From positions 1 to 35,628 of the forward strand of contig CANKBX010000007.1 of assembly GCA_947480055.1 (NCBI GenBank): 35,628 nt of DNA, read 5' to 3'. This document shows, one piece after another, positions 1 through 35,628 of this stretch. The translations under genes and the position numbers were made by a program. How positions within the stretch are numbered: position 1 is the stretch's first letter; each line of letters begins with the position of its first letter. The notes below the pieces were generated by a model. It had not been told where the DNA came from. It searched no databases and was given only the letters and a program-made list of their open reading frames with translations. The stretch comes from Planctomycetaceae bacterium. Lineage in GTDB: Bacteria > Planctomycetota > Phycisphaerae > Phycisphaerales > SM1A02.

Positions 1-669
1 GGACACGACGGCAGCAAAGTTGAAATTCACAATCCCGCGGACTTGCCCGACATGAGCCAAGTCTTGGCCATCGAGGAGCCCATTGTAAAAATTGAAATTA
101 TTTGTCCCAATGAAAATATCGGCGACTTGATGAAACTCAGCGACTCGCGCCGTGGCGTGTTCAAGACCCAGCGCTATCTCAGCGACACCCGCCAGATTCT
201 GGACTACGAGTTGCCGCTGGCGGAAATTATTTATGACTTCTACGACAAGCTCAAAAGCATCACCCGCGGCTATGGAACCATGGACTACGAGGTCATTGGC
301 TTCCGCGCCAATGATTTGGTGAAGGTGAACGTGCTGGTCAACGGCGAAGTGGTCGAAGCATTGAGCTTGATCACGCACAAATCCACCGCCGAATATCGCA
401 GCCGCATCATCTTGGAAAAACTCAAGAAGCAAATTGATCGCCATCAATTCGAGATTCCGCTTCAGGCCGCCATCGGTGGCCGCATTATCGCGCGCGAGTC
501 CATCAAGGCGCTGCGCAAAAACGTTTTGGCCAAGTGCTACGGCGGCGATATCAGCCGCAAGCGTAAATTGCTGGAAAAGCAAAAGCGCGGCAAAAAGCGC
601 ATGAAAACCATCGGAATGGTCAGCATTCCACAAGAAGCCTTCATGGCCATTCTTGACCAAGGCGATTGA
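1..669 (+). CDS. lepA: Elongation factor 4 (LepA), C-terminal part, truncated by window start
   Basis: Open frame from base 1; contains EEPIVKIEIICPNENIGDLM, RRGVF, YELPLAEIIYDFYDKLKSITRGYGTMDYE and a LepA-type C-terminus (GGDISRKRKLLEKQKRGKKRMK). Confidence 0.97.
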   Translation, partial: GHDGSKVEIHNPADLPDMSQVLAIEEPIVKIEIICPNENIGDLMKLSDSRRGVFKTQRYLSDTRQILDYELPLAEIIYDFYDKLKSITRGYGTMDYEVIGFRANDLVKVNVLVNGEVVEALSLITHKSTAEYRSRIILEKLKKQIDRHQFEIPLQAAIGGRIIARESIKALRKNVLAKCYGGDISRKRKLLEKQKRGKKRMKTIGMVSIPQEAFMAILDQGD

Positions 670-794
670 GCCACCGCTTCTTTGCCTGTTCAAACTCCCG
701 GTGAATTCGCGATCATTTTCCGTGGCGATTGTCCTTGAAGTTGACGTATGAATGCCCGCCAAACACTTTCGCCCCGCGGCGCTAAACTGACCAA

Positions 795-1511
795 ATGAAA
801 AAAATTGAACGCATCGCTCTTTGTCTCACCATTCTCACCGTCGCATGGCTTTTGATTGGTCGTCCCGGGCCGGACTCAAGCGCCAACGCGCGCGCGGTGA
901 ACATGGCGGACCTTGGTCCCGCTCAAAATATTTTGCTTGAAAGCAAAGATGGCGTGCTCACATTGCGCAACGAGGCCAATCATCTTGCATTTGGCGATCA
1001 ACCCACTTCGCGCGTCTGGAGCATTGCCGCGGTGCATTTGGACAAGGTGCTTAAAAAAATGTTGACCAACGAGCGCTTTGTTGAGGAGAGAAATCAATTT
1101 GACGAAGCCGCCAAAAAACAGAACGCGGACTTTGAGCGTCAAATGGAGGAGATCAAAGCCAAGTACGGCGAAATGCCCAAAGACAATCCCGACTTGGCCA
1201 AGGGCAAGGAAGAAATGCAATCCTTGTATACGCGTTATCAAAAATGGAACGAAGGTGTGAGCGGTTCCCAAAGCAAACTCATGGCGGGACAAGTGGAATC
1301 GGCGTACAAAGAACTGGTGACGGCGGTTGACGTGGTGGCAGACCGCCAAAAAATAGATGTGGTCTATCGCTTTATTCCAGCGGCGGTTCCCTTTGAAACC
1401 TCGCAATTGGGCGACACCATGCTGCAAGTTCAGGCGCGCACATTCTTGCGCGCGCCGGAATCATTGGACATCACCGCCGATGTTATGAAGGAACTTGGCC
1501 TGAAAGATTGA
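795..1511 (+). CDS. OmpH/Skp-like periplasmic chaperone-type protein
   Basis: N-terminal hydrophobic anchor/signal, then a charged coiled-coil region (ERNQFDEAAKKQNADFERQMEEIKAKYGEMP...) and a Skp-like C-terminal part. Family call from sequence character only. Confidence 0.55.
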   Translation: MKKIERIALCLTILTVAWLLIGRPGPDSSANARAVNMADLGPAQNILLESKDGVLTLRNEANHLAFGDQPTSRVWSIAAVHLDKVLKKMLTNERFVEERNQFDEAAKKQNADFERQMEEIKAKYGEMPKDNPDLAKGKEEMQSLYTRYQKWNEGVSGSQSKLMAGQVESAYKELVTAVDVVADRQKIDVVYRFIPAAVPFETSQLGDTMLQVQARTFLRAPESLDITADVMKELGLKD

Positions 1512-2196
1512 TGGTCGCGGCCACATGGGTGGCGACAGCCTGGGATAATTTTTGCGCCAATGTGGCTTTGACATGCTCCATCGAGGGACATTTTTCCCCA
1601 AGGCATTCACGCATGCTTGTCACGCCGCGCTCTATGAGTCCGCACGGCACAATCAAATTGAACGCGTCAAGATCTGGATTCACATTCAGAGCGAGTCCAT
1701 GCATGCACACCCATCGACTCACGCGCACGCCCATGGCGCATATTTTAAAATCGCCTGGCTGATCCTTGGTGCGCACCCAAACTCCAGTCGCCTTTGCATC
1801 GCGGTGCGCGGCCACGCCCATGTCCGCCAACACTTCAATCACCGTCTCCTCCAGCAAGCGCATGTAGCCATGAATGCGCAAACCCATGCGCTCCAAATCA
1901 AGAATGGGATACGCCACCAATTGACCAGGTCCATGCCAAGTCACATCGCCGCCACGGTCGGTCTCCACGCACTCAACACCAAGCTGCGCCAAGCGCTGGG
2001 GCGACACCAAAACATTTTTCGACGCATCAGGTCTACGACTCACAGTGATCACCTGCGGATCGTGTTCCACCAAAAGCAGCTGCATTTGCCCGCGATTTTC
2101 CCGTGCCGCAACAACCTCCGCGTGGGCGGCGCGCTGCAACTCAAGCGCACACGCGTAGGACATTCTTCCAAGATCTTTCACTTGCAGCAATTGCAT
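1483..2196 (-). CDS. lipB: Lipoyl(octanoyl) transferase LipB
   Basis: RGGDVTWHGPGQLVAYPILDL and KATGVWV...KICAMGVRVSRWVCMHGLALNVNPDL motifs. Confidence 0.95.
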   Translation of the reverse strand: MQLLQVKDLGRMSYACALELQRAAHAEVVAARENRGQMQLLLVEHDPQVITVSRRPDASKNVLVSPQRLAQLGVECVETDRGGDVTWHGPGQLVAYPILDLERMGLRIHGYMRLLEETVIEVLADMGVAAHRDAKATGVWVRTKDQPGDFKICAMGVRVSRWVCMHGLALNVNPDLDAFNLIVPCGLIERGVTSMRECLGEKCPSMEHVKATLAQKLSQAVATHVAATINLSGQVPS

Positions 2197-2249
2197 TGAA
2201 ATTCAAGTTTACGCTGCCAAAGCCCGCGACTGGCAATACAATCCGAAAC

Positions 2250-3077
2250 ATGTCCAAGGTGCATTCTTCCGCGATTTTAACTGGCGATGTTCAAATTGCC
2301 GACGGCGCGCAAGTGGGTCCATTCTGTGTGCTTGATGGAACCATGGGGCCCATCACCATCGGCCCTGGCACGCGGCTGATGCACCAAGTTTCCATGCAAG
2401 GACCTTTGACTGTTGGCGAGCGCAATCGATTTTATCCAGGTTGCTCCGTTGGATATCCGCCGCAAGATTTGGGCTTTGATCCCGACAAGGCCGGAGCTGG
2501 TTGCGTGATTGGCAACGACAACACCTTGCGCGAATCCGTGAGCATTCACCGCGCGAAAATGGAATTGCCCACTCGCATTGGTGATAAAAATTATCTCATG
2601 GTGAACGCGCATGTCGCCCACGATTGCATCATTGGCAACAAATGCATTTTCGCCAACAACGCATCCGTGGGTGGCCATGTGGAGGTTCAAGACAATGTGA
2701 TCTTTGGTGGCGTGGCCACAGTGCATCAGTTTGTGCGCGTGGGCCGCGGTGCTTTCCTGGGCGGATTGGCTGGATTAAGCACGGATTTGCCGCCGTTTTT
2801 CATGCTGACAGCCACCAATGTCGCTGGCAGTTTGAATTTAGTTGGCATGCGCCGAAGTGGAATGCAGCGCGCCGACATTGACACCGTGCGCTGGATATTT
2901 GATGTGATTCAAAAACGAAAACTCTCACGACCCAATGTGCTTCTTGCGTTGGCGCAGCGACAAGGTGATCCCATCGTGGATGAATATGTCCGCTTCATCG
3001 AAGCTGCGAAGCGGCCAATCACACCAAACACTGGAAGCGTGTTGCGCGGCGCGTCCAAAGTGGCCGCGGCTGAATAA
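2250..3077 (+). CDS. lpxA: Acyl-ACP--UDP-N-acetylglucosamine O-acyltransferase LpxA
   Basis: Hexapeptide-repeat protein with NAHVAHDCIIGN catalytic-His region and GGVATVHQFVRVGRGAFLGG. Start MSKVHSSAIL at 2250 preferred over the longer ORF start at 2103. Confidence 0.92.
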   Translation: MSKVHSSAILTGDVQIADGAQVGPFCVLDGTMGPITIGPGTRLMHQVSMQGPLTVGERNRFYPGCSVGYPPQDLGFDPDKAGAGCVIGNDNTLRESVSIHRAKMELPTRIGDKNYLMVNAHVAHDCIIGNKCIFANNASVGGHVEVQDNVIFGGVATVHQFVRVGRGAFLGGLAGLSTDLPPFFMLTATNVAGSLNLVGMRRSGMQRADIDTVRWIFDVIQKRKLSRPNVLLALAQRQGDPIVDEYVRFIEAAKRPITPNTGSVLRGASKVAAAE

Positions 3078-3950
3078 ATGCATCCACCCATTCGCATCCG
3101 TATTTTAGCCAGCGGTAGCCAAGGCAATGCCGCAATTGTTTCGCTTCGACCAAGCGATGCGGCGCCCATGCATGTGATTATTGATTTGGGTTTGTCGCCG
3201 CGCAAATTATGCGGCGCGCTTGCCGTGGAAAATATCAAGCCGAATGAAATTGCCGCCATTCTTTTAACCCACGCGGATTCAGACCACCTGCACAGCGGAT
3301 GGGCGCGGCGATGGCCATTTGAACACGCCAAAGTGATCGCGCGCAAAACCCACCATCGCGCGATCGCCAACGCCGGGATTCAACCCAGGCACATGCTCGA
3401 CGCGGAGGCTGATTCTTTCAACTTTTTCCCGCAAATTACGCCTATTGCCTTGCCGCATGACAAGGCTGGCTCGACCGGGTTTCGCATTTGCATAGATGGC
3501 TCCACGCTGGGTTGGGCCACCGATTTGGGTCGAATGTCCAGCGACGCGCTTGCATTTTTTACAGGCGTGGACGCGCTGTGCATAGAAAGCAACTACGACT
3601 TGCAACTGCAGCGGCGTTCATCGCGGCCGGATTTCTTGAAGGAGCGCATCATGGGAGGTCACGGCCATCTTTCCAACGCGGAAACTTTGCAGGCGGTGCT
3701 TCATATTCATGGTCAGCGCGCGCTGCGCCACATTGTGCTGCTTCATCTTTCTTCGCAGTGCAACTCGCAGGAGTTGGTGCGCGAGTTGTGGAATACGCAC
3801 GCGCCAGAACTTGCCGGCAATATGCAAGTGGCCACGCAAACGCTTCCGCTGCCGTGGGTTTGCGTGGGGCAGCCGCGCTACTGTAATTGGAGCGAGTCAC
3901 TGTTTGCGGCGCACCATTCATCTTTTAATTCAAGCTGCGCCGGACAATAA
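3078..3950 (+). CDS. MBL-fold metallohydrolase, WalJ/YycJ-like
   Basis: ILASGSQGNAAIV N-terminus, LTHADSDHLHSG metal motif, GGHGHLSNAETLQ...HIVLLHLSSQCNS. Starts directly after the lpxA stop. Confidence 0.85.
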   Translation: MHPPIRIRILASGSQGNAAIVSLRPSDAAPMHVIIDLGLSPRKLCGALAVENIKPNEIAAILLTHADSDHLHSGWARRWPFEHAKVIARKTHHRAIANAGIQPRHMLDAEADSFNFFPQITPIALPHDKAGSTGFRICIDGSTLGWATDLGRMSSDALAFFTGVDALCIESNYDLQLQRRSSRPDFLKERIMGGHGHLSNAETLQAVLHIHGQRALRHIVLLHLSSQCNSQELVRELWNTHAPELAGNMQVATQTLPLPWVCVGQPRYCNWSESLFAAHHSSFNSSCAGQ

Positions 3951-4068
3951 AAACCAACGCTCACTTTCATCGCCAAAGCCGATTCATTTCGTGCGCTAGT
4001 GCTCAAAATCAAGCAAATCACGCTGCCGCCCGAAGCACCGCCGCCTTCGCTACGCTGCGAAGTCCTTC

Positions 4069-5985
4069 ATGAGCGACTTCATTGGACATCACTGTGGCGT
4101 GGCCTTGGTGCGCTTAAAAAAACCGCTGGCGGAATTGCAACGCATTCACGGCGACCCACTGTGGGGGCTTCGAAAATTATATTTGCTGATGGAGAAGCAA
4201 CACAACCGCGGACAAGATGGCGCCGGAATTGCCAGCGTGAAATTTGAAACCGCCGCGGGCGAGCCATTTCTTTCACGACTTCGCAACAGCAAGCGCAGTC
4301 CAATTGAGCGGCTCTTTGACGCGGCGCTTGGACCCGCGACAAAAATTTCCGAACATGATCTGCGCAATATGGATCCGCTTGAACTCAAGCGTCGCATTCC
4401 AATGTTGGGCGAAGTCATGCTTGGGCATCTTCGCTACGGAACATTCGGTGGTCGCGGAGAAAATGTGTGCCACCCGTATGTCCGCCGCTCCAATGTCGCC
4501 AGTCGAAATCTGGCCATCGCCGGCAACTTCAACTTGACCAACGCCACGGAATTATTTCAAACGCTCGCGGCTTATGGACTCAACCCCGTGGGCGACACAG
4601 ATACGGGTGTTGTGCTTGAAAAAATAGGCCATTTTCTAGATGTGGAGCACGACCAATTGCGCGCCAGTGTGGGTCCGGGCAGTTTGAAAAACTTGGACGG
4701 CGTTGAACTTGCTCACGCCGTGGCGCAGGAGCTGAATCTCACGCGCGTTCTTACAAAAGCCACCGCCGACTTTGACGGCGGATATGTGTTCGTTGGTTTG
4801 CTCGGTCATGGCGACTGCTTTGTCTGCCGCGATCCCAACGGAATTCGCCCCGTCTTTATTTTGGAAACCGATGATGTGGTGGCGGCCGCAAGCGAACGCG
4901 CCGCGCTCACCACCGTCTTTGATGTCGAGCCTGAATCCGTGAAGGCGCTTGAACCAGGACACGCCCTGATTGTGCGCCGAGATGGCGCGGTGATCCACGA
5001 ACAATTTTGCCAACCCGCCGAACGTTTGGAATGTTCCTTTGAGCGGATTTATTTCAGCCGCGGCAACGACCCTGATATTTACAACGAGCGCAAGCAACTT
5101 GGCCGTAATTTGACCGAACCCGTTCTGCAACAAACTGGCGCGGACTTTTCCAAAATTGTTTTTGGCTTCATTCCAAACACCAGCGAGCCCGCGTTCTTGG
5201 GCCTGGTCAAAGAGGTTGAGCAACACATCCACAAGCGTGAAATAGCCGCTTTAACAGGCAAATTACGCGCGGGCACGCTTACGGAACTCGATCTAGAAAA
5301 CTCGATTGGCATGCTGCCGCGCGTGGAAAAAGTTGCGCACAAGGATCAACGCCTGCGCACTTTTATTACCCACGACGCGGCGCGCCGAGATTTGGTCACG
5401 CACATTTACGACGTCACACGCGGCGTGGTCGGTCCAGGCGACACGCTTGTCATGGTGGACGACTCCATTGTTCGCGGAACAACGTTGCGCGACTCCATCA
5501 TCACAATGCTGGCGCGCCTTAAGCCCGCGCGCATTGTCATTGCAAGTTCAGCGCCGCCTATTTGCTATCCAGATTGTTATGGAATTGACATGAGCCAACT
5601 TGGAAAGTTCATCGCCTTTGAGGCGGCGGTTGGTGTGATCCGTGATCGCGGCGACGAAAAACTTTTCGCCGAGATTGAAACGCTCTGCCAAGAGCAAGCG
5701 CATCTTCCCGCGGCGCAAATGAAAAACCATGTGCGGCGTATTTATGACTCAGTCACCCACGAGCAACTTTGCGCGCGCATTTCGCAACTGATCCGTCCCG
5801 CTGGCCTGGCTTGGAAAGGCCAACTCGATGTGGTCTATCAACGAATCGAAGGGCTCACCCAAGCCATGCCAAACCACCGTGGAATTTGGTACTTCAACGG
5901 CGAATATCCCACTCCTGGCGGGCTTCGGGTGCTGAATACGGCGTACCTGAATTGGCGTAAAAACTCTGAAAAACGGGCATATTAA
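4069..5985 (+). CDS. purF: Amidophosphoribosyltransferase, long PurF-type
   Basis: N-terminal MSDFIGHHCGVALVRLKKP (Ntn Cys after an 8-aa leader), LMEKQHNRGQDGAG, GHLRYGTFG, PRPP-binding motif VMVDDSIVRGTT. Confidence 0.9.
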   Translation: MSDFIGHHCGVALVRLKKPLAELQRIHGDPLWGLRKLYLLMEKQHNRGQDGAGIASVKFETAAGEPFLSRLRNSKRSPIERLFDAALGPATKISEHDLRNMDPLELKRRIPMLGEVMLGHLRYGTFGGRGENVCHPYVRRSNVASRNLAIAGNFNLTNATELFQTLAAYGLNPVGDTDTGVVLEKIGHFLDVEHDQLRASVGPGSLKNLDGVELAHAVAQELNLTRVLTKATADFDGGYVFVGLLGHGDCFVCRDPNGIRPVFILETDDVVAAASERAALTTVFDVEPESVKALEPGHALIVRRDGAVIHEQFCQPAERLECSFERIYFSRGNDPDIYNERKQLGRNLTEPVLQQTGADFSKIVFGFIPNTSEPAFLGLVKEVEQHIHKREIAALTGKLRAGTLTELDLENSIGMLPRVEKVAHKDQRLRTFITHDAARRDLVTHIYDVTRGVVGPGDTLVMVDDSIVRGTTLRDSIITMLARLKPARIVIASSAPPICYPDCYGIDMSQLGKFIAFEAAVGVIRDRGDEKLFAEIETLCQEQAHLPAAQMKNHVRRIYDSVTHEQLCARISQLIRPAGLAWKGQLDVVYQRIEGLTQAMPNHRGIWYFNGEYPTPGGLRVLNTAYLNWRKNSEKRAY

Positions 5986-6051
5986 AGCAAATTGGCCGCG
6001 CCACGGTTATGCACACAGCCGCACAACCAAACGGGAAATTTCACGGTGAAC

Positions 6052-6080
6052 TTGACCAACGAGGCGATTTAGAGTCTACT
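6052..6080 (+). promoter_or_regulatory. Candidate sigma70-type promoter for rpsD
   Basis: TTGACC (6052-6057), 17-nt spacer, TCTACT (6075-6080). Confidence 0.45.
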
Positions 6081-6090
6081 AGTCGACTCG

Positions 6091-6116
6091 CTGCAGTGCG
6101 ACGAATCGCACAGCAG
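6091..6116 (+). promoter_or_regulatory. 5'-leader hairpin of rpsD
   Basis: CTGC-A-GTGCGA-CGAA-TCGCAC-A-GCAG: 6-bp stem with CGAA tetraloop, A/A mismatch, then 4 more bp. Lies just after the predicted transcription start. Confidence 0.5.
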
Positions 6117-6141
6117 TTTCAAGGCTCTTTCAGAGGCACAG

Positions 6142-6741
6142 ATGGCTCGCTATACAGGTCCAAAAGTTAAACTTTCACGTCGCGTCGGCGTTCCAATTGC
6201 GGATATCCCGAAGCACACCGCAAAGCGGCAGCTCACCTCCAACGGCATGCACGGTTTCCGTGGCAAGCGCCCGAAGCCTTACGGCATTCGTAAAGATGAG
6301 AAGCAAAAGTTGCGCTACCACTACGGCGTGCTTGAAAAGCAATTCCGCCATGTGTTGGCAAACGCTGGTCGAACCACTGGCAACACCGGTGAAGTGCTCA
6401 TGCAACTTCTGGAACGTCGCTTGGATAATCTCCTGCGCCGCGCTGGTTTTGCCCGCACTATTTGGGCGGCTCGTCAACTTGTTGCTCACGGTCACGTCAA
6501 AGTGAACGGCGAGAAGGTTGATCGTCCAAGTTATCTGGTTGAAATTGGCCACGAAATCACAATGCGAGAAGGCACGCACAAACTTGTTCGCGAGAACATG
6601 GAAAGCATGTCCAGTCACAATGTGCCAGGTTGGCTTGAAGTGAATCCTGCCCAGTTGTCCGCCAAGGTCACAAGCCTTCCGACTTCCGATCAGATTCCAT
6701 TTGACGTCAACACCAATCTGATCATTGAGTTTTATCGCTAA
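6142..6741 (+). CDS. rpsD: 30S ribosomal protein S4
   Basis: MARYTGPKVKLSRRVGVP..., LLERRLDNLLRRAGFARTIWAARQLVAHGHVKVNGEKVDRPSYLV. Confidence 0.98.
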   Translation: MARYTGPKVKLSRRVGVPIADIPKHTAKRQLTSNGMHGFRGKRPKPYGIRKDEKQKLRYHYGVLEKQFRHVLANAGRTTGNTGEVLMQLLERRLDNLLRRAGFARTIWAARQLVAHGHVKVNGEKVDRPSYLVEIGHEITMREGTHKLVRENMESMSSHNVPGWLEVNPAQLSAKVTSLPTSDQIPFDVNTNLIIEFYR

Positions 6742-6746
6742 TATTT

Positions 6747-6805
6747 GAACCTTCGGGTCTTTGGTTGCCAATTTGGTCGCCAAAGACTCGAGGGTTCTTT
6801 CTTTT
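6747..6805 (+). terminator. Intrinsic terminator after rpsD
   Basis: 18-bp stem GAACCTTCGGGTCTTTGG / CCAAAGACTCGAGGGTTC (two G-U wobbles), 15-nt loop, followed by TTTCTTTT. Confidence 0.8.
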
Positions 6806-6823
6806 CCCGCTTGGAGAATTCAC

Positions 6824-8809
6824 ATGCTCAAGTTTCTGCGCAAATATAACAAGGTCTTGTTCGGGTTCTTCAGCGTGTTGCTTATGGTGACATGGCTTGT
6901 TCCAAGCGCAATCCAAGAATTTTCCAAGCGTTCCGCGGCATCAAACGCGGTCTGGGCCACGGTTGGAAATGGCGAGAAGATCACGCTTACAGAGCAACAG
7001 AAACTTACGCGTCAAGTAAAAATGATTGACGTGCTTCAAGTTCCATTCTCCAAGGAACTTGGAATCAATGGAAATCCGGGCCAGTGGTACTTGCTCGTGC
7101 GCGAAGCCAAACAAGCGGGCCTTGTTGGAGGTCCTTCCGAAGGCAAGGAATTGCTTTCAAAGATCGCTGGCGATGAAGCCAAACCAGGTGAAGCAATGAG
7201 CCAGCAATCCGCGATGCTGCTTGGTCAATTGTGCCGCGCGGGTGGCTCTCAACCGCCGATGGTTTACGAAACACTCGCTGAACTTTCAGGCGTTGCACGC
7301 ATGTTAAGTTTGACAGGCAGCGCGCCGCGCCTCAGCGAAGCGCGCTTGAAGTCCGACGCGCAAAATGCCCTTACCGGTTTAAGCGCGGACGTTGTTGTGA
7401 TCTCGGCGGACATGCCGCTTCCAAACAATGATCCGCAGCCAACTCCTGAACAAGTTGCAACGCTCGTAAAAGAAAATGCCGACAAGGAACTGGGTAAAGG
7501 ATCCCATGGAATGGGATATCGACAAAGTGAGAAAGTGCAATTGGAATGGTTTGTTATTCCAGCCCAACAAGTGCGCGATCAAATGGCCAATGACCCGCGC
7601 CTTTCCAATGTGGAACTTCGCAAGGCTTTCCTGCGCAATCCCACTTCATTTGGCGCCAAAATTGGCGAAGTGGATCCCAACTTCGACTCCTTCAAAGACC
7701 AAGTGCGAACCAAGTTGCTCAATCAAATCACGGCCAGTCGCATGGACGAAATGGTGAAATTCATCGCCGATCAAGCGCAATTGTCCACACGCGCGCTTCC
7801 CAAGGACGGCATCTACGCCAAGTTACCAAGTGACTGGCAAAATCTTCCCGGGCTTCCAGGACTTCCCGCGCTCGCCGCGGACATGGCGAAGCAATTTGGA
7901 GTGGCCGCTCCCAAAGTTGAAATTGTTGGCCCAACAGTTGTATCGAGCCTGAGCTCAGTCAATGGATTGGGCACCGCAACAAGCGATCGCTTTGGAACGC
8001 AACCCACTCCGCTTGCTCAATTGGTTGCCATGACAAAAGAACTCAAACCAACCGAGGTCCGTGCCGTCTTGCAAGTGGGCGTGATTGGCCCACCGCTGCG
8101 CGCGCCAGATCCTTCACGAGCCCCGCGCGTCAATCCAAACCAAGCAACGCCGGTCAATCAAGAGTTGACCACGGATCTGTTTGCGTTCCGTGTTCTGCAA
8201 GCCATGCCCGCGCATGCGGCGGCAAGCGCTGAAGAAGCTGGAGCCGTAGCCACACAAGACGAGCAGAAATTGCTGCGTTTTGCGGTGTTGGAGGGCAATC
8301 TTGCTGCGATTGAAACCAAAGCCAAAGAGAGCGGCTTGGAATCTGTGGCGCGTGAATACAACACCAAAGTTGATTTTGCGCCGCAAATCCGTGGAGCGGA
8401 TATGAAGTTTATTCAATACGGAATGAAAATGCCAACCGCTATTTCCGGTCTAGGCGAGGACGCCACCGTTGTGAATGAAATTGTGAAACGAGCTTTGGCT
8501 ATTCCGCAAGGCGAGTTCGCCAATTCATCCGACGCCGCGCGCACCTTCGTGATCGCGTCGCCAAACAAACTCGCGATCGTCGCGGTGCATGTCCGCGACG
8601 TATTGCCCATGTACGCCGAAGACTACAACGGCCTCGCAACCAATCAACGCTTCCGCAACGCGATCACCGATGAGAGCAACCAAGTCAAGATCGTGGATGA
8701 ATTCTCATTTGCGGCATTGTCCGCGCGCAACCAATTCAAGATGGCCAAAGAACCAACCGGCCCTGTTGATACGAGCGCCCCGGAGCCGCCAATCGATTCC
8801 GCTGGCTAA
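6824..8809 (+). CDS. Membrane-anchored SurA-N/PpiD-like protein
   Basis: MLKFLRKYNKVLFGFFSVLLMVTWLVP single N-terminal TM, then a long periplasmic-type region. Start at 6824 preferred over 6761, which lies inside the terminator hairpin. No obvious parvulin domain. Confidence 0.55.
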   Translation: MLKFLRKYNKVLFGFFSVLLMVTWLVPSAIQEFSKRSAASNAVWATVGNGEKITLTEQQKLTRQVKMIDVLQVPFSKELGINGNPGQWYLLVREAKQAGLVGGPSEGKELLSKIAGDEAKPGEAMSQQSAMLLGQLCRAGGSQPPMVYETLAELSGVARMLSLTGSAPRLSEARLKSDAQNALTGLSADVVVISADMPLPNNDPQPTPEQVATLVKENADKELGKGSHGMGYRQSEKVQLEWFVIPAQQVRDQMANDPRLSNVELRKAFLRNPTSFGAKIGEVDPNFDSFKDQVRTKLLNQITASRMDEMVKFIADQAQLSTRALPKDGIYAKLPSDWQNLPGLPGLPALAADMAKQFGVAAPKVEIVGPTVVSSLSSVNGLGTATSDRFGTQPTPLAQLVAMTKELKPTEVRAVLQVGVIGPPLRAPDPSRAPRVNPNQATPVNQELTTDLFAFRVLQAMPAHAAASAEEAGAVATQDEQKLLRFAVLEGNLAAIETKAKESGLESVAREYNTKVDFAPQIRGADMKFIQYGMKMPTAISGLGEDATVVNEIVKRALAIPQGEFANSSDAARTFVIASPNKLAIVAVHVRDVLPMYAEDYNGLATNQRFRNAITDESNQVKIVDEFSFAALSARNQFKMAKEPTGPVDTSAPEPPIDSAG

Positions 8810-8880
8810 GCAAATTCGCTTGGAGCACTTGTTTCGGCGCGACACAATTTCAAGCAATTCAGCGTGATTTCACTGCGAAA

Positions 8881-9270
8881 TCAACTTACTTTCGAGCCCG
8901 CTTTCACGGGTTTGTCCACGCTCAGAAAGACCACGTCGCGGGCTTCTGGACCAGGCTTGCCGTCGGCACCAATCACCGCCTCGGCTTTCAAATCACTGGC
9001 GGCCAAAATCATTCCAGCGCTTACTTCGCCGCGCAACATGCGCGGCTCAAGGTTGGCCACAATCACAACTTGCTTTCCAACCAACGTCGCTGGGTCGTAC
9101 CAAGCGCGCACTCCAGCGCACACTTGCCGACCCTCGGGCGTGCCGTCGTCCAATTTTAATTTTAATAACTTGTCGGCGTTGGGGTGGGCTTCCGCGGCCA
9201 ACACCGTGGCAACGCGCAAATCGATTTTTGAGAACAAGTCGTAGGCAATGGCTGGTAGTGGATCGCTCAT
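8881..9270 (-). CDS. Free-standing tRNA-binding (OB-fold) protein, Trbp111/MetG C-terminal-like
   Basis: FSKIDLRVATVLAAEAHPNADKLLKLKLDDG...VGKQVVIVANLEPRMLRGEVSAGMILAA. Confidence 0.85.
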   Translation of the reverse strand: MSDPLPAIAYDLFSKIDLRVATVLAAEAHPNADKLLKLKLDDGTPEGRQVCAGVRAWYDPATLVGKQVVIVANLEPRMLRGEVSAGMILAASDLKAEAVIGADGKPGPEARDVVFLSVDKPVKAGSKVS

Positions 9271-9376
9271 GTTGTGTCCTTATGAAAGAATTATTCCAAC
9301 GTTCTAGTTCGGCAAATATCCGCGTCGCAATTATGTGTGTCAAACTTCGGCGTGATGATGTATTTCCAAGCGTCCA

Positions 9377-12199
9377 TTATGAAATTGGATGAAGCGCCTT
9401 GAAAGTTGTCACCGCGTCAAAGTCCCGTTGGCTCAACAGACCGCCGTCGCTTCGCATGGCAACGCTTTCATCGCGGCGACGGCTGCGCTCACAGCGCGGC
9501 GCCTCGCGTAGATCAACCACTTGCACGGCGAGGGATTGCTGATCAAACTTGGCGCGCGACACGCCGCAAATATCAGCGAAATCATGGGCAAATTTGCTCA
9601 ACGTGCCGTCGGCGTCCGGCATGACCAAACCCGCGTCGAGCGTATTTTCCACGCCCTTCGCCTTGGCTTCCTCAAGCGCCTTCAAGGCCGCGGCCCGCGC
9701 GTCCATAACCTTGGACCAATCCGCGTGGGCTTGATATTGAATGTTCAAATAGGTTTGCTCATGCACCGACACATCGCCAGCGTTCATGGTGCGATAGATC
9801 TCGTCGGCCGTGTGCGCCATGATTGGCGCCAGCAATCTGCAAAGTGTTTCGGCGCACGCGCGCATGACAATCTGCGAGCGACGGCGGCGATGTGAATCTG
9901 GTCGATCGCAATACAAGCGATCCTTCACCGCCACGCAATACATGGACGAAAGCGTTTCGTTGCAGAACGCGTATAGAGCCAAGTGTGCGGCGCGGAAATC
10001 AAAACGCACATACGCCGCGCGCACATCCTTCTCAAGCCGCGACAATTCTCCAAGCACCCAGCCATCAATCGATTCCGGTTCAACGCTCTTCAAGGCGCCA
10101 CGCCAATCCGTGGTGGCTGGAAGATCACCAAGATTGCTCAGCAAGAAACGAACCGTGTTGCGAACTTTGCGATAAGCCTCTCCCGCTGTCTTGAGAAATT
10201 CCAGGTCCATGCGGATGTCGGTTTCATATGCCAAGCCGCTCACCCACCAACGGCACACATCGGCGCCAAACTCCTTCAGAATATTCTCCACATCAATGGT
10301 GTTTCCAAGGCTTTTACTCATCTTTTTGCCCTCTTTGTCCACCACAAATCCGTGGGTGACAAGACGGCGAAACGGCGGCTGACCCGTGGAGGCCAGCGCA
10401 AGCAACATGGAAAGTTGGAACCAGCCGCGGTGTTGATCACTGCCTTCCAAATACAACTCGGCTGGAAATCCTTGGCCGCGCTCCTGCATGACCGAGTGCC
10501 AACTTGAACCAGCTTCAAACCACACATCGAAAATATCAAACAACTTTTCAATGGTCGCGCTGTTGAAATCTTTGGGCGCGTCGACATCTGTCGCGCTGTT
10601 GTAGTGCGCCAACAATTCTTGCGGAGTGTGGGTGAACCACGCGTTGGAACCATGCTCACGCATCACTTTGGCCACGGCGCGAATGCTGGCGGGCGTCATG
10701 AACGTGGAACCATCGGCCAACTTGAACGCGGGAATTGGCAAGCCCCAAGATCGCTGACGACTCAAACACCAATCTGGCCGCGAGGCGATCATGCCGCGCA
10801 TTCGGTTGCGCCCCCACTCTGGAACAAATTCAATCTTGTTCTCCACGGCTTCGCTGGCAAGCTCGCGAATAGTGCGCCCGGAATTTTTCACTTTGCGGTC
10901 CACGCCTATGAACCACTGCTCGGTGGCGCGGAAAATAACTGGCGTTTTACTGCGCCAATCATGGGGATAACTGTGTGTGAACATAAGGTGGTGAACCAAA
11001 TGTCCACTCTTGGTGATGTGCTCCAGAATGGTTTTGTTGGCCTCCCAAATGGACACGCCGCGCAACCACTCTGGCACAGTGTCGTCATAGGTTCCGTTGT
11101 CACGCACTGGGCAATAGGCCTCAAGACCCTCCTTGCGGCCAGCGCGCCAATCTTCCTCGCCGTGACCGGGCGCGGTGTGCACAAGACCCGTGCCATCTTC
11201 AAGGGTGACATGTGGCGCGGCGATTATTTTTCCGGTGCGATCACAAAACGGATGCTTGTATTGCAAACCCACCAACCGATCGCCAGTTGTTTCTGCAAGT
11301 CGCTCCACCTTCTCGGCGCCAATCGCCTTGGAAACTTTTTCCACCATGTCGCTGGCGATAATGCTTTCGCCGCCATCAATGCGAACCAGCGAATAGTTGT
11401 ACGCGCCGCCAACGGCGATGGCCAAATTGGCGGGCAACGTCCAGGGAGTGGTTGTCCAAATCATGAAGCTTGGAGTTGAATCAAGTTCAACGCCGAACAC
11501 TTTCGCAACCGCCTCGCGGTCGGCGGCCTCAAAGTCAACCCAAATGCTTGGGTCTTCACGGTCCTCGTATTCAAGTTCGGCCTCCGCAAGCGCCGTGCGA
11601 TTGGCAATGCTCCAATGCACTGGTTTTCGCTCGCGAAACACAATATCTTGCTCAACCAAAGTCGCGAATAATTCAAGCGTGGCGCCTTCATAGGCGTGGT
11701 CAAGGGTGCGATACGGATGCTCATAATCCGCGAACGTCAGCAAGCGTTTCATTCCATCGGCTTGCACTTGAATAAACTTCACCGCATCGCTGGCGCAAGC
11801 CGCGCGAATAGCAACGCGCCGCTCATTGGCTGGCAACGCGTCAAGCTCCTTCATCTTTCCCTTTTTGGAAAGTTCAGTCAGCACGCGGTGTTCAATTGGA
11901 AGTCCATGGCAATCCCAACCTGGCGTGTACGGACAACGCATTCCCTCCATCAGACGACTGCGCACAACCATGTCCTTGAGAACCTTGTTCACCATGTGGC
12001 CAACATGGATTGGCCCATTGGCGTATGGCGGTCCATCATGAAAACGAAAGATGGGCGCGGCGGCTCGCGCGGAATTCACGCGCTCATAAAAATTCATCTC
12101 CGTGAATCGCTGCAGCGTCTTGGGTTCAGATTGCGACAGATTCGCCTTCATGGCGAAGTCGGTGGCGGGCAGTTGAAGCGTGTCGCGATATTCAGGCAT
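9377..12199 (-). CDS. ileS: Isoleucyl-tRNA synthetase
   Basis: DGPPYANGPIHVGHMVNKVLKD (HIGH-like), WDCHGLPIEHRV, KMSKSLGNTID. Confidence 0.97.
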   Translation of the reverse strand: MPEYRDTLQLPATDFAMKANLSQSEPKTLQRFTEMNFYERVNSARAAAPIFRFHDGPPYANGPIHVGHMVNKVLKDMVVRSRLMEGMRCPYTPGWDCHGLPIEHRVLTELSKKGKMKELDALPANERRVAIRAACASDAVKFIQVQADGMKRLLTFADYEHPYRTLDHAYEGATLELFATLVEQDIVFRERKPVHWSIANRTALAEAELEYEDREDPSIWVDFEAADREAVAKVFGVELDSTPSFMIWTTTPWTLPANLAIAVGGAYNYSLVRIDGGESIIASDMVEKVSKAIGAEKVERLAETTGDRLVGLQYKHPFCDRTGKIIAAPHVTLEDGTGLVHTAPGHGEEDWRAGRKEGLEAYCPVRDNGTYDDTVPEWLRGVSIWEANKTILEHITKSGHLVHHLMFTHSYPHDWRSKTPVIFRATEQWFIGVDRKVKNSGRTIRELASEAVENKIEFVPEWGRNRMRGMIASRPDWCLSRQRSWGLPIPAFKLADGSTFMTPASIRAVAKVMREHGSNAWFTHTPQELLAHYNSATDVDAPKDFNSATIEKLFDIFDVWFEAGSSWHSVMQERGQGFPAELYLEGSDQHRGWFQLSMLLALASTGQPPFRRLVTHGFVVDKEGKKMSKSLGNTIDVENILKEFGADVCRWWVSGLAYETDIRMDLEFLKTAGEAYRKVRNTVRFLLSNLGDLPATTDWRGALKSVEPESIDGWVLGELSRLEKDVRAAYVRFDFRAAHLALYAFCNETLSSMYCVAVKDRLYCDRPDSHRRRRSQIVMRACAETLCRLLAPIMAHTADEIYRTMNAGDVSVHEQTYLNIQYQAHADWSKVMDARAAALKALEEAKAKGVENTLDAGLVMPDADGTLSKFAHDFADICGVSRAKFDQQSLAVQVVDLREAPRCERSRRRDESVAMRSDGGLLSQRDFDAVTTFKALHPIS

Positions 12200-12311
12200 T
12201 GAGGGCGAGATGATAGAGGTGTTGCGCGTTGAAGGTTGACAATTTTCTAGAGCGCTGTGATTTCAAAGCCACTCAATCGCCGCGCGGATTGCGGATTGAA
12301 GTGGCGCGAAA

Positions 12312-12491
12312 TCATTCATCCGGGCATTCACCAGGCTTCACGGATTCATCCAAATAACGCTGAAATTCAGCCATTTTATAACTGACAAAGCAGAATGTGT
12401 GGTGCAGGGCGAACCACTCCATGTCCTTGGGGTCTTTCTCCAAATCGTGTCGCAAGCGGTTGAGTTCGGCCAAAACTTTTTCAATTTTCAT
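12312..12491 (-). CDS. Small hypothetical protein (59 aa), below the supplied ORF-track cutoff
   Basis: MKIEKVLAELNRLRHDLEKDPKDMEWFALHHTFCFVSYKMAEFQRYLDESVKPGECPDE*. Start overlaps the stop of the upstream ZIP gene (ATGA). Confidence 0.65.
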   Translation of the reverse strand: MKIEKVLAELNRLRHDLEKDPKDMEWFALHHTFCFVSYKMAEFQRYLDESVKPGECPDE

Positions 12492-13456
12492 GGTGCGTGG
12501 CTTTCTGTTGAATGATCGTGTGCGTGATCGTGCGGGTGGTCGGTGTGTTGCAAGGAACTCGGTGACTGGGGCGCGGGCGTGGATTGGGGGGAATGACCGT
12601 CCTCATCGCTGTGCGACATGCTCTCCAAATTTCCAATGCCCCAGGCGATGGCCAAGCCTAGGACCAAGGCCAACGAAAGTCGCACGCGGTCGTGAGCATG
12701 AAAGTGCAACTCCGGCAGCAAGTCGCTGCCCGCGATGCACAAGAACGATCCCGCGGAGAAGGCCAACGCGTAGGCGGTGAATGTTGGATCGCCACCGCCG
12801 GTCTTCAATAGAAAAATCGCGGCGCCAATTGGAACAATCAGCGCGAAAAGAATATTCACCACATGCAATTTGCGCGCGCTTGATTTGCCGGCGCGCAACA
12901 ATGTGGTCAGCGTCATGGCATCAAAGGGTTTGTGCAGAAGAATGACAAGAAATGTTCCCAGCCCCGCCAACCCGGCGCCGGGATGCAGTGTGGTGGCCAC
13001 CGAAATACTGGAGGCAAGAGCCACGCCTTCCAACAAACTATGCAGCGAAAGACCAAGCGCCGCTCCCGACCATGTCAATGGCGTCACGCCGTGTGAATGC
13101 GTGTGCGCATTGTCATGGTCATGCGTGTCGCACTCCTCCACCACATCATGTTGATGGAAACTTGCGAAGCGCTCCAAGAAAAACATGGCCAGAAAACCAA
13201 GCGCCGCCGCAAGCATGACCGGATTGATGGCGAGATGGTCCATCTCATGACCAGAGGAATTGCGCTGCTCTGAAATTTCCATGATGGCGTGAGGCAACAT
13301 GTGAAAAAACGCCACGCCCAACATGACGCCCGAGACAAAGGAAAGCGCGATCTGCATTCGCTGATGCGTCAAGCGAATCAGCGTGGGCAAAAATCCGCCA
13401 AACACGCTTGCCACAGCGATCAATCCGCACGCAATCCAAAGCCATTGTGTGTCCAC
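12488..13456 (-). CDS. ZIP-family metal transporter
   Basis: Multiple TM segments, SLHSLLEGVALASS and LVILLHKPFDAMTLTTLL helices, His-rich loop DTHDHDNAHTHSHG, His-rich C-terminus HTDHPHDHAHDH. GTG start. Confidence 0.88.
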   Translation of the reverse strand: MDTQWLWIACGLIAVASVFGGFLPTLIRLTHQRMQIALSFVSGVMLGVAFFHMLPHAIMEISEQRNSSGHEMDHLAINPVMLAAALGFLAMFFLERFASFHQHDVVEECDTHDHDNAHTHSHGVTPLTWSGAALGLSLHSLLEGVALASSISVATTLHPGAGLAGLGTFLVILLHKPFDAMTLTTLLRAGKSSARKLHVVNILFALIVPIGAAIFLLKTGGGDPTFTAYALAFSAGSFLCIAGSDLLPELHFHAHDRVRLSLALVLGLAIAWGIGNLESMSHSDEDGHSPQSTPAPQSPSSLQHTDHPHDHAHDHSTESHAP

Positions 13457-13547
13457 CGAAACAGCATAACTGCCTTTGAAATCACGTGGCGCAGCGGTGG
13501 CGATTGGACCTTGATCAGATTAGACTCTCCGACTCACATGTCGCGCG

Positions 13548-13620
13548 GGGGTGGTAGCTCAATTGGTAGAGCGCTTGAATCGCATTCAAGAGGTTATGAG
13601 TTCGATTCTCATCCACTCCA
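13548..13620 (+). tRNA. tRNA-Ala (anticodon CGC)
   Basis: 73-nt cloverleaf: acceptor GGGGTGG/CCACTCC with G3-U70 wobble, D-stem GCTC/GAGC, anticodon arm CTTGA-ATCGCAT-TCAAG, T-arm ATGAG-TTCGATT-CTCAT, discriminator A. CCA not encoded. Confidence 0.95.
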
Positions 13621-13628
13621 TTGATCCG

Positions 13629-13652
13629 CCCCGCTTTCAAGCGGGGTTTTTT
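13629..13652 (+). terminator. Intrinsic terminator downstream of tRNA-Ala
   Basis: CCCCGC-TTTCAA-GCGGGG followed by TTTTTT. Confidence 0.85.
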
Positions 13653-13688
13653 ATTTACTACCTTTACATTTAATGATATCTTGCTCAA

Positions 13689-14324
13689 ATGGCTTTATAC
13701 ATTGTTCGGGGAATACGAAAAATCGACCGTGCCGATGTATGTCAGATTTATGAAGCTGCTTCCGAAGGCAATGCAAAAATCAAAGCAGAACTTGATGGAA
13801 TCGTCGTAGCAGATGTCGAGGAAGCCAACAAAAGTAAGTCATCCGTTGCATCTAAAGTTACGGAGCAACTTACTCCATGTAATCCGACAAATGTAATTCT
13901 GTTATCCATCATAACGCTCAGTATTTACGGAGTCATATGGTTTTATCAAACTGGTAATTCGTACGCCAGTGCATTAATTGTAAAAAAACCTACAAATTTC
14001 TCTGCTCTTTTCTGGTGGTGGTTTGGACTCGGCGTACTAGGTGGACTCACGCTCGAAATTGGAATTGGAATCGCACTATGCATCGCTTCAATTGTCTTTG
14101 GGGCTTTGGCCCTTGGAGAGTTCCTTCGACTTCGAGATCAATGGGTGGCTGAAAATAATTTTTCCATACCACTGACTTCCTCTGCAACTCATAAGAGTTT
14201 GTGGATCATTGGCGAGATTCTTAGTTTCATAATAATCGGAATAATTATTTTAATCATCCAAGCCATAATGCTTATGAATGATCACAATCAGCTTGCAGTG
14301 GCTCGTAGAACTCAAAACGCTTAG
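13689..14324 (+). CDS. AT-rich hypothetical membrane protein, DUF4234-like character
   Basis: CNPTNVILLSIITLSIYGVIWFYQTGNSY and several TM segments. Visibly more A/T-rich than neighbours. Confidence 0.65.
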   Translation: MALYIVRGIRKIDRADVCQIYEAASEGNAKIKAELDGIVVADVEEANKSKSSVASKVTEQLTPCNPTNVILLSIITLSIYGVIWFYQTGNSYASALIVKKPTNFSALFWWWFGLGVLGGLTLEIGIGIALCIASIVFGALALGEFLRLRDQWVAENNFSIPLTSSATHKSLWIIGEILSFIIIGIIILIIQAIMLMNDHNQLAVARRTQNA

Positions 14325-14386
14325 AGCTCATTTGCCCGCCCCTCTAAGTGGTCAAGAGTAATAAATTGTTGGTTAGACTCACTGCT

Positions 14387-17083
14387 ATGACCATTGCAAC
14401 CCGTGAAACCCCCGCCATGAAGCAATATGACCGCTTCAAACGCGAGCATCCGGGCTGCCTCCTTTTCTTTCGCATAGGCGACTTTTACGAACTCTTTGAC
14501 GAGGACGCCGTCACGGCTTCGCGCGCGCTTGGCATCACGCTCACCGAGCGCACCAAAGGCGTGCCCATGGCTGGCGTTCCCCATCACGCCGCCGAGGGAT
14601 ATTTACGCCGCCTTGTCGAGCAAGGGTTTCGCGTCGCGGTGTGCGAACAAATCCAAGATGCCAAAGACGCCAAGGGCGTGGTTGACCGCGCGGTCACGCG
14701 CGTTGTGACTCCAGGCACTCTGGTTGATGAAGCGTTGCTTGACGCCGGCGCCGTCAATCGCGTTGCCGCCGTGGCCATGAGCGCGGACGGCGCAAGCGTT
14801 GGAATTGCATCGGCTGAACTTTCCACCGGCGCGTTTGAAGTTTTCACAGTGGCCACAAATGAATGGCTTGATTTGATCGCGCGTTTGGAGCCCGCGGAAT
14901 TATTGCTGCCCGAAGGCTTTGCGCACAAGGATCATGCGGCCACCTTGGTGAAGTCATGCCTTGAGCGGCCGACGTGGAACTTTGCCGCGCAGGACGCCGC
15001 GCAATTGTTGCAAAAGCACTACAAAGTGGCTGCTTTAAGCGGCTTTGGATTAACCGACGATGGCGCTGCCACGAGCGCGGCCGGCGCCCTGCTTCGCTAT
15101 TTCATAGAGACGCAAGCCGCGGGCAATGGCGCCGCGTTGGCGCATCTGCGCGCTCCGCTTCCAGTTGAGCATTCGCAATCACTCATTATGGACGCGGCAT
15201 CGCTGCGCTCGCTTGAAGTGGAACGCACCATGCGAAGCCAATCCACCGAAGGCTCGTTGATCGCGTGCTTGGAGTCGCCGCGCACCGCCATGGGCCGTCG
15301 ACTTGTGCGCGCATGGTTGGTGCGACCATCATGTGATCGAAATGAAATCATGCGCCGACATGATCGCGTGGCATTGTTGGTTGCCGACACGCGCCGCCGC
15401 GGCGAGATTGAACAAACGCTTGATATCGTTCAAGACATCGCGCGCATCGGGGCACGGCTGGCACTTGGTCGCGCGACTCCGCGCGACTTGCTTGCGCTGG
15501 GTCGCAGCGTGGTGGCCACGGAGCAACTCATTGCGCTTCTTCCCACGGACAGCGCGTTTGATCACGATCGACTTTCGCTGCAAGAACCCGTGCGCGCTCT
15601 GAAGTCGTTGTCCGAAAAAATTGTGGCCGCCTGCGTGGACGCGCCACCGGCGCACATGCGCGAAGGTGGCTTGTTTCGCAGCGGTTTTAACGCGGAATTG
15701 GACGAGTGCCATGTTCTGCAACGCGACGCCGACGGCTGGCTTGCGGATTATCAGAAGGCGTTGATTGAGCGCACAGGCATCACCACGTTGAAGGTTGGAT
15801 TCAACCGCGTCTTTGGCTATTACATTGAAGTCACCAATTCACATGTTGGAAAAATTCCCGTGGACTTCACGCGCCGGCAGACCGTGAAGAACGGCGAGCG
15901 CTGCATCACGCCGGAGTTACGCGAGTTTGAAGTGAAGGTGTTGGGCGCCGAGCGGCGCGCGCTTGATTGCGAGCAAAAACTTTTCGACGCGCTGTGCGTG
16001 GAAGTGTCCTCGCACATTCGCGTCATTCAACGCGTGGGTGAACTGGTGGCCGAAATCGACGCGCTGACTTCGTTCGCATCAACGGCGCAGCGGCGCAACC
16101 ATGTCCGCCCCACCATGGTGGATGAACCGCTCTTGGACATTGTGGATGGACGCCACCCTGCCCTTGAAATGTCCCTTGGCCGAAAATTAATTCCCAACAG
16201 CGCGCTGCTTGGTCCCGCCAACCAAGTGAACAAGTCCACGCTTGCATTGATCACCGGCCCAAACATGGCTGGAAAAAGCACGTATATCAGGCAAAATGCG
16301 CTGATTGTGATTCTGGCGCACGCTGGCGCTTTCGTGCCCGCGCACAGCGCCACCATTGGAATCACCGACCGCATCTTCACTCGCATCGGCGCGTCGGACG
16401 AACTGCACTTGGGCCAATCCACGTTCATGATTGAAATGTTGGAGGCCGCGCGCATTCTGCACCAGGCGACCGAGCGAAGTTTGATTGTGATGGACGAAAT
16501 CGGTCGCGGCACCAGCACCCTGGATGGCTTGAGTTTGGCGTGGGCCATCGCGGAGGGACTTGCGGCGCGTGGTTGCCGAACATTTTTCGCCACGCACTAT
16601 CACGAGATCACTTCGCTTGCGGATCGATTGCCGCGCATCACAAACCTGCATGTGACGGTGCGTGAATGGGACAATGGAATTGTGTTCCTGCACAAGATCG
16701 CCACGGGCCACGCCGATCGTAGTTACGGAATTCATGTTGCGCGCTTGGCGGGCTTGCCGCTGGATGTGGTGGCGCGCGCCGAAGCTATTTTGGATTCACT
16801 GGCGGTTGAAACAGAAAGCCAAACTTCCGACCCTGGGAAATTGAGGCGCGCCGAAAAAAGTTCCAAAGCAGCCCCCACCGCCCCCGACTTGTTCTCGCAA
16901 CTGCCAGGCTCAGATCAACAATTCGCCACCAAACCCATTCTGAAAAACGTTCAAAAACCAAGCCAAACGCTGCAAGAACTGCAAGCCGTGGACTTAAATC
17001 AACTCACCCCATTGCAAGCCTTCGACGCCCTGCGCCGCCTTCAAGCCGCCGCGCTTGAAGAGTTGGGGAAAACCAAATCTTAA
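14387..17083 (+). CDS. mutS: DNA mismatch repair protein MutS
   Basis: FFRIGDFYELFDEDA, ITGPNMAGKSTYIRQ, VMDEIGRGTSTLDGLSLAWAIAE, FFATHYHEIT. Confidence 0.98.
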   Translation: MTIATRETPAMKQYDRFKREHPGCLLFFRIGDFYELFDEDAVTASRALGITLTERTKGVPMAGVPHHAAEGYLRRLVEQGFRVAVCEQIQDAKDAKGVVDRAVTRVVTPGTLVDEALLDAGAVNRVAAVAMSADGASVGIASAELSTGAFEVFTVATNEWLDLIARLEPAELLLPEGFAHKDHAATLVKSCLERPTWNFAAQDAAQLLQKHYKVAALSGFGLTDDGAATSAAGALLRYFIETQAAGNGAALAHLRAPLPVEHSQSLIMDAASLRSLEVERTMRSQSTEGSLIACLESPRTAMGRRLVRAWLVRPSCDRNEIMRRHDRVALLVADTRRRGEIEQTLDIVQDIARIGARLALGRATPRDLLALGRSVVATEQLIALLPTDSAFDHDRLSLQEPVRALKSLSEKIVAACVDAPPAHMREGGLFRSGFNAELDECHVLQRDADGWLADYQKALIERTGITTLKVGFNRVFGYYIEVTNSHVGKIPVDFTRRQTVKNGERCITPELREFEVKVLGAERRALDCEQKLFDALCVEVSSHIRVIQRVGELVAEIDALTSFASTAQRRNHVRPTMVDEPLLDIVDGRHPALEMSLGRKLIPNSALLGPANQVNKSTLALITGPNMAGKSTYIRQNALIVILAHAGAFVPAHSATIGITDRIFTRIGASDELHLGQSTFMIEMLEAARILHQATERSLIVMDEIGRGTSTLDGLSLAWAIAEGLAARGCRTFFATHYHEITSLADRLPRITNLHVTVREWDNGIVFLHKIATGHADRSYGIHVARLAGLPLDVVARAEAILDSLAVETESQTSDPGKLRRAEKSSKAAPTAPDLFSQLPGSDQQFATKPILKNVQKPSQTLQELQAVDLNQLTPLQAFDALRRLQAAALEELGKTKS

Positions 17084-17152
17084 AAAATGCGCTTCCCTCC
17101 CGCCATTTTAAAATTGCCCCTTTTTCTCAGCCACGCTAGGATTGCGCCATCA

Positions 17153-18706
17153 ATGCAATCTGAATTTTTCAACCGCTTCATGACTGTCTCGCTGATTGGC
17201 AGCGCGCTTGTTGGCTTGAACGCTTGCCAAAGCGACGACCCGTGGAACGAGGCGCGATTTGAAAAACTTGTTTCGCAATCCTCCGCAACTCCATGGTCAT
17301 TGGAAAAAGACAATGCGGCGCCACAAGACGCCAAAGGCCGCGCGGAAACAGAAGCGGAAAAACAATTTCAAGCGCTTCCAAAAGATGGCCCCAATACTTT
17401 GCCGTCACTTGTGGAGTTTGCGCTGGACAACAATCCAACCACCCGCGGCGAATGGCAGAAAGCCAAATCGCGTGCGGCGCAACTTGGTCGCATTGAAAGT
17501 TTATATCTGCCAACCCTCTCCGCCTCTGGCTTTGGCGGCTACGTGCAACAGATCGGCTACATCAACACTGAACGCTTCAGAAACACCGGTCCAATGATGC
17601 AAGGCTCGTTAAATTTGGCTTGGATCTTGGTGGATTTTGGTCGCCGCGACGCGCAAACTGAATCCGCGCGCCGCGCCTTGATGGCGTCCAACTATTCATT
17701 CAACCGCGGCATTCAAAGAGTCATCTTTGAAGTGCAGGATGCGTACTTTAGTTTGGACGCCAAACTTGCCTTGCTTCAAACCGCCGAGCAAAATCTAGAG
17801 ACCGCGCGCGTGCAACTGGAAGCCGTTGAAGATCGCCTGATTGTTGGATTGGCCACGCGCCCCGAAATGTTGCTGGCCAAACAGCAATTCACGCAAGCTC
17901 AATTCGCGCTTGAAGCCGCGGGCAGCGCAACCTTTGACGCGCAATCCACATTGGCGCGCCGCGTTGGCTTGTCCGCAGAAACAGAAATCAAAATCACAAG
18001 TTTGCAACGCCTCGCCCTTCCCGAAGATATGAGCGCGCAAGTGGATGAGTTGATTCGCACATCCATTCGTGGCCGTCCTGATTTGCTTGCCGCGGTGGAA
18101 CGCGTGCGTGGCGCCGACGCCGACATTAAACTTGCTGAAGCGCAGTTCTTGCCCATCGTGAACGCTGGCGCCATGGTTGGACAAACTCGATTTTGGTACG
18201 ACGGCCACACATCTTTGGGCGATCCAACCACAAATCAAAATTTCTGGGGCCCCGAGTACTCCGCTGGTTTGAACGGTTCTTGGCTGCTTTTTGATGGTTT
18301 TGAGCGCACCAACGCCGTGCGTCAAGCGCGCGCGGACCGCGCCGTGGCCGCGGCCGATCTTGAAAAGATGCGCCTTGAAGCCACAAGCGAAGTGTGGGAT
18401 TCCTACTTTGTGCATCTTGCCGCCATCAAGCAATTTGCGTTCGGCGAGTCACTGCTCAAAGCCAGCCAAGATTCCTACGACTCCGTGTTCGAGTCCTATG
18501 TGAATGGATTGAGCAACATCAACAATGTCCTCACCGCGGAATCAGCGCTGTTCACCGCGCGCTCCACACTCATTCGCACGCGCGCGGAGTTGCTGGCGTC
18601 GGCGGCCAAGCTTGCCTTTGCCGTGGGATCACCCGAGGACACATCGCGATGGACCCGCAAATCCAATATGGCGTCCAAATCTTCCTCCACCACGCCACGC
18701 GAATAA
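17153..18706 (+). CDS. TolC-family outer membrane efflux protein
   Basis: Lipobox-like N-terminus (GSALVGLNAC), paired OEP-type helical repeats (VQDAYFSLDAKLALLQTAEQNLETARVQLEAVEDRLIVGLATR). Confidence 0.8.
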   Translation: MQSEFFNRFMTVSLIGSALVGLNACQSDDPWNEARFEKLVSQSSATPWSLEKDNAAPQDAKGRAETEAEKQFQALPKDGPNTLPSLVEFALDNNPTTRGEWQKAKSRAAQLGRIESLYLPTLSASGFGGYVQQIGYINTERFRNTGPMMQGSLNLAWILVDFGRRDAQTESARRALMASNYSFNRGIQRVIFEVQDAYFSLDAKLALLQTAEQNLETARVQLEAVEDRLIVGLATRPEMLLAKQQFTQAQFALEAAGSATFDAQSTLARRVGLSAETEIKITSLQRLALPEDMSAQVDELIRTSIRGRPDLLAAVERVRGADADIKLAEAQFLPIVNAGAMVGQTRFWYDGHTSLGDPTTNQNFWGPEYSAGLNGSWLLFDGFERTNAVRQARADRAVAAADLEKMRLEATSEVWDSYFVHLAAIKQFAFGESLLKASQDSYDSVFESYVNGLSNINNVLTAESALFTARSTLIRTRAELLASAAKLAFAVGSPEDTSRWTRKSNMASKSSSTTPRE

Positions 18707-18766
18707 TTTCGATTGTTCGAGTAATCCCCGCGCCACCAGCTTCTGCGCGTTGCATACTATTGAGCC

Positions 18767-19330
18767 ATGAACGCAACCCTTCTCAAAAGCGCATTTGAAC
18801 AGTCACTGCCCTACGACCGCTATTTAGAAAGCGATCCCGGCCGCGCCGGCGCTTGGCGCAGCGTTGAGAAAAGCGTGCATATCACCGCGGATCAGCACAC
18901 ACTTCTGAAATCTTTTGTGCGCCACATGCCCGTGCTTGTTGTGAGCGGCGTGTGGTGCGGCGACTGCGCGCAACAAGGTCCCATGCTTCATGCCATTGCC
19001 CAGGCAAGTCCACATATTGATTTGCGCTGGATCGACCGCGATGCGCGGCCCGATTTGACCGAGCACACCAAAGTGTGCGGCGGCGCTCGCGTTCCCGTAG
19101 TTGTATGGATGGCGGAGGATTTTGAATTTGTCTCCATGCTTGGCGACCGCACTCTCAGCCGCTACCGATCTATCGCCCGCAAGCAACTTGGTTTTACTTG
19201 TCCCGTGCCTGGAGTTGCGCTGCCCGCCGATGAAGGCGCGGAAACTCTGCAAGAGTGGCTGAACGAATTCGAGCGCGTGCAACTTTTGCTGCGGCTTTCA
19301 GGCCGCTTGCGCCAAAAACACGGCGATTAA
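18767..19330 (+). CDS. Thioredoxin-like protein with WCGDC motif
   Basis: LVVSGVWCGDCAQQGPMLHAIAQ and GGARVPVVVWMAEDFEFV. Confidence 0.75.
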   Translation: MNATLLKSAFEQSLPYDRYLESDPGRAGAWRSVEKSVHITADQHTLLKSFVRHMPVLVVSGVWCGDCAQQGPMLHAIAQASPHIDLRWIDRDARPDLTEHTKVCGGARVPVVVWMAEDFEFVSMLGDRTLSRYRSIARKQLGFTCPVPGVALPADEGAETLQEWLNEFERVQLLLRLSGRLRQKHGD

Positions 19331-19383
19331 TTCGCGCGCCTGTGATCTCGTTGCGCTGAGCCCAGCGATGCCACAAAATTTAT

Positions 19384-20418
19384 TTAAGAAATCGCGCGCC
19401 ACGGAGCGGCGACATCATGCTCCGCCAATTTCCAGCACGCCTCAAGCATGTCGCGCAAGCCTTCACCCGTGGCGCCACTCACCACCACGCGCCGCGCCGC
19501 GGGCACGCGCAATGCGTTGCACATTTTCATAACTTTCTTGGCGCGCTCGGCCTCCGGAATTAAATCCACTTTGTTCAACACCAACAACTCGGGCTTTGAA
19601 CCAAGTTCGGCGCTGAACACCGCAAGCTCGTTGCGGATCAATTCCACATTCGCGATTGGATCAGAGCCATCATCTGGAACCATGTCCACCAAATGCAAGA
19701 TCACGCGCGTGCGCTCAATGTGGCGCAGAAATTCATATCCCAAGCCCGCGCCTTCGGAAGCGCCTTCGATCAATCCCGGCAAATCCGCGAACACAAGACG
19801 CCGATCGCCCGGCAACTCGGCGATTCCCAACTGCGGCGAAAGCGTGGTGAATGGATAGGCGCCAATCTTGGCTTCGGCGCGGGTTAACGCGCAAAGCATC
19901 GTGCTTTTGCCGGCGTTGGGCAAACCAACCAAACCAACATCGGCGATCAATTTCAATTCAAAGCGCAACATGCGCTCAATCGCGGGCTCGCCCGGCGTGA
20001 ATTCCGCCGGCGATTGATGCGTGCTGGTTTTAAAATTCTCGTTGCCCAACCCGCCCTTGCCGCCTTTGGCCACAACTAATTCTTGATCGGGCAACACCAT
20101 GTCGCACAACAACTCGCCGGTCGTGTCATCAAACACCAGCGTGCCACACGGCACTCGCACAATCACGGATTGACCGTTGGCGCCGTGGCAACTTTTGGAA
20201 AGCCCCTTCTCACCATCGGTCGCGAAAAAATGTCGTTGATAACGAAACGCAAGCAGCGTGTCCAAGTGCGCGTCGGTCACGATTGTGATGGTGCCGCCGT
20301 CGCCGCCATCACCGCCGTCTGGACCGGCCTTGGGATTGGATTTCTCGTGGCGCATGTGGCTCGCGCCATTGCCGCCCTTGCCAGATCGCACCATGATTTG
20401 CGCACGATCAACAAGCAT
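19384..20418 (-). CDS. obg: Obg/CgtA GTPase
   Basis: Gly-rich Obg fold (KAGPDGGDGGDGGTITI), GLPNAGKSTML, FADLPGLIEGASEGAGLGYEFLRHIERT, NKVDL. Confidence 0.97.
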   Translation of the reverse strand: MLVDRAQIMVRSGKGGNGASHMRHEKSNPKAGPDGGDGGDGGTITIVTDAHLDTLLAFRYQRHFFATDGEKGLSKSCHGANGQSVIVRVPCGTLVFDDTTGELLCDMVLPDQELVVAKGGKGGLGNENFKTSTHQSPAEFTPGEPAIERMLRFELKLIADVGLVGLPNAGKSTMLCALTRAEAKIGAYPFTTLSPQLGIAELPGDRRLVFADLPGLIEGASEGAGLGYEFLRHIERTRVILHLVDMVPDDGSDPIANVELIRNELAVFSAELGSKPELLVLNKVDLIPEAERAKKVMKMCNALRVPAARRVVVSGATGEGLRDMLEACWKLAEHDVAAPWRAIS

Positions 20419-20488
20419 GTTTCATCTATCCGACCCTAGGGGTCAATATGGCCGGTGAAATGCGCCGGCCAATTGCAGTGTGTGAAAT

Positions 20489-20731
20489 TTAGTTCGACGG
20501 AAGAATGTCAACAAAGCGTCCGCGGAAAGCCACCTTGCCATCGGCGCCCGCCATGATGGCGTCGTCCTTGGCGCGGAACGCGTTCTTGCCTGGCTTCCAC
20601 TTGGTGCCGCGCTGATGCAAAATAATGCAACCAGTTCGGGCAGCTTGACCGCCGTAAAGTTTAATGCCCAAGTGTTGCGCGTTGGAGTCGCGACCGTTTT
20701 CAGTTGAGCCTTGACCTTTTTTGTGTGCCAT
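20489..20731 (-). CDS. rpmA: 50S ribosomal protein L27
   Basis: [48 protein letters not shown]. Confidence 0.95.
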
Positions 20732-20893
20732 AGTTTGGTTCCTTCAAATGCGTTTCCAGAAATTCTGGGTCGGGCAGTTTAGCGAACATTTCAACTTTCG
20801 CCAAGCCTTTGAACCAAGTCTTTCAACGTTTTTTATATGGGATGAAATGGGCCAGCCAGCCCCAAAAATCACCACAAAATTCAACTGAATGAA

Positions 20894-21547
20894 TTACCGC
20901 ATGATCCAGCGTGGATTCTGCTCGTTCCCCGCGGGCGCCAAAGGCACTTCGCCAATCAACGCAACGCGATCGCAATTCATTTGGTAATCCACGCGCCAAG
21001 TCTTCTTCAAAACGATCGGCTTCTTGGTGGTCGGGTCCACAACAGGTTTCTTGATATTTGAAAGACCCGTGACCAGAATTGAAAAGCGCTTGACTTCTGG
21101 TCCCGCTTTCCAAATCGCCACGCCGCTCTTTGCATTTTCCTCGCCTGTCATGATGTCGCCAATCAACGCGGATTGATCTTCATGCAATGGATTGGCCAAC
21201 AGCGCTTGCACCGCGCGTTGCACACGTCGTGGAACTCCTTCACCGGCGCTGAAGAGTCGCCCCTCCTCATCAAGAAGTTCCCACTGCGGCGCGATGCTTC
21301 GCTCACGCTTGGTTCGATTGACGATGGTGTAAGTGGAGTACCAAAATAATTCGCCCGACTCGCCGTCCTTAAAAATACGCAATGGACCAACTTGATAATC
21401 CATCACCCACTCATCCGCATTGCGAATGCGCGCGAGCGGCGCGGTTGGCGTGGTTGGCTCGGTCGAGTCCGCGGCAGGTGGAGTGGTCGCATTTATGGCG
21501 AGCATCAACAATACGACAAAGGAAAGCATCGGGGTCATGGTAACCAA
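20894..21547 (-). CDS. Hypothetical exported protein
   Basis: N-terminal signal-like segment, Thr/Pro linker, single long ORF with good coding character. Confidence 0.6.
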   Translation of the reverse strand: MVTMTPMLSFVVLLMLAINATTPPAADSTEPTTPTAPLARIRNADEWVMDYQVGPLRIFKDGESGELFWYSTYTIVNRTKRERSIAPQWELLDEEGRLFSAGEGVPRRVQRAVQALLANPLHEDQSALIGDIMTGEENAKSGVAIWKAGPEVKRFSILVTGLSNIKKPVVDPTTKKPIVLKKTWRVDYQMNCDRVALIGEVPLAPAGNEQNPRWIMR

Positions 21548-21585
21548 TACGCAGCCAATCCTGAATCGGTGCTACGCTATTTTTT

Positions 21586-22512
21586 GTGAGTCACCAACCC
21601 AATATGGATGATCGGTCGCTGCCAGTTGAGCCCTCACAAAGGCTGCCCGCCCTTGAAAAACTCCTGGGAAAGCGCCGCGCCGAAAGCAGCCGCTTTTTGG
21701 AGGCTTTCAATCGCGAAGGCATATCCCTGAAGGACTTATGGAAGCGCGTTGACCACCGCGGCGACCTGGTGGCCGCGGGCCTTTTGTCGAGCAATCCGGG
21801 GCGAACCGCGTCTTTATTGATTTCACCAATTCATAATCGCGAGCAAGCCGCCGAAACAACTTTGTTGATCCGAAGCATGGTTGAACATGCCATTTCGGAT
21901 GGACAAATCGATTTGATTCAATATCTGGGCGAGCCCAATGACGATTTGGAGCTGCGCGTTCTAAAAGACGCGGGCTTTATTGATCTGGCCCTATTGGTTT
22001 CCATGGAGCGACCCAATCGCCGCGGCGCCAAGCCTCCGCGCGCGCTGGACAATATTGTGTTGACCTCTCATCCCATCGCCGACGAGGCCATGTTGGAGTT
22101 GCTGGAAAAAACATACGAGGATTCGCTTGACTGTCCGGGCTTGTCCAAGCTGCGACATGGGCAAGATATTTTGGATGGTCATCGCCGCGGTGGAAATTTT
22201 GATCCGCAGCTTTGGACAGTCTTGCAAATCAACGGCGTCAACGCGGGTGTTTCAATTGTGAATTGCACTCCAGCCGCCGATTGCATGGAGGTCGCGTACT
22301 TCGGCTTGGCAAAATTCGCGCGCAACAAGGGACTTGGCGCGCATTTGCTAGACCACGCTTTGTTTCTTGCCGCAAAACAACCTCAACGCAGCATTCTTCT
22401 TGCTGTGGATGAGCGAAATATCCCCGCTTTACGCCTGTATTCGTCCAGGGGATTTCGCATGGTCACTCGAAGAGTGGCGTTGGCTTTGTCAAGTTTAAAA
22501 TCTTCCACATGA
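21586..22512 (+). CDS. GNAT-family acetyltransferase, mycothiol-synthase-like
   Basis: VAYFGLAKFARNKGLGAHLLDHALFLAAKQPQRSILLAVDERNIPALRLYSSRGF. GTG start at 21586 or ATG at 21604. Confidence 0.75.
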   Translation: MSHQPNMDDRSLPVEPSQRLPALEKLLGKRRAESSRFLEAFNREGISLKDLWKRVDHRGDLVAAGLLSSNPGRTASLLISPIHNREQAAETTLLIRSMVEHAISDGQIDLIQYLGEPNDDLELRVLKDAGFIDLALLVSMERPNRRGAKPPRALDNIVLTSHPIADEAMLELLEKTYEDSLDCPGLSKLRHGQDILDGHRRGGNFDPQLWTVLQINGVNAGVSIVNCTPAADCMEVAYFGLAKFARNKGLGAHLLDHALFLAAKQPQRSILLAVDERNIPALRLYSSRGFRMVTRRVALALSSLKSST

Positions 22513-22800
22513 TGTTGACAGTTGGCGCAAAAATGCGGTGCACAAGTTTTATTTTGTCGAGAACTCCAACGAATGCAAGCCTTTGCGCGCGCAAGATTTT
22601 TTTTATGCGAATGAACGCTTGCGCAACAAAAAACTCACACTATTCTCCATTCACTGCGCAGGATGCGCAACAGTTTGAGGCCAACTTGAGTTGGTCACAA
22701 CCCTAGGAATGGATGACGCCATGCGCGATGGGGATCAACTGAGTTTGACTCGGTGTGGTTGTTCTATGCGCGCATGGTTCCGCTTGAATCGATTTGGTGC

Positions 22801-22880
22801 GTTTGCTTGCCTGGCTTGGTCCAGTTGGCTTTTGTTGGCTTGGTTTGGCTTGGTCTGGCAAGGTCTGGATTTGTGGTTGC
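22801..22880 (+). repeat. G/T-rich tract with repeated TTGGCTTGG-like words upstream of dnaA
   Basis: CTGGCTTGGTCCAGTTGGCTTTTGTTGGCTTGGTTTGGCTTGGTCTGGCAAGGTCTGG. Strongly A- and C-poor on the + strand. Confidence 0.55.
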
Positions 22881-22924
22881 GGTATCCGTCAATTTGTTTC
22901 AAAACTCTTGGAGTCGCTTGCCCA

Positions 22925-24454
22925 ATGGTCACAGAACGCGCTTTGGAATTACCAAGTCGGATACGAAGCTTGTTGGGTGAGCGTTTGGGAAACCGCCGCG
23001 CCGACATGTGGTTTGATTCCGCGTCCACGGTGAGCGTGGAGGGCGGAAAGTTGGCGGTGGAAGCTGAAAGTTCCTACGCCGCGGATTGGATTCGCAAGAA
23101 CTTTGGCGGCGATTTGCGCGCCGTGTCCCAAGAGGCGTTGGGTCGCGACGACTTTGAACTGCGCGTGAAAGAAACCCCCGCCACCAACATCATCGATGCT
23201 CCCGCGCGCTCCACCGCCACCTCCGACCCATCGGACAATCCTCCACTGCGCGCGTCGTTGCACACGCGCCACCGTACAACCGAGGCTTGGCGCCGCCTTG
23301 AGGATTTTGTGGTGGGTCCAAGCAACAAGATGGCGTTTGAATCGGCGCTGAATTTCGCCACCACGCATTCAATTGGAAATTGCCTTGTGATTCATGGAAG
23401 TTGCGGCGTGGGAAAAACACATCTTCTTCAAGGGCTTTGTCGACGAAGGCGCGAGTCGCGCACGCAACAGCGCGTTCGCTACGTCACGGCCGAGCAATTC
23501 ACCAACGAATACATTCAATCGGTTCGCAATGGAACCATCGACGCCTTCCGCGCCCGCGTTCGCCGCGTGGATGTCCTTGCCATTGATGACGTGCATTTTC
23601 TCGCCGGCAAGACCGCCACGCAAAATGAATTTCTGCACACGCTTGACGCGGTGCAACTTGCCGGTTCACAAGTGGTGCTCGCCACCGACGAGCATCCGCA
23701 CCTGGTGCGGCGCTTGAGTCAATCGCTCGTCAGCCGCATGCTCGCTGGCATGGTGGTGCGCGTGGAGGCGCCGGATCTTTCGCTGCGCAACGCGTTGGTC
23801 AAGTCCATCGCGCTTGGTCGATCCATCGCGCTATCACACGAAGCCGTTCAAGCCATCGCTTTGCGCTGCGTTGGTGGAGCGCGCGAAATCGAGGGCGCTA
23901 TTTCCAGTTTGCAAGCTCTGCAATCCACGCAAGAGCAACCCAGCGAGATTTCCTGCGCCATGGTTGATTCACTGTTGCGCCACGAGAAGGCGACCAACGG
24001 CGGCATTCCCGTTCGGATCTGCGCGATCATGGATTTGGTGTGCTTGACCACCGGAGTTGAAGCGGAGCAACTCGCGGGCCAGAACAGACATCGACGCGTC
24101 ACATTGGCCCGAGCGTTGGTGGCGTGGCTTGCGCGGCAGCACACATCGATGAGCTTTCCAGAAATCGCGCGGGCGCTTGGGCGAAATTCACATTCATCCG
24201 TTCACGCAAGCGCGGTGAAGATTGATTCCCTGATCAAATCCAATGAGAGCGTGGACGCCGGCGCCGCTGGAACATGCTTGGTTGCTGAATTGACCTCGCG
24301 CCTAAGTCACGCCCTTCGCAACTCGCCCAACATGACCTCACGCAATTCCGCCAACAATTCTGCCAGCAATTCTGCCAGCAATTCTGCCAGCAATTACTCG
24401 GGCAATTCCCAAAGGGGCGTCCAACGCAACGCCGTCCGTGCGAATCGCCGTTGA
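22925..24454 (+). CDS. dnaA: DnaA-type replication initiator
   Basis: HGSCGVGKTHLLQGL (Walker A), VDVLAIDDVHFLAGK (Walker B), FLHTLDAVQLAGSQVVLATDEHP, domain IV FPEIARALGRNSHSSVHASAVKI. Start at 22925 chosen because domain I begins right after; the ORF is open back to 22691. Confidence 0.9.
   Translation: MVTERALELPSRIRSLLGERLGNRRADMWFDSASTVSVEGGKLAVEAESSYAADWIRKNFGGDLRAVSQEALGRDDFELRVKETPATNIIDAPARSTATSDPSDNPPLRASLHTRHRTTEAWRRLEDFVVGPSNKMAFESALNFATTHSIGNCLVIHGSCGVGKTHLLQGLCRRRRESRTQQRVRYVTAEQFTNEYIQSVRNGTIDAFRARVRRVDVLAIDDVHFLAGKTATQNEFLHTLDAVQLAGSQVVLATDEHPHLVRRLSQSLVSRMLAGMVVRVEAPDLSLRNALVKSIALGRSIALSHEAVQAIALRCVGGAREIEGAISSLQALQSTQEQPSEISCAMVDSLLRHEKATNGGIPVRICAIMDLVCLTTGVEAEQLAGQNRHRRVTLARALVAWLARQHTSMSFPEIARALGRNSHSSVHASAVKIDSLIKSNESVDAGAAGTCLVAELTSRLSHALRNSPNMTSRNSANNSASNSASNSASNYSGNSQRGVQRNAVRANRR
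24344..24410 (+). repeat. 12-bp in-frame tandem repeat at the 3' end of dnaA
   Basis: AATTCCGCCAAC, three exact AATTCTGCCAGC copies, AATTACTCGGGC; encodes NSANNSASNSASNSASNYSG. Confidence 0.9.
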
Positions 24455-24472
24455 TCAAACACTCTCAACAAC

Positions 24473-24600
24473 GCGCCGCTGCATCCAAGCGCCGCTGCGT
24501 TCTATCCAAGCGCCGCTGCGTTCTATCCAAGCGCCGCTGTGTTCTATCCAAGCGCCGCTGCGTTCTATCCAAGCACTTGCATTTGCATTCAAGCACTTGC
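24473..24600. repeat. 21-bp direct-repeat array downstream of dnaA, plus a 20-bp-spaced shorter repeat
   Basis: ATCCAAGCGCCGCTGCGTTCT at 24483, 24504, 24525 (one C->T) and 24546. A truncated fifth ATCCAAGC at 24567 leads into CAAGCACTTGCA, repeated 20 bp later. Confidence 0.92.
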
Positions 24601-24644
24601 AGTTGCGCTCGCCAAATCGAAAGCGCTGCGGCTACACTCGCCGA

Positions 24645-26135
24645 ATGAAATTCGCGGCCGCTGTGATTCTTGCCACACTCATGCTCTTCACGTTTTCCGC
24701 GCAGGCCCAATACGCGCGCGCTGACCCCTACGAAACAGCGGTGACGCAAATTCAAAAAGCCATGTCGCCCAATTCCAACGGCGTCCAACATTTTCGCTGG
24801 GTATCGCTTCGCCTCTTGGCGGATCCCGCCATGAATCCTTTGTTTGAAACCTTGGTGGCGAAAAAAGATATCGCGCTTCGCATCGATGGATTCATGGGAA
24901 TCGCCCTGGTGAGCGCCGACAAAAGTCTCGACGCGACGCGCGTGATTCAACTCAAAGATCCCGCGCTGCGAACTCTATTAATCACGGAGGCGCTGGGGCT
25001 GGAACTGCTGAAACCCGCCGCGCTCAATGAGTTTTTGCAGGCGCCGGATCTCACAAACTACGAACGCACTCTGTTGGTTGCGGAACTCAATCGTCAAGGT
25101 CAACCATGGGACCCATCCTTGCTGATCAACGCGCCCGCTGACGACGGCGCCGAGGTGGCGGGTCTGGCTTGCATGCTGTTGCTTGAGCGCGGCGATCAAA
25201 GCGCATGGAGAAATTTTATGGGCAAATACAAAACCCTTCCCGCGACGGATCAAACGGATCTCATGCGGCAACTTGCCAATGCGGCACGGCAATATCGCAT
25301 TACGGCGGCGGCGGCGCCTCTTCTTGAAATCACAAAGGAATCCACGGGCGCGGATCGAATCGCAGCGATCACCACTGCCATCAACCTTGCGCCAAAAACT
25401 TTGGGGCGCGCCGCGGTGTTGGCGCAACTCAAGAGCAATCGATCGCAATCCAACCTGGTTCAAATGGGCTTGTTGATGTTGGCGAGCAAAGATGGATTTG
25501 AAGCCGATGATTTCGCGCAGTTGCGCAGCGGCGATCCACTGCTTGAAGCCATGGCCAACGCCGGCGTGTCTATGCGAACTCCAAACTCCGATCAAGTGGC
25601 CGCATTGACCGCGTTGCTTGAGAACGGAAATCGATCCACCACTGAATACGTTCTTGGCGTGACGCCCACTTTGGCGCCTGAACTTGCGAAAAAAGTTTTA
25701 CTCAATTTACTCAACCGCCGCGCGCAAGCCAAGGGCATCCGCAATGAGGAACAAATTTCAACGCTCTTGGCGGTTCAGCAATTGCTGCGCATGCCTCAAG
25801 CCCACGAGGAATTGCTCAGCATCACGTTGCAAAATCTAAACAACAACCTGGAGCTTGTGGAGACAATCATGTCCGTCGTGGCGGACTCCTCAAGTGCGGA
25901 TGCGGCAAAATTCGCCCGATTGATTCGCGGCAAACTTCCCCGCCATGGCGACTCTTTGGCGCTGCTGGCTTTGGCCAAAGCATCCACCCCACTCACCGCC
26001 GCGGAAGTGCAGGAACTTGGCTCCATCGCATCGGGCGGCGGCAAGGTGGATGAGTCATCGCAAATCCAGGCGGCGTGGCTTTATCTGAAATATTCCAAGC
26101 GCGAAAATGACGCCATCGCCCAACTCACCCGATAA
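24645..26135 (+). CDS. Hypothetical secreted alpha-solenoid/HEAT-like protein
   Basis: Signal peptide MKFAAAVILATLMLFTFSAQAQ, then repeated helical segments. Start at 24645 preferred to the ORF start at 24438, which would run through the 21-bp repeats. Confidence 0.65.
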   Translation: MKFAAAVILATLMLFTFSAQAQYARADPYETAVTQIQKAMSPNSNGVQHFRWVSLRLLADPAMNPLFETLVAKKDIALRIDGFMGIALVSADKSLDATRVIQLKDPALRTLLITEALGLELLKPAALNEFLQAPDLTNYERTLLVAELNRQGQPWDPSLLINAPADDGAEVAGLACMLLLERGDQSAWRNFMGKYKTLPATDQTDLMRQLANAARQYRITAAAAPLLEITKESTGADRIAAITTAINLAPKTLGRAAVLAQLKSNRSQSNLVQMGLLMLASKDGFEADDFAQLRSGDPLLEAMANAGVSMRTPNSDQVAALTALLENGNRSTTEYVLGVTPTLAPELAKKVLLNLLNRRAQAKGIRNEEQISTLLAVQQLLRMPQAHEELLSITLQNLNNNLELVETIMSVVADSSSADAAKFARLIRGKLPRHGDSLALLALAKASTPLTAAEVQELGSIASGGGKVDESSQIQAAWLYLKYSKRENDAIAQLTR

Positions 26136-26194
26136 TCCACAATGTATCTTTCAAACTTTTTCACTCTGAACATTTTCCTCATGGAGCACGCCTC

Positions 26195-27373
26195 TTGATC
26201 CCACTTTACAAACCAAAATATATCCAAAATGACTTTGACGCGGTCATGCAAGCGCTTCGCTCTGGTTGCGGAACAATGGGACCGCAACTTCTTGAATTTG
26301 AGCGGCAGATGGGACATCGAACCCGCCGCACTCACGCGATTGGCGTGAATTCTGGTTCGCTTGCGATTGAAATTTCGCTGCGCGCTTTGGGCATCGGCGT
26401 TGGCGACGAGGTTCTTGTGAGCGCGTTCGGCTATAGCGCCAATGTGAATTCTATTTTGCATGTTGGCGCCAAACCTATTTTTGTGGATATTGATCCAGCC
26501 ACCATGAACATGGATCCGCTCGCCGCCGAGCAGAAGTCCACGCCAAAAACCCGCGCCATGCTTGTGGCGGAAACATTCGGCAATCCCGCGGGCTTCCGCG
26601 ATTTGATCGCATTGTGCAGCCGCATGGAAATTCCAATGATTGAAAATGGAACCGAGGCTTTGGGCGCCTCCTACGGCGTGGACAATGTCGGGCGCTTTGG
26701 ACGTATCGCGTGCTTTGGATTTTTCGCCAGCCGTCCAATCACCACGGGTGAGGGCGGAATGATTGTCACGCATGATGATCATCTTGCCGCGGCGTGCCGC
26801 GCCATGCGCCATCAAGGCCGGGTGGATCGTTTTTCTTTTCCCGATCAAGCCAGTGAATTGGGAATGAAAATGGAGCATGCATACGATGGATATGACGGAC
26901 GACTTCCAGAAATGAACGCGGCCTTGGGATTGAGCCAACTTCTGCGTCTCGATGAAACCATCGCGCGCCGCTCCGAAGTGGCTCAGAGTTACACGCGTCG
27001 ACTTGGTGGCGAATCCGATATTTTGCTGCTAAATCCGCCGCAAGATTGCAAAATGAGCTGGTCCAATTTTGTGGTTCGCCTTTCGGATCGATTCACCAAG
27101 GATGATCGCGATCAAATTATCGATGGCATGCATCGGTTGGACATTGGCGCAGCGGATTGGTGGCCGTGCGCCGCTCTCTTGCCGCATGTGCGAAAAATCA
27201 CCGGACATCACCCTGGCGATTTTCCGCTTGCCGAGCGCCTGAGCCACAGAACCATAGCGCTGCCTTTTTACGAGACAATTTCAGAGCGTGAAATTGATGA
27301 TGTGTGCCAAACTCTCAAGACGCTCATGGCTCGCGTTGGCGCCAACCGACAAGAGAAAAAAGATATCGGCTGA
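26195..27373 (+). CDS. DegT/DnrJ/EryC1/StrS-family protein lacking the PLP lysine
   Basis: MIPLYKPKYIQNDFDAVMQALRSGCGTMGPQLLEFE, LGIGVGDEVLVSAFGYSANVNSILHVGAKPIFVDIDPATMNMD, GFFASRPITTGEGGMIVT. TTG start. Confidence 0.88.
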   Translation: MIPLYKPKYIQNDFDAVMQALRSGCGTMGPQLLEFERQMGHRTRRTHAIGVNSGSLAIEISLRALGIGVGDEVLVSAFGYSANVNSILHVGAKPIFVDIDPATMNMDPLAAEQKSTPKTRAMLVAETFGNPAGFRDLIALCSRMEIPMIENGTEALGASYGVDNVGRFGRIACFGFFASRPITTGEGGMIVTHDDHLAAACRAMRHQGRVDRFSFPDQASELGMKMEHAYDGYDGRLPEMNAALGLSQLLRLDETIARRSEVAQSYTRRLGGESDILLLNPPQDCKMSWSNFVVRLSDRFTKDDRDQIIDGMHRLDIGAADWWPCAALLPHVRKITGHHPGDFPLAERLSHRTIALPFYETISEREIDDVCQTLKTLMARVGANRQEKKDIG

Positions 27374-27478
27374 ACCCAAACGATTCTGTGGCGGATGATG
27401 ACTGGCGTGTCTGTCGCAAGAAAAAGGGATTTTCAACGAGTGGCAATATGCCGCACGCAAAACTTGCACGCGCGTGCG

Positions 27479-28702
27479 TCAGCCACGAGTGATTTTTTTT
27501 GTGTCGTCCGCTGAAACTCGCAGCAGCAACAACGCCAGCAACGTCGCGCGCTCGGACAAACTATCAAGCTCTATAAACTCATCGCCGCGATGTAAATTTC
27601 CGCCGCGCACTCCCAAGCCATCCAAGCATGGAACTCCAGCGGCCTGTATTAAATTGGCGTCGCTCACGCCGCCGGTGCTTCCCGTGGCAAGATCAAATCC
27701 AAGATCCTTTGCGACAGACTGCGCCATCAAAGCCAACTGCGACACTTCTTGCGTGCACGGTTTGGCTGGGCGATTCACCGCCATTTCTATTGTGATCCGC
27801 GGCAAATGCGTGGCGTCACCAGAAGCCATCGCTTGAATCTCTCCGCTCAATTGCTGGCCATCCTGGGCGTTGGCGAAACGAATATTTCCCCAGGCTCGGG
27901 CGTGGTCGGCCACAATATTCGTGGCCGCTCCACCTTGCAGCGGACCAATATTCACAATGCGCTGACGCTTGAGATCGGTCATGCCAGCGACTTGAAGCAC
28001 GCATTGGGCGAGCGTGTTCACGGCGCTGATTCCATTGGCGAAATCTCTACCCGAATGCGCCGCGCGCCCCAGCACATCGATCATGAATTGTCCGCTGCCA
28101 AGGCGCTCAACCACCAATCCACCATTGGGCAACGCGGGCTCCAAAACAAATCCCGCGTCGCATTCCTTGGCGACGCTGGCCAAATGCTCGGCGGAGCGGA
28201 AACTTCCAGCCTCCTCATCGGCGTTGATGATAAAAATCCAGCGCACGGTGGGTGCGAATTTTTCCAGCGCCTCCAAGGCGCTCAGCGCAACTTCAAGTCC
28301 ACCCTTCATGTCCGCGGCGCCCGGCCCCGTTGCGCGCGGGTGATTCAGCGGAGAGAGTGTTTGAAAATCTCCCGCGGGATCATGCACCGTGTCCATGTGC
28401 CCCGCGATCAATAGCGTGGGTCCGCCGCGGCCTTGTAATTTTCGCGCCACCAAAGTTGGCGAACCAATTTCACCGCGGTCATTGGGAGTGATCCATGTTG
28501 GCCTTTGCGCCGCAGCCATCTCCACTACTTGCGCGCCCATGGAACGTAGTCGCGCGGCAATCGATTCACGCATGGAATTCAAACCCTTCGAAAAATCATG
28601 CCCCGTTGGAATGGCGACCATGTCGGCCAATCGGATTTCCATGGCGGATTGCTGGGCGCGAATGTGCTGGGCGATTTGTGTTTCGGTTTGAGGCAACGTC
28701 AT
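27479..28702 (-). CDS. M20-family metallopeptidase (carboxypeptidase G2/DapE-like)
   Basis: AGHMDTVHDP, GPGAADMKGG, NADEEAGSFRS, FVLEPALPNG, LGVRGGNLHRGDEFI metal/catalytic motifs. Confidence 0.88.
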   Translation of the reverse strand: MTLPQTETQIAQHIRAQQSAMEIRLADMVAIPTGHDFSKGLNSMRESIAARLRSMGAQVVEMAAAQRPTWITPNDRGEIGSPTLVARKLQGRGGPTLLIAGHMDTVHDPAGDFQTLSPLNHPRATGPGAADMKGGLEVALSALEALEKFAPTVRWIFIINADEEAGSFRSAEHLASVAKECDAGFVLEPALPNGGLVVERLGSGQFMIDVLGRAAHSGRDFANGISAVNTLAQCVLQVAGMTDLKRQRIVNIGPLQGGAATNIVADHARAWGNIRFANAQDGQQLSGEIQAMASGDATHLPRITIEMAVNRPAKPCTQEVSQLALMAQSVAKDLGFDLATGSTGGVSDANLIQAAGVPCLDGLGVRGGNLHRGDEFIELDSLSERATLLALLLLRVSADDTKKITRG

Positions 28703-28703
28703 G

Positions 28704-29672
28704 TCAGTTGGCTTTCTGGGCAAGTTCATTGGACAAAGTTCCGCGGCACACTTCAACGGCTGGCCCCGTCATGATCACGCAGTGGCCTGGGCCAGCCCAC
28801 TCCACTTGCAGCGCTCCGCCCGGCAATTGGACTTGGCATTTCTGGGACAACTTTCCTTCAAGCGCTCCGGCCACGACTACGGCGCACGCTCCGGTTCCGC
28901 ACGCCCGCGTGATTCCACTGCCGCGCTCCCATGTTCGCATCGTCACGCGTGAATCACTTTCGCGTTGCGCAAAGTGCGCATTGATCCGCTGCGGAAATGC
29001 GCTGTGATGTTCAATCATTGGTCCAACAATCTCAAGGGGAACTTTTGAAACATCATCGCACCAAAAAATAGCGTGGGGATTTCCCATGCTGACAAGCGAA
29101 ACCTTGCCATCGAAGCCACATGTATTTTTCCAATGTGAGAAATTTGACGCAGTTACATTGGCGTCAAATGTCCACCACGATGCGGGCAACTCCACGCCCA
29201 CAACGTGTGACTCCGCTGTAATTCCTTGTATTTTTGCGGGAATCAAGCGCATTTCCAAAATGGGCAACCCCATATCAACGGAAACTTCTTGCACCTTCCC
29301 ATGGGCGTCGGCGCGCCATGACACGGCCAGCGTGCCTCGTTGGGTTTGAATGCGTAGCGGATTCTTGCGGCTCAGTCCCCGCTCCACCGCGAACTTGGCC
29401 ACGCAGCGAATTCCGTTGCCACACATTTGCGCTTCGCTTCCATCGGCGTTGAAGATGCGCATGCCCACATCGGCAGCAGCTTCGGCAGCAACTTCGGCAG
29501 CAACTTTGGCATCGGGCGCGCCCACCAAAATTAATCCGTCGCTTCCAACACCGCTGTGGCGATCGCTGACCGCGCGCGCCAACTGCGACGGGTTGGCAAC
29601 TCTCTCTTGAAATGTATTGATGTAGATGTAATCATTTTCAAGCCCGTGCATTTTGGTGAATTCCATGGTCAT
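28704..29672 (-). CDS. dapF: Diaminopimelate epimerase
   Basis: FTKMHGLENDYIYIN, MRIFNADGSEAQMCGNGIRCVAKF, ERGSGITRACGTGACAVVVAG. Confidence 0.96.
   Translation of the reverse strand: MTMEFTKMHGLENDYIYINTFQERVANPSQLARAVSDRHSGVGSDGLILVGAPDAKVAAEVAAEAAADVGMRIFNADGSEAQMCGNGIRCVAKFAVERGLSRKNPLRIQTQRGTLAVSWRADAHGKVQEVSVDMGLPILEMRLIPAKIQGITAESHVVGVELPASWWTFDANVTASNFSHWKNTCGFDGKVSLVSMGNPHAIFWCDDVSKVPLEIVGPMIEHHSAFPQRINAHFAQRESDSRVTMRTWERGSGITRACGTGACAVVVAGALEGKLSQKCQVQLPGGALQVEWAGPGHCVIMTGPAVEVCRGTLSNELAQKAN
29470..29505 (-). repeat. 12-bp in-frame tandem repeat inside dapF
   Basis: TCGGCAGCAGCT / TCGGCAGCAACT / TCGGCAGCAACT on + strand; encodes part of KVAAEVAAEAAADVG. Confidence 0.85.
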
Positions 29673-31231
29673 TCATCTTTCTTTGGTCGCGCGATGCAAC
29701 CCAAATCAACCACCATCGGACCATGTCGGTAAAAATCCACATTCAATTCTTTGCGTGAAACAAAGCTAAAAACCAGGCAATTTGCGCGCGTGCTATCGGC
29801 GTAGGCGAAGTCCCCCAAGTGCGGCCCCGCATATTGCATGTTGTCGTAACTTTGGCAATGCAAATGAAAATGGAACAAACCCGTGTAGGCGTTGTCAAAC
29901 ATTTTCTGCGACGATTCATAGCGCAAATCATTTCCTCGAACGCGCGGAGTCATCTCCAGGATCTCAGGCTTTCCGGCCGCGCCAATTCGAATCACGCCGC
30001 CGTATTCCGTATCGCGATCGGCCATGTCTCGATCGGCAAGATCAAACATGTGCTGGCGCAGAATTGGAGAGTCAAACATTTCCATGGCGATGACCATGGA
30101 CGCCAGATCGCCCCATGTCAGTGTGTTGCGCATCTCGTACAAATTTTCCGTATGGTCCCCGCCGTAGCCTTCGAAACTGGGGCTGACAATTCGTGAACCG
30201 TTCGCCTGCCGCCGCGCCTCCACAATTTGATAAAGCTCCAGTGGAGTGAGTTTCAATAATTCTGGTTTCAGTTTTGAAACCGCCACCGCGATAGGCAACT
30301 CGCGGATTTCCAACTTCAAACGCACGTCCGGCGGCAATTGCATGGTGGCTTCCTTGGCTTGCGCCCAAAAAGCCAGATTTTTTGTGTCAAGCAACGCTTG
30401 CAGCCACAGGATTTCCTCCTTGGTGGTGGGAACAATTCCAAGTTCGCCGGCGCAGCTGCGCAAATTGCTCAGCAACCGATCATCTGGTTTCACCGACGCG
30501 TCTGCGAGCAAACGCACAAGCCGATCGCGCTTGCCAAGTTTCTGCAGCATTTCCCAACAGCGCAATCGAAGGTTGGCCTCCGTGATTGGATTTGAATCCA
30601 CCAACATCTTCACCAACAAATCCGTCAGTTGATCTTTACCGTTCAGTTGCTCAATCGCAATGCGTTCAGGCCGATCCTTGTCTTGTTCTATCCAAGCCGC
30701 CATCGGAACGCTCCACGCACGAACAAGAGTTGGCGTCATGTCGACCCACTGATGCTCGACAATCAGTTCGCACAATTTTTGCCGCCAAGCGAATGCCATC
30801 AACTTTGGCAATTGCAGTCGTATGATTTCTTTCAATCCAGGCTCGTCCAGTTTCACCAATCGATCAAACGCCGCCAATCGCGATGACTCCGCAAAGCCTG
30901 GCTGCCACATCATGCGCTTCAATGCTGAGATGTATTCGGGCGTTGGCGCTTCGTCTAATTTTTCCATTGCCGCCACTTGCACAACTGGCAATGACTCCGG
31001 ATTGGACAGCGATTTCATTGGGTCTTTGCCAGCGGAAACCGCGCACGCTTGAAGCGAGCACAACAGCGCAAGCATCAGCGCGAACGCGAATAGCGCAGGA
31101 AAAACTCGCGCGAAAAACTCAACGCATCGAAAGTTGTTTGATTGAGAAATTGATTGAGCAACTCCAGCAAAGCAAGTCTGCGGGGAATACACACGCGCAA
31201 TCCAAGCGCAAGGACATGGACGCAATTTCAT
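29669..31231 (-). CDS. Hypothetical lipoprotein with helical-repeat N-terminal region and HxHxH-containing C-terminal domain
   Basis: Lipobox-like ALLCSLQAC; C-terminal GLFHFHLHCQSYDNMQYAGPHLGDFAYADSTRANCLVFSFVSRKELNVDFYRHG. Overlaps dapF start by 4 nt. True N-terminus uncertain. Confidence 0.6.
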   Translation of the reverse strand: MKLRPCPCAWIARVYSPQTCFAGVAQSISQSNNFRCVEFFARVFPALFAFALMLALLCSLQACAVSAGKDPMKSLSNPESLPVVQVAAMEKLDEAPTPEYISALKRMMWQPGFAESSRLAAFDRLVKLDEPGLKEIIRLQLPKLMAFAWRQKLCELIVEHQWVDMTPTLVRAWSVPMAAWIEQDKDRPERIAIEQLNGKDQLTDLLVKMLVDSNPITEANLRLRCWEMLQKLGKRDRLVRLLADASVKPDDRLLSNLRSCAGELGIVPTTKEEILWLQALLDTKNLAFWAQAKEATMQLPPDVRLKLEIRELPIAVAVSKLKPELLKLTPLELYQIVEARRQANGSRIVSPSFEGYGGDHTENLYEMRNTLTWGDLASMVIAMEMFDSPILRQHMFDLADRDMADRDTEYGGVIRIGAAGKPEILEMTPRVRGNDLRYESSQKMFDNAYTGLFHFHLHCQSYDNMQYAGPHLGDFAYADSTRANCLVFSFVSRKELNVDFYRHGPMVVDLGCIARPKKDE

Positions 31232-31312
31232 GGCGCAAGTCTAACGACGAACACTTGGCATCAACAGCGCCCAATGAACGCCAAGTCCACCGCTTGCGGT
31301 CTACAGTTTCAA

Positions 31313-31552
31313 TTATTGCTGAGCTTCGCCACCCGAAGCGGGACGAATTTTGCCGACGATTGGGTTGCCATCTTTTTCAGTGGCATTGATCTGGTTCGCA
31401 ACCTCACGGCGGTGAACCATCACTTCGCGGGGAAAGTCAAATGCGATCTTGACTCGGTCCCCTTTGATGGACGAGATACGGACAATTCCCAGCGGGGCCG
31501 CGGGATCACCAATCACAACTTCTTCACCTTCTCTACGGGTAATCACCAACAT
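31313..31552 (-). CDS. csrA: CsrA-family translational regulator
   Basis: MLVITRREGEEVVIGD...IRISSIKGDRVKIAFDFPREVMVHRREVANQI. AGAGGT-like SD upstream of ATG at 31552. Confidence 0.93.
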   Translation of the reverse strand: MLVITRREGEEVVIGDPAAPLGIVRISSIKGDRVKIAFDFPREVMVHRREVANQINATEKDGNPIVGKIRPASGGEAQQ

Positions 31553-31682
31553 TGCTTTAGACCTCTTTGTCAAAGACCATCTCGCCGCGGTGCTCCAAGC
31601 CTCCACGAATCCATGCGATCAAGTCTGCCGTTTGAAATATCCGAGAGGTCAGTCTACCTAAATCCACGCAATTTCAACCCGT

Positions 31683-31721
31683 AAATAAAACGCCCCCGCA
31701 CCGGTTCACGGTACGGGGGCG
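31683..31721 (-). terminator. Intrinsic terminator (minus strand) between mraZ and csrA
   Basis: Minus strand CGCCCCCG-U-ACCG-UGAAC-CGGU-G-CGGGGGCG followed by UUUUAUUU. Confidence 0.85.
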
Positions 31722-31963
31722 ACGACGGATAGAACCCCAAAAAACAGGGTTCCAGAGTCCTAACCGCCATCCTTGGCGGATCAAACCCTTCTCAACGAGC
31801 CGTCCATGGCTCGTTTGTTCTGTTCGAATGGTTCCCACTTCGCCGTCCTTGGCGCAGTGAGGTTGCCATTCGTTGCTCTCCCGCGTTGGGCCGTCCTTGG
31901 CATCAACGCAAGTCTTGAATCAAACCGCCGCGCACTGCGACGGATTAAAAGTTTTTCCAAAGA
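31683..31963 (-). ncRNA. Candidate CsrA-sequestering RNA (CsrB/RsmZ-like), promoter and 5' end undefined
   Basis: Minus-strand hairpins at 31883-31909 (loop AAGGAC), 31836-31859 (AAGGAC), 31794-31815 (AUGGAC, 8-bp perfect stem) and 31764-31779 (AAGGAU), additional GGA motifs, one further hairpin (31732-31752), then the terminator. Lies between the mraZ stop and csrA. Confidence 0.7.
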
Positions 31964-32428
31964 TCAACTCGAAGTTCTGTTTCGAATTGCCTCGCGAGCA
32001 CGTCGCCAAATATCCGCGGCGGCGGGCTCAAGTAATTCACGTTCTTCCTTCCACTTGTCCGTGGTGCACAACTCCAAATGATCTCGAACACCAAGAATCA
32101 TCACGTTTCCCGCCAATCCGTAGCGTGACAACATTCGGTCTGGAATGCGCACGCGCCCCGCTTTGTCCAGTGGACAACGCGAAGATTGACTGAAGATCAA
32201 TCGCTCGAAATTCTGAACGCCCTCGTCGCCCAACAACGAACCGCCGAGAGCGTTGGAGAGATCCGCGAATGTTTTTTCCGGCCACAGCCAAAGAAATCCG
32301 TTGGGTCCGGGCGCTGAAACAAACACTGCGTCGTTGCCATCGTTGGGCAAACAACTGCGAATTTCCGATGGAACAGCGAGTCGCTGTTTCGCATCGAGAG
32401 AATGTTCGAATTCGCCTAGGAAGAGCAT
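31964..32428 (-). CDS. mraZ: Transcriptional regulator MraZ
   Basis: MLFLGEFEHSLDAKQRLAVPSEIR...CPLDKAGRVRIPDRMLSRYGLAGNVMILGVRDHLELCTTDKW. Confidence 0.95.
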   Translation of the reverse strand: MLFLGEFEHSLDAKQRLAVPSEIRSCLPNDGNDAVFVSAPGPNGFLWLWPEKTFADLSNALGGSLLGDEGVQNFERLIFSQSSRCPLDKAGRVRIPDRMLSRYGLAGNVMILGVRDHLELCTTDKWKEERELLEPAAADIWRRAREAIRNRTSS

Positions 32429-32455
32429 TGTGCACCTGTGAAGAGAATAACTTCA

Positions 32456-32485
32456 TTTCCCCACTTTGCAACACTTTGCCCCACT
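32456..32485 (-). promoter_or_regulatory. Candidate MraZ operator: three 10-bp direct repeats
   Basis: Minus strand AGTGGGGCAA-AGTGTTGCAA-AGTGGGGAAA, 28 bp upstream of the mraZ start; matches the TGGGN-N5-TGGGN layout. Confidence 0.75.
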
Positions 32486-32566
32486 TCTTATCAAATTTCT
32501 TGAAATTTTTAGTCTTAGAACAAAATTAAACCCCACCAAATTACGTCCGATATATACATAAATACT

Positions 32567-32585
32567 TGTAAATAATAGATTTACA
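32567..32585. promoter_or_regulatory. Perfect inverted repeat TGTAAAT-N5-ATTTACA
   Basis: TGTAAATAATAGATTTACA in the AT-rich divergent intergenic region between mraZ (-) and the flavin-reductase-like gene (+). Confidence 0.55.
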
Positions 32586-32621
32586 CTAGTAATGTATTTA
32601 TTTTGGGCTACTGTAATAAAT

Positions 32622-33197
32622 ATGGCATCTCGATCCGACTGGACTCCGATTGAACGCTCTGGAATTGGTGATCTTTTAGATCAAATTCCAAGTGGTGTTT
32701 TTCTTTTAACCGGAGCCTTTGGCGACATGCGTGGCGCCACATTGGTTCGATGGGTGCAACAGGTCGCGTCAAACCCACCAATGCTTGTGATTGCGATTGA
32801 AAAAGGTTTGCCACTCAGTCCCATCATTCGTGATTCGCGTGGATTCGCGCTGTGCTTGATCGCCGCGAATGATCCAGTATGCACGCGACTGTTTCGCCAA
32901 CTTCCTGAACACACGCAAGATCCAATGATTTCTATTCCGTGCATGAAAACACCTTCGGGTGCGCCAGTTCCACTGCGCGCAACGGCGTGGTTTGATTGTG
33001 AAATCATGCGGCACTTTGATATTGAAGCCGATCACGAGGTGTACATCGGTTGCATTCATCATGCTGGCCGAAATCCAGACATCGCAATTGGATCGGCGAA
33101 GTCCATGAAGAAGCGCGTGGCTCAAACTCCAAAAGCAAAATCAGCTGCGTCGCGGATTACCGCACGGGATAAATCCCGTCCACGCCGCGCGCGTTAA
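32622..33197 (+). CDS. Flavin reductase-like (FMN-binding split-barrel) protein
   Basis: IPSGVFLLTGAFGDMRGATLVRWVQQVASNPPMLVIAIEKGLPLSPIIRDSRGFALCLIA. Start at 32622 preferred over 32592. Confidence 0.8.
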   Translation: MASRSDWTPIERSGIGDLLDQIPSGVFLLTGAFGDMRGATLVRWVQQVASNPPMLVIAIEKGLPLSPIIRDSRGFALCLIAANDPVCTRLFRQLPEHTQDPMISIPCMKTPSGAPVPLRATAWFDCEIMRHFDIEADHEVYIGCIHHAGRNPDIAIGSAKSMKKRVAQTPKAKSAASRITARDKSRPRRAR

Positions 33198-33236
33198 GTT
33201 TGACTCGCGCTTGAGACACGGACTACGATTCATCGC

Positions 33237-34355
33237 GTGAACCATCCCGATTCAACCACCATCGAGTCACCCGCGCGGATCAATTCGTCAAATAGATTTG
33301 GCTGGAATTACCGCGCTCTTGCGCAACAATTGCCAACTCTTCCATTTGCGATCACCGACGCGCATTCACATGTGAACGGCGCGCGCGCCTGCAAAATTTT
33401 GCGCGAAGCAATGGATCTCTATGGGGTCGGGTCGATTTGGTCCATGACATATCTTGAACAAGTGGACGTGGTGCGCGCCGAACTTGGCGCGCGCTTGCGT
33501 TTGATCGCGGTGCCTGATTTCGCATCCAAAGATCGCAAGCATGCTTTGGGCGCCGGGTTTTTGGAACGCATTGGCAAGTACCGCGAACTTGGTTCAACCA
33601 TTTGTAAAATTTGGGCGGCTCCGCGCAGCGTTGATTTTGCGATCGCCGCCGGCGACCCGTCGATGTTTCAACTGGACGCTCCCCTGCGAGTGAGCGCGAT
33701 GGAATTGGCGTCAAGTTTGGGAATGTCGCTCATGGTGCATATCGCCGATCCCGACACCTGGTTTCAAACCCGCTACAAAGACGCCAATCTTTACGGCACA
33801 AAGTTGGATCAATATCTTCCGCTCGAGCGCTTGCTTGATCGATTCACCGTGCCTTGGCTCGCGGCCCATATGGGCGGCTGGCCCGAGGATTTACATTTTC
33901 TCACCGGCCTTCTTGATCGTCATCCAAATTTATTTTTAGACACCAGCGCCACCAAATGGATCGTGCGTGAAATTTCCAAACATCCACGCGGTGCCGCTGA
34001 AACATTTCTGGAACGCTTTCGTGGACGCATTCTTTTTGGAAGCGACATTGTCACAACGGACGAGCATTTGGCTGCCGGCGAAGCCAAAAGCGAAATGGCG
34101 GCGAAGGCCGACCGTCCCGAAGACGCGTTCGATTTGTACGCGAGCCGCTATTGGGCCTTGCGTACTTTGTGGGAAAGCAATTTTGATGGCGAGAGTCCGA
34201 TCGCCGACCCTGATCTAGCCATGGTCGATGCCACGCGCTTCAGCGCGACGGATGCGCCAACGCTTCGAGGACAAAATCTTCCGCCAAGTTTGTTGAAATC
34301 AATTTATGTTGACGCGGCCGCAAATTTTGAAGCGGCTGGCAAGCCGGCTGCTTGA
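33237..34355 (+). CDS. Amidohydrolase-family (amidohydro_2 type) protein
   Basis: ITDAHSHVNG, MVHIADPDTW, WLAAHMGGWPEDL, NLFLDTSATKW, RILFGSDIVTTDEH. GTG start. Confidence 0.82.
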   Translation: MNHPDSTTIESPARINSSNRFGWNYRALAQQLPTLPFAITDAHSHVNGARACKILREAMDLYGVGSIWSMTYLEQVDVVRAELGARLRLIAVPDFASKDRKHALGAGFLERIGKYRELGSTICKIWAAPRSVDFAIAAGDPSMFQLDAPLRVSAMELASSLGMSLMVHIADPDTWFQTRYKDANLYGTKLDQYLPLERLLDRFTVPWLAAHMGGWPEDLHFLTGLLDRHPNLFLDTSATKWIVREISKHPRGAAETFLERFRGRILFGSDIVTTDEHLAAGEAKSEMAAKADRPEDAFDLYASRYWALRTLWESNFDGESPIADPDLAMVDATRFSATDAPTLRGQNLPPSLLKSIYVDAAANFEAAGKPAA

Positions 34356-35458
34356 GAAAAAATCCCGGGGCAAACGCGCTGAACGCTTTCTTGTATCGCG
34401 GTGAAAAATCCTTGGCGAGCACTTTCAGAGGCGTGCCTCACTCTGGACGCGCTTGCCATCTGGGCGAGCATTGATGGCTTCTTTGCAGCCTGAATCATCT
34501 CAAATGCGAACGCGTTAATTCCTGAACGCGCGATGAGACCATCCACTTGATGCTCGATGCCCGCCGCCGCGAAACTTCCGGCGCTGGTCAACACCGGCGC
34601 CCCAAGCGCGGCGGCCATGCAGGGATGCAAAGCAGTTTCATCGCGATTGATGTCCTTGAGTGAAAGCCACAGATCAACCGCGGGCGATATTTTCCAAGGA
34701 CAGTTTAAAGAAGAATCAAAGTGCACGCGCGAATTCAATTCCAGTTTGCTGGCGATGGCTCGAACTTCCCCGGCGTTTCGCATGTTTGGATCAAGCACCA
34801 AGTGCGCGCCGTGTCCCGCAAAAGCGAAACGCCCCATGGCATGAAACGCGAACAACGCGTCGCTTGAATGATCGCAAAGCGGCAAGACGCCAATCACCCA
34901 ATCCGTATCCGCGGCGTTCCAATTTCGACGCAGTGAATTTCGATCAAGCGAAGGAACTTGCGACCACTGCGGCATCGGCGCATGCACGGAGCGAATACGA
35001 ATTGGCAGCCACCCGGAACCACTCGCTTGATCGGCGAGGGCGTCACCCATGCAAAGCACCTCGGCGAATTCCGCGTTGCGCACAAGCTTGGCTTCGCATG
35101 GCGCGTCAAGCACAACAACCAACGGCGTGTCCGGCAATGCGTGCGAAACCAACATGGCCGCGCGCGCGCCCCAGGCCATGACAACCATCGGCAAGTCCCG
35201 TTGCGCCACGCGCGACAAAGTTGGCCGCGCCAGACGAGTACTTTCACATGGAATCGGAATTCGCCACGCCGCAGAAATGCCGCACTCAACAGCAAGTTGA
35301 TGGGCGGCGGGAGTTCCCAGCACGCCGACTTGTACGGATCCAATTCCCAAAGATTGCTCAAGCGCGCGAACAGCCATGGAGCACGCCGACAACGTTGCGG
35401 CTCCAGCGCCTGTCCCCAATGGATCCACAACGCAAACAATCCGCCGCGCAGAACTCAC
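34304..35458 (-). CDS. Glycosyltransferase-like protein (GT-B/family 1 character)
   Basis: LHPCMAAALGAPVLTSAGSFAAAGIEHQVDGLIARSG resembles the GT-B C-terminal donor-binding region. GTG start overlaps the upstream stop (GTGA). Confidence 0.55.
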   Translation of the reverse strand: MSSARRIVCVVDPLGTGAGAATLSACSMAVRALEQSLGIGSVQVGVLGTPAAHQLAVECGISAAWRIPIPCESTRLARPTLSRVAQRDLPMVVMAWGARAAMLVSHALPDTPLVVVLDAPCEAKLVRNAEFAEVLCMGDALADQASGSGWLPIRIRSVHAPMPQWSQVPSLDRNSLRRNWNAADTDWVIGVLPLCDHSSDALFAFHAMGRFAFAGHGAHLVLDPNMRNAGEVRAIASKLELNSRVHFDSSLNCPWKISPAVDLWLSLKDINRDETALHPCMAAALGAPVLTSAGSFAAAGIEHQVDGLIARSGINAFAFEMIQAAKKPSMLAQMASASRVRHASESARQGFFTAIQESVQRVCPGIFSQAAGLPAASKFAAAST

Positions 35459-35628
35459 TTACGAATACCCAAATTTTTACCGAGTTCGGTGACTTCATGC
35501 TTGTAAAACAACTTGGCGACTTCGGCGCCAATTTCGGCCGCGAGAATATCTTCAATTTGCCTGCGTCCCGCGGTGCTTTGATACAAATCTTCACTCACTT
35601 CGCGCATGGATGTGGACACGGGTTGCCC
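35455..35628 (-). CDS. C-terminal end of a hypothetical protein, truncated by window end
   Basis: Open minus frame GQPVSTSMREVSEDLYQSTAGRRQIEDILAAEIGAEVAKLFYKHEVTELGKNLGIRK*. Confidence 0.6.
   Translation of the reverse strand, partial: GQPVSTSMREVSEDLYQSTAGRRQIEDILAAEIGAEVAKLFYKHEVTELGKNLGIRK

Follow-up and report, generated by a model that had tools for sequence, protein, structure and literature searches.

The window studied here is a stretch of 35,628 nucleotides from a Planctomycetaceae bacterium (assembly GCA_947480055.1, contig CANKBX010000007.1) of the class Phycisphaerae. On its minus strand it encodes, one after the other, the cell-division regulator MraZ and a CsrA protein, here called CsrA1, which sequence matches in Pfam and PDB clearly identify as CsrA (Table 1). 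The segment between the two genes, bounded by the mraZ stop (31964-31966) and the csrA start (31552), is non-coding because spacer lengths differ by non-multiples of three among close relatives. A preliminary description of this DNA had pointed out four hairpins with GGA in their loops in the spacer, followed by a strong intrinsic terminator, and had read them as a CsrA-sequestering RNA encoded directly upstream of csrA.

Table 1. Positions of genes and RNA features around the mraZ-csrA spacer in the window.
Feature	Position	Strand	Description
Probable MraZ operator	32458..32487	-	Three period-10 repeats, AAGTGGGGC AAAGTGTTGC AAAGTGGGGA, just upstream of mraZ
mraZ	31964..32428	-	154 aa + stop; Pfam PF02381, 2.7e-13; conserved upstream partner of the RNA
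Hairpin H0	31925..31943	-	CCGUCGC/GCGGCGG; without GGA in the window; in MFE fold
Hairpin H1	31883..31909	-	Loop AAGGAC; fold and relatives' alignment
Hairpin H2	31836..31859	-	Loop AAGGAC; fold and relatives' alignment
Hairpin H3	31794..31815	-	Loop AUGGAC; fold and relatives' alignment
Hairpin H4	31764..31779	-	Loop AAGGAU; fold and relatives' alignment
Hairpin H5	31731..31755	-	CUGGAACCC..GGGGUUCU, GGA at base; conserved, covarying stem
Intrinsic terminator	31684..31721	-	13-bp stem (31721-31691) and U tract; conserved at the array end
csrA1	31313..31552	-	79 aa; Pfam PF02599, 1e-14; presumed ligand; next gene, not conserved neighbour

Hairpins, terminator, and probable operator around the spacer

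All four GGA hairpins, H1-H4, were recovered at the same positions and form in the unconstrained MFE fold of the segment (-131.4 kcal/mol, with z = -6.1 relative to dinucleotide shuffles, a value to which the terminator contributes part). The same fold contains the strong terminator at the segment end as well as H0 and H5, two hairpins absent from the preliminary description. The inner stem of H1 comprises only 3 bp and is followed by an internal loop, while H4 folds as CCGCCA[AGGA]UGGCGG, such that a further A-U pair can close its hexaloop. The loop of H0 contains GGA in six relatives of the same genus (G001, G004, G007, G008, G012, and G014). A strict scan, which requires ANGGA within a hexa- or heptaloop on a stem of at least 4 contiguous base pairs, a threshold that H1 misses, detects three hairpins in the spacer of the window versus ca. 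0.05 expected.

When the whole window was searched with Rfam at the gathering score, there was no match except for a tRNA elsewhere, i.e., none to the CsrB, CsrC, or RsmX/Y/Z models. The sole relevant match at a relaxed threshold was to TwoAYGGAY (RF01731) with 22.6 bits and an E value of 0.43, compared to a gathering score of 43. As a separate observation, an invariant stretch before the terminator, AUCCGUCG (ca. 31724-31734), may pair over a long range with CGAAUGG between H1 and H2 (31866-31875). The genus alignment described below contains no covariation evidence for this pairing, and CGAAUGG pairs locally with CCAUUCG in the single-sequence fold, so that alternative structures are possible.

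Upstream of mraZ, the three AAAGTGKGGC-like repeats are conserved in the family: repeat scores of at least 11 of 15 were found in 62 of 65 mraZ upstream regions compared to 10 of 370 random windows. Known MraZ operators are made of TGGG repeats in E. coli and of AAAGTG repeats in Mollicutes, and the repeats found here, which resemble them, are probably the MraZ operator in Planctomycetota. No sigma-70-like promoter was found in the array region. The simplest reading would be that the RNA is the 3' UTR of an autoregulated mraZ transcript or a product processed from it; an origin from the mraZ 3' UTR had already been offered as an alternative in the preliminary description and fits best.

Fixed loops, covarying stems, and the loop word

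In an alignment of thirteen genus-level copies of the array, the GGA of each H1-H4 loop is invariant while the stems vary. Across eight helices, 96.5% of the cells are paired and both sides have changed in 23 of 60 pairs; the observed covariation score was not reached by any of 500 shuffles, and the paired cells fall to 35-49% in slid controls. RNAalifold called 26 double-changed pairs among its own 73. The combination of conserved loops and differing stems that had been noted within the single sequence extends to its relatives, where the stem changes are compensatory. Between the two subclades of the genus, no conservation is seen from the mraZ stop up to the first hairpin. A search with a two-hairpin pattern, limited to CCANGGANGG-type hairpins and blind to arrays built on other stems, even those behind mraZ in other genera, found no second array elsewhere in the genomes; nearly all matches within the genus lie at the mraZ locus, and the same pattern read backwards as a control gave few matches.

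For the family of the window, we compiled 74 mraZ-csrA spacers from GTDB genomes, in 36 of which csrA is in tandem with mraZ and in 38 of which it is convergent. By the strict scan, these spacers contain 214 ANGGA-loop hairpins on the mraZ strand but a single one on the opposite strand, with ca. 0.05 per spacer expected from dinucleotide shuffling, and their hairpin density (5.85 per kb) far exceeds that of the flanking DNA (0.11 per kb). Individual relatives carry between one and eight of these hairpins, the first loop lies 24-259 nt past the mraZ stop, and both the number and the position of the hairpins vary among relatives. A terminator-like structure on the array strand is present in 34/36 tandem and 29/38 convergent spacers. 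Chance hairpins in a GC-rich spacer that happens to end in an ordinary terminator, a view supported by nothing beyond the low hairpin count of a single genome, have a negligible probability and are refuted by the family and class counts, the loop word, the strand bias, and the covariation.

The loop word itself is well defined. Among hexaloop hairpins with at least 5 bp in the family spacers, ANGGAN occupies 144 of 328 loops in sense orientation and none of 273 in antisense. In these 144 loops, position 2 is free (A54 C38 T35 G17), while position 6 is a pyrimidine in 131 and G in only three. By its sequence, an A-N-GGA-Y loop with a free second base is the recognition word of CsrA/RsmE, and ANGGA in hairpin loops is the known CsrA target (PMC7366521). 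Some loops (AAGGA) do resemble part of a Shine-Dalgarno sequence, as would be expected if the GGA loops were shown to a partner other than CsrA, e.g., to ribosomes as a Shine-Dalgarno decoy or to another RNA-binding protein. However, the freedom at position 2 and the rarity of G at position 6 are unlike AGGAGG and reject the decoy. With the loop word being a known CsrA target and the hairpins missing from a family without csrA (see below), any such non-CsrA partner appears highly improbable.

Linkage to mraZ across the class

mraZ and csrA adjoin in nearly all members of the window's family. In the 38 members with convergent csrA, the array still stands behind mraZ and the RNA therefore lies on the strand opposite csrA. 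csrA is not next to mraZ in other families of the order, where the array is found behind mraZ with varied genes downstream, e.g., with eight hairpins at locus L210 and four at L221, though several sister-family genomes have only one or no hairpin at this place by the strict scan. The csrA regions of the sister families contain no comparable array, with one weak cluster at L190. At L160, mraZ sits behind csrA, and the hairpins come after mraZ. The physical link to csrA, which the preliminary description had treated as a key trait, is hence secondary.

These arrangements also bear on the idea that array and terminator form a csrA 5' leader or attenuator through which CsrA would feed back on its own transcription. 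The array does lie upstream of csrA in tandem in the window's lineage, and 27 of 36 csrA leaders of the tandem lineage have a GCANGGA motif of their own. As a general function, this leader is rejected by synteny, i.e., by the convergent csrA of 38/74 family members and by other array-bearing families in which csrA is located elsewhere; in addition, a strong terminator separates array and csrA. We thus attribute very little probability to it. The GCANGGA motif of these leaders (31581-31620 in the window; L106-L185) occurs in 3 of 37 convergent ones, and the csrA Shine-Dalgarno sequence often lies within a GGGC[AGGAG]GUCC mini-hairpin. Motif and mini-hairpin together point to a possible autoregulation of csrA.

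In other orders of the class, the gene next after mraZ is usually rsmH (Pfam, HMM), and the hairpins lie within the mraZ-rsmH spacer: 107 of them were found in 26 kb of such spacers from 75 csrA-bearing genomes, with one antisense hairpin in the whole set. Over the 500 nt after mraZ, other Planctomycetota classes have 0.26 hairpins per kb, which is near background. Linkage to mraZ is class-wide in the Phycisphaerae, and linkage to csrA is a local trait of one family. The sponge reading of the preliminary description is strongly supported by these comparisons because the loops are fixed, the stems covary, and the array is strand-specific, family-wide, and class-wide, while the position upstream of csrA did not hold up as an essential feature.

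Unlike in most other orders, rsmH was not found directly behind mraZ in the order Phycisphaerales (L206-L225, families f2-f6), and the genes behind the array differ there between genera. Family f8 (L243-L251) has single UCAUC[ANGGAN]GAUGA-type hairpins toward the far end of the mraZ spacer, perhaps where the next gene begins, which could be a translational CsrA site. Genome G020 (locus L071) shows a single in-frame TGA within its mraZ match and another within its csrA match; these may be stops in the protein tails, sequencing errors, or signs of decay.

A class-wide linkage to mraZ, the conserved feature, would also be expected of an element acting in cis on the mraZ mRNA. CsrA bound to the hairpins at the mraZ 3' end or between mraZ and rsmH would then control stability, processing, or downstream translation of this mRNA with no titration of the CsrA pool. 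The situation outside the order, where the array lies inside the mraZ-rsmH spacer and mostly lacks a terminator, is in line with this alternative; since most of these spacers have no terminator, no discrete small RNA need exist there. However, the highest hairpin density occurs in the family of the window, in which the array is followed not by rsmH but by csrA, in one orientation or the other, and unrelated genes follow it in sister families. Moreover, up to eight sites exceed the need of cis control, and neither number nor position of the hairpins is conserved. We consider control exclusively in cis rather unlikely, though it is the main rival of titration. Titration and cis control may also both hold, by analogy to the flaA mRNA of Campylobacter jejuni.

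Probable titration of CsrA and known counterparts

We favor as the probable function of the array RNA that it titrates CsrA, and we regard it as either the 3' UTR of the mraZ transcript, which MraZ would control, or a derivative of that UTR. The RNA probably mops up CsrA because its hairpins display the CsrA binding word. In detail, the segment would encode a conserved multi-hairpin RNA on the mraZ strand that presents A-N-GGA-Y in each hexaloop or heptaloop, would be transcribed from the mraZ promoter as 3' UTR of the mraZ mRNA or be processed from it, and would bind several CsrA dimers per molecule, thereby titrating CsrA in the manner of CsrB or RsmZ. That the hairpins vary in number and place while their loop word stays fixed fits a dosage of binding sites. 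Given the MraZ-type repeats at the mraZ promoter, the activity of CsrA would be linked to MraZ, a regulator of cell division that controls its own expression. Within the window's family, csrA1 has come to lie next to the proposed sponge, either in tandem or convergent. In a broader version, to which we assign an even chance, the coupling of cell division with carbon and motility control would be ancestral and span the class: the mraZ (dcw) transcript of Phycisphaerae would itself carry the sponge, so that MraZ autoregulation sets free CsrA; the mraZ-sponge-terminator unit would have split from the dcw cluster in Phycisphaerales and later come to lie next to csrA in one family.

Several short hairpins with unpaired ANGGA and an intrinsic terminator are also the hallmarks of CsrB and CsrC in Enterobacteriaceae and of RsmX, RsmY, and RsmZ in Pseudomonas. 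The titration mechanism of these Csr/Rsm sRNAs, reviewed in PMC7366521 and PMC7652899, would by likeness be expected of the array, which differs from them in belonging to another phylum, having no Rfam match, and being linked to, and probably co-transcribed with, mraZ. TwoAYGGAY RNA (RF01731), a predicted CsrA-binding RNA of Clostridia (PMC4333381), consists of two adjacent hairpins with AYGGAY loops and is the best partial match of the array, on the right strand; H3 and H4 mimic its two loops but not its closing stem, and the arrays described here have up to eight units. The flaA mRNA of C. jejuni is both a target and a titrator of CsrA (PMC4894983). Like the proposed array, it is an mRNA-borne CsrA antagonist in a FliW-containing bacterium, but there a translated CsrA target titrates through its 5' leader, whereas the array is non-coding and located behind mraZ. 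The nearest mraZ-linked sRNA that we found is UpsM of Rhodobacter sphaeroides, an Hfq-bound sRNA from the mraZ 5' UTR for which CsrA is unmentioned in PMC5089854. It shares with the array that a terminator ties it to mraZ/dcw transcription, but it lies in the 5' UTR of mraZ and not behind the gene.

CsrA is a widespread global regulator, but as of 2014 CsrA-sponge sRNAs had been identified only in Gammaproteobacteria, with two unvalidated candidates predicted in Firmicutes (PMC4333381), and a review from 2020 describes Csr RNAs in Gammaproteobacteria and the protein FliW in some other bacteria (PMC7652899). A search of the open-access literature on CsrA with Planctomycetes or mraZ-linked RNAs returned no report of such an array. 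The array looks like a Csr sponge that falls outside all sequence families tested and whose link to mraZ appears new in the literature searched. If this reading is true, conservation over a whole class would for the first time support a CsrA-sponge family from outside Gammaproteobacteria. A conserved sponge on mraZ in Planctomycetota would extend the Csr-RNA paradigm to a further phylum, might explain why a long stretch behind mraZ is non-coding, and would suggest a connection of division control with CsrA that can be tested.

As for the presumed ligand, csrA was found in 145 of 150 genomes of the class. The R44-equivalent residue that the preliminary description had pointed out in CsrA1 of the window is indeed kept, as are R6 and R7, and all three of these RNA-binding residues are invariant in 19 relatives. 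In family f16, all six genomes lack csrA, and none of them has an ANGGA hairpin behind mraZ. Taken together, hairpins behind mraZ are present in 0/7 csrA-less compared to 48/75 csrA-bearing genomes (Fisher p = 0.0014, though the genomes are related). We treat this contrast as supportive only because of this relatedness, because the loss amounts to one event, and because the csrA-bearing families f18, f20, and f23 also have no array. Genome G173 was dropped as a csrA-less control since its csrA-bearing congeners G096 and G177 are without hairpins as well. We also dropped the idea that the csrA1 paralogue determines how many hairpins a genome of the order has, since family f5, which lacks csrA1, is not clearly poorer in hairpins than others.

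Many genomes also encode FliW, another CsrA antagonist, which is a point against the sponge reading, and most relatives have a second, canonical csrA, which is close to fliW where coordinates were compared. FliW and the array occur together in most relatives, so that a cooperation of protein and RNA antagonists becomes testable. The family members G016, G020, and G032 have neither fliW nor the second csrA, yet they keep csrA1 and the array, a pattern that suggests that CsrA1, and not the flagellar pair of CsrA and FliW, may be the protein served by the RNA. Two relatives have unusual csrA1 genes but an intact array: that of L038 (G009), which counts against the favored reading, encodes VNRREV for VHRREV, an H-to-N change, and has lost the usual stop, resulting in a 475-aa open frame; in csrA1 of L032 (G013), a TGA falls within the C-terminal tail.
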